Source of the DNA: Caballeronia telluris
GTDB lineage: Bacteria; Pseudomonadota; Gammaproteobacteria; Burkholderiales; Burkholderiaceae
Assembly (NCBI RefSeq): GCF_001544495.1
Contig: NZ_FCNZ02000017.1
Location: forward strand, 1-64,000
DNA length: 64,000 nucleotides
Reading direction: 5' to 3'
Both the position numbers and the translations under genes were made by a program. Below the pieces are notes generated by a model that was not told the DNA's origin, did not search any database, and saw nothing but the letters and a program-made list of their open reading frames with translations. Shown here in pieces: positions 1 through 64,000 of the stretch; within the stretch, counting starts at the first letter, position 1; each line of letters begins with the position of its first letter.

Positions 1-89
1 AGTCCGGCGGGGCCGCCGCCGACGATCACGACGTCATATTCCATCGACTCGCGGGGGCCGTACTGCTCGATGAGACTCTCCGGGGTCAT
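1..89 (-). CDS. Electron transfer flavoprotein-ubiquinone oxidoreductase, N-terminal fragment
   Basis: Only the first 29 codons lie in the window; the gene runs off the left edge. The translated start reads MTPESLIEQYGPRESMEYDV and continues into VIVGGGPAGL, a Rossmann FAD-binding GxGxxG motif. The short N-terminal extension before the FAD motif is typical of ETF-QO, the FAD/4Fe-4S inner-membrane enzyme that passes electrons from ETF to ubiquinone during beta-oxidation. A sequence reading AGGAGC lies just upstream of the ATG on the minus strand. With so little visible, another FAD-dependent oxidoreductase cannot be fully excluded. The adjacent SDR and thioesterase fit a fatty-acid or acyl-CoA setting. 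Confidence 0.7.
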   Translation of the reverse strand, partial: MTPESLIEQYGPRESMEYDVVIVGGGPAG

Positions 90-341
90 CCAATGCTCCT
101 ATGTACCGTTAGAATGCTTTTTTCGGGGATCGCGTATTGTCAGCGAAACGTCTGGTGGGGTGCAACCGACCATTCGCCTATTAGCACGATCGTACTATTT
201 ATGTGATAGCGTGCCGCCTTGACCCGAATGCGCATGCGAGCGCACGCGGCCAAGGCGGCCGCGAAACCGACGCACAACGAATCGCCGTGTTGCCGTGACC
301 GTGCCGGCGCGGCTGGATCAACCGAACAACAAGGAACCACA

Positions 342-1115
342 ATGGGCCGTTCGATCAATCTGGAAGGCAAGGTCGCGCTGATCACGGGCGCTTCCAGCGG
401 GCTCGGCAAGCGTTTCGCGCAAGTGCTGTCGCAGGCGGGCGCCAAGGTCGTCCTCGCGAGCCGGCGCACCGAGCGTCTGAAGGAACTGCGCGCCGAGATC
501 GAGGCGTCGGGCGGCGCGGCGCACGTCGTCGCGCTCGACGTCACCGATTCGCAGAGCATCAAATCGGCCGTCGCGCATGCGGAGACGGAAGCCGGCACCA
601 TCGACATCCTCGTCAACAACTCGGGCGTGTCCACGACGCAAAAGCTCACCGACGTCACGCCCGCCGACTTCGATTTCGTCTTCAACACCAACACGCGCGG
701 CGCCTTTTTTGTCGCGCAGGAAGTGGCGAAGCGCATGATCATGCGCGGCAACAGCGCGTCGAAGCCGGGTTACCGGATCATCAACATCGCGTCGGTCGCG
801 GGATTGCGCACGTTTCCGCAGATCGGCCTTTATGCGATGAGCAAGGCCGCCGTCGTCCATATGACCCGCGCGATGGCGCAGGAGTGGGGCCGCCACGGCA
901 TCAACGTGAACGCGATCTGCCCGGGCTATATCGACACCGAGATCAATCACCATCACTGGAAGACCGAGCAGGGCCAGAAGCTGATGTCGATGCTGCCGCG
1001 CCGGCGCGTCGGCAAGCCCGAGGACCTCGACGGACTTCTTCTGCTGCTCGCCGCGGACGAATCGCAGTTCATCAACGGCTCGATCATTTCCGCCGACGAC
1101 GGCTTCAATCTTTAA
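342..1115 (+). CDS. SDR family NAD(P)-dependent oxidoreductase
   Basis: A 257-residue classical short-chain dehydrogenase/reductase. The cofactor motif TGASSGLG is at residues 15-22. An NNSG motif at 92-95 replaces the usual NNAG. The catalytic triad is S151, Y164 and K168 (YAMSK). The family reduces or oxidises carbonyl/alcohol groups with NAD(P)H in the cytoplasm; the substrate cannot be read from sequence. I chose the ATG at 342 because AAGGAACC sits 4-11 bases upstream and the protein then begins with the normal SDR beta-strand. The frame stays open upstream without family-like residues. A thioesterase gene follows 28 bases later, so the two are probably co-transcribed and may act on acyl-CoA-type substrates. 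Confidence 0.9.
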   Translation: MGRSINLEGKVALITGASSGLGKRFAQVLSQAGAKVVLASRRTERLKELRAEIEASGGAAHVVALDVTDSQSIKSAVAHAETEAGTIDILVNNSGVSTTQKLTDVTPADFDFVFNTNTRGAFFVAQEVAKRMIMRGNSASKPGYRIINIASVAGLRTFPQIGLYAMSKAAVVHMTRAMAQEWGRHGINVNAICPGYIDTEINHHHWKTEQGQKLMSMLPRRRVGKPEDLDGLLLLLAADESQFINGSIISADDGFNL

Positions 1116-1143
1116 CCTTTAACGCCTGTTTCCGGACGCAGTA

Positions 1144-1584
1144 ATGAGCAACGAAAGCGACTTTCACCCTGTTTTTGAGATGTCCATGCCGATCCGCTGG
1201 GGCGACATGGACGCCTTCGGGCACGTCAACAACACCGTCTATTTCCGCTACATGGAGCAGGTGCGCATTTCCTGGTTCGAGCAACTCGGCATCGCGGGCG
1301 GCAACGGCGAGGGGCAGGGGCCCGTGATCGTCAATGCGTCGATGGAGTTTCTGAAGCAGCTTCATTATCCCGGCGACGTGATCGGCCGGATGTCGGTCGG
1401 CAAGCCCGGCCGCAGCAGTTTCGACACGCGTTTCGAGCTCTATCGCGCCGACGATCCCGCGACGCTCTATGCGAAGGGCGCCGCGAAATGCGTCTGGATC
1501 GACTATGCAGCGGGCAAGTCGGTGCCGATCCCCGACCTGCTGCGCCATACCATCGAGACGGCGGCGCCCGTCGTCGCGCCTTAA
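1144..1584 (+). CDS. Acyl-CoA thioesterase, 4HBT hotdog family (YbgC/FadM-like)
   Basis: A 146-residue single-domain hotdog protein. The motif WGDMDAFGHVNNTVYFRYME (residues 19-38) is the 4-hydroxybenzoyl-CoA thioesterase signature, with the catalytic Asp in GDMDAFGHVNN and the following long helix. Length matches the YbgC/FadM family, cytoplasmic enzymes that hydrolyse acyl-CoA thioesters. It follows the SDR gene closely on the same strand, suggesting an operon in acyl-CoA metabolism next to ETF-QO. Substrate chain length cannot be told. The convergent regulator gene ends only 7 bases away. Confidence 0.88.
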   Translation: MSNESDFHPVFEMSMPIRWGDMDAFGHVNNTVYFRYMEQVRISWFEQLGIAGGNGEGQGPVIVNASMEFLKQLHYPGDVIGRMSVGKPGRSSFDTRFELYRADDPATLYAKGAAKCVWIDYAAGKSVPIPDLLRHTIETAAPVVAP

Positions 1585-1591
1585 CCGAGTC

Positions 1592-2137
1592 TCAAGTCCC
1601 GAGAAGCCGCTGCAACAGTTCGGTCGCGTTGCCGGTATCGTACTTTCGCATCAGCCGCGCGCGATAGATGTCGACCGTGCGCGGGCTGATGTCGAGCACG
1701 CGGCCGATCTGCTTGCTGGTTTTGCCCATCACGAGTTGCGCGGCGATCTCCCGCTCGCGCGGCGTCAGTTCGATCGCGACGCGCCGCGTCGCGCTCAGGT
1801 CCTCGAAGGTCCAGATGCCCGCAGCGTGCGGTGCCGACAGATCCAGCGAACGACCGGTCACGTGGCACCAGAAGAGTTCGCCGTTCGCGCGCTTCATGAT
1901 GCGGTCGTCGGCGTAGCTGCCTTGCGCCGCCATCAGCGCGGCGATCCGCTCGCCGATGCGCGCGAATTCGTCCGGCGACGGGTACAGCACCTCGAAAGAC
2001 TGGCCGATCAGCGCGGTGCGCGGCGCGCCGAAGATCGCGCAGAGCGCCTCGTTGCAATCCTCGACGATTCTTTCCCGGGACAAAACGAGTCCGATGGGCG
2101 CAAGATGAAACGCGGTTTGGTAATCCAGTTCGGGCAT
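1592..2137 (-). CDS. PAS domain plus LuxR-type HTH transcriptional regulator
   Basis: A 181-residue protein with a PAS fold at roughly residues 8-115 ([17 protein letters not shown] ... [14 protein letters not shown]) and a GerE/LuxR DNA-binding domain at about 124-180, beginning [20 protein letters not shown]. There is no receiver domain with a phospho-acceptor Asp, so it is not a normal response regulator; a ligand or redox signal through the PAS domain is inferred. It is divergent from scoAB with about 206 bases between the start codons, so control of the CoA-transferase and of itself is the simplest guess. The bound signal is unknown. Confidence 0.85.
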
Positions 2138-2343
2138 GTCGAGTGGTGTCGGGCGCGCCGCACGGCGAGGACAGTGCGGCGACTGCTTATGTATTTTTGC
2201 GTATTGTGCCGGATCGACTTGCCGTCGTACTCTTTCGTCACGCTAAAACGCCGCCGAGAGTCGTCAAGCGCAATAAAAATGCGACTCGCAGCGGCACCAA
2301 AAGCCGATTTTCGGTTGGTTCACAACATGGAAGGGACAAACAG

Positions 2344-3048
2344 ATGAACAAGGTCTATCCCGGCGCGAAAGAGGCGCTCGATGGCATCGTCAAGGATGGT
2401 CAGACATTCGCCGTCGGCGGCTTCGGGCTGTGCGGCATCCCGGAGGCGCTCATCGCGGCGCTGCGCGATTCGGGCGTGAAGGACATCACCTGCATCAGCA
2501 ACAACGCGGGTGTCGACGGCTTCGGTCTCGGCCTGTTGCTCGAGACGCGCCAGATCAAGAAGATGATTTCGTCGTACGTCGGCGAAAACAAGGAATTCGA
2601 GCGGCAATATCTCGCTGGCGAACTCGAACTCGAATTCACGCCGCAGGGCACGCTCGCCGAAAAGCTGCGCGCGGGCGGCTCGGGCATTCCGGCGTTCTTC
2701 ACGAACACGGGCTTCGGCACGATCATCGCGGACGGCAAGGAAACGCGCCAGTTCGGTGAAAACCACTACGTGCTCGAACATTCCCTGACCGCCGATGTCG
2801 CGCTCGTCAAGGCGTGGAAGGCGGACAAGTCCGGCAACCTGATCTACCGCCGCACGGCGCGCAACTTCAACCCGATGTGCGCGATGGCCGGCAAGATCAC
2901 GGTCGTGGAGGTGGAAGAAATCGTCGAAACCGGCGAACTCGATCCGGACGCGATCCATACGCCGGGCATCTTCGTGCAGCGCATCGTGCTGAACGCGAAT
3001 CCCGAGAAACGCATCGAACAACGCATCGTCCGCGCGAAAGGAGAATGA
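2344..3048 (+). CDS. scoA: 3-oxoacid CoA-transferase subunit A
   Basis: A 234-residue family I CoA-transferase alpha subunit. The glycine-rich CoA-binding segment [18 protein letters not shown] is near residues 22-39, and the late motifs [17 protein letters not shown] and [14 protein letters not shown] are typical of ScoA/AtoD/PcaI. It moves CoA from succinyl-CoA to a 3-oxoacid such as acetoacetate, working as a heterodimer with the next gene product in the cytoplasm. ATG 2344 was chosen because it gives the usual start and is preceded by GGAAGGGACAAACAG. Its stop overlaps the ATG of an ATGA junction with scoB, indicating translational coupling. A second paralogous pair, pcaIJ, lies at 20241-21606. 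Confidence 0.92.
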
Positions 3049-3050
3049 CC

Positions 3051-3692
3051 ATGGCATGGACTCGTGATCAAATGGCCGCGCGCGCGGCGCAGGAACTGCA
3101 GGACGGCTTTTACGTGAACCTCGGCATCGGCTTGCCGACGCTCGTCGCCAACCATGTGCCGGCGGGCGTCGAGGTGTGGCTGCAGTCGGAAAACGGGCTG
3201 CTCGGCATCGGGCCGTCGCCGACGGAAGAAGAAGTCGACGCCGACCTCATCAACGCCGGCAAGCAGACGGTGACGACGCTGCCGGGCTCGTCGATCTTTT
3301 CGTCGGCGGATTCGTTCGCGATGATCCGCGGCGGCCACATCAACCTCGCCATCCTCGGCGCGATGCAGATCAGCAAGACGGGCGATCTCGCCAACTGGAT
3401 GATCCCGGGCAAGATGATCAAGGGCATGGGCGGCGCGATGGACCTCGTGGCGGGCGTCAAGCGCGTCGTCGTGCTGATGGAGCACGTCGCAAAGGGCGAC
3501 CAGCACAAGATCCTCGAAGAATGCACGCTGCCGCTGACGGGCGTGGGCGTCGTGAACCGGATCATCACGGACCTGGGCGTGATCGACGTCACCGAGAACG
3601 GGCTGAAGCTGGCCGAACTGGCAGACGGCGTCACGGCTGAAGAGATTCAGCAGAAGACCGGCGCGCCGCTGGACGTGAGCGGCGTGAAATAA
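3051..3692 (+). CDS. scoB: 3-oxoacid CoA-transferase subunit B
   Basis: A 213-residue beta subunit partnering ScoA. The catalytic glutamate lies in [12 protein letters not shown] (E47), which forms the glutamyl-CoA intermediate in this family. The motifs [15 protein letters not shown] and [18 protein letters not shown] are also typical. Two in-frame ATGs compete: 3045, which overlaps the scoA stop as ATGA, and 3051. The GGAG at 3040-3043 is 1 base from 3045 but 7 bases from 3051, so I chose 3051. An intrinsic terminator follows at 3718. Confidence 0.92.
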
Positions 3693-3717
3693 GCGCTGCG
3701 GGTTGCGTCGGTAAAAG

Positions 3718-3755
3718 GCGGGCGAAGCGTGAGGCTTCGCCCGCTTTCCTTTTTT
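3718..3755 (+). terminator. Intrinsic terminator after scoAB
   Basis: An 11-bp perfect GC-rich stem (3718-3728 with 3734-3744), a 5-base loop, then a T-rich tract to 3755. It closes the scoAB operon. Confidence 0.9.
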
Positions 3756-3882
3756 GGGCCGTCTTTTTGCTTGGGCACACTGGCCGTGTTCGCACTTGTC
3801 CGTTCGGCGAACGTGGCGCGAGGCGCGCAATCTCGGCAGCCAAACTGTTTACAATCGATTCGACTCTCATCGAGGAAAGCCC

Positions 3883-4806
3883 ATGTCCATGCCCATCGTC
3901 GAAGCTACGCCCCTGAAGTCCACGGCAGCCGAGCCGCGCCAGCGCTACGTGCAGTGCGCGAGCCCGGCGGGATTGCATCGCGTTGCGTACACGGAATGGG
4001 GCGATCCGGCGAATCCGCGCGTGCTGCTCTGCGTACATGGGCTCACGCGCTCGGGCCGCGACTTCGACGCGCTCGCCCGCGCGCTTTGCCGGGAGTATCG
4101 CGTGGTGTGTCCGGATGTCGCCGGGCGCGGCCTGTCGGACTGGCTCGCCGAGCCGAAGTACTACGGCGTGCCGCAATACATCGCCGACATGGTGACGCTT
4201 ATCGCGCGGCTGAACGTCGAGACGGTGGACTGGTTCGGCACCTCCATGGGCGGGCTGATCGGCATGGCGCTCGCGGGCCTGCCGAACACGCCGATCCGCA
4301 AGATGCTGCTGAACGACGTCGGACCGCACATCGAGCCGGTGGCGCTGCAGCGCATCGGCCAGTACCTCGGCAAGCCCGCCGAATTCGCGACGCTCGATGA
4401 AGGCATCGTCCATGCGTCGACGCTCGCGGCATCGTTCGGCACCTTGACGGACGAAGAATGGGCCCAGATCAACACGCCGCTTTTGCGTGAGCGCGAAGGG
4501 CGCTGGGGTTTTCGCTACGACCCGGGCATCGCGTTGCCGTTCGCCGCCGCGACCGACGAAACCAATGCCGCCGGCGAGGCGTTCCTGTGGCACTCGTTTG
4601 TCTCGATAAAGTCGCCGGTGCTCGTCGTGCGCGGCGAAACGTCCGATTTGCTGTCGCGCGAGACGGTTGAGCAAATGGTCGCGCGGGGCCAGGCGGTCGA
4701 GAGTTGCGAGATGGCGGGTGCGGGGCACGCGCCCGCGTTTCTCGCGGCGGAACAGATCGAGGTCGCGCGGCGCTTCTTTCTCGAAAACAGATCGGACGGG
4801 GCATAA
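3883..4806 (+). CDS. Alpha/beta fold hydrolase
   Basis: A 307-residue alpha/beta hydrolase. The oxyanion-hole region is LLCVHGLTRSGRDF (48-61), the nucleophile elbow is GTSMGG with S121, and the late GAGHAP motif supplies the catalytic His. The fold covers esterases, lipases and C-C hydrolases; the substrate is not evident. The start at 3883 follows GAGGAAAGCCC. The strings of a typical epoxide hydrolase or haloperoxidase are absent, so I give no narrower name. The RidA-like gene follows after 54 bases on the same strand. Confidence 0.88.
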   Translation: MSMPIVEATPLKSTAAEPRQRYVQCASPAGLHRVAYTEWGDPANPRVLLCVHGLTRSGRDFDALARALCREYRVVCPDVAGRGLSDWLAEPKYYGVPQYIADMVTLIARLNVETVDWFGTSMGGLIGMALAGLPNTPIRKMLLNDVGPHIEPVALQRIGQYLGKPAEFATLDEGIVHASTLAASFGTLTDEEWAQINTPLLREREGRWGFRYDPGIALPFAAATDETNAAGEAFLWHSFVSIKSPVLVVRGETSDLLSRETVEQMVARGQAVESCEMAGAGHAPAFLAAEQIEVARRFFLENRSDGA

Positions 4807-4860
4807 TATTGGGCTCGGCGGCGCGCTCATCCCGGGCGCGCGCACACCAAAGGGACACCC

Positions 4861-5214
4861 ATGGCAGTTACTCGTCATCACGTCGGCGCGCGTCTTTCCG
4901 AAATCGCGATTCACAACGGAACGGTCTATCTGGCGGGCCAGATCGCCGAAGACACGGAACAGGACATCAGCGGCCAGACCCGCGAAGTGCTCGGCCACAT
5001 CGACCGTCTGCTCGAAGAAGCCAACAGCGACAAGTCGCATCTGCTGTCGGTGCAGATCTATGTCTCCGACATGGCGAATTTCCCCGCGATGAACGCCGTG
5101 TGGGACACGTGGGTCGCCGCCGGCAACACGCCGCCGCGCGCTACCGTCGAAGCCAAGCTCGCGAATCCGGCGTGCCTCGTCGAAGTCGTCGTGGTGGCGG
5201 CGCAGCGTAGCTAG
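4861..5214 (+). CDS. RidA family protein (reactive intermediate/imine deaminase-like)
   Basis: A 117-residue YjgF/YER057c/UK114 (Rid) protein. It shows the trimer-forming core NGTVYLAGQIAED near 19-31, LLSVQIYVSDMANFPAMN, and the PPRATVEAKLANP motif, with an Arg at the position used to bind 2-imino/2-oxoacids in RidA. The family hydrolyses reactive enamine/imine intermediates from PLP enzymes, but several Rid subgroups lack this activity. It is probably co-transcribed with the hydrolase before it and relA after it (24 bases). Confidence 0.9.
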   Translation: MAVTRHHVGARLSEIAIHNGTVYLAGQIAEDTEQDISGQTREVLGHIDRLLEEANSDKSHLLSVQIYVSDMANFPAMNAVWDTWVAAGNTPPRATVEAKLANPACLVEVVVVAAQRS

Positions 5215-5238
5215 GCCTTTCGCTGTCGCTTTGATCGC

Positions 5239-7482
5239 ATGACCGATACCGCCGTTTCCCCCGAACTGTTGCCCGAGCCGTCCTTCGACGACGCGCTCGC
5301 GTTCGTGCGCGAGCACGCGGGCGACGCGCGGCTCGTGAGCGGCGAGCCGCTCGTCGAGCACGCGCTGGGAACGGCGCGCATCGTGCAGTCGCTTAACATC
5401 GACTCGCACGCGGTCGCGGCGGCTGCGCTCTTCACCCTGGCGCCGCATCTCGACGATCCGACGCATGCGATCGGCGAGCGCTTCGGCCCGGAAGTGGAGG
5501 CGCTCGTGTCGGACGTGCGCAAGCTCGCGCGGCTCGGCTCGGTCAGTTCGCGCGCGACGCAGGCGGTGTTGCCCGAAAGCGGGCGCGATGCGCAGGCCGC
5601 GCGCCGGGCGCAGGTCGAGGCGCTGCGCAAGATGTTCCTCGCGTTCGCGCAGGACATCCGCGTGGTGCTGATCCGGCTCGCGTCGCGCGTGCAGTCGCTG
5701 CGCTACTACGCGGCGCAGAAGACCCAGCCGCCGCCGGACGTGCCGCGCGAGACGCTCGAAATCTACGCGCCGCTCGCGAACCGGCTCGGCATCTGGCAAC
5801 TGAAGTGGGAACTCGAAGACCTCGCGTTCCGCTTCGAAGACCCCGTCACCTACAAGCGCATCGCGAAGCTGCTCGACGAGCGGCGGGTCGAGCGCGAATC
5901 GTATGTGACGAGCGCGATCGCCCGGCTGCAGACCGAGCTTGCGACCGCGCACATCAAGGCCGAGGTGAGCGGCCGGCCGAAGCACATCTACAGCATCTGG
6001 AAGAAGATGCGCGGCAAGGAGCTCGACTTCGCCGAACTGAACGACGTGCGCGCGTTTCGCGTGATCGTCGATGACATCAAGGATTGCTACACGGTGCTCG
6101 GCATCGTGCACAACCTGTGGCAGCCGGTGCCGAAGGAATTCGACGACTACATCTCGCGGCCGAAGCCCAACGGCTACAAGTCGCTGCACACGGTCGTGAT
6201 CGGCGACGACGGCCGCGCGTTCGAAGTGCAGATCCGCACGCACGAGATGCATCGTTTCGCGGAATACGGTGTCGCGGCGCACTGGCGCTACAAGGAAGCC
6301 GGCACGCGCGGTTATGCGGGCCAGGTGACGGCGAGCGAGAAGTACGACGAGAAGATCGCGTGGCTGCGGCAGTTGCTCGCGTGGAAGGACGACGTGTCCG
6401 ACACCGAACGGCCGGGGTCCGGGCCTGGGCCTGGGTGGCAGCAGTTGCGCGACGCCACGCTCGACGACGACCACATCTACGTGCTCACGCCGCAGGCGCG
6501 CGTGATCGCGCTGCCACAGGGCGCGACGGCCGTCGATTTCGCCTATCACCTGCATAGCGAACTCGGGCACCGGTGCCGCGGCGCGCGCGTCGACGGCGCG
6601 ATGGTGCCGCTCAACACGCCGCTGCAAAACGGCCAGACGGTCGAGATCGTCGCGGTGAAGGAGGGCGGCCCCTCGCGCGACTGGCTCAACCCGCAACTCG
6701 GCTACCTGCACAGCGCGCGCGCGAAGCAGAAGGTGCGCGCGTGGTTCAACGCGGTCGAGGCTGAGGAGAACATCGCGTCGGGCCGGGCGATCGTCGAAAA
6801 GACGTTGCAGCGCGAAGGCCGGACGTCGGTCAATCTGGACCAGCTTGCCGCCAAGCTCGGCTTCAAGACGCCCGAGGAACTCTACGCGCTCGTCGCGAAG
6901 GAAGAATTCAGCCTGCGACACATCGAGCAGGCGCTCTCCGACACGCCGCCGCCCGAGCCCGAACCCGAAGCGCCCGAGCAGTTTGAAAAGCGCAGCAGTG
7001 GGCAGAGCGTGGCGGCGGGGGCATCGACGGGCGTGCTGGTCGTCGGCGTCGATGCGCTCCTCACGCAGCTCGCGCGTTGCTGCCGCCCGGCGCCGCCGGA
7101 CCCGATCGCGGGTTTCGTGACGCGCGGCAAGGGCATGTCGATCCATCGCAGCGACTGCGCGACCTTCAAGCGGATGGCCGACCGTTCGCCCGAGCGCGTG
7201 CTGCACACGACCTGGTCGGCGGACGTGATGGGCGGGCGCGGGCAGTCGGTGTATCCGGTCGATCTGGCGGTCGAATCCGCCGACCGGCAGGGGCTGCTGC
7301 GCGACATTTCGGAAGTGTTCGCGCGTGAAAAGATCAACGTCGTCGGCGTAAAGAGCCAGAGCCGGCGCAATATCGCGTACATGCACTTCACGGTCGAGGT
7401 GTCGAATGCCGCGCAGATTCAGCGCGCCTGCACGCTGCTCGGCGAGGTGCAGGGCGTGATTCGTGCTTCGCGCCGCGCCTGA
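5239..7482 (+). CDS. relA: GTP pyrophosphokinase RelA, (p)ppGpp synthetase
   Basis: A 747-residue RelA/SpoT homologue. The N-terminal HD-like region is degenerate, with LFTLAPHLDD where hydrolases keep an HD pair, so hydrolase activity is not expected. The synthetase domain spans about 245-350. It carries EFDD at residues 300-303, the acidic EXDD signature of monofunctional RelA enzymes (SpoT-type enzymes carry RXKD), followed by PKPNGYKSLHT. A TGS domain starts near 409 and an ACT domain fills about 671-745. RelA makes ppGpp on ribosomes stalled with uncharged tRNA. It sits directly before tRNA-Val and the thrS block. The start is the first ATG of the frame, with only a weak ribosome-binding site. 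Confidence 0.93.
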   Translation: MTDTAVSPELLPEPSFDDALAFVREHAGDARLVSGEPLVEHALGTARIVQSLNIDSHAVAAAALFTLAPHLDDPTHAIGERFGPEVEALVSDVRKLARLGSVSSRATQAVLPESGRDAQAARRAQVEALRKMFLAFAQDIRVVLIRLASRVQSLRYYAAQKTQPPPDVPRETLEIYAPLANRLGIWQLKWELEDLAFRFEDPVTYKRIAKLLDERRVERESYVTSAIARLQTELATAHIKAEVSGRPKHIYSIWKKMRGKELDFAELNDVRAFRVIVDDIKDCYTVLGIVHNLWQPVPKEFDDYISRPKPNGYKSLHTVVIGDDGRAFEVQIRTHEMHRFAEYGVAAHWRYKEAGTRGYAGQVTASEKYDEKIAWLRQLLAWKDDVSDTERPGSGPGPGWQQLRDATLDDDHIYVLTPQARVIALPQGATAVDFAYHLHSELGHRCRGARVDGAMVPLNTPLQNGQTVEIVAVKEGGPSRDWLNPQLGYLHSARAKQKVRAWFNAVEAEENIASGRAIVEKTLQREGRTSVNLDQLAAKLGFKTPEELYALVAKEEFSLRHIEQALSDTPPPEPEPEAPEQFEKRSSGQSVAAGASTGVLVVGVDALLTQLARCCRPAPPDPIAGFVTRGKGMSIHRSDCATFKRMADRSPERVLHTTWSADVMGGRGQSVYPVDLAVESADRQGLLRDISEVFAREKINVVGVKSQSRRNIAYMHFTVEVSNAAQIQRACTLLGEVQGVIRASRRA

Positions 7483-7571
7483 GTGTTGATCTAAGGTATT
7501 GAATCGGAAGCGTATTTGGCGGGAAGTTAAACGTATCGACGAATATTTTCACAGTCACTGCATAAAAACAC

Positions 7572-7600
7572 TTGCCAAGATTCAAAACGGTCCATATAAT
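7572..7600 (+). promoter_or_regulatory. Sigma-70 promoter of tRNA-Val (and possibly thrS)
   Basis: TTGCCA at 7572-7577, a 17-base spacer, and a perfect TATAAT at 7595-7600. Expected transcription start is about 7607, just before the tRNA at 7613. Confidence 0.85.
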
Positions 7601-7612
7601 TTCGTCTTCTTC

Positions 7613-7689
7613 AGGCTCGTAGCTCAGCTGGTTAGAGCACCACCTTGACATGGTGGGGGTCGTTGGTTCGAGTCCAATCGAGCCTACCA
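7613..7689 (+). tRNA. tRNA-Val (GAC)
   Basis: A 77-base tRNA. The acceptor stem AGGCTCG pairs with CGAGCCT, the D-arm begins AGCTCAGCTGG, and the anticodon loop is TTGACAT with anticodon GAC. The T-arm GGTTCGAGTCC and an encoded CCA end are present. It is preceded by a near-consensus promoter. Confidence 0.97.
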
Positions 7690-7698
7690 ACGAAAACG

Positions 7699-7720
7699 AA
7701 ATCCCGGTTCGCCGGGGTTT
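7699..7720 (+). terminator. Hairpin with TTCG tetraloop just after tRNA-Val
   Basis: The 9-bp arms AAATCCCGG and CCGGGGTTT (one T:G pair) enclose a TTCG tetraloop, 10 bases after the tRNA. Only three T residues follow, so it may be a weak terminator or a processing and stability hairpin. Read-through into the thrS leader remains possible. Confidence 0.5.
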
Positions 7721-7763
7721 CAACACCGCAGGAAGCGCCTCGGCGCTAAAGGCGATCAAAAAG

Positions 7764-7808
7764 ATGGCACCGCGAACGTTGACCGAAACAACTTCGGAGC
7801 GACGCTAG
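7764..7808 (+). CDS. Candidate threonine-rich leader peptide of thrS
   Basis: A 14-codon reading frame, ATG to TAG, encoding MAPRTLTETTSERR. Four of its 14 residues are threonine (codons ACG, ACC, ACA, ACT, one of each), clustered at positions 5-10. AAAGG lies 12-16 bases upstream as a possible ribosome-binding site. It lies between tRNA-Val and thrS, and an intrinsic terminator (7848-7884) separates it from the thrS start. That layout matches amino-acid-specific attenuators such as thrL or pheM. The residues and the terminator are read directly; the regulatory role is inference. A 14-codon frame can occur by chance, but four threonines next to a threonyl-tRNA synthetase is suggestive. Confidence 0.55.
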   Translation: MAPRTLTETTSERR

Positions 7809-7862
7809 TCGAGGACCTCTTTCGCCCTTGTGGTGTGTAAGAAAGTGAATGCGGCCCCTCGA
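7809..7862 (+). promoter_or_regulatory. Candidate antiterminator pairing in the thrS leader
   Basis: TCGAGG at 7809-7814, directly after the leader-peptide stop codon, is exactly complementary to CCTCGA at 7857-7862. The latter overlaps the 5' arm and loop of the terminator. A ribosome stalled on the Thr codons would leave 7809-7814 free to pair and block the terminator. A ribosome at the stop codon would cover it. Six base pairs is short, so this is a hypothesis. Confidence 0.35.
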
Positions 7863-7884
7863 ATGTGGGGCCGCATTTTTTTTT
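7848..7884 (+). terminator. Intrinsic terminator upstream of thrS (putative attenuator)
   Basis: An 11-bp perfect stem (7848-7858 with 7867-7877), an 8-base loop, and nine T residues from 7876. It stands 92 bases before the thrS ATG. No complete gene other than the tRNA and the leader peptide lies in front of it, so an attenuator role is likelier than simple operon termination. Confidence 0.88.
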
Positions 7885-7976
7885 GCCTATTTGAATTGCC
7901 TGCTGTTGCCCTTGGAGTCCGAAGGGCATGGCTGATTTGAACTTGATCGCCGTGTGCCGGCGTCTTGGAGAACGAA

Positions 7977-9884
7977 ATGGTTTCGATACGCTTGCCCGAC
8001 GGCTCCGTCCGACAGTACGACCACCCCGTGACGGTCGCCGAAGTCGCGGCCTCGATCGGCACGGGTCTCGCCAAGGCCGCGCTCGGCGGCCGGGTGGATG
8101 GCGAACTCGTCGATACATCGGCGCTGATCGACCATGACGCGTCGCTTGCCATCGTCACCGAGAAAGACGCGGACGGCCTCGACATCGTTCGTCACTCGGC
8201 CGCGCACTTGCTCGCCTACGCCGTGAAGGACCTGTATCCGGAAGCGCAGGTGACGATCGGGCCGGTCATCGACAACGGTTTCTACTACGACTTCGCCTAC
8301 AGCCGTCCCTTCACGCCCGAAGATCTCGAAAAGATCGAAAAACGCATGCAGGAACTTGCGAAGAAGGACGAGCCGGTGTCGCGCCGCGTCGTCTCGCGCG
8401 ATGACGCCGTCGATTACTTCAAGAGCATCGGCGAGAAGTACAAGGCGGAGATCATTGAGTCGATTCCGGCAAGCGACGAAATCAAGCTTTATTCGCACGG
8501 CGGGTTCACCGACCTGTGCCGCGGGCCGCACGTGCCGTCGACCGGCAAACTGAAGGTGTTCAAGCTGATGAAAGTCGCGGGCGCATACTGGCGCGGTGAC
8601 TCGAAGAACGAGATGCTTCAGCGCATCTACGGCACGGCCTGGACCAAGAAGGAAGATCAGGAAGCGTATCTGCACATGCTGGAAGAGGCCGAGAAGCGCG
8701 ATCACCGCAAGCTCGGCAAGCAGCTCGACTTCTTCCATCTGCAGGACGAAGCGCCCGGCATGGTGTTCTGGCATCCGAAGGGCTGGTCGCTGTGGCAGCA
8801 GGTCGAGCAGTACATGCGCCGTCGCGTGAACGCTGCCGGGTATCTCGAAATCAAGACGCCGATGGTCATGGACCGTTCGCTCTGGGAAGCCTCGGGTCAC
8901 TGGCAGAATTATCGTGAAAACATGTTCACGACCGAGTCGGAGAAGCGCGACTACGCCATCAAGCCGATGAACTGCCCGGGCCACGTGCAGGTGTTCAATC
9001 ACGGCCTGCGTTCCTATCGCGATCTGCCGCTGCGCTACGCGGAGTTCGGTTCGTGCCATCGCAACGAGCCGTCGGGTTCGCTGCACGGGCTGATGCGCGT
9101 GCGCGGCTTCGTACAGGACGATGCGCATATTTTCTGTACGGAAGACCAGTTCATCTCGGAATCGATCGCGTTCAACACGCTCGCGATGAGCGTCTACAAG
9201 GACTTCGGCTTCGAGAACATCGGCATCAAGCTCGCGCTTCGTCCCGACCAGCGTGCGGGCACCGACGAAATCTGGGATCGCGCCGAACAGGGCCTGCGCG
9301 ACGCGCTGACCGCGTGCGATCTGCAATGGGAAGAATTGCCGGGCGAGGGCGCCTTTTACGGTCCGAAGATCGAATATCACATCAAGGACGCGCTCGGCCG
9401 TTCCTGGCAGTGCGGCACGCTGCAGCTCGACATGGTCCTGCCCGAGCGCCTCGGCGCGGAATACGTGTCGGAAGACAACAGCCGCAAGCGCCCGGTCATG
9501 TTGCACCGTGCGATCGTCGGGTCGATGGAGCGGTTCCTCGGCATTCTGATCGAGCACCACGCTGGTGCGATGCCCGCTTGGCTCGCGCCAGTGCAGGCGG
9601 TTGTGCTGAATATCGCGGAAAATCAGGTGGATTACGCTCGCGATCTGGCCCAATCGTTGCAAAAACAAGGGCTTAGAGTAGAGGCGGATTTGCGCAACGA
9701 GAAGATTAGCTATAAAATACGCGAGCACACGCTGCAAAAGGTCCCGTATTTGCTGGTCGTCGGCGACAAGGAGCGTGAGGCGAAAACCGTAGCCGTGCGT
9801 GCTCGTGGCGGTGTCGATCTAGGTTCCATGCCGGTCGACGCATTCCTCGAACGCCTGCAGCAGGACGTGCAGACGTTCAAGTAA
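7977..9884 (+). CDS. thrS: Threonyl-tRNA synthetase
   Basis: A 635-residue class II synthetase that charges tRNA-Thr in the cytoplasm. The N-terminal TGS domain ([20 protein letters not shown]) is followed by the editing domain ([20 protein letters not shown], with the metal-site HxxxH), the catalytic core with [12 protein letters not shown] and [15 protein letters not shown], and the C-terminal anticodon-binding domain. Its length equals the family norm. The ATG at 7977 follows GGAG at 7967-7970; an upstream in-frame TTG at 7965 is less likely. It is the first gene of a thrS-infC-rpmI-rplT-pheS-pheT-ihfA block, the same order as in E. coli. The preceding leader suggests threonine-responsive attenuation. 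Confidence 0.96.
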
Positions 9885-9931
9885 GTCACCCGCAGCGCGG
9901 CTTGTTTTTTAATTTTTAGAGGAAACGTAAC

Positions 9932-10456
9932 ATCGCTACTGATAAGTCGTCACATCGCATCAACGGTGAAATTACCGCACCCGAGGTGCGCTTGGTCGGA
10001 GTGGACAACGAGCCGCTCGGAATCGTGAAACTCGCCGATGCTTTCCGCCAGTCGGAACAGCTGGACGTGGATCTCGTCGAAATCGCGCCGCAGGCCGTGC
10101 CGCCTGTCTGCCGTTTGATGGATTACGGCAAGTTCAAGTACTCGGAAGCGAAGAAGCAGCACGAGGCGAAGCTCAAGCAGAAGATCGTTCAGGTCAAGGA
10201 AGTCAAGTTCCGGCCGGGCACCGACGACGGTGACTACAACGTGAAACTGCGCAACCTCACGCGTTTCCTCGAAGACGGCGACAAGACGAAAATCACGTTG
10301 CGTTTCCGTGGGCGCGAAATGGCCCACCAGGAAATCGGCATGCGCATGCTGGAACGCCTGAAGGCGGATCTCGATGAACACGCGCAAGTCGAGCAGATGC
10401 CGAAGATGGAAGGCCGCCAGATGATCATGGTGCTGGCGCCGAAGAAAAAGAAGTAA
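9932..10456 (+). CDS. infC: Translation initiation factor IF-3, AUC start codon
   Basis: IF-3 (174 residues) binds the 30S subunit, prevents premature 50S joining and checks the start codon. The N-domain begins with [17 protein letters not shown], and the C-domain carries [20 protein letters not shown]. No ATG lies at the expected N-terminus; the first in-frame ATG (9986) would cut off the conserved beginning. An ATC at 9932 is preceded by AGAGGA with an 8-base spacer and gives [12 protein letters not shown], so I take ATC as the start. IF-3 genes are known for rare AUU/AUC/AUA starts that allow autoregulation. It lies 47 bases after thrS. Confidence 0.93.
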
Positions 10457-10649
10457 TCGATGGATCGCGCCGGTTTGGCGCGGCATCGACGGAAGTTTCA
10501 GGGCGCCGCCGGGCAACCGGCGACGCTCATGGAAATGCGGCGGTTGTCTCAATCGCTTGCACACAAGTGGTACGTGGGTTTCGAAGGGCGGGAAAGGATC
10601 GATGGATCAACCGCACACCCATGTCCATCTAATAAACTGGAGTAGTTTC

Positions 10650-10847
10650 ATGCCGAAGATGAAGACCAAGAAGAGTGCTGCAAAGCGCTTCGTGGTGCGT
10701 CCGGGCGGTACCGTCAAGCGCGGTCAGGCCTTCAAGCGCCACATCCTGACGAAGAAGACCACCAAGGTCAAACGCCATTTGCGCGGTTCCACGGCTGTTC
10801 ATCAAGCAGATATGAACTCCGTGCGCGCAATGCTGCCGTTCGCTTAA
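10650..10847 (+). CDS. rpmI: 50S ribosomal protein L35
   Basis: A 65-residue, very basic protein starting [14 protein letters not shown], the family signature, and ending in the usual RAMLPFA. It is part of the 50S subunit. The gene follows infC by 193 bases, a long gap that in E. coli holds the L20 control site of the rpmI-rplT genes. I see no clear pseudoknot by eye but a similar control is possible. CTGGAG lies upstream of the ATG. Confidence 0.96.
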
Positions 10848-10876
10848 CCCTTAACCGAAACTCATAGGAGCGCAAC

Positions 10877-11236
10877 ATGCCTCGAGTAAAACGTGGGGTT
10901 ACCGCACGGGCCCGTCACAAGAAAGTCATCAAGCTGGCCAAGGGTTACCGCGGCCGTCGCAATAACGTCTATCGCATCGCCAAGCAGGCGGTCATGCGCG
11001 CCGGGCAATACGCCTATCGCGATCGCCGCAACAAGAAGCGTGTGTTCCGCGCACTGTGGATCACGCGTATCAATGCAGCGGTGCGTCAGCACGACATGAC
11101 CTACAGCGTGTTCATCAATGGCCTGAAGAAGGCTCAGATCGAACTCGACCGCAAGGTTCTGGCTGACATGGCTGTGTTCGACAAGGCTGCTTTTGCTGCG
11201 ATCGTCAAGCAGGTGAAAGCCGCCGTTGCAGCCTAA
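10877..11236 (+). CDS. rplT: 50S ribosomal protein L20
   Basis: A 119-residue protein starting [20 protein letters not shown], the typical L20 N-terminus, with a strongly basic first half that contacts 23S rRNA and a globular C-terminal half. L20 is an early 50S assembly protein and in several bacteria represses its own operon by binding mRNA. TAGGAG precedes the start by 7 bases. It lies 29 bases after rpmI. Confidence 0.97.
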
Positions 11237-11301
11237 TTGCGAAATTAGTACTGCGTGGTTCGTCGCCGCGAAGATCCGGTAGTTTCGGTGCCGCAGCGAC
11301 A

Positions 11302-11329
11302 GAAAACGGGGCTTTCGAGCCCCGTTTTC
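11302..11329 (+). terminator. TTCG-loop terminator or attenuator between rplT and pheS
   Basis: A 12-bp perfect stem, GAAAACGGGGCT paired with AGCCCCGTTTTC, closed by a TTCG tetraloop. The arm itself provides the T-tract (TTTTC). It stands about 77 bases before pheS. I find no phenylalanine-rich short frame ahead of it, so a pheM-style attenuator is not evident. Confidence 0.75.
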
Positions 11330-11405
11330 GTTGGTCGGGCGGATTGCACATGTGGCCGCCCGTTCGGTTGAGCAGTTGAACTTCGACGTTGAAAAGATGG
11401 GATCA

Positions 11406-12419
11406 ATGGACCTGGACCAGATTGTCGCCGACGCGCAAAGCGCCTTTGAAAACGCCTCCGATGCCGCCACCCTCGAAAACGAGAAGGCGCGCTTTCTCGG
11501 CAAATCGGGCGCGCTCACCGAGTTGCTGAAGGGCCTCGGCAAGCTCGATCCGGAAACGCGCAAGACCGAAGGCGCGCGCATCAACGTCGTCAAGGCGAAG
11601 GTCGAAACGCTGCTTACCGCGCGACGCCAAGCGCTCGCCGACGCGCTTTTGAACCAGCGGCTCGCGGCCGAAGCGATCGACGTGACGCTACCCGGGCGCG
11701 GTCTTGGCGCGGGCACGCTGCATCCCGTGATGCGCACGTGGGAGCGGGTCGAACAGATCTTCGCGACGATCGGTTTCGATGTGGCCGACGGCCCCGAGAT
11801 CGAAACCGACTGGTACAACTTCACCGCGCTGAACAGCCCGGAGAATCATCCGGCGCGTTCGATGCAGGACACGTTCTACGTCGACGGCAACGACGCCGAC
11901 GGCCGGCCGCTCCTGCTTCGCACGCACACGAGCCCGATGCAGGTGCGCTACGCGCGCATGAACAAGCCGCCGATCAAGGTGATCGTGCCGGGCCGCACGT
12001 ATCGCGTGGACAGCGACGCCACGCACTCGCCGATGTTCAACCAGGTCGAAGGCCTGTGGATCGAAGAGAACATCAGCTTTGCAGACCTGAAGGGCGTCTA
12101 CACCGACTTCCTGAAAAAATTCTTCGAGCGCGACGACATTCTCGTGCGCTTTCGCCCGTCGTACTTTCCGTTCACCGAACCGTCCGCCGAGATCGACATG
12201 ATGTTCGAGCACGGCAAGAACGCCGGTAAATGGCTCGAGATTTCGGGCTCCGGTCAGGTTCATCCGACCGTCATCCGTAACATGGGTCTCGACCCGGAGC
12301 GCTATATCGGCTTCGCGTTCGGCAGCGGCCTCGAACGCCTGACGATGCTGCGCTACGGCGTGCAGGACCTGCGCCTTTTCTTCGAAAACGATCTGCGTTT
12401 CCTGCGGCAGTTCGCGTAA
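11406..12419 (+). CDS. pheS: Phenylalanyl-tRNA synthetase alpha subunit
   Basis: A 337-residue class II catalytic subunit of the alpha2-beta2 enzyme that charges tRNA-Phe. The N-terminal coiled coil (about 1-90) is followed by the catalytic domain with [34 protein letters not shown] (motif 2 region), and [18 protein letters not shown] (motif 3). The start [11 protein letters not shown] at 11406 matches the family; an ATG 9 bases earlier is also in frame. pheT follows after 82 bases. Confidence 0.96.
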
Positions 12420-12501
12420 CGCGCTTCTCGCCCACGATGCCCGGTGCATAAGAAATCCTAAGACCGGGCGCAGACACCACTTATTTCGAACGTAGACACA
12501 C

Positions 12502-14934
12502 ATGCAATTCCCAGAATCCTGGCTTAGAAGCTTCGTCGATCCGGCACTGACGACCGACGAACTGTCGCACGCGCTGACGATGGCGGGTCTCGAAGTCGAA
12601 AGCTTGCAGCCGGTCGCGCCGCCGACCACGAAGATCGTCGTCGGGCAGGTGCTGGAAGTCGCCAAGCATCCGGACGCGGACAAGCTGAACGTCTGCCAGG
12701 TCGACGCCGGCACGGGCGAGACGCTCAACATCGTGTGCGGCGCGCCGAATGTGTCGCCCGGCATCAAGGTGCCGGTCGCGCTGGTCGGCGCCGAGTTGCC
12801 GCCGGCAGAGGCGGGCGGTGCGCCGTTCGCGATCAAGCTGTCGAAGCTGCGCGGCGTCGAGAGCCAGGGCATGCTGTGCTCGGCGCGCGAACTCAAGCTG
12901 TCGGAAGATCACAGTGGCTTGCTGATCCTTTCCGCCGATGCGCCGATCGGCCAGGACATTCGCGAGACGCTCAATCTCGACGATACCGTCTTCGAAATCA
13001 AGCTGACGCCGAACAAGGCGGACTGCCTCTCGGTGTTCGGAGTCGCGCGCGAGACGGCCGCGATCACGGGCGCGCCGCTCACGACGCTCGACATGCCGCC
13101 GGTCAACGCGACGCTGGACGAAAAGCTGCCGGTCAAGATTCTCGCGCCCGACCTGTGCGGCCGCTTCTCCGGCCGCGTGATTCGCGGCGTGGACGCGCAC
13201 GCGAAGACGCCGCAATGGATGGTCGAACGGCTGGAGCGGTCTGGTCAGCGCAGCATTTCGGCGCTCGTCGACATCTCGAATTACGTGATGCTCGAACTCG
13301 GCCGCCCGACCCATGTGTTCGATCTCGACAAGATTCACGGCGGCATCGAAGTGCGCTGGGCGAAGAAGGGCGAGTCGCTCAAGTTGCTGAACGGCAACAC
13401 CGTCGAACTCGACGAAACCGTCGGCGTGATCGCGGATGACCATCAGGTCGAAAGCCTCGCGGGCATCATGGGCGGCGACAGCACAGCCGTCTCGCTCGAT
13501 ACGACGAACATCTACCTGGAAGCCGCGTTCTGGTGGCCCGACGCCATCCGCGGGCGCGCGCGCAAGTACAACTTCTCGACCGACGCGGCGCATCGCTTCG
13601 AGCGCGGCGTCGATTATTCGACGACCGTCGAACACATCGAGCGCATCACGCAACTGATTCTCGAGATCTGCGGCGGCGCGGCCGGCCCGGTCGACGATCA
13701 GATCGTCAATCTGCCGACGCGCGCGCCGGTCGCGATGCGCGTCTCGCGCGCGCATCGGATCATCGGCATCGAGATTGGCGCCGAAGAGATCGCGCAGATT
13801 TTTACGCGCCTCGGTCTCGCATTCGAGCGCGATGGTGACACCTTCTTGGTGACGCCGCCGCCGTATCGCTTCGACATCGAGATCGAAGAGGATCTGATCG
13901 AGGAAGTTGCGCGCATTTACGGCTTCGAAAAAATTCCGGCACGGCCGCCGGTCGCGAAGAGCGAAATGCGTCCGACCAACGAGACGAAGCGCTCGATCCA
14001 CGTGATCCGCCACGCGATTGCCGCGCGCGACTACGCGGAGACGGTGAACTTCAGTTTCGTCGATGCCGAGTGGGAGCGGGATTTCGCGGGCAACGACAAC
14101 CCGGTCAAGCTGCTCAATCCGATTGCGAGCCAGTTGTCGGTCATGCGCACGACGCTCTTCGGCAGCCTGATCAACGTGTTGCGCTACAACCTGAACCGTC
14201 GCGCGGAGCGTATCCGCGTGTTCGAGGCGGGTCGCGTGTTCCTGCGCGATCCGTCGATCAAGGCGGGCGAACTCGCTGTCGAAGGCTTCGCGCAGCCGAA
14301 GATGATCGGCGCGCTGGCCTATGGGCCGGCGCTGGACGAGCAGTGGGGCGCGCCGTCGCGCACTGTCGATTTCTTCGACGCGAAGGGCGACGTCGAGGCG
14401 CTCTTTGCGCCCGTGATGCCGCGCTTCGTGAAGGCCGAGCATCCGGCGCTGCATCCGGGACGCAGCGCACGCATCGAAATCGATGGCCGCGCGGTCGGCT
14501 GGATCGGCGAGCTTCATCCGCGCTGGCTGCAAAAGTATGACCTTCCGCAAGCGCCGATTCTTTTCGAAATCGAAGCAGAAGCGCTGATGGAACGCTCGCT
14601 GCCGGTGCCGTCGGAGGTGTCGAAATTCCCGCCGGTGAAGCGCGATATTGCGATCGTCGTCGACGAGAAAGTGGAGGCTCAGACGCTCCTGGACGAGCTC
14701 GAAAACGCCCGTTCCGAACCCGCGTGCAAGCACGTCACGAGGGTTGTGCTGTTCGATGAATTTCGTCCAAAATCAAGCACTTCCGGTGGGTTGGGGGCGC
14801 ACGAGAAAAGCCTTGCCTTCCGTGTGACGTTGCAAGATACTGGCGGGACGCTTCAGGACGAAACGGTCGAAACGGCCATCAAAACGCTGGTGGATCGCTT
14901 GGCTCGAGTACATGGCGCGCGGTTGCGCGGATAG
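12502..14934 (+). CDS. pheT: Phenylalanyl-tRNA synthetase beta subunit
   Basis: An 810-residue beta subunit. The start [20 protein letters not shown] is typical. A tRNA-binding OB domain follows at about 40-150 ([19 protein letters not shown]), then the B3/B4 editing region, the B5 domain, a catalytic-like core, and a C-terminal FDX-ACB anticodon-binding domain ([20 protein letters not shown] onwards). The subunit provides tRNA recognition and removal of mischarged Tyr. It is probably co-transcribed with pheS and ihfA. Confidence 0.96.
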
Positions 14935-14980
14935 CCTTTGGTTGGCCCCTCCGTCTTCATCGTCACGCCATTTTTATGAT

Positions 14981-15391
14981 ATGAACCAAATGAACTCGAG
15001 TGATTTCGAAGCCCTTCTTTCGGCGCAACGCAGCGCCATGATCCGAGATATCCCGACTTCGAACGGCGCGGCGTCCAGTGAGACGCCGACGCTCACGAAA
15101 GCCGAACTGGCCGAGATGCTGTTCGACCACGTCGGACTCAACAAGCGCGAAGCGAAAGACATGGTCGAAGCCTTCTTCGAAGTCATTCGCGACGCGCTCG
15201 AAAGCGGCGACAGCGTCAAGCTGTCCGGCTTCGGCAACTTCCAGTTGCGCGACAAACCGCAGCGGCCGGGACGCAATCCGAAGACAGGCGAAGCCATTCC
15301 GATCGCCGCCCGTCGCGTCGTTACGTTTCACGCGAGCCAGAAGTTGAAGGCGCTGGTCGAGACCGGCGCGGAAACCAGCTTCGGCCGCTGA
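14981..15391 (+). CDS. ihfA: Integration host factor alpha subunit with N-terminal extension
   Basis: A 136-residue HU/IHF family DNA-bending protein. The family core begins [20 protein letters not shown] and includes [20 protein letters not shown] and the DNA-intercalating loop [14 protein letters not shown]. Compared with the E. coli protein, which starts at this core, there are about 37 extra residues ([20 protein letters not shown]...), a feature I recall from Burkholderia homologues. ATGs at 14981 and 14990 are both possible, and neither has a good ribosome-binding site. IHF works as a heterodimer with IhfB in recombination and transcription control. Confidence 0.93.
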
Positions 15392-15461
15392 CGGACGAAA
15401 CCGCGCTGCATGCCTGTTCGCCAGCGCCTCTGCGATATCCACCTACGAAGGTTGATCGACG

Positions 15462-15842
15462 ATGGAAAAAGTCGTCTTGCCTCCGATCCCGGCCAAGCGC
15501 TACTTCACGATCGGTGAAGTCAGCGAACTATGCGGCGTGAAACCGCATGTGCTGCGCTATTGGGAGCAGGAGTTCACGCAGTTGCGGCCGGTCAAACGGC
15601 GCGGGAATCGTCGGTATTATCAGCATCATGAGGTGCTGCTGATCCGGCGTATCCGCGAACTGCTTTACGAACAGGGCTTCACGATCAACGGGGCGCGTAA
15701 CCGCCTCGATTCGCATGGCCGCGTGAACGGCGATGAGGACGATGAAGCCGAGGTCAGCGCAAATGCGCCTGCGCAGGTTGCGGTGGATGTGGAGCAGTTG
15801 AGGAAGGAAATTCTGCAAGTGATCGATCTGCTGGGCGGTTGA
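15462..15842 (+). CDS. MerR family transcriptional regulator
   Basis: A 126-residue protein. The winged-helix MerR DNA-binding domain covers about 13-82: YFTIGEVSELCGVKPHVLRY, then WEQEF, then the wing RRGNRRYY, with a characteristic LLIRRIRELLYEQGFTI. The C-terminal part is short and acidic and has no metal-binding cysteines, so it is not a classical metal sensor. A MerR-like gene next to ihfA is a common arrangement in proteobacteria; the targets are unknown. A GAAGG ribosome-binding site precedes the ATG. Confidence 0.88.
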   Translation: MEKVVLPPIPAKRYFTIGEVSELCGVKPHVLRYWEQEFTQLRPVKRRGNRRYYQHHEVLLIRRIRELLYEQGFTINGARNRLDSHGRVNGDEDDEAEVSANAPAQVAVDVEQLRKEILQVIDLLGG

Positions 15843-15866
15843 GACTGCAGTCGGATCGAATGGAGG

Positions 15867-15900
15867 CGCCGCGACGAGAGTCGCGGCGTTTTTGTTTTTG
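15867..15900 (+). terminator. Intrinsic terminator after the MerR-like gene
   Basis: A 9-bp perfect GC stem (15867-15875 with 15880-15888), a GAGA loop and a T-rich tail. It ends the long thrS-to-merR block. Confidence 0.9.
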
Positions 15901-15943
15901 AAGCCTCGACGATCGGCAGGGACGCGCCCCAAGCCTTGCGATA

Positions 15944-16333
15944 CTACTCGTGCTCGGTCTCGGCGACGGGTTCGTAGACCCATGCAAATTTCAGCGGCGT
16001 GAGCCATCTGAAACTCGTCATCGTCTCTTCCTGGAACGTGCATTCGACCGCCGCGGGAACGTTGATCGTCGCCACTTTGACGGTGTCCGTCTGGCCGCCC
16101 TTGATCTGCGTCGTCACGAGCGTGCGCGACACGCTCTTGTAGCTGCCCTCGACCACGACACGCGATCCGCGATGCGCGATCTTCGTCGCTTCGACGGACA
16201 ACGGGACGTCGGCGGTCGGGTAGGTGGCGATCATCTTCTGCTTGCACTGCTGGCCGTTCCGGTAGCCCGTCGTGCATGCGGCAAGAACACACGCGAGGCC
16301 GGCGAGCATCACGCGCGAAGCAATGGTTCTCAT
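15944..16333 (-). CDS. Small predicted lipoprotein, function unknown
   Basis: A 129-residue protein with a lipoprotein signal: MRTIASRVMLAGLACVLAAC ends in the lipobox LAAC, so C20 would be lipidated. The mature part is a mixed beta-rich sequence with two further cysteines (GQQCKQK and VECTFQ) that might form a disulfide. I do not recognise a family. The frame is open upstream, but the start at 16333 places the signal at the N-terminus. It stands alone on the minus strand, convergent with the MerR-like gene and upstream of nothing obvious. Confidence 0.8.
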   Translation of the reverse strand: MRTIASRVMLAGLACVLAACTTGYRNGQQCKQKMIATYPTADVPLSVEATKIAHRGSRVVVEGSYKSVSRTLVTTQIKGGQTDTVKVATINVPAAVECTFQEETMTSFRWLTPLKFAWVYEPVAETEHE

Positions 16334-16480
16334 ATTGATCCTGAAAAATGTCGCCGGAAGTCTACCGCACTCTGCGCGGCAGATGGAGGATGGCGCAAGC
16401 ATCACGATGCGGCGATGCGCTTCACGACGGCTCGGCATGAATCTCGGGTGTTGCGTGCCGATGAACGACATTGCAGCAGA

Positions 16481-16517
16481 AAAGAAAAAGGACCTAGCCC
16501 GTGAAGGCTAAGTCCTT
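16481..16517 (-). terminator. Terminator of tRNA-Pro
   Basis: On the minus strand AAGGACTTAGCC pairs with GGCTAGGTCCTT (one G:T pair) and is followed by TTTCTTTT. It begins 9 bases after the tRNA 3' end. Confidence 0.88.
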
Positions 16518-16524
16518 GATTTCC

Positions 16525-16602
<78 letters not shown>

Positions 16603-16612
16603 AAAGAGCGAA

Positions 16613-16641
16613 AGTATATCAGACGGGTTTCGTATTGAGAA
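16613..16641 (-). promoter_or_regulatory. Promoter of tRNA-Pro
   Basis: On the minus strand TTCTCA (16636-16641) and TATACT (16613-16618) are separated by 17 bases. The predicted start, at about 16606, is a few bases before the tRNA. Confidence 0.6.
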
Positions 16642-16713
16642 CCCTTGGAAAGGCTTCGCCGACGATGCTTCACAATTCCACTCACACCGCCCGGCCGTGC
16701 AACCGCGGCATCC

Positions 16714-17091
16714 TCAAACCGACAGCTCCGACTGCGAGTACTCCGACGTCTTGATGATCACCGGCTGCCGGCCGCGGCTACGCCAGCGCTGCCGGAAGCG
16801 AACCGCGAGCACGATACCCACGGCACAAGGAATCACATACGCGACGACACGTTCCGCCCAGGCCGACATCGACGCGAGGTTCGCATAGCTTGTCCGCTCC
16901 GCCGAAGTCGCCGAGGCGAACACGTGCATGAGGACGAAGTCGAGCACCATGGCGAGCAGGCAAAAGCCGACGAAGATCAGCGCGCCGTTCCACCGCGCCT
17001 CGCGCAGGCTCGCATTGATCGTGTTGCAGATGAACACGGCCGCCCCGAGCAGCATGAAGTTGAGGAACAGTTGAAACCACGGGAAGTTCAT
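16714..17091 (-). CDS. Predicted small membrane protein, function unknown
   Basis: A 125-residue protein with three hydrophobic stretches: about 4-28 ([20 protein letters not shown]), 37-60 ([20 protein letters not shown]) and 80-100 ([16 protein letters not shown]). It ends in a basic, cytoplasm-type tail. No enzymatic motif is visible and I do not recognise a family. It lies upstream of tRNA-Pro on the same strand, with no obvious partner. Confidence 0.7.
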
Positions 17092-17261
17092 CGCGGATCC
17101 GATCGAAAAAGGAAGTGAGAAGGCTCGTTCGTCGCTCAGCCCGGCGTTCGAAAACGCTGGGCAATGGGACCAAAATCGGGCGGGATCATCACACGGCGGC
17201 CGATGCGCTTGAATACGAGTTATCCTAATTGACCAAGTGTTTCGCCGGCAGCGCCTTCCAG

Positions 17262-18140
17262 TCAGGTCAGAGACTCAGACAGAAAATCGATGAACGTGCG
17301 CACTTTCGTCGTCATGTACTTGCGGCTCGTATAGACCGCGTACACCGAAGGCGCGAACGCGGCATAGTCCGGCAGCACGCGCACGAGATTGCCCGCCGCG
17401 AGTTCCGGCGCCACGATCCACTCCGGGAAATACGCGAGTCCGAGCCCGGCGCGCACGAGTTGAAGCGACATCGACGTATCGTTGGTCTTGAACACCGCCT
17501 GATTTTTCACGGTGAACGTGCCGTCGGGCCCGCTCAGTTCGACCGTCTCGATATTGGTGTAGGTCGGCAGGATCATGCGATGCCGGTCCAGATCGTCAGG
17601 GCGGCGCGGCGTGCCGTGCCGTTCGAGATACGCCGGCTCGCCCGTGAGGATGAACGGCACCCTGCACAGCGGCCGCACGATCAGCGAAGGCGACGGCTCG
17701 GACGTCGCACGGAGCGCCAGGTCGTAGCCTTCCTCGACGAGATCGACGAAACGGTTTTCCAGGCGAAGGTCGATCAGCACCTCGGGATAACGTTCCCGGT
17801 AGGCAACGAGAAGATCGGCGAACTTGCGCGTCGCGAACCAGCCGGGCGCCGTCACCTTCAGCACGCCCTGCGGATGCGCCGTCTGCGCGCCGACAGCCGC
17901 TTCGGCCGCCTCTAGGATGTCGAGCGCCTCGCTGCACTGCTCGAAGTAGACGGCGCCGGCTTCGGTCAGGCTCAGATGGCGCGTCGTGCGGTTGAGCAGG
18001 CGCACGCCGAGCTGACGTTCGAGATTCGCCACATGCTTGCTCGTCATCGCGGTCGAGATGTCGAGGCGTTCGGCGGCCTTCACGAAACTTCCCGCTTCGA
18101 CGACTTCCCGGAACACCCGCAAGCTGGTCAGCGCATCCAT
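17262..18140 (-). CDS. LysR family transcriptional regulator (first)
   Basis: A 292-residue LTTR. The N-terminal winged HTH is MDALTSLRVFREVVEAGSFV followed by KAAERLDISTAMTSKHVANL. The C-terminal substrate-binding domain is complete in length. The family subgroup resembles the widespread AaeR/DsdC-like LTTRs starting MDxLxxLRVF. The start at 18140 gives the canonical N-terminus. It is the last of three regulator genes on this strand ahead of the pca cluster. Its target and inducer are not evident; the genes are 59 bases apart from the next regulator, so co-transcription is possible. Confidence 0.88.
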   Translation of the reverse strand: MDALTSLRVFREVVEAGSFVKAAERLDISTAMTSKHVANLERQLGVRLLNRTTRHLSLTEAGAVYFEQCSEALDILEAAEAAVGAQTAHPQGVLKVTAPGWFATRKFADLLVAYRERYPEVLIDLRLENRFVDLVEEGYDLALRATSEPSPSLIVRPLCRVPFILTGEPAYLERHGTPRRPDDLDRHRMILPTYTNIETVELSGPDGTFTVKNQAVFKTNDTSMSLQLVRAGLGLAYFPEWIVAPELAAGNLVRVLPDYAAFAPSVYAVYTSRKYMTTKVRTFIDFLSESLT

Positions 18141-18199
18141 CCGATCATTTCCCGGCAGGAAACAAAACATCATTCTAGCCGGGCCGGCGCGGCGCGCCG

Positions 18200-19123
18200 T
18201 CACTTCGGCCATTCATCCAGCGCATCGTTGAAAAGGGACGCGACGACGCCACGCAGCCACATCGTGCGCGCGTCGTTGTGGAACTTGCGATGCCAGTGCT
18301 GCCGGAGATCGAAGTGCGGCAGGGAGAGCGGCGGCTCGGCGAGCGTGATCGACGCATGCTCGGCGACATAGGCGAAGCCGATCGCGTGCGGCACGGTCGC
18401 GATCAGATCCGTGCGCGAAAGAATGAAGGGCAAACTCATGAAGTGCGGCGTTTCGAGCACTGCGCGTCGTCGAATGCGTTGTTTGTCGAGAAAATTCTCA
18501 AGGATTTCCTGGCTGCGTCCTTCGGCGCGCACGACGGCGTGTCCGCATGCGATGAACTGTTCGAGCGTGAGCGGCCCGCGCGCAAACGGATGATCGCGCC
18601 GCATCAGGCAGATGAAGCGGTGCGAGAAAAGCCGTTGCTGAAAGAAGTTGTTGCCGCCGAGATCCGGAAAATAGCCGACCGCGAGATCGATGTCGCCGGC
18701 TTCCAGCCCGCGTTCGACTTCGCCGTGCGCGAGCGATACCGAGCGCAGGTTCGCATGCGGCGCCTCGACGGCGAGCGCTTGCAGAAGACGCGGCAGGAAC
18801 ACGATTTCGCCGACGTCGGACAGGGCGATCGAAAACGTGTCGGTCGTTGCGGCCGGGTCGAAATGCTGGGTGTCGAGCAGGCCGCGTTCGATGCGGTCGA
18901 GCGCCTCGCGCGCGGCGGGCACGAGCGAGAGCGCGCGGGGCGTGGGTTCCATGCCGCGCGAAGTCCGCACGAACAGCGGGTCGTTGAAATAGTCGCGCAA
19001 CCGGCCGAGCGCCGTGCTCACGCGCGGCTGGCTCACGCCGAGCCGTTCGGCGGCGCGGCTGACGTTGCGCGTCTCCTCGATCGCGACGAGATACGGGATG
19101 AGGTTCAGATCGAGGTCGTTCAT
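18200..19123 (-). CDS. LysR family transcriptional regulator (second, NodD/LeuO-like subgroup)
   Basis: A 307-residue LTTR. The HTH is LNLIPYLVAIEETRNVSRAA then ERLGVSQPRVSTALGRLRDY, followed by FNDPLFVRTSRGMEPTPRAL, the pattern of the NodD/LeuO/NahR subgroup. The effector domain is of normal length. It lies between the IclR regulator (84 bases upstream) and the first LysR gene. A role in aromatic-compound control is plausible from context but is inference only. Confidence 0.88.
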   Translation of the reverse strand: MNDLDLNLIPYLVAIEETRNVSRAAERLGVSQPRVSTALGRLRDYFNDPLFVRTSRGMEPTPRALSLVPAAREALDRIERGLLDTQHFDPAATTDTFSIALSDVGEIVFLPRLLQALAVEAPHANLRSVSLAHGEVERGLEAGDIDLAVGYFPDLGGNNFFQQRLFSHRFICLMRRDHPFARGPLTLEQFIACGHAVVRAEGRSQEILENFLDKQRIRRRAVLETPHFMSLPFILSRTDLIATVPHAIGFAYVAEHASITLAEPPLSLPHFDLRQHWHRKFHNDARTMWLRGVVASLFNDALDEWPK

Positions 19124-19207
19124 GCGGCGGGCATTTTCGGCACGGTTATCGGCGGGCGAGATAAAGGGTAGTGCCTCTTTCGTCTTTTCGAATAGTGGCG
19201 CTTGTGC

Positions 19208-20023
19208 CTATCCGCGCCGCGCGACCATCTCCGAGACGCGTTGCGCCGCGTCCTGCAGCGGTTCGAGAAACGCCTTCACCATCTGCTTCGCGCTCTTTCG
19301 CTGCGCATTCCCGCTGATATTGAGCGCCGCGATCACGCGCCCCTGCCGGTCGCGGATCGGCGCCGACATCGAGATCAGCCCTTCCTCTAGTTCCTGATCG
19401 ACGATCGCCCAGCCCTGACGGCGCACGGCGCGGATCGCTTCGGCGAGCGCGGCGTGGTCGGTGAGTGTGCGCGGCGTGCGGGCGACGAGCTCGCTCGCGT
19501 CGAGCACGGCGTCGAGTTGCGTGTCGTCGAGCGCGGCGAGCAGCACGCGGCCCATCGACGTGCAGAACGCCGGCAGGCGGCTGCCGATCGAAAGGTTCTG
19601 CGTGATGATCTTGTGAGTCGGCACGCGCAGCACGTAGACGATGTCCGTGCCGTTCAGCACGGCGGCCGAGCAGCTCTCGTGCACCCGTTCGACGAGTTCC
19701 TCCATCACCGGCTCGGCGAGATTCCAGAACGGCATCGACGTGAGATAGGCGAAACCCAGGTCCAGGATCTTCGGCGTAAGCTGAAAGCGCCGCCCGTCAG
19801 CCTCGACGTAGCCTAGCGCCTGCAGCGTCAGCAGGATGCGGCGCGCGCCCGCACGCGTGAGGCCCGCGGCGGCGGCCACTTCGGTCAGCGTCTGCGCGGG
19901 GCGGCTCGCGTCGAACGAGCGGATCACAGCGAGTCCGCGCGCGAACGACTGGACATACGAATCGCCGGGCTTCGCTGTGTCCGGCTCGTCACTGGAGAGA
20001 ACTTGCGCTGGATCGTCGTTCAT
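19208..20023 (-). CDS. pcaR: IclR family regulator, likely PcaR
   Basis: A 271-residue IclR-type protein. The N-terminal winged HTH is at about 25-85 (SFARGLAVIRSFDASRPAQT ... GLTRAGARRILLTLQALGYV). The effector domain contains CTSMGRVLLAALDDTQLDAV and ISMSAPIRDRQGRVIAALNI. These strings fit the PcaR/PcaU/PobR branch, which senses beta-ketoadipate or protocatechuate. It is divergent from pcaIJFBDC with 217 bases between start codons, and that gap holds inverted repeats of GTTCG half-sites. The name is from family plus context; the ligand is not proven. Confidence 0.82.
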   Translation of the reverse strand: MNDDPAQVLSSDEPDTAKPGDSYVQSFARGLAVIRSFDASRPAQTLTEVAAAAGLTRAGARRILLTLQALGYVEADGRRFQLTPKILDLGFAYLTSMPFWNLAEPVMEELVERVHESCSAAVLNGTDIVYVLRVPTHKIITQNLSIGSRLPAFCTSMGRVLLAALDDTQLDAVLDASELVARTPRTLTDHAALAEAIRAVRRQGWAIVDQELEEGLISMSAPIRDRQGRVIAALNISGNAQRKSAKQMVKAFLEPLQDAAQRVSEMVARRG

Positions 20024-20052
20024 GGGGAAAGGTCCGTCGGTAAAAACCCGTA

Positions 20053-20128
20053 GTTCGTTGACACGACAACGAACGCAGGAATAACATCGCGTTGTTCGCT
20101 AATCGAATCCATGTTCGCATGCCGAACA
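20053..20128. promoter_or_regulatory. GTTCG inverted repeats between pcaR and pcaI (candidate regulator sites)
   Basis: Three adjacent inverted repeats share a GTTCG/CGAAC half-site. GTTCGTTG (20053-20060) pairs with CAACGAAC (20067-20074), 8 bp perfect. GTTCG (20094-20098) faces CGAAT (20104-20108). TGTTCG (20112-20117) pairs with CGAACA (20123-20128), 6 bp perfect. Repeated GTTCG-type motifs are what IclR-family pca regulators bind, so these are candidate operators; binding is inferred. Confidence 0.55.
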
Positions 20129-20240
20129 ATTCGAAGCAAGCGTTTTGAACCAGCAGGTTAACCCCGAGTCCGGTCCGGCACATCGTGAGCGCGTCGAACG
20201 CGTAAGAAGGCCGCCGGGCCACTCGCAGGAGAAGAACGGC

Positions 20241-20933
20241 ATGATCAACAAGATTTTCGATTCGCTCGCGTCGGCGGTGGCGGATGTGCACGACGGAGCG
20301 ACCATCATGATTGGCGGTTTCGGTACGGCGGGCATGCCGTCGGAACTGATCGACGCGCTGATCGAGCAGGGCGCGCGCGAACTGACGATCGTCAACAACA
20401 ACGCCGGCAATGGCGAAACGGGCCTCGCCGCGCTGCTCAAGGCGAAGCGCGTGCGCAAGATCATCTGTTCGTTTCCGCGCCAGACCGACTCGCAGGTCTT
20501 CGACGCGCTCTACCGCGCGGGCGAAATCGAACTCGAACTCGTGCCGCAGGGTAATCTCGCGGAACGCATCCGCGCGGCGGGCGCGGGCATCGGCGGCTTC
20601 TTCACGCCGACCGGCTTCGGCACGAAGCTCGCGGAGGGGAAGGAAACACGTCTGATCGACGGCAGGCAGTATGTGCTCGAAGCGCCGCTGCACGCCGATT
20701 TCGCGCTCGTGAAGGCATATAAGGGCGACCGCTGGGGCAATCTGGTCTATCGTAAAACTGCGCGCAACTTCGGGCCGATCATGGCGAGCGCGGCGAAAAC
20801 GGCGATCGTGCAGGTGTCGCAGGTCGTCGAACTCGGTGCACTCGATCCGGAAAACATCGTCACGCCGGGCATTTTCGTGCAGCGCGTCGTGGAAGTGCCG
20901 CAAGCCGTCCATCAAGCCGAACTCGCGGCCTAA
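20241..20933 (+). CDS. pcaI: 3-oxoadipate CoA-transferase subunit A
   Basis: A 230-residue family I CoA-transferase alpha subunit. It shows the glycine-rich IMIGGFGTAGMPSELIDAL and the late NLVYRKTARNFGPIMA and [14 protein letters not shown] motifs. With PcaJ it transfers CoA from succinyl-CoA to beta-ketoadipate. The downstream pcaF, pcaB, pcaD and pcaC genes identify it as PcaI rather than a general ScoA. The start at 20241 is preceded by AGGAGAAG; the frame is open further upstream without family residues. Confidence 0.93.
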   Translation: MINKIFDSLASAVADVHDGATIMIGGFGTAGMPSELIDALIEQGARELTIVNNNAGNGETGLAALLKAKRVRKIICSFPRQTDSQVFDALYRAGEIELELVPQGNLAERIRAAGAGIGGFFTPTGFGTKLAEGKETRLIDGRQYVLEAPLHADFALVKAYKGDRWGNLVYRKTARNFGPIMASAAKTAIVQVSQVVELGALDPENIVTPGIFVQRVVEVPQAVHQAELAA

Positions 20934-20949
20934 GCAAAAAGGAACAGCC

Positions 20950-21606
20950 ATGAAAAAACTGACTCGTGACGAAATGGCGAAACGCGTCGCCGCCGATATT
21001 CCCGAAGGCGCCTACGTGAACCTCGGCATCGGCGTGCCGACGCTCGTCGCCAATCACCTCGCGGCGGACCGCGAAATCTTCCTGCACAGCGAAAACGGCC
21101 TGCTCGGCATGGGCCCGGCGCCGGCCAAGGGCGAGGAAGACGACGAGCTCATCAACGCGGGCAAGCAGCACGTCACGCTGCTGACAGGCGGCGCCTTTTT
21201 CCACCACGCCGATTCGTTCGCGATGATGCGCGGCGGCCATCTCGATTTCTGCGTGCTCGGCGCGTTCCAGGTGTCGGCGAAGGGCGATCTCGCGAACTGG
21301 CACACCGGCGCGCCCGACGCGATTCCGGCGGTCGGCGGCGCGATGGATCTCGCGATCGGCGCCAAGCAGGTCTACGTGATGATGGAATTGCTGACCAAGC
21401 AGGGCGAGAGCAAGCTCGTTGCCGAGTGCTCGTATCCGGTGACGGGGGTGGACTGCGTCGATCGCGTGTACACGGATCTCGCCGTGTTCGACGTGACGCC
21501 GGAAGGCTTCGTCGTGCGCGAGATCGTCGATGGGCTCTCGTTCGAGGAGCTTCAGGAACTCGCCAAGGTGCCGCTGCAATACGCGCCGCTGACCGAAACC
21601 GCATAA
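20950..21606 (+). CDS. pcaJ: 3-oxoadipate CoA-transferase subunit B
   Basis: A 218-residue beta subunit with the catalytic Glu in LHSENGLLGMGPAP (E48) and the motifs GGHLDFCVLGAFQVS and GAMDLAIGAKQVYVMMEL. It completes the PcaIJ heterodimer that makes 3-oxoadipyl-CoA. It starts 16 bases after pcaI with AAGGAAC upstream. It is paralogous to ScoB at 3051-3692. Confidence 0.93.
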   Translation: MKKLTRDEMAKRVAADIPEGAYVNLGIGVPTLVANHLAADREIFLHSENGLLGMGPAPAKGEEDDELINAGKQHVTLLTGGAFFHHADSFAMMRGGHLDFCVLGAFQVSAKGDLANWHTGAPDAIPAVGGAMDLAIGAKQVYVMMELLTKQGESKLVAECSYPVTGVDCVDRVYTDLAVFDVTPEGFVVREIVDGLSFEELQELAKVPLQYAPLTETA

Positions 21607-21629
21607 GCCGAATATTCCCGGAGACATTG

Positions 21630-22832
21630 ATGAAAGAAGCATTTTTGTGTGACGCGATTCGTACCCCGATCGGCCGCTATGCGGGCGCGCTCTCGTCGGT
21701 GCGTGCCGACGACCTCGGCGCCGTGCCCCTGCGCGCGCTGATGGAGCGCAACAAGGACGTCGACTGGAACGCGGTCGAGGAAGTGATCTACGGCTGCGCG
21801 AACCAGGCGGGCGAGGACAATCGCAACGTCGCGCGCATGTCGACGCTGCTCGCTGGTTTGCCCGAAGGCATCGCGGGCACGACGGTGAACCGCCTGTGCG
21901 GCTCGGGCATGGACGCGATCGGCATCGCGGCGCGCGCGATCAAGTCGGGCGAAGCGAGTTTCCTGATCGCGGGTGGTGTGGAGAGCATGAGCCGCGCGCC
22001 GTTCGTGCAGGGCAAGGCGACGAGCGCCTTCTCGCGTCAGGCCGACATCTACGATACGACCATCGGCTGGCGCTTCGTCAATCCGTTGATGAAGAAACAA
22101 TACGGCGTCGATTCGATGCCGGAAACGGCGGAAAACGTCGCGGATGACTATAAGGTGAGCCGCGCCGATCAGGACGCGTTCGCCGTGCGCAGCCAGCAGA
22201 AGGCGGCGCGCGCGCAGAAGGACGGCACGCTCGCGCAGGAAATCGTCGCGGTGACGATCGCGCAGAAGAAGGGCGATCCGATTGTCGTCTCAAAGGACGA
22301 GCATCCGCGTGAGACGAGTCTCGAAGCGCTCGGAAAGTTAAAGGGCGTCGTGCGCCCGGACGGCAGCGTGACGGCGGGCAACGCGTCGGGCGTGAACGAC
22401 GGCGCGGCCGCGCTCATCATCGCCGACGAAGACAGCGCGAAGCGCTTCGGCCTCGTGCCGCGCGCACGCATTCTCGGCCTCGCGACGGCGGGCGTCGCGC
22501 CGCGCGTGATGGGCGTCGGCCCGGCGCCGGCGACGCAAAAGCTGCTCAAGCGCCTGAACATGACCATCGACCAGTTCGACGTGATCGAGCTGAACGAAGC
22601 GTTCGCGTCGCAGGGCCTCGCGGTGCTGCGCATGCTCGGCGTCGCGGACGACGATCCCCGTGTCAATCCGAACGGTGGCGCCATCGCCTTGGGTCATCCG
22701 CTCGGCATGAGCGGCGCGCGCCTCGTCACGACCGCGAGCTACCAGCTTCAGCGCACCGGCGGCCGCTTCGCGCTTTGCACGATGTGCATCGGCGTGGGGC
22801 AGGGCATCGCGATTGCGATCGAACGTGTCTGA
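21630..22832 (+). CDS. pcaF: 3-oxoadipyl-CoA thiolase
   Basis: A 400-residue thiolase that cleaves 3-oxoadipyl-CoA to succinyl-CoA and acetyl-CoA. The nucleophilic Cys is C90 in NRLCGSGMDAIG. The C-terminal histidine is in GGAIALGHPLGMSGAR and the second cysteine in LCTMCIGVGQG. The start MKEAFLCDAIRTPIGRYAGA is typical of PcaF. It ends in an overlap region with the pcaB start. Confidence 0.95.
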   Translation: MKEAFLCDAIRTPIGRYAGALSSVRADDLGAVPLRALMERNKDVDWNAVEEVIYGCANQAGEDNRNVARMSTLLAGLPEGIAGTTVNRLCGSGMDAIGIAARAIKSGEASFLIAGGVESMSRAPFVQGKATSAFSRQADIYDTTIGWRFVNPLMKKQYGVDSMPETAENVADDYKVSRADQDAFAVRSQQKAARAQKDGTLAQEIVAVTIAQKKGDPIVVSKDEHPRETSLEALGKLKGVVRPDGSVTAGNASGVNDGAAALIIADEDSAKRFGLVPRARILGLATAGVAPRVMGVGPAPATQKLLKRLNMTIDQFDVIELNEAFASQGLAVLRMLGVADDDPRVNPNGGAIALGHPLGMSGARLVTTASYQLQRTGGRFALCTMCIGVGQGIAIAIERV

Positions 22833-22836
22833 GCCC

Positions 22837-24195
22837 ATGTTGGCAGCGACCGGGCGGCTGACCGACCTCATCTGCGGCACCGACGCGATGAACGCGGTCT
22901 GGTCGCCGCACGCGACCGTCCAGGCGATGCTCGACGTCGAAGCCGCGCTCGCGCGCGCGTCGGCGGCGCATGGCGTGATTCCGTCGAGCGCGGTCGGGGC
23001 GATCGAAGCCGCGTGCCGCGCGGACGCGATCGACGCGCGCGCGCTCATGACGGGCGCGGCGGCGGGCGGCAATCTGGCGATTCCGCTCGTCAAGCTCTTG
23101 ACGGCGGTCGTGAAGAACGCGGACGCCGAAGCGGCCAAATACGTCCACTGGGGCGCGACGAGCCAGGACATCATCGACACCGGCACGGTGCTCCAGTTGC
23201 GCGCGGCGCTCGATCTCGTCGATGCCGACCTGCGCGACCTGTGCGCGGCGCTCGCCGATCAGGCGAGGAAATACCGCACGACGCCGATGATGGGCCGGAC
23301 CTGGCTTCAGCAGGCGCTGCCGATCACGCTCGGCCTCAAGTTCGCGCAATGGCTCGACGCGCTGACGCGTCACCGCGAGCGCCTTGCGATGCTGCGCTCG
23401 CGCGCGCTCGCGCTGCAGTTCGGCGGCGCGGCGGGCACGCTCGCGAGCCTGCGCGACAAGGCGCAAGGCGTCGCCCAGACGCTCGCCGACGAACTCTCGC
23501 TCGCGTTGCCCGCGCTGCCGTGGCATACCGAGCGCGACCGCATCGCGGAAACCGCTTCGTGCTTCGGCATGCTGATCGGCACGCTCGGCAAGATGGCGCG
23601 CGATATTTCGCTGTCCATGCAGACTGAAGTCGGCGAACTCGCTGAACCGGCGGCCGCGGGCAAGGGCGGTTCGTCGACGATGCCGCACAAACGCAATCCG
23701 GTCGGCTGCGCGGCGGTTCTGACCGCCGCGACGCGCGCGCCGGGGCTCGTCGCGACGGTTTTCGCGGGCATGCTGCAGGAGCACGAGCGCGCGCTCGGCG
23801 GCTGGCAGGCCGAGTGGGAAGCGCTGCCAGAACTCGCGCGCTTGGCGGGCGGGGCGCTCGCGCACATGAAGACCATCGTCGCGGACATCGAAGTGAACAC
23901 CGGGCGGCTCGCGGCGAATCTCGACGCGACGCGCGGCCTCGTGCTCGGCGAAGCGGTGATGCTTGCGCTCGGCGACCGGATCGGCCGGCTCGATGCGCAT
24001 AAGCTGGTCGAGCGCGCGTCGAAGGAGGCGGTCGCGAGCGGCCGCACGCTCTTCGACGTGCTGGGCGCGGACGCCACCGTCATGCAGCATCTCTCGACCG
24101 ATCAGTTGAAACAGTTGCTCGACCCGGCGAATTACGCCGGCTGTGCGCAGGCGTTCATCGACGCCGCGCTCGAGCTGCATCACGCCAACGCGTGA
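22837..24195 (+). CDS. pcaB: 3-carboxy-cis,cis-muconate cycloisomerase
   Basis: A 452-residue member of the fumarase/aspartase superfamily. Signature motifs are KYVHWGATSQDIIDTGTVLQ and GGSSTMPHKRNPVGCA, the latter carrying the mobile catalytic Ser loop. It converts 3-carboxymuconate to 4-carboxymuconolactone. I take ATG 22837, 4 bases after the pcaF stop. A GTG at 22825 overlapping that stop is a possible alternative. pcaD follows after 22 bases. Confidence 0.92.
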   Translation: MLAATGRLTDLICGTDAMNAVWSPHATVQAMLDVEAALARASAAHGVIPSSAVGAIEAACRADAIDARALMTGAAAGGNLAIPLVKLLTAVVKNADAEAAKYVHWGATSQDIIDTGTVLQLRAALDLVDADLRDLCAALADQARKYRTTPMMGRTWLQQALPITLGLKFAQWLDALTRHRERLAMLRSRALALQFGGAAGTLASLRDKAQGVAQTLADELSLALPALPWHTERDRIAETASCFGMLIGTLGKMARDISLSMQTEVGELAEPAAAGKGGSSTMPHKRNPVGCAAVLTAATRAPGLVATVFAGMLQEHERALGGWQAEWEALPELARLAGGALAHMKTIVADIEVNTGRLAANLDATRGLVLGEAVMLALGDRIGRLDAHKLVERASKEAVASGRTLFDVLGADATVMQHLSTDQLKQLLDPANYAGCAQAFIDAALELHHANA

Positions 24196-24217
24196 AAACC
24201 CAGGAGCGAAACGCAAA

Positions 24218-25012
24218 ATGCCTCACGCCGCCGTCAACGGTATCCAGCTTTACTATCGCGTCGACGCCGACGCGGGCGAGACCGCCCCGTGGCTCGTGCT
24301 GTCCAACTCGCTCGGCAGCGACATGTCGATGTGGGCGCCGCAAGCCGAGGCGTTCGCGAAGCACTATCGCGTGCTGCGTTACGACACGCGCGGCCACGGC
24401 CACTCCGATTCGCCGCAGGGCCCTTACACGATCGACCAGCTCGTCGGCGACGTGATCGGCCTCATGGACGCGCTGCACATCAAGCGCGCGCACTACTGCG
24501 GCCTGTCGATGGGCGGGCTGACCGGCGTCGGGCTCGCCGCGCGCCATCCGGAGCGTTTCGAGCGCGTGGTGCTGTCGAACACCGCCGCGCTGATCGGCTC
24601 GGATGCCGTCTGGACGCCGCGGGCGGCGAAGGCGCGCGAAGTCGGCGGCATGATCGGGCTGACGGACGCGGTCATTCCGCGCTGGTTCACGGCGGGTTTC
24701 ATCGAGCGCGAGCCGCTCGTGCTCGCGCCGATCCGCGACGTGTTCCGCCATACCTCGGGGGACGGCTACGCGTCGAATTGCGAAGCGATCCGCGATGCCG
24801 ACCTGCGCGACGAGGCGAAGACGATCAAGGCGCCGGTACTGGTGATCGCCGGCACGCACGACATGTCGACGCCGGCCGCGCAGGGCCGCGAACTTGCCGG
24901 CTATATAGAAGGGGCGCGCTACGTCGAACTCGACGCGGCGCATCTGTCGAACATCGAAAAATCGGCGGAATACACCCGCCACGTGCTGGAGTTCCTGGGA
25001 GAACAACGATGA
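24218..25012 (+). CDS. pcaD: 3-oxoadipate enol-lactonase
   Basis: A 264-residue alpha/beta hydrolase. The nucleophile elbow is GLSMGG with S97. RYDTRGHGHSDSPQGPYTID and the late DAAHLSNIE are typical of PcaD. It hydrolyses beta-ketoadipate enol-lactone to beta-ketoadipate. CAGGAG precedes the start. Its stop overlaps the pcaC ATG (ATGA), so the two are translationally coupled; in some bacteria the two are fused as PcaL, but here they are separate. Confidence 0.93.
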   Translation: MPHAAVNGIQLYYRVDADAGETAPWLVLSNSLGSDMSMWAPQAEAFAKHYRVLRYDTRGHGHSDSPQGPYTIDQLVGDVIGLMDALHIKRAHYCGLSMGGLTGVGLAARHPERFERVVLSNTAALIGSDAVWTPRAAKAREVGGMIGLTDAVIPRWFTAGFIEREPLVLAPIRDVFRHTSGDGYASNCEAIRDADLRDEAKTIKAPVLVIAGTHDMSTPAAQGRELAGYIEGARYVELDAAHLSNIEKSAEYTRHVLEFLGEQR

Positions 25013-25404
25013 CCGAAGACGAACGTTACGACGCGGGCTTGAGCGTGCGCCGCGCGGTGCTCGGCGACGCGCACGTGGACCGGTCGCTCGCCAATCGCAC
25101 CGATCTCACGACCGAGTTCCAAAACCTCATCACGCGCTATGCGTGGGGCGAGATCTGGACGCGTCCCGGCTTGCCGCGCCACACGCGCAGCCTCGTGACC
25201 ATCGCGATGATGGTGGCGCTCAATCGTAGCGAGGAACTCGCGCTGCATTTGCGGGCGGCGAAGAACAACGGCGTCTCGCGCGACGAGATCAAGGAAATCC
25301 TGATGCAGACCGCGATTTATTGCGGCGTTCCTGCGGCGAACTCGGCGTTTCATCTGGCGCAGAAGATTTTCGACGAGGATGACAAGGCGTTGCCGCCGGG
25401 GTGA
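25009..25404 (+). CDS. pcaC: 4-carboxymuconolactone decarboxylase
   Basis: A 131-residue carboxymuconolactone decarboxylase (AhpD-like fold). Characteristic motifs are RRAVLGDAHVDRSLANRTD, TRYAWGEIWTRPGLPRHTRS and IYCGVPAANSAFHLA. It decarboxylates 4-carboxymuconolactone to beta-ketoadipate enol-lactone. It overlaps pcaD by 4 bases and is the last gene of the pca operon; a strong terminator follows 32 bases later. Confidence 0.94.
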   Translation: MTEDERYDAGLSVRRAVLGDAHVDRSLANRTDLTTEFQNLITRYAWGEIWTRPGLPRHTRSLVTIAMMVALNRSEELALHLRAAKNNGVSRDEIKEILMQTAIYCGVPAANSAFHLAQKIFDEDDKALPPG

Positions 25405-25436
25405 GTCAGGTGTAGCGCTGTTGCGCGGGTTGGACG

Positions 25437-25472
25437 AAAGCCGTTCCGGGTTAAACCGGAACGGCTTTTTTT
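25437..25472 (+). terminator. Terminator of the pca operon
   Basis: A 13-bp perfect stem (25437-25449 with 25456-25468), a GTTAAA loop and a seven-base T tract (25466-25472). Confidence 0.93.
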
Positions 25473-25837
25473 CGTTTGTACGGCCCGGGTCGCCAAACGA
25501 ACTATCCCGATCAGGATAAGAATTCGAGGCATGCATCGTCCGAATGGACGGCGTGGTGCGGCTTTAAGACTTTTCGTATAGTTCAAATTTAACTTGATTG
25601 TGAAAATTGATCGTGTGTGAGCGATTTTTTTCGCGAGCCAGAGATAACCGTTGCGGATGCGTTGGAGCGTGATTGATTAGGCAATCGAATCGATATTCAT
25701 TGCGGCGCCATGAGGCCGGTTAGGGATGCTAAGTGCGTCGGATTCGGATTGAAGGGAATAGGCAGGATAGCTGCATGAAGTCAAAAAAATAGGCGCGTGA
25801 TTCACGTGCCTTTGAACCTGAGAGTGAGCAGATAAAA
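25473..25837. other. AT-rich intergenic region upstream of the adhesin
   Basis: A 365-base non-coding stretch. Its middle (about 25570-25640) is clearly richer in A/T than the surroundings, as often seen at transferred or H-NS-type silenced surface genes. A 21-bp near-perfect palindrome lies at 25791-25811 in the likely 5' untranslated region of the adhesin gene. I see no gene and no convincing sigma-70 promoter. Confidence 0.6.
25791..25811. promoter_or_regulatory. 21-bp near-perfect palindrome before the adhesin start
   Basis: Arms AGGCGCGTGA and TCACGTGCCT around a single central base; only one pair deviates (G:T). It ends 26 bases before the adhesin ATG. It may be an operator or an mRNA hairpin that affects translation. 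Confidence 0.4.
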
Positions 25838-28800
25838 ATGAAGAAGAATCAAGATGTCGTGTCGACGAATAAGCGTTCGAGTCAGCATTCCGACTCGCTT
25901 TCGCATGCGCTAGTCCGCGTGCGAGCACTTGCGAAGTGTGGGTCCATGCGCAGCGTTGCGCTCGCGACCCTGACGGTATTTGCCCTGCCGAGCATGATTC
26001 ACGCCGAGGAGCGCGGTCAACTCGTCCAGGCGTCCGCGCAAACAGGCTTCTCCTATGCGGCGGAGGTGGTGCGTGCGCTGGGCGTTTTGACGAAGAGTGA
26101 GCGCAGCGCCGTCATGTCGTCACGTGCTCAGGTGTTGCCCATCGGGCCGAGTCTGTCACCCGAGCAACTGATCAAAGCCGGGCCCACCGACATAGGGGAT
26201 CGGATCGAAGCGCTCGGTTCCGATTCAATTTCGATCGGCCTGAATACGCATGCCAATGGGAATCAGTCTGTCGCGATCGGTTCGAACGCAAACACGGGCA
26301 ACGTGGAATCGGTTGCCATCGGCAAATCCGTCATATCGAGCGGAGTAGGGTCCACGGCGATCGGCGTCAACGCGGAGGCGACCAATGGTGACCGCTCGCT
26401 CGCCATCGGCAACCTGGCGCGAGCGGGTTCGACGGACAGCATCGTCATCGGCAACAATTCGATCGTTGGCGACACGGCGAACACGGGCACGGACAAGGGG
26501 ATATCGCTTGGGACGAACAACGTCGTTTCGGGCGCGGGGTCCGTCGCGCTCGGCAATCAGGCGACGATATCCGGCATCAACTCGATGGTGCTTGGTAACG
26601 ACGTGTCGGTGTCAGGTGCCAACAGCGTGGTGCTCGGCAGTGGCAGCGACGGGTCACAGAGCAATGTCGTATCGATCGGTGCGAAAGGCGCGGAGCGGCG
26701 GATCGTCAACCTTGCCCCCGGTACGCTGAGCGCAACCAGCACGGATGCCGTGAACGCATCACAGTTGCACAGTGTGGCGTCGAGCACGGCAGCCGCAATC
26801 GGCGGTGGTGCGGCGCTTGGAGCCGACGGGGCACTCAGCGCGCCCTCATTTACCGTGAACGGCGGGAAATACACCGATGTCGGCAGCGCGATCCAGGCAG
26901 CGGCGAAGGCCGGGGTCGATGCATCGGCGGATACTGTCCGATTCGACGGCGACGAGCGAACGTCTGTCACGCTCGGAGGCACGGCCGGTGCACAGATCCA
27001 TAACCTGCAGGCCGGCAAGGCGGACATGGACGCCGTCAACGTCAAGCAACTGAAGGACGCCGGTCTCACGATCGACCCGAGCGGCATCGCGACGAACGCA
27101 TTCGTCGCCTACGACAATATCGGTAAGGGCAAAATCACGCTCGGCGGCGGCACGGCGGGAACGATTCTTTCGAACCTCGCGAAAGGCACCGACGACTCGG
27201 ACGCCGTCAACGTCAAGCAACTGAAGGACGCCGGTCTCACGATCGACCCGAGCGGCATCGCGACGAACGCATTCGTCGCCTACGACAATATCGGTAAGAG
27301 CAAAATCACGCTCGGCGGCGGCACGGCGGGAACGATTCTTTCGAACCTCGCGAAAGGCACCGACGACTCGGACGCCGTCAACGTCAAGCAACTGAAGGAC
27401 GCTGGCCTCACGATCGACCCGAGCGGCATCGCGACGAATGCATTCGTCGCCTACGACAATATCGGCAAGGGCAAAATCACGCTCGGCGGCGGCACGGCGG
27501 GAACGATTCTTTCGAACCTCGCGATAGGCACCGACGATTCGGACGCCGTCAACGTCAAGCAGTTGAAGGACGCCGGCCTCACGATCGACCCGAGCGGCAT
27601 CGCGACGAACGCATTCGTCGCTTATGACGATATCGGCAAGGGCAGAATCACACTCGGCGGCAGCGATGGCACGACCATCGCGAACGTAAAGGCGGGGGTC
27701 GACGACCACGACGCCGTCAACGTCGCACAGTTGAAGCAGTCGGGCCTCGTCGATCCGACCGGCAACACCCTTGCGGCGGTCGTCTACGACACCAATCCGG
27801 ACGGCACCGTCAATCGCGCGCAAGTGACGCTCGGCGGCGCATCGGCGTCGGCGCCGGTCGCGCTGCGCAACGTCGCGGCTGGCCGCATCGCGGCCGGCAG
27901 CACGGACGCCGTCAACGGCGACCAGTTGTTCCAGACGAAACAGTTGGTGGATGGCCTCCAGAACGGCGGCTCTCTCAAATACTTCACGACCAACTCGAGC
28001 CTCACGGCCGCACAAGCGTCCGGCGCGGACTCGCTCGCGATCGGCGGTAATGCGCAGGCAAGCGGGAAGAACGCCGTCGCGCTGGGTGCGAATTCGGTCG
28101 CCGACCGCGCCGACTCGGTGTCGGTCGGGGCAGTCGGGCAAGAGCGGCAGATCACGAACGTGAAGGCCGGCACCGCCGACACCGACGCCGTGAACGTCTC
28201 GCAACTGAAAAGCTCGGGCCTGATCGACAGCAAGGGCAACACCGTCGCCGCGCTCACCTATGACAAGACGGCGAGCGGCGCGACGGACTACGCCAACGTG
28301 ACGCTCGGCAACGGCACCTCGGGCGGCACGACGCTCCACAACGTCGCGGCCGGCTCGCTCATTACCGACGCGGTCAACGTCGGCCAATTGAACGATGCGG
28401 TCGGGAAGGTCAATAACTTCACGGCCGCGACCATGGCGCTTTTCAGCGCGGATGGCAACGGGGCGACAGAAGCGGCGGTATCGAGCGGCACGCACTCGCT
28501 CGCGCTCGGCGCGAATGCGCTCGCGAGCGGCGTGAACGCCGTGTCCACGGGCGCCGGTGCAATCGCGAGTGCCGACAATTCGGTCGCGCTCGGTGCGAAC
28601 TCGGTCGCGGATCGGGCGAACAGCGTGTCGGTCGGCGCAACGGGCGCGGAGCGGCAGATCACGAATGTCGCAGCGGGCACGTCGGGCACGGATGCGGTCA
28701 ACCTCGACCAGTTGAATCGCGCGTCGGGGAGCACGCTCGGTCAGGCGAACAGCTACACGGATCAGCGCTTCAACAACGCCGACCAGCAGATTCGCGATCT

Positions 28801-29041
28801 CGACCGCAATACGCGCAAGGGCATCGCTGCGGCATCGGCGCTCAACGTGGTGACGCCGTATCTGCCGGGACGCACCGCGCTCAACGCAGGCGTCGCGGCT
28901 TATCGCGGACAGGCGGCGCTCGGCATCGGCGTCTCGCGCTGGAACGAGAAGGGCAACCTCAACTTCAACGCGGGCGTGTCGTCGTCGGGCGGCAACAGCA
29001 CCATCGTTCGCGCGGGCATCGGCTACGTATTCGGCGGCTGA
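25838..29041 (+). CDS. Trimeric autotransporter adhesin (YadA-like)
   Basis: A 1067-residue type Vc secreted surface protein. A long signal region occupies about 1-59 (cleavage likely after SMIHA). A head with YadA-type repeats (SVAIGSNANTG, SLAIGNLARAG, SVALGNQATISG) follows to about 300. Connector and stalk repeats centre on DAVNVKQLKDAG. A second head-like segment is near 725-770. The C-terminal YadA anchor fills about the last 75 residues (GRTALNAGVAAYRGQAALGI ... IGYVFGG), with final small/aromatic residues. The family trimerises in the outer membrane and mediates adhesion. Residues 398-624 hold near-identical 57-residue repeats. The start at 25838 follows GAGTGAGCAG. An OmpA-type lipoprotein gene follows at once. 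Confidence 0.93.
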   Translation: MKKNQDVVSTNKRSSQHSDSLSHALVRVRALAKCGSMRSVALATLTVFALPSMIHAEERGQLVQASAQTGFSYAAEVVRALGVLTKSERSAVMSSRAQVLPIGPSLSPEQLIKAGPTDIGDRIEALGSDSISIGLNTHANGNQSVAIGSNANTGNVESVAIGKSVISSGVGSTAIGVNAEATNGDRSLAIGNLARAGSTDSIVIGNNSIVGDTANTGTDKGISLGTNNVVSGAGSVALGNQATISGINSMVLGNDVSVSGANSVVLGSGSDGSQSNVVSIGAKGAERRIVNLAPGTLSATSTDAVNASQLHSVASSTAAAIGGGAALGADGALSAPSFTVNGGKYTDVGSAIQAAAKAGVDASADTVRFDGDERTSVTLGGTAGAQIHNLQAGKADMDAVNVKQLKDAGLTIDPSGIATNAFVAYDNIGKGKITLGGGTAGTILSNLAKGTDDSDAVNVKQLKDAGLTIDPSGIATNAFVAYDNIGKSKITLGGGTAGTILSNLAKGTDDSDAVNVKQLKDAGLTIDPSGIATNAFVAYDNIGKGKITLGGGTAGTILSNLAIGTDDSDAVNVKQLKDAGLTIDPSGIATNAFVAYDDIGKGRITLGGSDGTTIANVKAGVDDHDAVNVAQLKQSGLVDPTGNTLAAVVYDTNPDGTVNRAQVTLGGASASAPVALRNVAAGRIAAGSTDAVNGDQLFQTKQLVDGLQNGGSLKYFTTNSSLTAAQASGADSLAIGGNAQASGKNAVALGANSVADRADSVSVGAVGQERQITNVKAGTADTDAVNVSQLKSSGLIDSKGNTVAALTYDKTASGATDYANVTLGNGTSGGTTLHNVAAGSLITDAVNVGQLNDAVGKVNNFTAATMALFSADGNGATEAAVSSGTHSLALGANALASGVNAVSTGAGAIASADNSVALGANSVADRANSVSVGATGAERQITNVAAGTSGTDAVNLDQLNRASGSTLGQANSYTDQRFNNADQQIRDLDRNTRKGIAAASALNVVTPYLPGRTALNAGVAAYRGQAALGIGVSRWNEKGNLNFNAGVSSSGGNSTIVRAGIGYVFGG
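27029..27709 (+). repeat. Tandem 171-bp repeats inside the adhesin gene
   Basis: Units start at 27029, 27200, 27371 and 27542, exactly 171 bp (57 codons) apart; the last is 168 bp and diverged in its second half. The first three are nearly identical at the DNA level, differing by a handful of bases such as AAG/AGC, GGC/GGT and AAA/ATA changes. Each unit encodes DAVNVKQLKDAGLTIDPSGI and ends in TAGTILSNLA. Copy number could change by recombination. Confidence 0.92.
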
Positions 29042-29123
29042 TCACCCACATTTCCATCGTTCGATGGTGCGACATCACAGCCACGGTGCCAGGCGCGACG
29101 TGGCTCCGACACAGGCTACACAC

Positions 29124-30191
29124 ATGAAACACACCATCGTTGCCGCAGCTTGCGTGCTGTGGCTTGCGGGCTGCTCGACGGCCGTTCGCGACAAGCTCGC
29201 GATCCAGGATCCGACAGTCTTGCAAAGAGGCTTCGACACCGAGCAGAGCGAACCAGCGGGCGCCGCGGTCCGCCAATGGACCGACGTCTATGGACAAATC
29301 AAGGCGCCGCGGGAAGTGAGCGCGTCGCTGCAGTCGAGACTCGACGGACTCGGTACAAGGAAGGAAAACTACTTCGGATACAAGGATCAATGCTGGCTGG
29401 ACGCAGCCAATGAAGAGATCGCCTTGAGCAACGGTTGGGGATTTGTCGAAGAGGCGCTGGGCGAATCCGCGCGCCTGACGGCGGAACTGGAATCCGGCCG
29501 GCCTGCGAAGCTCGACAATCCGTCGCTGCGCACCGTTGCCGCACTGCGACCCGACATCGCCGCGTCGCTCGGGGTCATACGCCGCGACGCCCGTTTTGCG
29601 TATTGCCCGCAGGCACAACGGGAAGTCGCGTGCATGGAGGTCAAGCTCATGCACGCCGGGCACGATGCGTGGGCGCGCAATTTCGACGCCGCGCAGGAAA
29701 AAGTCGACGCGGTCGAGCGCGTCATGAGCGACGCGAGAGCCCATCTCGACGGCTGTGCGGTGCCGAGGCCGCCGGTCGCTGCTGTGTCGCTTCCGCCGAA
29801 GATCGCGCTGTCGGCCGATGCGCTTTTCCCGTTCGATCGCGGGGACATCGAGTCGATCACGGAAAACGGCAGGGCGAAGCTCGATGCGGTGATCGCCGAT
29901 GTGAAGCGCGCCGGCGACGTGTCCGGAATCGCGATTTCCGGCTTTACCGACCGGCTCGGCAGCCTGGCCTACAACCGCGCGCTGTCGCAACGGCGCGCGA
30001 CCAGCGTCCAGCGGTACTTGCAGGATCACGGCGTCACGCTGCCCATTCAGGCGCGCGGCTACGGGCCCGCTTCGCCGGGCGCGCAATGCACGATGAGCAA
30101 TCACCGGGCGCTCGTCGATTGTCTTGCCGGCGACCGTCGCGTCGAACTGCAGTTCACGCGCCGCGGCGAGACGCCATCGTCGGGCGAGTAA
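29124..30191 (+). CDS. OmpA-domain lipoprotein, probable partner of the adhesin
   Basis: A 355-residue protein. The signal MKHTIVAAACVLWLAGC ends in the lipobox LAGC (C17). A helical middle region follows, with a few cysteines. The C-terminal OmpA/Pal-like peptidoglycan-binding domain starts near residue 230 (ALFPFDRGDIESITENGRAK) and contains the diaminopimelate-binding pattern SGFTDRLGSLAYNRALSQRR. It starts 82 bases after the adhesin on the same strand. Trimeric autotransporters in other species are paired with an OmpA-type helper (for example TpgA of Acinetobacter Ata) or a small lipoprotein (SadB), so a role in anchoring or biogenesis is plausible. The frame is open upstream, but ATG 29124 places the signal correctly. 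Confidence 0.87.
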   Translation: MKHTIVAAACVLWLAGCSTAVRDKLAIQDPTVLQRGFDTEQSEPAGAAVRQWTDVYGQIKAPREVSASLQSRLDGLGTRKENYFGYKDQCWLDAANEEIALSNGWGFVEEALGESARLTAELESGRPAKLDNPSLRTVAALRPDIAASLGVIRRDARFAYCPQAQREVACMEVKLMHAGHDAWARNFDAAQEKVDAVERVMSDARAHLDGCAVPRPPVAAVSLPPKIALSADALFPFDRGDIESITENGRAKLDAVIADVKRAGDVSGIAISGFTDRLGSLAYNRALSQRRATSVQRYLQDHGVTLPIQARGYGPASPGAQCTMSNHRALVDCLAGDRRVELQFTRRGETPSSGE

Positions 30192-30213
30192 TCCGCGTAA
30201 AGAGCACAGCGGT

Positions 30214-30249
30214 CGAGCCGCCTCGATCGATCGGGCGGCTCGGCTGTTG
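30214..30249. terminator. Candidate bidirectional terminator between convergent genes
   Basis: A 9-bp perfect stem, CGAGCCGCC (30214-30222) with GGCGGCTCG (30234-30242), and an 11-base loop, followed by a short T-containing stretch. It lies between the OmpA lipoprotein gene and the convergent DUF3443 gene. The T tract is poor. Confidence 0.45.
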
Positions 30250-30288
30250 TTCGTGCAGGCGCGTCTTCCGCCGGCCCGGCGCATCAAG

Positions 30289-31578
30289 CTAGAACGCGTA
30301 ATACGGCCCGCTGCCCGCGGGCGTTACGCGCCCTTCGAGCGCAGTGAATACGCGTCGCCCGAAGAAGAACGGTAAGCCCCAATCGAAGTAATTGCCAACC
30401 GGACCGGCCAGGTTCGAGAACGCGTTGTTGCTGCTGGTGAAGAGCGCCGTCGCTGGCGCCACGGAGAAGTTCACGCCGCGTGAGGCGCCGCTCGTCGAGC
30501 GAATGGTCGCGGTGAGGCTCTGAGGCGTCGGCGGGCAATACCAGAGGCCGCACTGGGTGAGCGAATCCGACGGGAAAAAGAGCCCGTTCGAACCGCTGTC
30601 GATGAAGCTCGTCGAGAACGTGCTGCCGCCGAAGTCGGTGAGAACGAAGCCGGACAGCGTGCTGCCGCGCAGGACGGTGGCATCGCCGAGCAGGTTGTTG
30701 GCCTGCGAGCCGATGCCGAACGTCATCGTGCCCGCAACGGCCGACGCGCCGGCGTCGGGCACGGCCGGAAGCTCGATCAGCACGCCGTTGTTGTCGGCGG
30801 AGAAGCGCGCGATCGGGTTGGTCACTTGCTGCGTAACCGCGAGCGTGCTCGCGACGCATGTGCCGGTCGCGCCCGGCGTGCACGCGTAGTACCAGCGCGG
30901 CAGCGGCGCGTTGACGCAGGCGCTGCCGCAATCCGCGCTGAACGGTCCGACACCCAGGATGCCGTTGCTGCGCAAGCGCGCGGCGGTGAGCATTGGCAGG
31001 CCGGACTTGGTGCAATCGTCGGCGGCGGCGGGCACGGCCGGGTCGGCGATCACCTGGATCGACGTCGCTGCGGCGACATGGCCCGCGAGGCGGATGTCGG
31101 CGGTACGTACCGCGCCCCATGTGTAGCCGGAGCCGAACACGGTGCATTGCGCGGCGTTCGCGCCGGTGCTGGTGGCGACGGCCGGCAACGCGAGCGCGGG
31201 CGAGAGCGCCGACGCCAGAATGCGCAGCCCCTGCGAGCCGGTGTCGACCTGGACGTTGTCGATCGTCTGGCAGTTGTCGGTACCGGGCACGCAGATCGTG
31301 ACGCTCGTCTGCAACATATTGCGCGTGCCCGTTTCGACGCGCGACACGCTGATCGGCTGGACATTCGGCGTAGTCGATTGCGGTACGACGTTGACGGACG
31401 CCGACGATGCGGGCGTCGGCGCGGTAACGGATGCGGGCGCGACGACGGACGCCGGAGCGGGGGCCGGGCTGGTCGGCGTCGACGAACTGTCGCCGCCGCC
31501 GCCGCACGCGGAAAGCGCGCCGGTCGCGAGGATCGCGATGAGCGACGCTGTGAGCAGGAGACATCGACTGGATCGCAT
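30289..31578 (-). CDS. DUF3443-type lipoprotein with pepsin-like motifs
   Basis: A 429-residue protein. The signal peptide ends in LSAC (C25), so it is a predicted lipoprotein, followed by a Gly/Ser/Pro/Ala-rich linker to about residue 75. It resembles the DUF3443 family, which in Burkholderia is encoded next to DUF2844. Within it I see D112-T-G-S (VQVDTGSQGLRI), NGILGVGPF at 205-213 and D327-S-G-S (SFIDSGSNGLFF). This is the order and type of the two active-site motifs and the flap-side motif of pepsin-family aspartic proteases. Many cysteines in the middle suggest disulfides. Protease activity is inference. It starts 11 bases after the DUF2844 gene, so the two form an operon. Confidence 0.85.
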   Translation of the reverse strand: MRSSRCLLLTASLIAILATGALSACGGGGDSSSTPTSPAPAPASVVAPASVTAPTPASSASVNVVPQSTTPNVQPISVSRVETGTRNMLQTSVTICVPGTDNCQTIDNVQVDTGSQGLRILASALSPALALPAVATSTGANAAQCTVFGSGYTWGAVRTADIRLAGHVAAATSIQVIADPAVPAAADDCTKSGLPMLTAARLRSNGILGVGPFSADCGSACVNAPLPRWYYACTPGATGTCVASTLAVTQQVTNPIARFSADNNGVLIELPAVPDAGASAVAGTMTFGIGSQANNLLGDATVLRGSTLSGFVLTDFGGSTFSTSFIDSGSNGLFFPSDSLTQCGLWYCPPTPQSLTATIRSTSGASRGVNFSVAPATALFTSSNNAFSNLAGPVGNYFDWGLPFFFGRRVFTALEGRVTPAGSGPYYAF

Positions 31579-31589
31579 GACCTGGGCTC

Positions 31590-32060
31590 CTATTCGATGT
31601 CGGCGGCGGTAACGCCCGCCGGGAGCGCGTCGGTGAGCCACGCGCGGCCGACGAACTGCCTCAGCCGCACGCCGGACTCGACGACGAGGTCGTCCTCGGC
31701 CACGCGGGATCCGTGCAGTCCGTGGCTGGCTTGCGAGCCCGCTGCTGCGCTTTTGTAGCGCGCGAAGTGGGCGCCCAGGAGCGCCTCGAGGTCGGGCATT
31801 GCGGCGCCGTGCCAACTGACGGCATAGACGACGCCTGCGGAGTCGATGTACTGGCGCAGCGTGATGCCGTTGGAATCAGTGGTTTCGTCGAAGGACAGTT
31901 CGCCGTTCTTCGCGTGCCGAATGACCGGGACGGGTGATGAATCGAGCGTGGTGACGATCGTCGATCCGAGTCGTGCAACAGCGGGTTCGCCCGTCATCAT
32001 CAGACACGCGATCGTGGCCGCCATGAAATAGTAAGGAGGTCTTATGCGTGAGGTCGCCAT
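31590..32060 (-). CDS. DUF2844 family exported protein
   Basis: A 156-residue protein with a signal peptide (MATSRIRPPYYFMAATIACL ... PAVA, cleavage after about residue 29). The mature part carries RQYIDSAGVVYAVSWHGAAM and a conserved acidic end, as in DUF2844. The family has no known function but is paired with DUF3443. The start at 32060 gives an Arg-containing n-region; an internal ATG at 32024 would give a signal without positive charge. No clear ribosome-binding site is visible for either. Confidence 0.78.
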   Translation of the reverse strand: MATSRIRPPYYFMAATIACLMMTGEPAVARLGSTIVTTLDSSPVPVIRHAKNGELSFDETTDSNGITLRQYIDSAGVVYAVSWHGAAMPDLEALLGAHFARYKSAAAGSQASHGLHGSRVAEDDLVVESGVRLRQFVGRAWLTDALPAGVTAADIE

Positions 32061-32100
32061 TTGGGGTATCGATCCAGTGAGGTTCTTATTTTTGAGATGA

Positions 32101-32505
32101 AATTTTAAGATGGCGCGATACCCAAATGACGCGATGGCGCAGTCCTATGAAGGGTTATTGAGATAAGAGCGAAATGTCTGAATAAGGCTTATTTATCAAG
32201 CCGTTGCGACGCACGATGGCGGTCGGTTTGAAAGGAGAATTGTCAAAGTTTGTCAAGCCGACATGCCGCGGATGAATCCCCGCCAAAAGAGTGCGTGCAA
32301 CTGGCGATGCAGCGGGACATGCGCTACGCCACTGCGCATCAAAATCACAGTGACCGCGTTCGGGATTCGGTGGCCGACGTATGGGTCAGCGCACGACGAA
32401 AACCGCGCCGCGCCATGCTGTTTTTGCACGGCGACGCGCGGCACCGGTAAAATACTAGGTTGATCCACGGAAAACCCCGTGGCGTAGCGGAAGGACTTCC
32501 CAAAC
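32101..32505. other. Non-coding region between the DUF2844 gene and bamC
   Basis: About 405 bases between divergent genes. Apart from the bamC promoter at 32424-32453 and a short CCACGG/CCGTGG hairpin around 32465-32482, I see nothing definable. No reading frame in it has protein-like composition. dapA, which often precedes bamC in related genomes, is not here. Confidence 0.5.
32424..32453 (+). promoter_or_regulatory. Candidate sigma-70 promoter of bamC
   Basis: TTGCAC (32424-32429), an 18-base spacer and TAAAAT (32448-32453), about 53 bases before the bamC ATG. Confidence 0.6.
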
Positions 32506-33711
32506 ATGACAGATTTTCGTGTGACCAAGCGGTTGGCAGCACTCTTGATGGCGGCAGGGTTCGTGGCCGGATGCGGCACGTCGTCCCCCACCGCGATCAA
32601 CTACAAGAGCGATCAACGCTCGAAGCAGGCGTCGCTCGCAGTTCCGCCGAATTTGCTCGATGAAGCGTCCGACCAGCGCTCGTTGCCGCCTCAGGGCGGG
32701 CAGGCGACGCTGTCCGACCTGCAGCAGGTTCAGAAGGCCGCCCCGACTGCTCCGACCGTGGTTCCGCCCGTATCGGGCATGCATATCCAGCGTGATGGCA
32801 CGGAGCGCTGGCTCGTCATCGACAGCAAGTCGCCGGACCAGGTCTGGCCGCAAGTTCGACGTTTCTGGCAGGAACAGGGCTTTTTGCTCGTCGTCGACGC
32901 CCGCGACAAGGGCGTGATGGAAACCGACTGGAACGAAACCCATCCGCAAATTTCCGACGGTCTGATTCGCAATACGCTGTCGAAGGCGACCGGCAATTCG
33001 TATGTCACCGCCGAACGCAACAAATACCGCACGCGTCTCGAAGTGGCGCCGAACGGCGGCACCTACGTGTTCGTGAGCCAGAAGGGCATGCGCGAGGCAC
33101 TGACGGGCGTCAACAACGATTCGAGCCAGTGGCAGGCTCGTCCGAACGATCCGGCGCTCGAAAACGAGTATCTGAAGCGCTTGATGGCGACGCTCGCGAT
33201 GTCGGACTCGCGCACGGCCGGCGGCGGTTCGGACGCGTCGACGCTCGGCACCTCGGCGACGGCCGGAACCGCCGCAAAGGGCGGCAATGCGGCGGCGAAG
33301 GCAACCGCCGTGCAGAACGTCCAGCTTTCCAGCCAGACGGCGGTGAGCAACGACACGGTACCCGAGGCGTCGTCCGCGGAACTGACGCTGCCCGAGCCTT
33401 ATGACCGCGCGTGGTTGCGCGTCGGCATCGCGCTCGACCGCAGCAACTTCACGGTCGACGACCGCGACCGCGCGAAGGGCGTCTATTTCGTTCGCTATGT
33501 CGATCCGAAGGACATGACGTCGGCGGAGCAGGGCTTCTGGAGCCAGGTGTTCCACGGCCGGAAGGAGAAGGTCGCGAAGCAATACGAAGTCAATGTGCGG
33601 GCGATCACGGAGCAGCAAACCCGCGTGTCGATCGTCGACGACAAGGGCCAGGTGGATTCCTCGCCGCAGGCTCGTCAGATCATGGCATTGCTCGCCGATC
33701 AGATCAGCTGA
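32506..33711 (+). CDS. bamC: Outer membrane protein assembly factor BamC
   Basis: A 401-residue lipoprotein. The signal MTDFRVTKRLAALLMAAGFV runs into AGC (C23). The unstructured N-terminal segment INYKSDQRSKQASLAVPPNL, with its DLxVPPxL-like motif, is the part of BamC that binds BamD. Two helix-grip domains follow: one near 85-230 (RWLVIDSKSPDQVWPQVRRF) and one near 300-401 (PYDRAWLRVGIALDRSNFTV). A Ser/Thr/Ala/Gly-rich linker of about 60 residues separates them. BamC is an accessory part of the BAM complex that inserts beta-barrel proteins. A terminator follows. Confidence 0.9.
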   Translation: MTDFRVTKRLAALLMAAGFVAGCGTSSPTAINYKSDQRSKQASLAVPPNLLDEASDQRSLPPQGGQATLSDLQQVQKAAPTAPTVVPPVSGMHIQRDGTERWLVIDSKSPDQVWPQVRRFWQEQGFLLVVDARDKGVMETDWNETHPQISDGLIRNTLSKATGNSYVTAERNKYRTRLEVAPNGGTYVFVSQKGMREALTGVNNDSSQWQARPNDPALENEYLKRLMATLAMSDSRTAGGGSDASTLGTSATAGTAAKGGNAAAKATAVQNVQLSSQTAVSNDTVPEASSAELTLPEPYDRAWLRVGIALDRSNFTVDDRDRAKGVYFVRYVDPKDMTSAEQGFWSQVFHGRKEKVAKQYEVNVRAITEQQTRVSIVDDKGQVDSSPQARQIMALLADQIS

Positions 33712-33740
33712 TCCGGTATCCAGTGCGTTTCGCCGAACGC

Positions 33741-33771
33741 AAAACCGCCTCGATTTCGAGGCGGTTTTTTT
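33741..33771 (+). terminator. Terminator of bamC
   Basis: The arms AAAACCGCCTCGA and TCGAGGCGGTTTT form a near-continuous 13-bp stem with seven T residues from the end of the arm. Confidence 0.92.
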
Positions 33772-33863
33772 ATGCGTGCGCGGGCCGGACGCGCGTTGCA
33801 TCAGCGACGTTTCGCGTTGAGGGCAGCGCGCAGTGTTTCGGTAAGGTTATGTGCGGGAAAGCT

Positions 33864-34061
33864 TATAAGAATCAATCGCATGCCGGGTAGAGTGCTCACA
33901 CGGCATGCGATCCAAGCGCGGATGTTGCGCGTCTGCGGCGCGGGCCCGACAAAGCGCGCGAGCATGGGCTCCGCGTTGCTTCCGTCGTCCGAATACAGGC
34001 CTCGCGCGTGCGCGCGGCCGCCGGTGGCCCCGTCGCCTATCCTCGTAGGGCGACGGTTTTT
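33864..34061 (+). ncRNA. Candidate structured small RNA
   Basis: A TATAAG hexamer at 33864-33869 would start transcription near 33876, where an 11-bp perfect hairpin begins (33875-33885 with 33901-33911, 15-base loop). The following 120 bases are GC-rich and give further stems. The stretch ends in a strong hairpin (34030-34056) with five T residues to 34061. There is no protein-like frame on the plus strand. Both bamC before it and the monooxygenase gene after it have their own signals, so the terminator needs a transcript that starts here. No -35 box is convincing and I do not recognise an Rfam-type family. Confidence 0.4.
34030..34061 (+). terminator. Terminator ending the candidate sRNA
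   Basis: CCGTCGCC/GGCGACGG outer stem, extended by a CTA/TAG inner stem past a bulged G, then TTTTT. Confidence 0.7.
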
Positions 34062-34098
34062 ACCCGCGTTTCGATGAGACGCGGGTTTTTCTTTTTTC
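34062..34098 (+). terminator. Second, tandem intrinsic terminator
   Basis: ACCCGCGTTTC pairs with GAGACGCGGGT (one T:G wobble) over a GAT loop, followed by TTTTTCTTTTTT. It directly follows the preceding terminator. Confidence 0.85.
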
Positions 34099-34187
34099 AT
34101 CCGGATGTCGATTGCCGGCACCGCCGGGCGGGCGAACAATCCGCGGCGCAGTTATCCTTGTCCTTCTTTCATTCGAGGAAAACGCCC

Positions 34188-34475
34188 ATGTCGGAAATTG
34201 CCGTTGTTGCCACGTTCGTTGCGAAACCCGGGCAGGAAGAGAAGTTGAAGGAAGCGTTGCAGGGGCTCGTCGAGCCGACGCTCAAGGAGCGCGGCGCCTT
34301 GCAATACGACTTGCATCGCGATCTGAAGGAGCCGCGGCGCTTCGTCTTCTTCGAGCGCTGGACAAGTGAAGCGGCGCTCGAGGAACACGGCCGCTCGCCG
34401 CATATCCAGGCGCATCGGCTCAATGCGCCGGCGCTCGTCGAGCAAGGCGAGATTCACGTCGTGGCGAAACTCTGA
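34188..34475 (+). CDS. Antibiotic biosynthesis monooxygenase (ABM) family protein
   Basis: A 95-residue single ABM domain (dimeric ferredoxin-like fold). The pattern AVVATFVAKPGQEEKLKEAL, then ERGALQYDLHRDLKEPRRFV and FFERWTSEAALEEHGRSPHI, matches YgiN/ActVA-Orf6-like proteins, small quinol or cofactor-independent monooxygenases. The substrate is unknown. The start at 34188 follows CGAGGAAAACGCCC. It is convergent with the next small gene. Confidence 0.9.
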   Translation: MSEIAVVATFVAKPGQEEKLKEALQGLVEPTLKERGALQYDLHRDLKEPRRFVFFERWTSEAALEEHGRSPHIQAHRLNAPALVEQGEIHVVAKL

Positions 34476-34505
34476 CGCTTGCCGCGAGCGCGCCAGGTCG
34501 CGCGT

Positions 34506-34766
34506 TCAATGCGTTTCGTGCGGGACGTCGAGGATGAGGATGATGGTCCAGTCGGCGTCGCCTTCGTGATGATATTGACGCTCGGCGACGATGAACGGCT
34601 GCTGCTTGCCTTCCGGGCCCAGAAACAGGACATCGCCTTCCATCGGCAGGCATTCCACGGGCGGAAGGGCGAGATAGGCGTCCTTGTTGGCGCTGCGCGG
34701 CATCAGTTTTTCGATCTTGCGAGACGCGGCTTCGGTCCATTCGATGTCGAGCTGGATATTGCTCAT
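34506..34766 (-). CDS. Conserved hypothetical small protein
   Basis: An 86-residue soluble protein starting MSNIQLDIEWTEAASRKIEK. It contains PVECLPMEGDVLFLGPEGKQ, resembling small uncharacterised Burkholderia proteins, and ends in VPHETH. There is no signal peptide, membrane segment or recognised motif. GGAGGAC precedes the start on the minus strand and supports it; the open frame continues upstream only as low-quality sequence. Confidence 0.72.
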   Translation of the reverse strand: MSNIQLDIEWTEAASRKIEKLMPRSANKDAYLALPPVECLPMEGDVLFLGPEGKQQPFIVAERQYHHEGDADWTIILILDVPHETH

Positions 34767-34910
34767 GCTGTCCTCCGCACCTGCGTGCGTTAGCGGGTTC
34801 AACGGGAAAAGGGGCGAAAAATGTCGATGCGCAATGTAGCATACCGCCCGCGCGACTGAGCCGTGCGTCCCGCCAGAAATCGATCTCGCGCGCTGACGCA
34901 CGCCCAATGA

Positions 34911-34952
34911 ATAAAGCCGGAAACCGCGCTTCGCGCGCGGTCTCCGGCTTTA
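34911..34952. terminator. Long hairpin, probable bidirectional terminator
   Basis: ATAAAGCCGGA and ACCGCGC arms pair with GCGCGGT and TCCGGCTTTAT with one A/C mismatch, giving a stem of about 18 pairs. It lies just past the end of the minus-strand gene at 34976. The A/T ends of the arms give weak U-tracts on both strands. Confidence 0.65.
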
Positions 34953-34975
34953 TGTTTTACGAGGAAGCTGGCGGT

Positions 34976-35221
34976 CTACTGGCCGGCTTCGGGCGCCATT
35001 TTCTTCGAACCGGATTTCTTGTGGTGACCCTTGTGGGCCGGCGCCTGCGCGGGCATGTTTTGCATACTATCCTGACGCGATTGCAAGTTCTGCGCGCGCA
35101 TTTCGATATCGGAAATCTTGGCGGGATCGGTGCTCATCGTCACGCCTTGATCGCCCTGCGCATACGCAACCGATGCGACTGCGCTCAGGGACAACAGAAC
35201 AGCCAGGGACACTTTCTTCAT
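34976..35221 (-). CDS. Small exported protein, function unknown
   Basis: An 81-residue protein with a clear signal peptide MKKVSLAVLLSLSAVASVAY ending AYA, leaving a mature peptide of about 60 residues. That part is rich in Gln, Met and Ala and ends in a Lys/His-rich tail (HKGHHKKSGSKK). AGGAGG sits 5 bases before the ATG, so it is probably well translated. The His/Met content might bind metals, but no family is recognised. Confidence 0.75.
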   Translation of the reverse strand: MKKVSLAVLLSLSAVASVAYAQGDQGVTMSTDPAKISDIEMRAQNLQSRQDSMQNMPAQAPAHKGHHKKSGSKKMAPEAGQ

Positions 35222-35542
35222 TGTTACCTCCTAGTAGTAGTTGAACCCGGGAATCGCCTGTCCGATGCTTGGACATCGCCATATGTCTGAGCAAAAACCG
35301 CTCCTGCGGCCGCTCGCGCAACAATGCACGCCAATGTTGCGTTCAATTGCCCGCCAGGATTGAAAGCTCACGGGCCACAAGGAACGGCCCGCGGTATCGG
35401 TATCGGATGCCCGGCTCCAGCCAGTCGAAGACTGAGCGGCGATGATACCGCCGGCCTCGGTCGTTTTCTAGTCCTTATTAATTCGAGACGATCGCGCACG
35501 TCGAATAAGACAATGGCGTTGCGACGAAACGGATCGATGAGA
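35222..35542. other. Intergenic region with no recognised feature
   Basis: About 321 bases between two minus-strand genes. Apart from the ribosome-binding site of the small exported protein at its left edge, I see no gene, terminator or convincing promoter. Confidence 0.5.
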
Positions 35543-36313
35543 TCAGTAGAGATGCAGCCGGCGATATACATGAAAGCGCGCGATTCCCACGAGTTCGTGC
35601 CACGCGATCTCCGCCGTGACGAAGCCTTCGATGGTCGGGAAAAAGGTCGCGCGCGCGAACCGCACGTTCGACACGACGGGCTGCGGCGTCAGGCCAAAAG
35701 CCTCGAAAGCGAGCATGGCGCGCTGCATGTGATATGAAGAAGTGACGACGATCAGCGTATCGTCATGTTCGGGCCGCAAAATGGCGGCGACGTTGCGCGC
35801 GTTCTGATAAGTGTTGAGGCTCTGGTTCTCGCGCGCGAGGTCCGCGCCGTTCACGCCGCGAGCGAGCAGGTAGGGCGCGTAGTTGTCGGCTTCGGCCTCG
35901 CCGTGATGTTGCGGATCGCCGCCGCTCACGATGACCCGGCACACCGCGCCGCTGTCCCTGCATGCGCGATACAACTCGGCCGTCACGCGGATACGCAGGA
36001 TCGAATCGCGCTTGGGGACGAGCCGGGAATCGCCGTGCCGGTCAGTTCCGCCGCCTAGCAGAACAATTGTCGTGCGCGGCGCGAATTCGGGCGCGAGCAC
36101 CTGTTCATAACCGCGCTGAACGAAGTCGAGCGCGGGGCGCGAGAGCCAGCCCGCCCCGAAGGCCCAGAAGACGATGCAGCAGAGGATTGCAATTACGGCG
36201 CGCTTTCGTCGCCAAAGCGCAAATAGCGCAAAAAAAAGCAGCAATAAAGTGAATAGAACCAATTTGATTGGGGTAACGTATGGTTTTCGAGACAATCCGC
36301 TGCGCCGTCGCAT
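35543..36313 (-). CDS. YdcF/SanA/ElyC-like membrane protein (DUF218)
   Basis: A 256-residue protein with two N-terminal membrane segments at about 14-33 (VLFTLLLLFFALFALW) and 38-57 (AVIAILCCIVFWAFGAGW). A DUF218 domain follows: APRTTIVLLGGGTDRHGDSR, VCRVIVSGGDPQHHGEAEAD, SLNTYQNARNVAAIL, VVTSSYHMQRAMLAF. The family includes ElyC and SanA, linked to peptidoglycan or envelope integrity; biochemical activity is unknown. The start at 36313 puts a basic stretch before the first membrane segment. Confidence 0.87.
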   Translation of the reverse strand: MRRRSGLSRKPYVTPIKLVLFTLLLLFFALFALWRRKRAVIAILCCIVFWAFGAGWLSRPALDFVQRGYEQVLAPEFAPRTTIVLLGGGTDRHGDSRLVPKRDSILRIRVTAELYRACRDSGAVCRVIVSGGDPQHHGEAEADNYAPYLLARGVNGADLARENQSLNTYQNARNVAAILRPEHDDTLIVVTSSYHMQRAMLAFEAFGLTPQPVVSNVRFARATFFPTIEGFVTAEIAWHELVGIARFHVYRRLHLY

Positions 36314-36542
36314 TCTCTGGAATACGCCGACGAATGGCGGGTGAAGCGTGCGATCAGCACGCCTGGAACGGGGGCTTGAAATAACAAGCAGCACCTAGCG
36401 CAAGCGGCGGCTGCGATTCCGGTCCTGGGCCGCGAAGCGGCGTACGGAGCGGATAGGGCATGCCGCCTTTAGTCGGTGCCGCGGGGGTCGTCTGACTGCT
36501 CGCACGCGGTGCCGTCATGGCTGCACAGGAAGAAAGAACGAA

Positions 36543-36854
36543 ATGACCACGTATTCTAACGAAGCCGTACTCGAAGCGCTCCGGCGAGCCCAGTATCGTC
36601 AGGTCCCGTGGGCGAAACGCCCTCCCGTGTTCGATCAATTGCGTGCGCTCGGTTTGCTCGAACTCGTCCGTCAGCGCACGGTGGCGCCGGCGCCCGGGTT
36701 TCACGCGCCGGTCGATATCGCTGTCGTCACCGAGCGGGGCCGGCTCGAATTCAACCGCCTCGCACGCGACGAACGTTCGATGGACTGGGATCTGCATCGC
36801 GCCGAGCGCTACACCCTCGCCACGCACGAACCGGTTCTCGAGGCCCGGGTCTAG
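36543..36854 (+). CDS. Hypothetical protein, winged-helix-like
   Basis: A 103-residue soluble protein starting MTTYSNEAVLEALRRAQYRQ, preceded by AGGAAGAAAG. The segments RPPVFDQLRALGLLELVRQR and VVTERGRLEFNRL could form a small winged-helix fold (a helix, a turn, then a beta wing), but no family is recognised. It has no close partner gene. Codon use resembles neighbouring genes, which supports it being real. Confidence 0.6.
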   Translation: MTTYSNEAVLEALRRAQYRQVPWAKRPPVFDQLRALGLLELVRQRTVAPAPGFHAPVDIAVVTERGRLEFNRLARDERSMDWDLHRAERYTLATHEPVLEARV

Positions 36855-36986
36855 GACAGCACGGCTCGAACCCGGGACGCGACACTCGCCACGTTCCAAG
36901 GGAATGAGATAAGGGCGGAAAAGCGCCGGGGTGCGGTGTCGGCGCGGCAGTGACCGCCTTGGCCCGACGCCGGTCAGAACGGCCGG

Positions 36987-37018
36987 CCGAAAAAAAGCCC
37001 GTATCACAAGGATACGGG
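36987..37018 (-). terminator. Terminator on the minus strand
   Basis: On the minus strand GCCCGTATCC pairs with GATACGGGC across a short TTGT loop and is followed by a run of T residues. It lies 130-170 bases past the 37161 stop and 12 bases past the 37030 stop of the next gene in another frame. Confidence 0.85.
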
Positions 37019-37160
37019 CATACCGGATCTTACTGCTGCCACGCTGTGCTCATGGCATTGGATGGGACTCGTGGAGCCGTCAGTGGTTCCCGCTGAGCAT
37101 CGGGCGAATTCAGATCGCTCTTGGAATCACCCTGGTATGTGGTTCTGCCCACGCGTTGCG

Positions 37161-37418
37161 TCAATGTCGACGTGGACGTTCTTCTTGCTCGTCGTCCGGG
37201 CGCACCCGCACGTTGCTCGCAATATCGCCGCGCAGATCGCCTCGCGGCGCGGGCGGACTGAAGTCCCTGGCACGAGCGACATCCTGTTGAGCGGGCGCAG
37301 TCGCTTGAGCGCTTGCCTGGACGCTGAGATCTTCGGGTTGCAACTGCGCCTGCGCGTTCGCCGCTCCACACAAAATTGAAACGACAATGCCGCACGCAAG
37401 CCGTGACATTGGTCTCAT
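37161..37418 (-). CDS. Small exported protein, possibly frameshifted
   Basis: An 85-residue frame with a signal peptide, MRPMSRLACGIVVSILCGAA then NAQAQ. A Gln/Ala-rich and charged mature part follows, ending DDEQEERPRRH. GGGAG lies 7 bases before the ATG. After the stop, a different frame stays open to 37030 with protein-like composition (QRVGRTTYQGDSKSDLNSPD), and the terminator follows just 12 bases later. The original product may therefore have been about 125 residues, with a frameshift near 37165-37185. No family is recognised. Confidence 0.6.
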   Translation of the reverse strand: MRPMSRLACGIVVSILCGAANAQAQLQPEDLSVQASAQATAPAQQDVARARDFSPPAPRGDLRGDIASNVRVRPDDEQEERPRRH

Positions 37419-37677
37419 GGTGAGCTCCCTTCAGGCCAATACGAAAGCCCGTTCGATAGGTCACCAACTTATGCCAGCACGCCTGTCGGCGCTGTAAATA
37501 ATGGTAAAGAGTTGTTTCGATGCTGGAAAAGCCGAACGACAAGCGCGTCAGAACGCACTTTCATGCGGAAGGGAATCGATCGAGGTTTCGCCTGGCAGCA
37601 GGCGAAACCTCGCGAAGGAAAAGCGCAAAAAGATTTTGACGCTTTTTGTTCATGCCAAGATGCAGTCAGTCGATCGC

Positions 37678-38079
37678 TCAGGCCATTTTGGCTGGCGCGC
37701 GCCACGATTCCGGATTGGTCCAGAACGCGCCGCGCAGACGATCGCGGCTCGGCGGTGCAGGCGGTTTGGCAGCAGTCGAACCGATGCGGCCGCGCAGCGA
37801 CACTTCCCGGCCGTTGTTGCCGAGTCGCTTCACGATTTCGGCGAGGGTGCCATCGGCCTGCCATTCGTCGAACCGGCGACGGCAGGTCGGCGGCGACGGA
37901 TAGCGGCCGGGCAGCTTCGACCAGCCTTCACCGGTCGAAAGCACCCACAGCACCGCGTTGACCACTGCGCGCGCTTCGACGCGCGGACGGCCGCGCCGCT
38001 CACTGCGTGCAGGTTCCGAACAGAACAGCGCCTCGACCAGCGCCCACTCGTTATCTCTCAAATCGTCGAACAGCGTCAT
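37678..38079 (-). CDS. IS5-type transposase N-terminal domain protein (truncated)
   Basis: A 133-residue protein matching the N-terminal DUF4096 (HTH-like) region of IS5-family transposases: LRDNEWALVEALFCSEPARS, RRGRPRVEARAVVNAVLWVL, STGEGWSKLPGRYPSPPTCR, RRFDEWQADGTLAEIVKRLG. The DDE catalytic domain is missing; the last 40 residues are unrelated and Pro/Arg-rich. I see no inverted repeats or target duplication around it. Similar stand-alone proteins are, as I recall, widespread in Burkholderia, so it is either an IS remnant or a domesticated DNA-binding protein. Confidence 0.75.
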   Translation of the reverse strand: MTLFDDLRDNEWALVEALFCSEPARSERRGRPRVEARAVVNAVLWVLSTGEGWSKLPGRYPSPPTCRRRFDEWQADGTLAEIVKRLGNNGREVSLRGRIGSTAAKPPAPPSRDRLRGAFWTNPESWRAPAKMA

Positions 38080-38605
38080 GTTTCACCTCAGCGAAGCTAA
38101 CCCCGGTGCGCCGCCCCGCGCCGCGCACTCTGGTCGGAATTCGAAGAACGAATACCAGGCAGATCGGATACCGTCTGCGGCGGACGATTTGCTTATGACC
38201 GCTGACGGCGCCGACCCTGTGCGCAATGAAATGCGAGAACCGTGCCATGTGAGCAGCAAATGCCGGGAAACCCACATGGCAGTAGGCTGGCGCGATGCCA
38301 GCATGGCCGCTATCAGACCCGAAACAGGGTATTTGCGAAATCGGGACAATCACCAATCCAGTGCAGCAAGCCCTCACTGCGTGCGTTGCGGGCATTTTGT
38401 TGCACCGCAGCGAACCTCGTTTCGAACGATCGTTCCCGCCAAAACGCGCACTGATCGGTGTGATTGATGACGGACGGGAACGAACGCGACGCGCAATGTG
38501 ACGCTGCCGGCAGTTGCGCGTATTCATCGCGTGGCGCGCTTGCGCAGCTTCAGCCGCCCGGCGCCAGCGCGGTAGACTTCCATTTTCTATCGACGGGGCG
38601 GAGCG
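38080..38605. other. Intergenic region between transposase-like gene and aminotransferase
   Basis: A 526-base stretch without a convincing gene on either strand. It holds a perfect 12-bp palindrome GAACGATCGTTC at 38425-38436 and a GGGAACGAACG motif near 38472, which could be operator sequences. No clear terminator or sigma-70 promoter was found. Confidence 0.5.
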
Positions 38606-39853
38606 ATGAGCGAATCGGCGGGAGCGGTATCGGCGGAGTTGGGCGTGTTGAGTGGCACAAGTGGCGGCGAGCACGGCGGCCACGCGCCGAACGCACGCGA
38701 TGCCGTGCGTGATTTGCGTCCGTCGCAGATCCGCGAGGTCGCGAACGCCGGTTTCGGCGTGCCGGACGTGCTGCCGTTCTGGTTCGGCGAATCGGATCGC
38801 GTGACGCCGCAGTTCATCCGCGACGCCGCGAGCCGCGCGCTCGCCGACGGCGCCACCTTCTACACGCACAATCTCGGCATCGCGCCGCTGCGCGAGGCGC
38901 TCGCCGGCTACGTGAGCGCGCTGCACGGCACGACGGAGCCCGGGCACATCGCGGTCACGAGCGCGGGCGTCAATGCGCTGATGCTCGCCGCGCAGCTCGT
39001 GGCGGGCGCGGGCGACCGGGTCGTCGCGGTCACGCCGCTGTGGCCGAACCTCGTCGAGATCCCGAAGATCCTGGGCGCGCATGTCGAGACCGTCTCGCTC
39101 ACCTACGGCGCCGACGGCTGGACGCTCGATCTCGAACGCCTCCTCGCCGCGCTGACGCCCGGCACGCGGATGCTCATGATCAACTCGCCGAACAATCCGA
39201 CCGGCTGGACGATGACCCGCGACGAGCAGCGCGCGGTGCTCGAGCATTGCCGGCGTCACGGTATCTGGATCGTCGCGGACGAAGTCTACGAGCGGCTCTA
39301 TTACGGTGCAGAGGGGCGCGTGGCGCCGTCGTTCCTCGATCTCGCGACGCGCGACGAACGCGTGATCGCGGTGAACTCGTTTTCGAAGGCATGGCTGATG
39401 ACGGGCTGGCGCCTCGGCTGGCTCGTCGCCCCGGCGGCGCTCATGGACGACCTCGGCAAGCTCGTCGAATACAACACGTCGTGCGCGCCGTCGTTCGTTC
39501 AGCAGGCGGGCGTCGTCGCGGTGCAGGAAGGCGAGCGGTTCACGGCGTCGCTCGTCGACGACTTGCGTGCGAGCCGCGATCATCTCGTCGCCGCGCTGCG
39601 GGCGATCCCGGGCGTGGACGTGCGCGCGCCGCTCGGCGCGATGTATCTCTTTTTCTCGCTGCCCGGCGCCGGACGCAGTCTCGACCTATGCAAGGCGCTC
39701 GTGCGCGAGGCGCATCTCGGGCTCGCGCCCGGCAGCGCGTTCGGCGCGGAGGGCGAGGGCTTCGTGCGCTGGTGCTACGCGTGCGACCCTGCGAGGCTCG
39801 ATCGGGGTGTCGAGCGGCTGCGCGAATTTCTTGCGTCGAACGCGCGTTCCTGA
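38606..39853 (+). CDS. Class I/II pyridoxal phosphate aminotransferase
   Basis: A 415-residue fold-type I aminotransferase. Key motifs are SPNNPTGWTMTRDEQRAVLE, the PLP-contacting VADEVYERLYYG, and the Schiff-base lysine in NSFSKAWLMTGWRLGW. The C-terminal R in GFVRWCYACDP would bind the substrate carboxylate. The first 35 residues are a variable Gly/Ala-rich extension; an internal start cannot be excluded. It transfers amino groups between an amino acid and a 2-oxoacid; the substrate is not evident. It stands alone, 396 bases before scpB. Confidence 0.9.
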   Translation: MSESAGAVSAELGVLSGTSGGEHGGHAPNARDAVRDLRPSQIREVANAGFGVPDVLPFWFGESDRVTPQFIRDAASRALADGATFYTHNLGIAPLREALAGYVSALHGTTEPGHIAVTSAGVNALMLAAQLVAGAGDRVVAVTPLWPNLVEIPKILGAHVETVSLTYGADGWTLDLERLLAALTPGTRMLMINSPNNPTGWTMTRDEQRAVLEHCRRHGIWIVADEVYERLYYGAEGRVAPSFLDLATRDERVIAVNSFSKAWLMTGWRLGWLVAPAALMDDLGKLVEYNTSCAPSFVQQAGVVAVQEGERFTASLVDDLRASRDHLVAALRAIPGVDVRAPLGAMYLFFSLPGAGRSLDLCKALVREAHLGLAPGSAFGAEGEGFVRWCYACDPARLDRGVERLREFLASNARS

Positions 39854-40249
39854 CCCATGCCACGGTGCGAAACACGCTTTTTGTGCGCCCTTTGGCGTTG
39901 CGACGTGAGCGTTCGCGAGGCGAAATGTTTCACCTTTACGCACCGGTTCTTTTTGCGTAATATGGCGCTCAGTCACGCGCTTGGCGCCAGTCAATGCGCT
40001 ACTCCGTCCGACTGGGATGGCTCGGTGACCCGCCAGAAGTACCGCGAATAGTCTGATTCGCACTGGCCGGTCGCCCGGTTCGGCTCCCCCCGGTGCGTGC
40101 TCCCAATCAATATGACCGACCAAAATCGGGCGAGCGCGTCTAGAAATTCCGTGTTCCAGTTTCATCGTCCGCAGCATTGCCCGGACGCACTGGCCCGCTC
40201 GAATCCGATTGATCCGGTTCATTGACCATACAGGGTCTGACCTAGCTGC
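39854..40249. other. Intergenic region upstream of scpB
   Basis: About 396 bases with no convincing gene. It contains a candidate promoter (39935-39963) that would leave a long leader of about 280 bases before scpB. No terminator for the aminotransferase gene is visible. Confidence 0.5.
39935..39963 (+). promoter_or_regulatory. Candidate promoter for scpB
   Basis: TTTACG (39935-39940), a 17-base spacer and TAATAT (39958-39963). Confidence 0.4.
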
Positions 40250-41275
40250 ATGAATACCCAAGAGGCGAAGATCGTCCTCGAGACTGCTTTGATTTGCGCG
40301 CAGGAACCGCTGAAACTCGGAGAGTTGCGCAAGCTCTTCGCCGACGATATTTCGGCTGACACCGTCCGCACGCTGCTCGAAGGCCTGAAGGAAGACTGGT
40401 CCGGCCGCGGCGTGGAACTGGTGGCGCTCGCGTCCGGATGGCGCTTTCAAAGCAAGCCCGCAATGCGGGGTTATCTCGATCGGCTGCACCCGGAAAAGCC
40501 GCCCAAGTACTCGCGCGCCGTTCTCGAAACGCTCGCGATCATCGCCTATCGGCAGCCGGTGACGCGGGGCGACATCGAGGAAATTCGCGGCGTCACCGTG
40601 AACACGCAGGTCGTGAAGCAGCTCGAGGACCGCAGCTGGATCGAGGTGATCGGTCATCGCGACGTGCCGGGGCGCCCGGCGCTTTACGCGACGACCAAGC
40701 AGTTTCTCGACGATCTCGGCCTCACCGCGCTCGACGAATTGCCCGCGCTGGATAATCCGTCCGCGCAGTTCGAAGCGGCACTGATGGCGCAGCATTCGAT
40801 CGAGTTTGTCGAGGGCGATGCGCCCGCTTCCGGTGCCGGCGAGCCACCTTTGCCGCAGGATGCGGCCGATTTCGACGCGGCCGGGGAACACGGCGTGCAG
40901 CCGGCAGTCCACGAGGAAGGGGCAGCGCAGGAAGGCTTGCCCGCCGACGAAACGCACGCCGAAGCGGGCACGCCGGCTGCTGCCACGGCCTTCGATGTCG
41001 AAGCGCCGCGCGAATCGGCGTCGACGACGAACCACGAGGCGTCAGCGCCGGCCGGCTCCGCCGCCATAGTGCCCGACGCACCTGCGCAAGCAGACGAACA
41101 GCAACACGCAGTACCCCCGACCGACCGGGCGCAGCACGACACTCACGTGAGCGCGACCGGACCGGAACCGGTGCAGGCGAGCCATAGCGAACCCGAAGAA
41201 CGCGACGCCGCCACGCCGGACGACAACCCGCTCACCGACGACGATACCGACGAACGGGAAGCACGCCGCGCCTGA
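40250..41275 (+). CDS. scpB: Segregation and condensation protein B
   Basis: A 341-residue protein. The winged-helix core at about 1-185 starts [20 protein letters not shown] and includes [40 protein letters not shown] and [18 protein letters not shown]. These are the ScpB signatures. ScpB dimers bind ScpA and join SMC in chromosome condensation. The last 150 residues are an acidic, Ala/Glu/Pro-rich low-complexity tail not found in shorter homologues. rluB follows after 123 bases; scpB-rluB adjacency is common in bacteria. Confidence 0.93.
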
Positions 41276-41398
41276 TGCAATTGCACGGACCCTGATCCGG
41301 CTGTCCATAACGATCAGTTCACACGATCAGCCGAACGATCAGCGGATTTTTTTGACGCGCCCGCGACGGGCGCGCGACTCGACACATTTGAGGTTGTT

Positions 41399-43267
41399 TT
41401 GACACACTCCCACGACAGCGATTCGCCCGAATCCGAGCGCCCCGTTCGTGCCACGGACGCACAAGGCCCGTCCTCGAACGACGACCGCGACGACCGCGCG
41501 CGCGCCGACGATTCCGCCGAGAGCGATGATCGCCCGCGTCGCGGCTTGCGTCGCGGACCGCGCAGCCTGATCGCCCGGCGCCGTGCCGTCGCGAAGACGA
41601 AGGGTGCCGAGGAAGGCGTCCCGGCGACCGGCGCGGTGGCGGAAGCGCCGCCGGATGGCGTCGTCGTCGCGCAGGTTCGCATGCCGCGCAAGGATGCGGG
41701 CGCGCGCGCGCCCCGCAAGGACGCGGCCAAGCGCGAGGGCGGCGCCAGTCGGGACGCGGCGGGCAAGGAGCCGAAGGACGGATCGCGCGAAGGCGGCCGC
41801 CGTCAGCCGGGCGCGCAAAAGAAGCGCGGCAAGCGCGACGACGCGGACGCACCGGTGCAGAGCCCGGCTGCGGCAGCCGTCGACGATGTGTTCGCCTACG
41901 TCACGTCACCTGCGTTCGACGCAGACAACAGCGCGGGCAGCGTGCGCGCGCCGATGCTGCGCCGCGGCCGTGATGCACTGCAAAAGCGCGTGCTGGAACC
42001 CGATGATGACGCGCCGAAGCTCCACAAGGTGCTCGCCGAAGCGGGCATGGGATCGCGTCGGGACATGGAAGAGCTGATCATCGCGGGCCGCGTGTCGGTG
42101 AACGGCGAGCCGGCGCACATCGGCCAGCGCATCATGCCGACCGACCAGGTCCGGATCAACGGCAAGCCGGTGAAGCGCAAGCTCACGAGCAAGCCGCCGC
42201 GCATCCTGCTGTATCACAAGCCGACCGGTGAAATCGTGAGTCATGCCGATCCGGAAGGCCGCCCGTCGGTGTTCGACAAGCTGCCGCCGATGAAAACGGC
42301 CAAGTGGCTCGCCGTCGGCCGGCTCGACTTCAATACCGAAGGCCTGCTGCTCCTCACGACCTCGGGCGATCTGGCGAACCGCTTCATGCATCCGCGTTAC
42401 AGCGTCGAGCGCGAGTACGCAGTGCGGGTGGTCGGCGAGCTGTCGGAAGGGATGCGCCAGAAGCTCCTGAAGGGCGTCGAGCTCGACGACGGTCCTGCCA
42501 ACTTCCTGCGTATCCGCGACGGCGGCGGCGAAGGCACGAACCACTGGTATCACGTGGCGCTGGCCGAAGGCCGCAACCGCGAAGTGCGCCGGATGTTCGA
42601 AGCGGCCGGCCTGATGGTGAGCCGGCTGATTCGCACGCGTCACGGTCCGATCGCGTTGCCGAAGGGACTGAAGCGCGGCCGTTGGGAAGAACTCGAGGAC
42701 AACCAGGTGCGCAGCCTGATGGAATCGGTCGGACTCAAGGCGCCGGTGGAGGAAAAGGGCGGACGCAATTCGGCACCGCGCGTGCAGCCGGACCCGATGC
42801 AGACGTCGATGGGGTTCATCACGCGTGAGCCCGTACTCAGCTCGCACTCGCGTATGGCGCAGACGCCCACGCGCGGCGGCGGCGGCGCGGGCGGCGGTCG
42901 GCGCGGCGCGGCGGGCGGTTTCGGCAATTCGACGGGCGGCTTCGGCGGCACCGGCGGTTTCGGCGGAGCCAGCGGCGTCGGTGGTGGCCGGGGCGGGCGC
43001 GAAGCGGACGGCAATCGCGCTGGCGGCGAGCCGAACGGCAATCGCGCGCCGGGCGGCCGTGGCGGCGCCGGTCCGCGTGGCACTCGTGCGCAGGGCGGTC
43101 CCCAAGGGCCGGCAGCCGGCGGCGGGAAGCGCACCGGCGCGGCGGGTCCGCGTGCTGGCGGGCGTCAGGGTCCGCAAGGCGGCGGTCAGGGCAAGCCTGG
43201 CAATGCGGGCGGCGCGGGACGCGGTCCGCGCCCGGCCACGCCGCGCAACCGCACGCGCGGTCGCTGA
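41399..43267 (+). CDS. rluB: 23S rRNA pseudouridine synthase RluB with long extensions, TTG start
   Basis: A 622-residue protein. The basic/acidic N-terminal extension covers about 1-205. An S4 RNA-binding domain follows at about 205-265 ([20 protein letters not shown]). The catalytic pseudouridine synthase domain is about 270-450, with catalytic D310 in [14 protein letters not shown]. The C-terminal 150 residues are Gly/Arg/Ala-rich with RGG-like motifs. RluB makes pseudouridine 2605 of 23S rRNA in E. coli. The reading frame begins with TTG at 41399 after GAGG at 41390-41393; no ATG is available in the N-terminal region. Confidence 0.92.
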
Positions 43268-43347
43268 ACGAGGTGCGCGGTCGAGCTTGAAACGCAACGG
43301 TCCGGCCGCATCTCGAACGCACCGGCCGGGCGCGATGGGTTCGATCA

Positions 43348-43375
43348 CGAAGGGGCACGCCAGCGTGCCCCTTCG
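43348..43375. other. Perfect 13-bp inverted repeat after rluB
   Basis: CGAAGGGGCACGC and GCGTGCCCCTTCG are separated by only CA. There is no T tract on either strand, so it is not a standard terminator. It may protect or process the rluB transcript end. Confidence 0.5.
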
Positions 43376-43489
43376 CATTGGCCACCCGCTTCGCAAGACA
43401 TCGGCAAACGTTGCGCGTGTTTCCCAGCGAAATCGCGGGGAATCGACGCTGGATCGGCCGCGAATGTGCGGCAAACGCGTCGGGTTCGG

Positions 43490-43518
43490 TTGCCTTTATC
43501 ACGAAAAATGGCTAAAAT
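43490..43518 (+). promoter_or_regulatory. Promoter of the rimP-nusA-infB operon
   Basis: TTGCCT (43490-43495), a 17-base spacer and TAAAAT (43513-43518). The predicted transcription start is near 43525, about 200 bases before rimP. Confidence 0.75.
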
Positions 43519-43589
43519 CACAAAGTCGCTGGGCATGCAGTTTCGTGGAGCTAGTCATAGCCGCCCGGATGCGACCTCGGTTTAAAAGA

Positions 43590-43616
43590 AATTGGGCGTT
43601 GCGCCCATTTTTTTTT
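43590..43616 (+). terminator. Early terminator in the rimP leader (putative attenuator)
   Basis: TGGGCG (43593-43598) pairs with CGCCCA (43602-43607), followed by nine T residues. It lies about 65-90 bases after the predicted start and about 107 bases before rimP, so it would end a short leader RNA of about 90 nt unless read through. Confidence 0.8.
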
Positions 43617-43722
43617 GGCTATTCGGTTCGGCATCTTGGGGCAACGAAGGTGCGCGCCGGCTTAAAGGCGCGGCCCGCAGGTGTTCTCAGCGTGGAGCGC
43701 GCGTGAACACCCTGGAGTCATT

Positions 43723-44181
43723 GTGCAACTGACGGAATTGATTGAAACCACGGTCTCGGGCCTGGGCTACGAGCTTGTCGATCTCGAGCGTTCGGGAGGC
43801 GGCATGTTGCGCGTGTACATCGACCAGCCCGCCGGAATCGCCATCGAAGACTGCGAGAAAGTCACGCGTCAGCTTCAGTATCTGCTCGAAGTCGAAAACA
43901 TCGATTACGACCGGCTCGAAGTCTCTTCGCCGGGTCTCGATCGGCCTCTCAAGAAACTGGCGGACTTCGAACGCTTCGCGGGCAGCGAAGTGGTCATCAC
44001 ATTGAAAAAGCCGCTGGACGGGCGCAAGTCGTACCGGGGCATCGTGCATGCGCCGGACGGCGAAACGATTGGTTTGGAATTTGAAGGGAAGGACGGCGCC
44101 GCGATGCTCGATTTCACGCTCGCGGACCTCGATAAAGCACGTCTCGTCCCCAAGGTTGACTTTAGGAGCCGCAAACAATGA
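43723..44181 (+). CDS. rimP: Ribosome maturation factor RimP, GTG start
   Basis: A 152-residue RimP with an N-domain [20 protein letters not shown], the family motif [20 protein letters not shown], and the conserved [20 protein letters not shown]. It acts in late 30S subunit maturation. The start is GTG at 43723 with GGAG at 43714-43717, 5 bases away; no ATG fits. The stop overlaps the nusA ATG (ATGA), so the genes are translationally coupled. Confidence 0.95.
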
Positions 44182-45653
44182 GTCGCGAAGTTTTGATGCT
44201 GGCGGATGCGCTGGCGCGCGAGAAAAACGTCAACAAGGACGTGGTGTACGCAGCGCTGGAAGCCGCGCTGGCTTCGGCAACGAAAAAGCTGTTCGAGGAA
44301 GATGTCGACATCCGCGTCGCGATCGATCGCGAGAGCGGCGAGCATGAAACCTTCCGCCGCTGGCGCGTCGTGCCGGACGAGGCAGGCCTGCAGGAGCCGG
44401 ACCAGGAAATCCTGCTGTTCGAAGCGAAGGAAGAGAAGCCGGACGCCGAAGTCGATGACTTCATCGAGCAGCCGATCCCGTCGATCGAATTCGGCCGTAT
44501 CGGTGCGCAGGCGGCGAAGCAGGTCATTCTTCAGAAGGTTCGCGACGCTGAGCGCGAGCAGATCCTGAACGACTTCCTCGAGCGCGGCGAGAAGATCATG
44601 ACCGGCTCGGTCAAGCGTCTGGACAAGGGTAATTTCATCGTCGAATCGGGTCGCGTCGAAGCACTTTTGCGCCGCGACCAGCTGATTCCGAAGGAAAATC
44701 TGCGCGTCGGCGACCGCGTGCGCGCCTATATCGCGAAGGTCGACCGCACCGCGCGCGGCCCGCAGATCGAACTCTCGCGCACGGCGCCCGAGTTCCTGAT
44801 GAAACTGTTCGAAATGGAAGTGCCGGAAATCGAGCAGGGTCTGCTCGAAATCAAGGCGGCCGCGCGCGATCCTGGCGTGCGTGCGAAAATCGGTGTGATC
44901 GCGTACGACAAGCGAATCGACCCGATCGGCACCTGTGTCGGTATTCGCGGTTCGCGCGTGCAGGCGGTGCGAAACGAGCTCGGTGGCGAGAACGTCGACA
45001 TCGTGCTATGGTCGGAAGATCCCGCCCAGTTCGTGATCGGCGCCCTCGCGCCGGCAGCCGTACAATCGATCGTCGTCGATGAAGAAAAGCATTCGATGGA
45101 CGTCGTCGTCGACGAGAACGAACTCGCGGTCGCGATCGGCCGCAGTGGCCAGAACGTCCGGCTCGCCAGCGAACTCACCGGCTGGCAGATCAACATCATG
45201 ACCCCGGATGAATCCGCCCTGAAGCAGAACGAGGAACGCGGCACGCTGCGCGGCCTGTTCATGGCGCGTCTCGACGTCGACGAGGAAGTCGCCGATATCC
45301 TGATCGACGAGGGCTTCACGAGCCTCGAAGAGATCGCGTATGTGCCGCTCAACGAAATGCTCGAAATCGAAGCCTTCGACGAAGACACGGTGCACGAACT
45401 GCGCAACCGCTCGCGTGACGCGCTGCTCACGATGGCGATCGCCAACGAAGAGAAAGTCGAAGGTGCCGCACTCGATTTGAAGAGCCTCGATGGCATGGAC
45501 AACGAACTGCTCTCGAAGCTTGCAGAACACCAGATCCAGACGCGCGACGAACTCGCTGAACTGGCTGTGGATGAGCTGGTCGACATGACCGGCATGGAAG
45601 AGGATGCCGCTAAGGCGTTGATCATGAAAGCACGTGAACACTGGTTCCAGTGA
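44178..45653 (+). CDS. nusA: Transcription termination/antitermination factor NusA
   Basis: A 491-residue NusA. The N-terminal RNA polymerase-binding domain begins [20 protein letters not shown]. An S1 domain at about 135-200 ([20 protein letters not shown]), KH1 and KH2 domains to about 345 ([40 protein letters not shown]), and two C-terminal acidic repeats follow. It controls pausing and termination. TTTAGGAG precedes the start inside rimP. Confidence 0.96.
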
Positions 45654-45747
45654 GAAATGACCATGGCGCACTGACATATCGCGGCCAGTTCGGCCGCATG
45701 ACCCCGATCTAACAGCAAGGAATCTGTCCTTGCATCAAGAGGAATGA

Positions 45748-48744
45748 ATGGCGAGTAACAACGTAGCCCAATTTGCCGCGGAACTCAAAATGCCTGCAGG
45801 CGTGTTGCTGGAGCAACTGCAGGCGGCTGGCGTCCAGAAAGCGAGCGCTGACGACAACCTGTCCGAAACGGACAAGGCGCGCCTGCTCGATCATTTGCGC
45901 AAGTCGCACGGTTCCGCCGACGCCGACAAGCGCAAGATCACTCTGACCCGCCGGCATACGTCGGAGATCAAGCAATCCGACTCTACGGGTAAAGCTCGCA
46001 CCATTCAGGTCGAGGTGCGCAAGAAGCGTGTCTTCGTGAAACGCGACGAACAAGGCGCCGAGCAAGTGGTCGAGGCGCAGAATCACGTCGAGGACGAAGT
46101 CGACGAAGCCGAATTGCAGCGTCGCGAGGAAGAAGCGCGGCATGCGGCGGAGCTGCTCGAAAAGGAAGCGCAGGAGCTGAAGGAACGCCAGGAGCGCCTC
46201 GAGCGCGAAGAGGCGGAGCGCCGTGCGCGCGAGGACGCGGCCGAAGCCGAGCGTCGCCGTGCCGAGGAAGAAGCGGCGAAGCGCGCTGCCTCCATGAAGG
46301 AAGCGGCCGAAGTCTCGAAGGCGGCGGCCGCCGCGCGTCAGGAACAGCGCACGGAAGCCAAGGCCGACAAGCAGGCTGAGAAACAAGGCGAAAAACAAGC
46401 GGAAAAGCAGGCCGAGGAAGCGCCGAAGCCGGATGCCGCCGCGCAGCAGAACGAAGAGAAGGCCGCCGCCGAGCGCGCCGCTCAGCGCGAAGCCGCCAAG
46501 AAGGCCGAGGAAGCCGCGCGCGCCGCGACTGAAAAGGCGCGCGCCGAGCAGGAACAGATTGCGAAGCGCCGTGCCGCGGCGGAAGCCGAAGCGCGCGCGA
46601 TCCGCGAAATGATGAACACGCCGCGCAAGGCGCAGCAGGCGAAGCCAGCCGAGCCGGCGCCTGCCGTCAAGCCGGCGGAAGCGGCGAAGGCCGTCGAGGC
46701 GAAGGGCACGCTGCACAAGCCGGCGAAGCCGGAAGGTGCGGTGTCCGCACGTCCGGCCGCGGCGAAGAAGCCGGCGGCCGGCGCGCCGGCCACGACCGCA
46801 CCGTCGTCGCCGGACAAGAAGAAGGCCGGCGGCAAGGGCGGCTGGCAGGACGACGCAGCCAAGCGTCGCGGCATCAAGACCCGCGGCGACACGAGCGGCG
46901 GCGTCGATCGCGGCTGGCGCGGCGGTCCGAAGGGACGCGGCAAGCATCAGGATCAGACGACGTTCCAGGCGCCGACCGAACCGATCGTACGCGAAGTGCA
47001 CGTGCCGGAAACCATTTCGGTCGCCGATCTGGCGCACAAGATGGCGGTGAAGGCTTCGGAAGTCATCAAGGTGATGATGAAGCTCGGCCAGATGGTCACG
47101 ATCAATCAGGTGCTCGACCAGGAAACGGCGATGATCGTCGTCGAGGAGCTCGGTCACCGTGCGGTCGCGGCGAAGCTGGACGATCCGGAAGCGCTGCTCA
47201 CCGAAGGCGAAACGACGGAAGAAGCGGGCGAACGCCTGCCGCGTCCGCCGGTCGTCACGGTCATGGGTCACGTCGACCACGGCAAGACGTCGCTGCTCGA
47301 CTACATCAGGCGCGCGAAAGTGGCGGCGGGCGAAGCGGGCGGGATCACGCAGCATATCGGCGCCTATCACGTCGAAACGCCGCGCGGTGTCATCACGTTC
47401 CTCGATACGCCGGGTCACGAGGCCTTCACGGCCATGCGTGCGCGCGGTGCGAAGGCAACCGACATCGTGATTCTCGTGGTCGCAGCCGATGACGGCGTGA
47501 TGCCGCAGACGAAGGAAGCGATCGCCCACGCGAAGGCGGGCGGCGTGCCGATCGTCGTCGCGATCAACAAGATCGACAAGCCGGATGCGCATTCCGAGCG
47601 CGTGAAGCAGGAACTCGTCGCGGAAGGCGTCGTGCCGGAAGAGTACGGTGGCGATTCGCCGTTCGTCGAAGTGTCGGCGAAGACGGGTCAGGGCATCGAC
47701 GAACTGCTGGAAAACGTCTCGCTCCAGGCCGAAGTGCTGGAACTGACGGCGCCGATCGAAGCGCCGGCCAAGGGTCTCGTGATCGAAGCGAAGCTCGACA
47801 AGGGCAAGGGTCCGGTTGCAACGATCCTGGTTCAGTCGGGTACGTTGAACCGCGGCGACGTCGTGCTGGCAGGCAGCGCCTACGGTCGCGTGCGCGCCAT
47901 GCTCGACGAAACGGGCAAGCCGACGAAGTCGGCGGGTCCGTCGATTCCGGTCGAGATCCAGGGTCTGTCGGAAGTGCCGGGCGCGGGCGAGGAAGTCATC
48001 GTGCTGCCGGACGAGCGCAAGGCGCGCGAAATCGCGCTGTTCCGTCAAGGCAAGTTCCGCGACGTGAAGCTCGCGAAGCAGCAGGCCGCGAAGCTCGAAA
48101 ACATGCTCGAGCAGATGGGCGAAGGCGAAGTACAGAACCTGCCGCTCATCGTCAAGGCCGACGTGCAGGGCTCGCAGGAAGCGCTGGTGCAGTCGCTGCA
48201 AAAGCTCTCGACCAACGAAGTGCGCGTGCAGATCGTGCACAGCGCGGTCGGCGCGATCAGCGAATCGGACGTCAACCTCGCGACGGCGTCGAAGGCGGTC
48301 ATCATCGGCTTCAACACGCGTGCGGATGCGCAGGCGCGCAAGGTGGCCGAGAACAACGGCATCGACATCCGCTACTACAACATCATCTATGACGCTGTGG
48401 ATGAAGTGAAGGCGGCGATGTCCGGCATGCTGTCGCCGGAGAAGCGCGAAGTCGTGACCGGCACGGTCGAAGTGCGCCAGGTGATCCGCGTGCCGAAGAT
48501 CGGCCTGATCGCGGGTTGTATGGTCACGGACGGCGTCGTCAAGCGCAGCTCGTCGGTGCGCGTGATCCGCAACAACGTGGTGATCCATACCGGCGAACTC
48601 GACTCGCTCAAGCGCTTCAAGGACGACGTGAAGGAAGTGCGTCAGGGCTTCGAATGCGGCATGTCGATCAAGAACTTCAACGACATCGTCGAAGGCGACC
48701 AGTTCGAAGTGTTCGAAGTCACCGAAGTGGCTCGTACGCTGTAA
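45748..48744 (+). CDS. infB: Translation initiation factor IF-2
   Basis: A 998-residue IF-2. An IF2 N-domain at about 1-55 ([20 protein letters not shown]) is followed by a second IF2-associated domain. A long, charged, Ala/Glu/Lys-rich linker extends to about 400. An IF2 N-terminal copy ([20 protein letters not shown]) precedes the GTPase domain with G1 GHVDHGKT at 507-514, DTPGH and NKID. Beta-barrel and C-terminal fMet-tRNA-binding domains complete it. It brings initiator tRNA to the ribosome. The start at 45748 follows AAGAGGAATGA, 94 bases after nusA. Confidence 0.96.
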
Positions 48745-48765
48745 GATAGCCCGCCGTAAATCAAG

Positions 48766-48800
48766 GCGGAGCGGGCCTCTAGGTCCGCTCCGCTTTTTTT
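48766..48800 (+). terminator. Terminator between infB and rbfA
   Basis: GCGGAGCGG (48766-48774) pairs with CCGCTCCGC (48785-48793) followed by seven T residues. It splits the usual rimP-to-truB operon, so rbfA-truB would need read-through or their own promoter. Confidence 0.85.
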
Positions 48801-48845
48801 ATGGGCGCGGCACGGCAACACGGCACGACAATAAGGGAAACCATC

Positions 48846-49223
48846 ATGGCCAAGAAACGTACCTCACCGAATCGCAACGTGCAGATCGCGGACCAGATCC
48901 AGCGGGATTTGTCCGAGCTGATGCGCGAGGTGAAGGACCCGCGCGTCGGAATGGTGACGATCCAGAGCGTCGAACTGACGCCGGACTACGCGCACGCGAA
49001 GGTCTATTTCACGACGCTGACGGGCGATCCGCAGCAGACGCAGGACGGCCTGAATCACGCGGCCGGGCACCTGCATAACCTTTTGTTCAAGCGCCTGCAC
49101 ATCCACACGGTTCCGACGCTGCATTTCCACTACGACCAGACGATCGAGAAGGCTGTCGAAATGTCGAAGCTGATCGACGAAGCCAACGCCACGCGCGCGA
49201 AGGACGATGAGGAAGGTGCCTGA
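48846..49223 (+). CDS. rbfA: Ribosome-binding factor A
   Basis: A 125-residue RbfA with a KH-type fold: [49 protein letters not shown] and the late [20 protein letters not shown]. It aids 30S maturation and 16S 5'-end processing. The start at 48846 ([11 protein letters not shown]) follows AAGGGAAACCATC; an upstream in-frame ATG at 48801 lies in the terminator tail and is unlikely. truB starts 3 bases after its stop. Confidence 0.95.
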
Positions 49224-49226
49224 CCG

Positions 49227-50171
49227 ATGAAGGGTTCGAATGGTCCGGCGCGTCCGAAGATCCCGCGCCGCGCGCTCGATGGCGTGTTGCTGCTCGACAA
49301 GCCGCTCGGGCTGTCGAGCAACGATGCGCTGATCCGCGCGAAGCGTCTCTATCTGGCGAAGAAGGCGGGGCACACGGGCACGCTCGATCCGCTCGCGACG
49401 GGTTTGCTGCCGCTCTGCTTCGGCGAGGCGACGAAGTTTTCGCAGGATCTGCTCGAAGCCGACAAGACTTACGAGGCGACGATGCGCCTCGGCATCCGCA
49501 CGACGACGGGCGACGCGGAAGGCGAAGCGCTCGACACGCGCGAGGTGACCTGCGACGAAGCGGCGGTCTTGGCTTCGATGGCGCAGTTTCGCGGCGAGAT
49601 CACGCAGATTCCGCCGATGTATTCGGCGCTCAAACGCGACGGCAAGCCGCTCTACGAATACGCGCGTGCCGGGCAGACGGTGGAACGCGCGGGCCGTCAG
49701 GTGACGATTCACGCGCTCGAGCTGCTGGCCTGTGCGCTGCCGATGGTGACGTTTCGCGTCACGTGCAGCAAGGGCACGTACGTGCGCACGCTGGCGGAGG
49801 ATATCGGCGAGACGCTCGGTTGCGGCGCGCATCTCGTGGCGCTGCGGCGCACCGGCGTCGGCGCGCTGACGCTCGAACACGCAGTGACGCTCGACGCGTT
49901 GTCGGATGCGGAAGAGGCCGAGCGCGATCGCTGGCTGCAGCCGGTCGATGCGCTGCTCTCGACGTTTCCTTCGGTCCATCTCGATGCCGATGCGGCGCGC
50001 CGCTTCCAGCACGGCCAGCGGTTGAAGCTGTCGGAAGTATCGGCGGGACTAGTCGAAGACGGCCGCGTGCGCGTCTACGCGGACGAGGGCGCAACGCTCC
50101 TCGGCGTCGCGAAGGCGGGCGAGGGCGTGCTGGCGCCCGAGCGGCTGGTGGTCAGTTCGGCGTCGAGCTGA
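49227..50171 (+). CDS. truB: tRNA pseudouridine-55 synthase
   Basis: A 314-residue TruB. The core begins LDGVLLLDKPLGLSSNDALI. The catalytic Asp is D54 in GHTGTLDPLATGLLPLC. The motifs GEITQIPPMYSALKRDGKPL and CSKGTYVRTLAEDIGETLGC are typical, and a C-terminal PUA-like segment follows. It modifies U55 in the T-loop of most tRNAs. It is probably translated with rbfA, as the genes are nearly contiguous. Confidence 0.96.
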   Translation: MKGSNGPARPKIPRRALDGVLLLDKPLGLSSNDALIRAKRLYLAKKAGHTGTLDPLATGLLPLCFGEATKFSQDLLEADKTYEATMRLGIRTTTGDAEGEALDTREVTCDEAAVLASMAQFRGEITQIPPMYSALKRDGKPLYEYARAGQTVERAGRQVTIHALELLACALPMVTFRVTCSKGTYVRTLAEDIGETLGCGAHLVALRRTGVGALTLEHAVTLDALSDAEEAERDRWLQPVDALLSTFPSVHLDADAARRFQHGQRLKLSEVSAGLVEDGRVRVYADEGATLLGVAKAGEGVLAPERLVVSSASS

Positions 50172-50179
50172 GCGCATAA

Positions 50180-50207
50180 AAAAGCCCGGAGCACGTCCGG
50201 GCTTTTT
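50180..50207. terminator. Terminator between truB and the convergent efflux operon
   Basis: AAGCCCGGA (50182-50190) pairs with TCCGGGCTT (50196-50204), with T residues after and an A run before, so it can work in both directions. Confidence 0.9.
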
Positions 50208-50232
50208 CACATCCGCGCGACGCGAAGCGGCT

Positions 50233-51795
50233 TCAATGCGCCGCCGAAGCCGCCGCCGCCGAATCCCCGCCGCCGGCCCGCTCGGGTTTGGTAATCCAGA
50301 TCAACGCGATCAGCGCGACGAAAATCCCCGCCGACAGATAGAACAGATCGTTGACGCCCAGTTGCGCGGCCTGCTGCGTCGCCATGCTGTTGTAGAGCCC
50401 ATAAGCTTGCGACTGATTCAGCCCGGCCGCGCCCATCATCTGCCCGACCGAACTGGCGAACGTCGGGTTATAGGCGTTCGCTTGCTCGACCAGTTGCGCG
50501 TGATGCACGATCGACCGATGCTCCCACGCCGTCGAAAAAATCGACGTGCCGATGCCGCCGCACATGATCCGCACGAAGTTCGACAGACCCGACGCCGCCG
50601 GAATCCGGTGCCCCGGCAGCCCCGACAGCGTAATCGACACGAGCGGGATAAAGAAGCCGGCCATGCCGATGCCCTGAATCAGCGTCGGCATCATCAGCGA
50701 GTAGGTGTCGACGCCCGTCGTGTAGCGCGAGCGCATCCAGAAACACAGCGCGAATACGAGGAACGCAGCCGTCGCGATCTTGCGCGGATCGGTACGCGGC
50801 AGGAATTTGCCCGTCACCGGCGAGAGCAGAATTGCGAACACGCCGACCGGCGCCATGACAAGCCCGGCGTCGGTCGCCGTATAGCCGATGTCGGTTTGCA
50901 GCCAAAGTGGCAACAGCACGAGATTGCCGAAGTAGAGGCCATAGCCGATCGACAGCGCGATCGTCCCGCCGGTGAAATTGCGCAGCTTGAAGAGCGACAG
51001 GTCGACGACCGGATGCTCCGCCGTCAGCTCCCACACGATGAAGAACGCCAGCGCGATCACCGCGATCAGCGTCAGCACGACGATCGTCGTGGAATTGAAC
51101 CAGTCGAGGTCCTTGCCCTTGTCGAGCATCACCTGCAGCGAGCCGACCCAGATCACGAGCAGCGCGAGACCCACCGTGTCGATCGGCGCCTTGCGGATCA
51201 CCGAATCGCGGTCGCGGAAGATCGCGAACGTCGCGAGCGCGGCCGCGATGCCGACCGGAATGTTCACATAGAAGATCCACGGCCACGAGATGTTGTCCGA
51301 GATCCAGCCGCCGAGAATCGGGCCGGCGACAGGCGCGATCAGCGTGGTCATCGACCACATCGACAACGCAATCGGCGCCTTCGAGCGCGGATAGCTCGCG
51401 AGCAGGAGCGTTTGCGAAAGCGGGATCATCGGACCCGCGACGGCGCCCTGGAACACGCGCGCGGCGAGCAGGATCGGCAGCGTCGGCGCGAGCCCGCAGA
51501 GCCACGACGCGATCACGAACAGCACGATCGACGAAAGAAAGAGCCGGACTTGTCCGAAGCGCTGCGTGAGCCAGCCGGTGAGTGGCACCGAAATGGCGTT
51601 GGCGACCGCGAAGGACGTGATGACCCACGTTCCCTGGTCGGAAGCCACGCCGAGGTCGCCCGAAATCGACGGAATCGAGACGTTCGCGATCGACGTGTCG
51701 AGGACGTTCATGAACACCGCGAGCGACACCGCGATCGTGCCGATCACGAGTTTCGCGCCTTCGAGCGGCGGATGAACGACGTTTTGCTGAGACAT
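50233..51795 (-). CDS. emrB: DHA2 family drug:H+ antiporter EmrB-like
   Basis: A 520-residue major facilitator protein with 14 predicted membrane segments. It shows the MFS motif A region GWLTQRFGQVRLFL after segment 2, and the motif C-like PVAGPILGGWISDN in segment 5. The early VLDTSIANVSIPSISGDLGV is the DHA2 motif D1. It would form the inner-membrane pump of a tripartite EmrAB-type system. It is the last gene of the marR-OMF-emrA-emrB operon, 24 bases after emrA. Confidence 0.92.
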   Translation of the reverse strand: MSQQNVVHPPLEGAKLVIGTIAVSLAVFMNVLDTSIANVSIPSISGDLGVASDQGTWVITSFAVANAISVPLTGWLTQRFGQVRLFLSSIVLFVIASWLCGLAPTLPILLAARVFQGAVAGPMIPLSQTLLLASYPRSKAPIALSMWSMTTLIAPVAGPILGGWISDNISWPWIFYVNIPVGIAAALATFAIFRDRDSVIRKAPIDTVGLALLVIWVGSLQVMLDKGKDLDWFNSTTIVVLTLIAVIALAFFIVWELTAEHPVVDLSLFKLRNFTGGTIALSIGYGLYFGNLVLLPLWLQTDIGYTATDAGLVMAPVGVFAILLSPVTGKFLPRTDPRKIATAAFLVFALCFWMRSRYTTGVDTYSLMMPTLIQGIGMAGFFIPLVSITLSGLPGHRIPAASGLSNFVRIMCGGIGTSIFSTAWEHRSIVHHAQLVEQANAYNPTFASSVGQMMGAAGLNQSQAYGLYNSMATQQAAQLGVNDLFYLSAGIFVALIALIWITKPERAGGGDSAAAASAAH

Positions 51796-51819
51796 GTGAC
51801 GGAGCCTTGTGCGGGTTGC

Positions 51820-53061
51820 TTACATCAGCTTCGAAGCCTGAGCCGACTTCGGCGGGCGAACAGCCGAAGCGGCCGAGCCTTGCGCGCCGTGTCCCGAACC
51901 CGCGTTTTCCTGGATGATGCGGGCGATTTCCGCATCGGCCTGATCGCCGTACTTGTCGAAGACGTTCGTCTGGTAGACGGTGTTCGGCGCGGTGCCGAGC
52001 TGGCCGCCTTCCTCGCTCTTGATGGTCACGTCGGCGGTCATCGAGAGGCCGATGCGCAGCGGATGCTGTTCCAGTTCCTTCGGATCGAGCGCGATGCGCA
52101 CCGGCAGGCGCTGCACGACCTTGATCCAGTTGCCGGTCGCGTTTTGCGCGGGCAAGAGCGAGAACGCGGAGCCGGTGCCGGCCGAGAAGCCGATCACCTT
52201 GCCGTGATAGACGACGCTCGAACCGTACAGATCGGCGGTCAGTTCCACCGGCTGGCCGATGCGCATGTGCTTCAGCTGCACTTCCTTGAAGTTGGCATCG
52301 ACCCAGACGGCGTTGAGCGGCACGATCGCCATCAGCGGATTGCCCGGCGACACGCGCTGGCCGACCTGCACCGAGCGCTTCGCGACATAACCCGTGACGG
52401 GCGCCGGCAGCGTGTTGCGCGCGTAGTTGATGTACGAATCGCGGACCTTCGAGGCGGCGGCGAGCACGTTCGGGTGGCTCGCGATCGTCGTGTTCGACGT
52501 GAGCGAGCGGTTCGACGCGAGTTCCTGCTGGGCGGCGTCGAGCGCGGCCTGCGCGCCGCGCACGGCGTCGCGAGCGTGCGCGATTTCTTCCTGCGACACG
52601 GCGCCCGTCTGCGCGACGGTCATGCGGCGGCGCAGATCGTCCTGCGCGCGCGACAGATCGGACTTGCGCAGCGCGACTTGCGCTTCGTACTGGTTGTCGT
52701 TGACGAAGAGCGTACGAACCTGGCGCACGGTCTGCGCGAGATTCGCTTCGGCCTGATCGAGCGCGACCTTGGAATCGGCCGGATCGAGCGAGACGAGCGG
52801 ATCGCCGACCTTGACGGTCTGCGTGTCGTCGGCGTTGACCGAGACGACCGTGCCGACGACTTGCGGCGTGATCTGCACGACATTGCCGTTCACGTAGGCG
52901 TCGTCGGTCGCTTCATGGAAGCGCGCGACGAGGAAGTAGTACAGCCCGTACGCGACGGCCGCGATGATGATGACGAGCACGATCAGCGTCATCAGCGTGC
53001 GGCGCTTCGTGTTGTTCGTCTTCGGCGCCGGTGCTGCGGCGGTTTGTTGAGGGTCGCTCAT
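51820..53061 (-). CDS. emrA: HlyD-family membrane fusion protein EmrA-like
   Basis: A 413-residue periplasmic adaptor. A cytoplasmic N-terminus and one membrane segment (LMTLIVLVIIIAAVAYGLYY, about 23-45) are followed by a biotinyl-lipoyl-like half motif (VNGNVVQITPQVVGTVVSVN), an alpha-helical hairpin (about 95-205) and the barrel-sandwich return (APVTGYVAKRSVQVGQRVSP). It links EmrB to the outer-membrane channel. It starts 57 bases after the channel gene. Confidence 0.92.
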   Translation of the reverse strand: MSDPQQTAAAPAPKTNNTKRRTLMTLIVLVIIIAAVAYGLYYFLVARFHEATDDAYVNGNVVQITPQVVGTVVSVNADDTQTVKVGDPLVSLDPADSKVALDQAEANLAQTVRQVRTLFVNDNQYEAQVALRKSDLSRAQDDLRRRMTVAQTGAVSQEEIAHARDAVRGAQAALDAAQQELASNRSLTSNTTIASHPNVLAAASKVRDSYINYARNTLPAPVTGYVAKRSVQVGQRVSPGNPLMAIVPLNAVWVDANFKEVQLKHMRIGQPVELTADLYGSSVVYHGKVIGFSAGTGSAFSLLPAQNATGNWIKVVQRLPVRIALDPKELEQHPLRIGLSMTADVTIKSEEGGQLGTAPNTVYQTNVFDKYGDQADAEIARIIQENAGSGHGAQGSAASAVRPPKSAQASKLM

Positions 53062-53118
53062 GGATGGCTCCGTTCTTTATCTGTTCGGTGATGCAATGTT
53101 CTTTGGTCTGCCGCTGGT

Positions 53119-54627
53119 TTACTTGGCCGGCGCGGCTTTCGCCGCCTGCTTCTGGCCGCTGCCGTCGATAGCGAGATTCGTGCTCGTCGCGTCGAACCCG
53201 CCGCCGAGCGACTTGATGAGGCCGATCTGCAGATCGCGGCGCCGCATCTTCAGATTCGTGACGGTCTGCTCGTTCGCGAGCCGGTTTTCGTCGGCGGAGA
53301 GCACCTGCAACTGCGGCGAGAGACCCGCCTTGTAGCGAATCACGGCGAGGTCGTAGGCGTGCGTCGCGGCATCGAGTGCGCGTTCGGCGTCGCCCATCTG
53401 GCGATCGAGCGAGCGGATCGATGCCACTTGCGTCGCGACGTCGTTCAGCGCGTTGATGAGCGTCTGATTGTAGTTCGCGATGTCGAGGTCGAAATCGGCG
53501 TAGCGGCCCTTCAGTTGCGAGCGCAGATAGCCGGCGTCGAAGATCGGCAGGTGGATGGCCGGGCCCGCCTGGATCTGGCGGCTGCCAGCGGTCAGGAATT
53601 TGCTCCAGCCGAACGCATCGAAGCCGAACGCGGCCGCGAGATTGATGTCCGGGAAGAACTCGGCCTTCGCTTCCTTCACGTTCTGCGTGGCGGCTTCGAC
53701 CTGCCAGCGCGCGGCGACGATGTCCGGACGGCGCGACACGAGGTCGGCGGGCACGTTGTCCGGCAGCGAGACGGCGGCCTGCGGGTTTACGACCGGTTTC
53801 GCAATTTGCAGCCCCCGATCCGGCCCCTTGCCGAGCAGCGCGCCGAGTTGATAGCGCACGGTCGTGATCTGGCCGTCGAGCTCGGTCAGGTTCGACTGGC
53901 TCGTCGCGATATTGCCTTCGGCCGTGCGGCGCTCGACGTTCGTGTCGAGGCCCGCAGTGACGCGCCCGTTCGTGATCCGTCCGACGTTGTCGCGGTTGGC
54001 GATCTCGCGCTGGGCGACGTCGCGCAGCGCGTAGAGCAGCGCGAGCTGGTTATAGGTGCGCGCCACCGACGCGGCGAGCGTCACGCGCGCCTGCTGCATG
54101 TCGGCCTCGGCGGCTTTTTCCTGCGACACCGCCATGTTCAGGCGCGCGCGGTTCTTGCCCCACAGGTCGAGGTCCCACGTCGCGCTGACGAGCGCATTGT
54201 TCTCGCTGAACCACGTGCCGCCGTAGGGCGGCGGGAAGAGGGCGTTGCCCGAATAGAGTTCGCGGGTCCACGAATACTGGCCCGTCACCTTCGGATAGAG
54301 GCTCGAGCGCGAACTCTCGATATACGACGACGCCTTCCCGATCCGCGCCTGCGCCTGGGCGATCGACGGGCTGCCGGCGAGCGCCTCGTCGATCAGTTGC
54401 GGCAGTTGCGGATCGCCGAACTGCGTCGCCCAGTCGAGCGACGGCCACTGGCCGCCTTGCGCGGGCAGGCTCTGCGTGCTTTCGAGCGTTTCGGGCGCGG
54501 TGATCTGCTTGTCGCTGCTGATGCCGGCGTAGTTCGCGCAGCCCGCGAGCGCGAGCGCCGCGACCGCCACGGCGAGCGCGCCGCGCGAGGCGCGGGGGGC
54601 GGAGACATGTTTCATCGCTCGATTCAT
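53119..54627 (-). CDS. Outer-membrane efflux lipoprotein (NodT/OprM family)
   Basis: A 502-residue TolC-like channel. The N-terminal lipobox LALAGC is followed by GCANYAGISSDKQITAPETL. Two tandem OEP repeats are present, with ARIGKASSYIESSRSSLYPK in the first and QYVASIRS-like helices in the second. The internal RRPDIVAARWQVEAATQNVK is a NodT-type signature. It completes the tripartite pump with EmrA and EmrB. In-frame ATGs at 54675, 54627 and 54615 compete; the longest would put charged residues far ahead of the signal. None has a strong ribosome-binding site. Confidence 0.88.
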   Translation of the reverse strand: MNRAMKHVSAPRASRGALAVAVAALALAGCANYAGISSDKQITAPETLESTQSLPAQGGQWPSLDWATQFGDPQLPQLIDEALAGSPSIAQAQARIGKASSYIESSRSSLYPKVTGQYSWTRELYSGNALFPPPYGGTWFSENNALVSATWDLDLWGKNRARLNMAVSQEKAAEADMQQARVTLAASVARTYNQLALLYALRDVAQREIANRDNVGRITNGRVTAGLDTNVERRTAEGNIATSQSNLTELDGQITTVRYQLGALLGKGPDRGLQIAKPVVNPQAAVSLPDNVPADLVSRRPDIVAARWQVEAATQNVKEAKAEFFPDINLAAAFGFDAFGWSKFLTAGSRQIQAGPAIHLPIFDAGYLRSQLKGRYADFDLDIANYNQTLINALNDVATQVASIRSLDRQMGDAERALDAATHAYDLAVIRYKAGLSPQLQVLSADENRLANEQTVTNLKMRRRDLQIGLIKSLGGGFDATSTNLAIDGSGQKQAAKAAPAK

Positions 54628-54690
54628 ACGGTTCGACGGATGGTGGACATTGCAATCAATTTCTTTCAGATTCATGACGAAAGTTAGTTG

Positions 54691-55215
54691 TCAGCGCAAT
54701 GGTGAGGCGGCAGGTTTGTCGGCCGCGGCGCTTGCGAGCGCCACGCAGCTCGGATCGCAGGAATTGGCGAGAATGCGTCGCAGCAGGCTCTTCAGGAAGC
54801 CGACTTCCTCGGGCGAAAAGCCCATCAGAAGTTTGTCGAGCACGCGCGAAAAGATCGCCGGAATCTTCTCGGCGAGCGCGAAGCCTTCGGGCGTGAGCGC
54901 GAGCCGGACGACCCGGCGGTCCTCGTCGCTGCGCACGCGTGAGAGCAGGCCGCGCTTTTCCAGCCGGTCGATGAGCCGCGTGACCGCGCTCGCGTCGATG
55001 CCGTATTCGCGGGCGAGATCGGCCGCCGTCAGGCTTTTTCCGGCGGCGAGCATGAACACCATGCTTGCCTGCGTGCTGGTGATGCCGAGTTCGGCGGACG
55101 TGTGCTGGTTGACCATGTTCCACATCGTCGAGCGAACCCGGCTAACCAGATAGCCGACGCTTTCGCCAAGCTGGTACTCACCGATGGGTGACGGGGGAGT
55201 GGGCGCGTCGCTCAT
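54691..55215 (-). CDS. MarR family transcriptional regulator of the efflux operon
   Basis: A 174-residue MarR/EmrR-type winged-helix dimer. The core is LGITSTQASMVFMLAAGKSL, TAADLAREYGIDASAVTRLI and DRLEKRGLLSRVRSDEDRRV, the last being the MarR wing with the conserved DxRxxxxxLT pattern (VVRLALTPEG). As the first gene of the efflux operon it probably represses the operon and itself until a drug-like ligand binds. A clear promoter and a short palindrome lie upstream. Confidence 0.92.
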   Translation of the reverse strand: MSDAPTPPSPIGEYQLGESVGYLVSRVRSTMWNMVNQHTSAELGITSTQASMVFMLAAGKSLTAADLAREYGIDASAVTRLIDRLEKRGLLSRVRSDEDRRVVRLALTPEGFALAEKIPAIFSRVLDKLLMGFSPEEVGFLKSLLRRILANSCDPSCVALASAAADKPAASPLR

Positions 55216-55235
55216 GAATTCTCGTGCGGTTGCAA

Positions 55236-55245
55236 TAGTTGACTA
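55236..55245. promoter_or_regulatory. Short inverted repeat at the marR start site
   Basis: TAGTTGACTA has inverted TAGT/ACTA arms around the expected transcription start of marR. A candidate operator, but short. Confidence 0.35.
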
Positions 55246-55251
55246 GGCAGG

Positions 55252-55280
55252 ATTATAGGTGTGGTCCTTTGACGCGGCAA
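55252..55280 (-). promoter_or_regulatory. Promoter of the marR-efflux operon
   Basis: On the minus strand TTGCCG (55275-55280), a 17-base spacer and a perfect TATAAT (55252-55257), about 40 bases before the marR ATG. Confidence 0.82.
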
Positions 55281-55586
55281 GCAGTTTATGAGAACGCTTA
55301 AAAGTGCGCAGCGGCCCGCGCGACAAGCTTTTCGTAAGCTTTTTCGTCATCAGCAGCGGCCCGCCTGCTGCGGCTAAGATTCGGGGTTAAGTCCTATTGT
55401 CAAAAGCGTTCGGAGGCAGACATATCTGCGTGCTATAATTTTGGGTTCCCATTGCGCCAATGATCGATTCAGACGACGAGCGATTCAGACCTCGAGCTGC
55501 CGATCCGGGCCATTCAGCCGATCCCTGTCAAAGGGATTGCCCGGGCTGAGCAGGCTCGCACCACGGCGCCCAACTGCAGATATCCT
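55281..55586. other. Intergenic region upstream of typA
   Basis: About 306 bases between the marR promoter and typA. A perfect TATAAT at 55434-55439 is the likely -10 of the typA promoter; no good -35 lies 16-18 bases before it (TTCGGA at 55409 is 19 bases away). No gene is seen. Confidence 0.5.
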
Positions 55587-57413
55587 ATGACTCGCGCCCT
55601 TCGCAACATCGCCATCATTGCCCACGTCGACCACGGCAAGACTACGCTCGTCGACCAACTGCTTCGCCAGTCGGGCACGTTCCGAGACAACGAGAAAATC
55701 GCCGAGCGCGTCATGGACTCGAACGACATCGAAAAGGAACGTGGCATCACGATTCTTGCGAAGAACTGCGCGGTCGAATACGAAGGCACGCACATCAACA
55801 TCGTCGACACGCCCGGACACGCCGACTTCGGCGGTGAAGTGGAGCGCGTGCTGTCGATGGTCGACTCGGTGCTCCTGCTTGTCGACGCCGTCGAAGGCCC
55901 GATGCCGCAAACGCGCTTCGTCACGAAGAAGGCGCTCGCGCTCGGCCTCAAGCCGATCGTCGTGATCAACAAGGTGGACCGTCCGGGCGCGCGTATCGAC
56001 TGGGTGATCAACCAGACCTTCGATCTCTTCGACAAGCTCGGCGCCACCGAAGAACAGCTCGATTTCCCGATCGTGTACGCGTCGGGCCTGAACGGCTATG
56101 CCGGCCTCGATCCCGAAGTGCGCGACGGCAACATGCGCCCGCTCTTCGAAGCCATCCTGGAACACGTGCCGGTCCGTCCCGCCGACCCGGACGCGCCGCT
56201 GCAGCTTCAAATCACCTCGCTTGACTATTCGACCTACGTCGGCCGGATCGGCGTGGGCCGCGTCGCGCGCGGGCGCATCAAGCCCGGCATGGCGGTCGCC
56301 GTGCGCTCGGGTCCGGATGGCGCGATCATCAACCGCAAGATCAACCAGGTGCTGTCGTTCCGCGGCCTGGAGCGCGTGCAGGTGGAAGAAGCGCAGGCGG
56401 GCGACATCGTGCTGATCAACGGTATCGATGAGATTGGCATCGGCGTCACCATTTGCGCACCGGAAGCGCCCGAAGCGCTGCCGATGATCACCGTCGACGA
56501 ACCGACGCTCACGATGAACTTCCTCGTGAACTCATCGCCGCTCGCGGGCCGCGAAGGCAAGTTCGTGACGAGCCGCCAGATCCGCGACCGTCTGATGAAG
56601 GAACTGAATCACAACGTCGCGCTGCGCGTGAAGGAAACCGGCGACGAAACCACGTTTGAAGTGGCGGGCCGGGGCGAGTTGCACCTGACGATTCTCGTCG
56701 AGAACATGCGCCGCGAAGGCTATGAACTCGCGGTGTCGCGTCCGCGCGTGGTGATGCAGGAAATCGACGGCGTGAAGCACGAGCCGTACGAAAACCTGAC
56801 CGTCGACATGGAAGACGGCCACCAGGGCGGCGTGATGGAAGAACTCGGCCGCCGCAAGGGCGAAATGCTCGACATGGCGTCGGACGGCCGTGGCCGCACG
56901 CGTCTCGAGTACAAGATTTCGGCGCGCGGGCTGATCGGTTTCCAGAGCGAATTCCTGACGCTCACGCGCGGCACGGGCCTGATGAGCCACACGTTCGATT
57001 CGTACGCGCCCGTCAAGGACGGCGCGGTCGGCGAGCGCCGCAACGGCGTGCTGATTTCGCAGGACGACGGCGCGGCTGTCGCGTATGCGCTGTGGAAGCT
57101 GCAGGATCGCGGCCGCATGTTCGTGTCGCCGGGCGATGCGCTGTATGAAGGCATGATCATCGGCATTCACAGCCGCGACAACGACCTCGTCGTGAACCCG
57201 ATCAAGGGCAAGCAGTTGACCAACGTGCGCTCGTCGGGCACCGACGAAGCCGTGCGCCTCGTGCCGCCGATCCAGATGTCGCTGGAATACGCGGTCGAGT
57301 TCATCGACGACGACGAACTCGTCGAAGTGACGCCGCAGTCGATTCGCCTGCGCAAGCGCCACCTGAAGGAACACGAGCGCCGCCGCGCGAGCCGCGAAGG
57401 CGCTGTCGACTAA
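55587..57413 (+). CDS. typA: Ribosome-associated translational GTPase TypA/BipA
   Basis: A 608-residue member of the EF-G-like GTPase family. The G1 motif HVDHGKTT is at residues 13-20. The switch region [28 protein letters not shown] and NKVD follow, then EF-G-like domains and the BipA-specific C-terminal domain ([20 protein letters not shown]). BipA acts in 50S biogenesis and stress response. The start [15 protein letters not shown] is canonical. A terminator follows. Confidence 0.95.
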
Positions 57414-57438
57414 GTCCGACGCTGGTATATCACGAGCG

Positions 57439-57466
57439 AAAGCCGCCTTCGGGCGGCTTTTTCTTT
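57439..57466 (+). terminator. Terminator of typA
   Basis: AAAGCCGCC (57439-57447) pairs with GGCGGCTTT (57452-57460) across a TTCG loop, then TTCTTT. Confidence 0.9.
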
Positions 57467-57742
57467 GCCTGCTCGACCTTGCCTTCATTGTTTCGCGCGA
57501 TGTAAAAGGCGCTTGCTTTATGCGCTAAACGGCCCCAGATGCCTGCTGTGACGAGCGGCCGGGCTGCGACCATCGGCTATATCGACTATGTGTTCTGTGC
57601 TATGCTAGGCGGATATGTTGCCGATTTTTAGGTCCTTCCAAGCAGACTTGATTCGCGCAATCCGCTAAACGGTCAGGCCGTGTCGCGGAAGGTTTCTTAA
57701 CCCGCTATTTCTCGAGAAACTCGAAGAAAGGTGAGCGTAAAA
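57467..57742. other. Leader region before sucA
   Basis: About 276 bases of non-coding sequence. A TATGCT at about 57592-57597 could be a weak -10 box but lacks a matching -35. No other feature is recognised. Confidence 0.4.
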
Positions 57743-60601
57743 ATGATGAAGCAATTCCAGTCGAACTCTTATCTGTTCGGCGGCAATGCTCCGTACGTCG
57801 AAGAGTTGTACGAAGCTTATCTGGATAATCCCGCGTCCGTCCCGGACACCTGGCGTGATTATTTCGACGCGTTGCAGAACGTGCCCGCCTCCGACGGCAC
57901 GGCTCACAACGACGTGGCCCACGGCCCGATCGTCGAATCGTTTGCCCAGCGCGCGAAGGCCAATGCCTTCATCCCGCGCGAAGCTGCAGGCGACCTCGCC
58001 ACCGCGCGCAAACAAGTCTACGTCCAGTCCCTCATCGGCGCGTACCGGTTCCTCGGCTCGCAATGGGCGAATCTCGATCCGCTCAAGCGCCGCGAACGTC
58101 CGCATATCCCCGAGCTCGAACCTGCGTTCTACGACTTCACCGAAGCCGACATGGACCAGACGTTCCATGCCCAGAACCTGTACTTCGGCTTCGAGCAGGC
58201 GTCGCTGCGCGAGATCGTCAAGGCGCTGCGCGACACGTACTGCGGCACGATCGGCGCCGAGTTCATGTACATCAGCGATCCGGAACAGAAGCGCTGGTGG
58301 AAGGAAAAGCTCGAATCCATCCGTTCGACGCCGAATTTCACGCCCGAAAAGAAGAAGCACATCCTGAATCGCCTGACGGCTTCCGAAGGCCTCGAGCGCT
58401 TCCTGCACACCAAGTACGTCGGCCAGAAGCGCTTCTCACTGGAAGGCGGCGAGAGCTTCATCGCGTCGATGGACGAAGTCGTGCGTCACGCGGGAAAGAA
58501 CGGCGTCCAGGAAATCGTGATCGGCATGGCGCACCGCGGGCGCCTGAACGTGCTCGTGAACACGCTCGGCAAGATGCCGGCCGACCTCTTCGCCGAATTC
58601 GAAGGCAAGCACGTCGACGACCTGCCGGCCGGCGACGTGAAGTATCACAAGGGCTTCTCGTCGGATGTGTCGACGGATGGCGGCCCGGTTCACCTGTCGC
58701 TCGCGTTCAACCCGTCGCACCTCGAAATCGTCAATCCGGTGGTCGAAGGGTCGGCGAAGGCGCGCATGGACCGTCGCGGCGACGAAAACGGCATGCAGGT
58801 GTTGCCGGTGCAGATCCACGGCGACGCGGCCTTCGCGGGCCAGGGCGTCGTGATGGAAACGCTGAACCTCGCGCAGACGCGCGGCTACGGCACGCACGGC
58901 ACGCTGCATATCGTCATCAACAACCAGATCGGCTTTACGACCTCCGACCCGCGTGACTCGCGCTCGACGCTGTATTGCTCGGACGTGGTCAAGATGATCG
59001 AGGCGCCGGTGCTGCACGTGAACGGCGACGATCCCGAAGCGGTCGTGCTCGCCACGCAGCTCGCCATCGACTTCCGGATGCAGTTCCACAAGGATGTCGT
59101 GATCGACATCATCTGCTTCCGCAAGCTTGGCCACAACGAGCAGGACACGCCGGCCGTCACGCAGCCGCTGATGTACAAGACCATCGCGAAGCACCCGGGC
59201 ACCCGCGCGCTGTACGCGGAAAAGCTCGTGCAGCAGGGCGTGATCACGGCTGAAGACGCCGACAACTACGTCAAGGCGTACCGTCAGGCGATGGACGAAG
59301 GCCATCACACCATCGACCCGGTGCTCTCGAACTACAAGAGCAAGTACGCGGTGGACTGGGTGCCGTTCCTGAACCGCAAGTGGACCGACGCCGCCGATAC
59401 GGCCGTGCCGCTCGCGGAACTGAAGCGCCTCGCCGAGCGTATCACCACGATTCCCGAGAACTTCAAGGTGCATCCGCTCGTCGAGCGCGTGATCAACGAT
59501 CGCCGCGCGATGGGCCGTGGCGAATCGAAGCTCGACTGGGGCATGGGCGAACATCTGGCGTTCGCGTCGCTGGTCGCATCGGGCTACGCCGTGCGTCTGA
59601 CGGGCCAGGACTCGGGCCGTGGCACGTTCACGCACCGCCACGCTGTCCTGCACGATCAGAACCGCGAGCGCTGGAACGACGGCACGTACATCCCGCTGCA
59701 GAACATCGCCGAAGGTCAGGCGAAGTTCTCGGTGATCGACTCGGTGCTGTCCGAAGAAGCGGTGCTCGGCTTCGAGTACGGCTATTCGACGGCCGAACCG
59801 AACACGTTCGTCGCGTGGGAAGCGCAGTTCGGCGACTTCGTGAACGGCGCGCAAGTGGTGATCGACCAGTTCATCTCGTCGGGCGAAGTGAAGTGGGGCC
59901 GCGTCTCCGGTCTCACGATGCTGCTGCCGCACGGCTACGAAGGCCAGGGTCCGGAGCACTCGTCGGCGCGTATCGAGCGTTTCCTGCAACTGTGCGCGGA
60001 TCACAACATGCAAGTGGTCCAGCCGACCACGCCGGCGCAGATGTTCCACCTGCTGCGCCGCCAGATGATCCGTTTGTTCAGGAAGCCGCTCATCATCGCG
60101 ACGCCGAAGTCGCTCCTGCGTCACAAGGAAGCGGTGTCGGATCTGTCGGAGCTGGCGAAGGGTTCGTTCCAGCCGGTGATCGGCGAAGTCGACGAAACCA
60201 TCGAGCCGAAGAAGGTCAAGCGCGTAGTGTGCTGCTCGGGCCGCGTGTACTACGACCTGGTCGCGCATCGCCGCGAAGCGAAGTTGAACGACGTTGCCAT
60301 CGTGCGTATCGAGCAGCTTTATCCGTTCGCGCACAAGCAGTTCGACGCGGAACTGAAGAAGTACGAAAACGCGGCCGAAGTGGTCTGGGTGCAGGACGAG
60401 CCGCAGAATCAGGGCGCCTGGTTCTACATCGAGCATCACCTGCGCGACGGCATGAAGGAAGGTCAGAAGCTGGCATACAGCGGACGTCCGGCTTCGGCAT
60501 CGCCGGCTGTCGGCTACTACGCGAAGCACTACGAGCAGCAGAAGGCGCTGGTCGAAGGTGCGTTCGGCCGCCTGAAGGGCGCGCAGACCATCGCGAAGTA
60601 A
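57743..60601 (+). CDS. sucA: 2-oxoglutarate dehydrogenase E1 component
   Basis: A 952-residue thiamine-diphosphate enzyme. The N-terminal segment NSYLFGGNAPYVEELYEAYL and the PDTWRDYF motif bind partner E2. The core holds GMAHRGRLNVLVNTLGK and the ThDP/Mg region ADAEAVV-like VNGDDPEAVVLATQLAIDFR. LLPHGYEGQGPEHSSARIER and the C-terminal WVQDEPQNQGAWFYIEHHL are typical. It decarboxylates 2-oxoglutarate and passes the succinyl group to the E2 lipoyl arm. ATG 57743 (MMKQ) follows AAAGGTGAG; a GTG at 57731 is less likely. sucB and lpdA follow. Confidence 0.96.
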   Translation: MMKQFQSNSYLFGGNAPYVEELYEAYLDNPASVPDTWRDYFDALQNVPASDGTAHNDVAHGPIVESFAQRAKANAFIPREAAGDLATARKQVYVQSLIGAYRFLGSQWANLDPLKRRERPHIPELEPAFYDFTEADMDQTFHAQNLYFGFEQASLREIVKALRDTYCGTIGAEFMYISDPEQKRWWKEKLESIRSTPNFTPEKKKHILNRLTASEGLERFLHTKYVGQKRFSLEGGESFIASMDEVVRHAGKNGVQEIVIGMAHRGRLNVLVNTLGKMPADLFAEFEGKHVDDLPAGDVKYHKGFSSDVSTDGGPVHLSLAFNPSHLEIVNPVVEGSAKARMDRRGDENGMQVLPVQIHGDAAFAGQGVVMETLNLAQTRGYGTHGTLHIVINNQIGFTTSDPRDSRSTLYCSDVVKMIEAPVLHVNGDDPEAVVLATQLAIDFRMQFHKDVVIDIICFRKLGHNEQDTPAVTQPLMYKTIAKHPGTRALYAEKLVQQGVITAEDADNYVKAYRQAMDEGHHTIDPVLSNYKSKYAVDWVPFLNRKWTDAADTAVPLAELKRLAERITTIPENFKVHPLVERVINDRRAMGRGESKLDWGMGEHLAFASLVASGYAVRLTGQDSGRGTFTHRHAVLHDQNRERWNDGTYIPLQNIAEGQAKFSVIDSVLSEEAVLGFEYGYSTAEPNTFVAWEAQFGDFVNGAQVVIDQFISSGEVKWGRVSGLTMLLPHGYEGQGPEHSSARIERFLQLCADHNMQVVQPTTPAQMFHLLRRQMIRLFRKPLIIATPKSLLRHKEAVSDLSELAKGSFQPVIGEVDETIEPKKVKRVVCCSGRVYYDLVAHRREAKLNDVAIVRIEQLYPFAHKQFDAELKKYENAAEVVWVQDEPQNQGAWFYIEHHLRDGMKEGQKLAYSGRPASASPAVGYYAKHYEQQKALVEGAFGRLKGAQTIAK

Positions 60602-60739
60602 AGGCGCAAAGAACCGGGCGAGCCTGAAGCAGGCGAATCCGGTTCTCCCGTATGGCCGTGTCGCGGCGCTCGCAACCGTTCGATGCGCGCACCGGCCGCC
60701 GGGTTCGTACTCACAAGACACGTATTAGGACAATTCAGA

Positions 60740-62056
<1,317 letters not shown>

Positions 62057-62128
62057 AACACATTCAAGGACGCACGGCGCGCGGGATAGACTCGCGCGCG
62101 CCGCGACGCCAACAAGAGAAGGAAAGTC

Positions 62129-63559
62129 ATGTCCAAGGAATTTGACGTCGTCGTGATCGGCGCCGGCCCCGGCGGCTATATCGCGGCGATTCGCGCGGCG
62201 CAACTCGGCAAGTCGGTTGCGTGCATCGAAAAGTGGAAGAACCCGGCCGGCGCGCTGAAGCTCGGCGGCACGTGCCTCAACGTGGGCTGCATTCCGTCGA
62301 AGGCGCTGCTCGCGTCGTCGGAGGAATTCGAGAACGCGACGAAGCATCTCGGCGATCACGGCATCAGCGTGTCGGACGTGAAGCTCGATGTTTCGAAGAT
62401 GCTCGCCCGCAAGGAAGGCATCGTCGAGAAGATGACGAAGGGCATCGAGTTCCTGTTCCGCAAGAACAAGATCACTTGGCTCAAGGGCCACGGCAAGTTC
62501 ACCGGCAAGACCGACGCCGGCGTGCAGATCGAAGTGTCGGGCGAAGGCGATACCGAAACCGTCACGGCGAAGAACGTGATCATCGCGACGGGTTCGAAGG
62601 CGCGCCATCTGCCGAACATTCCGGTCGACAACCGAATCGTTGCCGACAACGAAGGCGCGCTCTCGTTCGAAGCCGTGCCGAAGAAGCTCGCCGTGATCGG
62701 CGCGGGCGTGATCGGCCTGGAACTCGGCTCGGTGTGGCGGCGTCTCGGGTCGGACGTGACCGTGCTCGAAGCGCTGCCGGCGTTCCTCGGCGCCTGCGAC
62801 GACGCGCTCGCGAAGGAAGCGGCGAAGCAGTTCAAGAAGCAGGGCCTCGACATTCACCTCGGCGTGAAGATCGGCGAAGTGAAGACGACGGACAACAGCG
62901 TCTCGCTCGCCTACACCGATAAGGACGGCAACGCGCAGACGCTGGACGCGGACCGCCTGATCGTGTCGATCGGCCGCGTGCCGAATACCGACAACCTCGG
63001 TCTCGAAGCGATCGGCCTGAAGGCGGACGAGCGCGGCTTCATCCCCGTCGACGACCATTGCGCGACAAGCGTGCCGAACGTCTACGCGATCGGCGACGTC
63101 GTGCGCGGCCCGATGCTCGCGCACAAGGCGGAAGACGAGGGCGTGCTCGTGGCCGAGATCATCGACGGCCAGAAGCCGCACATCGACTACAACTGCATTC
63201 CTTGGGTGATCTACACCGAGCCGGAAATCGCGTGGGTGGGCAAGACGGAGCAGCAACTGAAGGCCGAAGGCCGCGAGATCAAGTCCGGCCAGTTCCCGAT
63301 GATGGCGAACGGCCGCGCGCTCGGCATCAACAAGGCGGAAGGTTTCGTCAAGATGATCGCTGATGCGAAGACGGACGAAATCCTCGGCGTGCATATCATC
63401 GCCGCGGACGCCTCGGACCTGATCGCCGAAGCCGTGGTGGCGATGGAGTTCAAGGCGGCGTCGGAAGACATCGGCCGCATTTGCCATCCGCATCCGTCGC
63501 TGTCGGAAGTGATGCGTGAAGCGGCACTCGCCGTCGACAAGCGCGCGCTCAACATGTAG
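62129..63559 (+). CDS. lpdA: Dihydrolipoyl dehydrogenase E3
   Basis: A 476-residue flavoprotein disulfide reductase. It contains the FAD motif VVIGAGPGGYIAA, the redox disulfide C49/C54 in GGTCLNVGCIPSKALL, an NAD-binding GAGVIGLELGSVWRRLG, and the C-terminal HPHPSLSEVMREA with the catalytic His. It reoxidises the E2 lipoyl arm with NAD+. GAGAAGGAAAG precedes the start, 72 bases after sucB. Confidence 0.96.
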   Translation: MSKEFDVVVIGAGPGGYIAAIRAAQLGKSVACIEKWKNPAGALKLGGTCLNVGCIPSKALLASSEEFENATKHLGDHGISVSDVKLDVSKMLARKEGIVEKMTKGIEFLFRKNKITWLKGHGKFTGKTDAGVQIEVSGEGDTETVTAKNVIIATGSKARHLPNIPVDNRIVADNEGALSFEAVPKKLAVIGAGVIGLELGSVWRRLGSDVTVLEALPAFLGACDDALAKEAAKQFKKQGLDIHLGVKIGEVKTTDNSVSLAYTDKDGNAQTLDADRLIVSIGRVPNTDNLGLEAIGLKADERGFIPVDDHCATSVPNVYAIGDVVRGPMLAHKAEDEGVLVAEIIDGQKPHIDYNCIPWVIYTEPEIAWVGKTEQQLKAEGREIKSGQFPMMANGRALGINKAEGFVKMIADAKTDEILGVHIIAADASDLIAEAVVAMEFKAASEDIGRICHPHPSLSEVMREAALAVDKRALNM

Positions 63560-63583
63560 TTCCAGTCGTACCGGAGCGGCACC

Positions 63584-63621
63584 ACGACGAAGGCGGGCGG
63601 GAGGTTTCCCGCTCGCCTTCG
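63584..63621. other. 17-bp hairpin between lpdA and zapE
   Basis: GACGAAGGCGGGCGGGA pairs with TCCCGCTCGCCTTCGTC (one G:T pair) across a 4-base loop, just after the lpdA stop. No T tract follows, so it is likelier a transcript-stabilising hairpin than a terminator. Confidence 0.55.
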
Positions 63622-63662
63622 TCATATCCAAAGGCCGAATCGACGGCCACATGCGCGGCATC

Positions 63663-64000
63663 ATGAACGTCAACGAATACTACGAACACGAACTGCAGAC
63701 GCGGGGATACCAGTCGGACGAAGCGCAGCGGGCGGCGGTCGAGCGCCTGCAACGCTGCTACGACGAATGGGTCGCGTACAAGGCGCGCCGCTCGAACGCG
63801 CTCAAGAAGTTCCTCGTGCGTCCCGAGCTGCCGCGCGGCGTGTACATGTGGGGCGGCGTGGGACGCGGCAAGAGCTTCCTGATGGACAGCTTTTTCGCAG
63901 TCGTGCCCGTGACGCGCAAGACGCGGCTGCATTTTCACGAATTCATGCGCGAAGTGCATCGCGAACTGGAAGAGCTGAAGGGCCAGGCCGATCCGCTCGA
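63663..64000 (+). CDS. zapE: Cell division protein ZapE (AFG1-like ATPase), 5' part
   Basis: The N-terminal 112 residues of an AFG1/ZapE ATPase; the gene runs off the right edge. MNVNEYYEHELQTRGYQSDE is family-typical. The Walker A motif is GGVGRGKS within RGVYMWGGVGRGKSFLMD, and LHFHEFMREVHREL follows. ZapE binds the Z-ring in E. coli. An in-frame ATG at 63651 is an alternative start. It often lies downstream of the sucAB-lpdA genes in beta-proteobacteria. Confidence 0.92.
   Translation, partial: MNVNEYYEHELQTRGYQSDEAQRAAVERLQRCYDEWVAYKARRSNALKKFLVRPELPRGVYMWGGVGRGKSFLMDSFFAVVPVTRKTRLHFHEFMREVHRELEELKGQADPL

Follow-up and report, generated by a model that had tools for sequence, protein, structure and literature searches.

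A candidate threonine leader-peptide attenuator upstream of thrS in beta-proteobacteria

Leader-peptide attenuators are well known from enteric bacteria, where they control thrABC, pheST, trp and his. Control of thrS is usually described from E. coli, in which the thrS operator mimics tRNA-Thr and threonyl-tRNA synthetase (ThrRS) binds its own mRNA, giving translational control.

According to the text of PMC2965389, hisS and hisZ of bacilli are under leader-peptide control; the main text of that paper does not contain thrS, although it does name E. coli threonyl-tRNA synthetase. The text of PMC8079986 gives a threonine leader peptide, thrL (MKRVRPFLETTPGFVPAR), annotated before thrS of Streptomyces lividans TK24, and the part of PMC5688073 that was covered places tRNA-synthetase genes, as two locus tags, among short 5'UTRs. 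Within the covered parts of these texts, a thrS leader is described in PMC8079986 and not in PMC2965389, PMC5688073 or PMC2330054, and the terms sought are absent from the main texts of PMC4603805, PMC7011215 and PMC7563307. No published threonine leader before a beta-proteobacterial thrS was found in a literature coverage without supplements and most subscription papers.

Here we analyze the region upstream of thrS in a 64,000-nucleotide stretch of Caballeronia telluris DNA (the window, meaning the whole stretch). A sequence-only reading of this region knew of no described thrS leader of this kind, a statement corrected by the leader annotated before S. lividans thrS in the text of PMC8079986. 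The region very probably acts as a ribosome-mediated transcription attenuator of thrS-infC-rpmI-rplT-pheST, and the class of mechanism is a known one. The basis for this reading consists of conservation, Thr enrichment, in-frame length changes, covariation, the terminator and the energies of competing folds; transcription, translation of the leader and the response to threonine are what we infer from the sequence.

Layout of the region between tRNA-Val and thrS

The features of the region are summarized in Table 1. The four Thr codons of the leader ORF are all different (ACG, ACC, ACA and ACT), and part of TCGAGG is used by the stop-codon hairpin. The 14-codon frame with its four different Thr codons and TAG stop, the TCGAGG/CCTCGA complement and the terminator with nine T residues before thrS had all been reported from the letters alone, and each was found where it had been placed. 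At the Shine-Dalgarno-like place, AAGGC or a similar stretch was seen by eye in many relatives. The segment 7690-7884 folds at -90.9 kcal/mol (z -6.8), which is beyond chance.

Table 1. Positions of the features upstream of and including thrS in the window
Feature	Position	Strand	Remarks
Sigma-70-like promoter TTGCCA-17-TATAAT	7572..7600	+	11/12 consensus matches; consensus only; upstream of tRNA-Val
tRNA-Val (gac)	7613..7689	+	Co-transcription possible
Weak Shine-Dalgarno-like AAAGG	7748..7752	+	11 nt 5' of ATG; by eye
Putative leader peptide ORF MAPRTLTETTSERR + TAG	7764..7808	+	14 codons, ATG 7764-7766, TAG 7806-7808; Thr at codons 5, 7, 9 and 10
Stop-codon hairpin CGAC-GCTA-GTCG	7800..7811	+	1:2 stem; competes with antiterminator; covariation
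Putative antiterminator, 5' strand TCGAGG	7809..7814	+	Covariation, pair probability
Putative antiterminator, 3' strand CCTCGA	7857..7862	+	Within terminator 5' arm and loop; covariation
Intrinsic terminator	7847..7884	+	12-bp stem 7847-7878, nine T 7876-7884; kept in relatives
thrS (threonine--tRNA ligase)	7977..9884	+	TIGR00418, 739.8 bits vs cut-off 383.65

The thrS gene starts with the ATG at 7977, with an in-frame TTG at 7965, and heads the series thrS-infC-rpmI-rplT-pheS-pheT, whose five downstream genes also scored above their NCBIfam cut-offs. A consensus scan revealed no promoter-like site in 7800-15300. Since the sole such site found precedes the tRNA gene, the simplest reading is that tRNA-Val, the leader and thrS may share one transcript starting at 7572..7600. 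Rfam searches of the window and five relatives returned no family for the leader and no T-box match upstream of thrS.

A RelA/SpoT family gene (window 5239-7482, TIGR00691 above cut-off) immediately precedes tRNA-Val and thrS, and a relative also precedes the leader in 8/49 named loci. Very long minus-strand open frames at 3631-7386 (1251 aa) and 7887-9737 (616 aa) lie opposite real genes and probably result from codon use at high G+C.

Conservation of the leader and its threonine codons

A DNA search within the family of the window matched the leader in 91 of 200 genomes and left it unmatched in the other 109; 38 of the 92 matching places started exactly at query base 75, the ATG. Ninety family loci, including the window, were analyzed, with G048 and a second place in G185 left out. 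The leader core and terminator could be aligned in 89 of them, giving 79 distinct leaders, and the remaining locus, L088, showed MFLRTLTGTTKAS plus a terminator by eye. Arg-Thr (codons 4-5) opened the core in all 79 distinct leaders, the register being set by a 16-mer that starts there, and of these leaders 78 have Thr at codon 7, 68 at codon 9 and 40 at codon 10. The stop lay 11 codons past the core start in 75/79, and the in-frame length changes observed were multiples of three (L050 and L077, each +3; L080 and L090, by eye). In L010 the ATG is lost, with another in-frame ATG three codons upstream, and in L051 the TAG is lost and the frame runs four codons further. An alignment of relatives had been suggested by the sequence-only reading as a check, and within the family it showed the frame, Thr codons, stop, complement and terminator to be kept. 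Selection for Thr at codon 9 or 10 was considered and dropped as too weak: Thr is missing from both positions in L017 and L067, vs about 5 leaders expected by independence, in a count for which L090 is out of register.

Loss of the frame with retention of the terminator had been named as the observation that would speak against attenuation. This was seen in the small-genome relatives L139 and L140 and in L170, all three of which have the terminator behind tRNA-Val, a place at which the hairpin can still terminate transcription of the tRNA. These three loci, together with the tRNA-Val directly upstream in the window, agree with a different explanation, in which the hairpin is just the tRNA-Val terminator, thrS has its own promoter and the small frame has no regulatory effect. 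However, six loci (L099, L111, L112, L114, L116 and L120; the L099 leader is L133 in the terminator listing) carry leader and terminator where ARAGORN finds no tRNA, so the terminator does not belong to tRNA-Val alone, and the consensus scan of the window detected nothing promoter-like from the terminator to thrS. We regard this explanation as highly improbable.

Beyond the family, a covariance model matched 95 of 399 genomes of the order (E up to 0.1). Among the 30 loci returned from these matches, 25 adjoin thrS, four of them with window-type leaders, and L105, L108, L110, L113 and L119 are not beside thrS. Leaders of other families mostly open with ATG ACA CCG CGA AC, for example MTPRTTTTICERR, MTPRTTTETSTSR and also MTPRTCKAPEPRR. 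An 18-mer allowing at most one mismatch matched 12 of 150 genomes of the order at one place each, and a reversed 18-mer gave no match in the genomes listed. The region upstream of thrS was examined in 110 of 148 genomes with thrS (the 30 returned plus 80 chosen across families), and the start block (at least 13 of 18 bases) was found in 18 of these 110 loci. L225 (13/18 bases) is left out of this count as a chance match, although the scores of L121, L122 and L123 do not exceed its own.

An exact 17-mer of the leader start, GTTATGACACCGCGAAC, occurred in at least 119 stretches of genome contigs. Among the matches listed, thrS lay 114-306 nt downstream in 75 of 80 loci examined; the scan was made without using thrS. 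In these 75 loci, among the matches listed, the ORF is 10-22 codons long. Outside the 75 are L292, L301 and L303, with just 43-347 bases past the ATG, and L241 (1497-1513) and L246 (5498-5514), whose matches are probably chance, with no thrS found nearby; the sources of these two are a deltaproteobacterial MAG and a Melioribacteraceae MAG. Genera with the 17-mer leader include Burkholderia, Paraburkholderia, Cupriavidus, Massilia, Janthinobacterium, Variovorax, Acidovorax, Comamonas, Rhodoferax and Roseateles, among others. Downstream genes in named loci with room for them were infC in 47/49, rplT in 35/37 and pheS in 20/20. A stretch like GAGCGAGAAAGGCA was noted by eye 5' of GGTT-ATG in L099, L111 and many of L231-L310, and goes beyond what a ribosome site seems to require.

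Because codons 1-4 and two bases of codon 5 are set by the 17-mer, Thr was counted from codon 6. From there on, Thr made up 22.8% of codons in frame 0 vs 0.7% and 4.8% in the other frames (75 loci, among the matches listed). In the 65 distinct peptides among the matches listed, Thr accounted for 125 of 572 residues from codon 6 on, occupied codon 6 in 48 and codon 7 in 34, and occurred again beyond the 17-mer in 62. Codon 6 is Thr in 55 of the 75 loci (18 ACG, 14 ACA, 14 ACT and 9 ACC, among the matches listed). Some families have few Thr codons, as in MTPRTCFFLR and MTPRTFPSLI.

Ninety-two of the 110 thrS loci are motif-less at 420 nt (93 at 260 nt, L123 being the one that moves), and 61 of these have a terminator. 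A Thr-rich ATG ORF preceded the terminator in 17 of the 61, vs a mean of 0.77 and a maximum of 3 in 100 Markov resamplings; examples are MSFRTTTTGTLNLG, MFKRTTTTRISR and MFRTCTTTWC. Other ATG ORFs in these loci were Val-rich in 12, which we take to be frames over tRNA, and Arg-rich in 7. With GTG and TTG starts allowed, Arg-rich ORFs (19/61 loci) were as common as Thr-rich ones (20/61), which counts against the attenuator reading. The recurrence of Thr-rich ORFs in motif-less loci suggests that Thr-rich thrS leaders are widespread in the order, and they seem to occur in more than one sequence form. The attenuator reading first drawn from the letters thus gains support, because Thr-rich leaders and terminators recur before thrS in other families.

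Alternatively, the conserved block might act as an RNA element recognized by one of the operon's proteins (ThrRS through mimicry of tRNA, L20, L35 or IF3), with the frame incidental. A near-constant ATG ACA CCG CGA AC in several families fits this idea, as do the presence of rplT in the operon and a weak match to the Rfam L20_leader (RF00558) at 7755-7888. That match was rejected as an L20 leader, being below threshold (22.7 bits vs a gathering score of 58.7) and resting on the terminator and an A/T-rich linker. Furthermore, Thr enrichment is confined to frame 0 with free wobble at codon 6, length changes are in-frame, and Rfam at the gathering score gave tRNAs only in five relatives. We consider a protein-bound RNA very unlikely. 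Little probability likewise attaches to arrest by the nascent peptide or a rare codon (the Arg-Thr start, codon CGA) as the trigger in place of tRNA-Thr shortage. It would account for the Arg-Thr at the core start of 79/79 window-type leaders, in a register set on that core; however, Thr enrichment extends past the search block with free wobble, and other families have Thr runs without MTPRT.

A broader proposal combines three parts: an order-wide family of thrS attenuators, a start block ATG ACA CCG CGA AC that serves both as coding sequence and, without a ribosome, as the RNA strand pairing with the antiterminator, and Phe runs added in some lineages, so that threonine and phenylalanine would both be sensed. 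Taken jointly, these parts are doubtful. Pairing of the start block was seen by eye in f49-type leaders (CCGCGAAC/GTTCGCG), and the two amino acids are those whose synthetases, ThrRS and PheRS, share the operon with IF3, L35 and L20. Variovorax-type leaders (L232 93-109, L248, L274 and L290) are longer, with several Phe after the Thr block, and the L232 leader with its Phe run reads MTPRTTPQGFSGFFFFEGNGR. Phe enrichment as such was weak and was not adopted: 38/572 residues overall and 24/494 without five long Variovorax-type peptides, with a background of 3.8% (five window proteins).

Competing folds of the leader RNA

A terminator was found between the leader and thrS in 74 of 75 loci among the matches listed, vs 0/75 after one shuffle each, and in 33 of 34 leaders of a further set. 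Covariation was analyzed in an alignment of 32 of the 79 distinct leaders, all of window type. For the stop-codon hairpin, 99.2% of cells were paired and three of the four pairs had changed on both sides, a result that 0/500 shuffles reached. For the antiterminator TCGAGG/CCTCGA, 92.9% of cells were paired and two pairs had changed on both sides (7/500 shuffles), a count affected by rows L081 and L085-L090, which have shifts or gaps in the terminator loop. Sliding the antiterminator by -1 or -2 columns gave three doubly changed pairs, at 69.0% and 55.4% of cells paired; since a slide of one column already yields three, antiterminator covariation is the weaker evidence. The alignment thus suggests that the stop-codon hairpin covaries clearly and the antiterminator less clearly. 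A 5' stem, GGCGA/TCGCC, was discarded for want of covariation. The fold model originally put forward held as to the conserved complement and lacked the competing stop-codon hairpin.

To follow the competition along the frame, the RNA ahead of the ribosome was folded codon by codon, with its edge assumed to lie 12 nt beyond the first A-site base. In the window, the antiterminator pair probability was 0.65, 0.81, 0.85 and 0.96 with the A site at Thr codons 5, 7, 9 and 10, and fell to 0.04-0.00 between codon 13 and the stop. The antiterminator also formed with the ribosome at codons 1-4 in the window, and at codons 1-3 in most of 12 leaders. In L015, its probability was just 0.11-0.20 on the Thr codons.

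A looser measure, which took in every upstream pairing of the terminator arm, saturated and told the states apart in just 2 of 46 leaders; the energy coupling of the terminator arm to the upstream RNA was adopted after that. In the 46 leaders, coupling was -7.4 with the ribosome at the last Thr, -4.3 with it at the stop, -3.3 in its absence and -5.1 with shuffled linkers, Thr being favoured over the stop by 2 kcal/mol in 28 and the reverse holding in 2. In the 13 window-type leaders, coupling was -9.5 at the last Thr vs -3.3 at the stop. Contrary to the stop-codon part of the model, the six f49 leaders gave -8.6 at the stop vs -6.6 at the last Thr, and the two f38 leaders (-8.8 at the stop, -8.7 at the last Thr) did not follow that part either.

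A wider set comprised 54 of 74 leaders (among the matches listed) after removal of near-duplicates. In these non-redundant leaders from the matches listed, coupling was -7.9 at Thr, -5.2 at the stop, -3.6 with no ribosome and -5.7 with a shuffled linker. Thr was favoured over the stop by 2 kcal/mol in 30 of the 54 (5 reversed) and over no ribosome in 42 (3 reversed), again among the matches listed. The corresponding P values for the 54 leaders (matches listed), which ignore kinship, were 7e-6 vs the stop, 2e-9 vs no ribosome and 7e-7 vs shuffles. The effect is modest in both leader sets, and its P values take no account of kinship. The folding model therefore predicts, for the most part and with exceptions, that the antiterminator forms with a ribosome on the Thr codons and is weakened near the stop or without a ribosome.

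Proposed mechanism and comparison with known systems

The region shows the hallmarks of an attenuator: a conserved short ORF, enrichment of cognate codons, a terminator, a mutually exclusive antiterminator and a 1:2 protector hairpin. In the proposed attenuator, RNA polymerase would start upstream and a ribosome would follow, translating MAPRTLTETTSERR. With ample charged tRNA-Thr, the ribosome would reach the stop codon and cover TCGAGG, and with no ribosome TCGAGG would be held by the stop-codon hairpin and other upstream pairing. In either case, CCTCGA would stay free and the terminator would form before thrS. With charged tRNA-Thr in short supply, the ribosome would stall on the Thr codons and the stop-codon hairpin would be disturbed. 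TCGAGG could then pair with CCTCGA, blocking the terminator, so that thrS and the rest of the operon would be transcribed. A stall across most of the frame would open the gene, and specificity for threonine would come from the codons.

A large group of beta-proteobacteria thus appears to control thrS by a leader peptide. Such control would extend to an operon that also encodes IF3, two ribosomal proteins and PheRS and, if true, would tie threonine supply to translation capacity.

Compared with the enteric attenuators, the arrangement is the same in its short ORF rich in cognate codons, stop-proximal hairpin, antiterminator and Rho-independent terminator before the operon; it differs in standing before thrS-infC-rpmI-rplT-pheST and in a start block common to several families. 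The E. coli thrS operator likewise controls thrS, but acts on translation, whereas the thrS leader described here consists of a leader ORF and a transcription terminator.

As given in the text of PMC8079986, S. lividans thrL is also a Thr-containing leader before thrS. It differs in having 18 codons, two Thr and a leaderless start, and termination there is called unclear, with one hairpin and no U-rich stretch (PMC8079986, in the part covered). The hisS and hisZ leaders of bacilli, as presented in the text of PMC2965389, share the placement of a cognate-codon leader before an aminoacyl-tRNA synthetase gene and differ in the amino acid, histidine, and in the phylum, Firmicutes. What is new here is a threonine leader attenuator, as we read it, before a beta-proteobacterial thrS; the kind of attenuator itself is classical.
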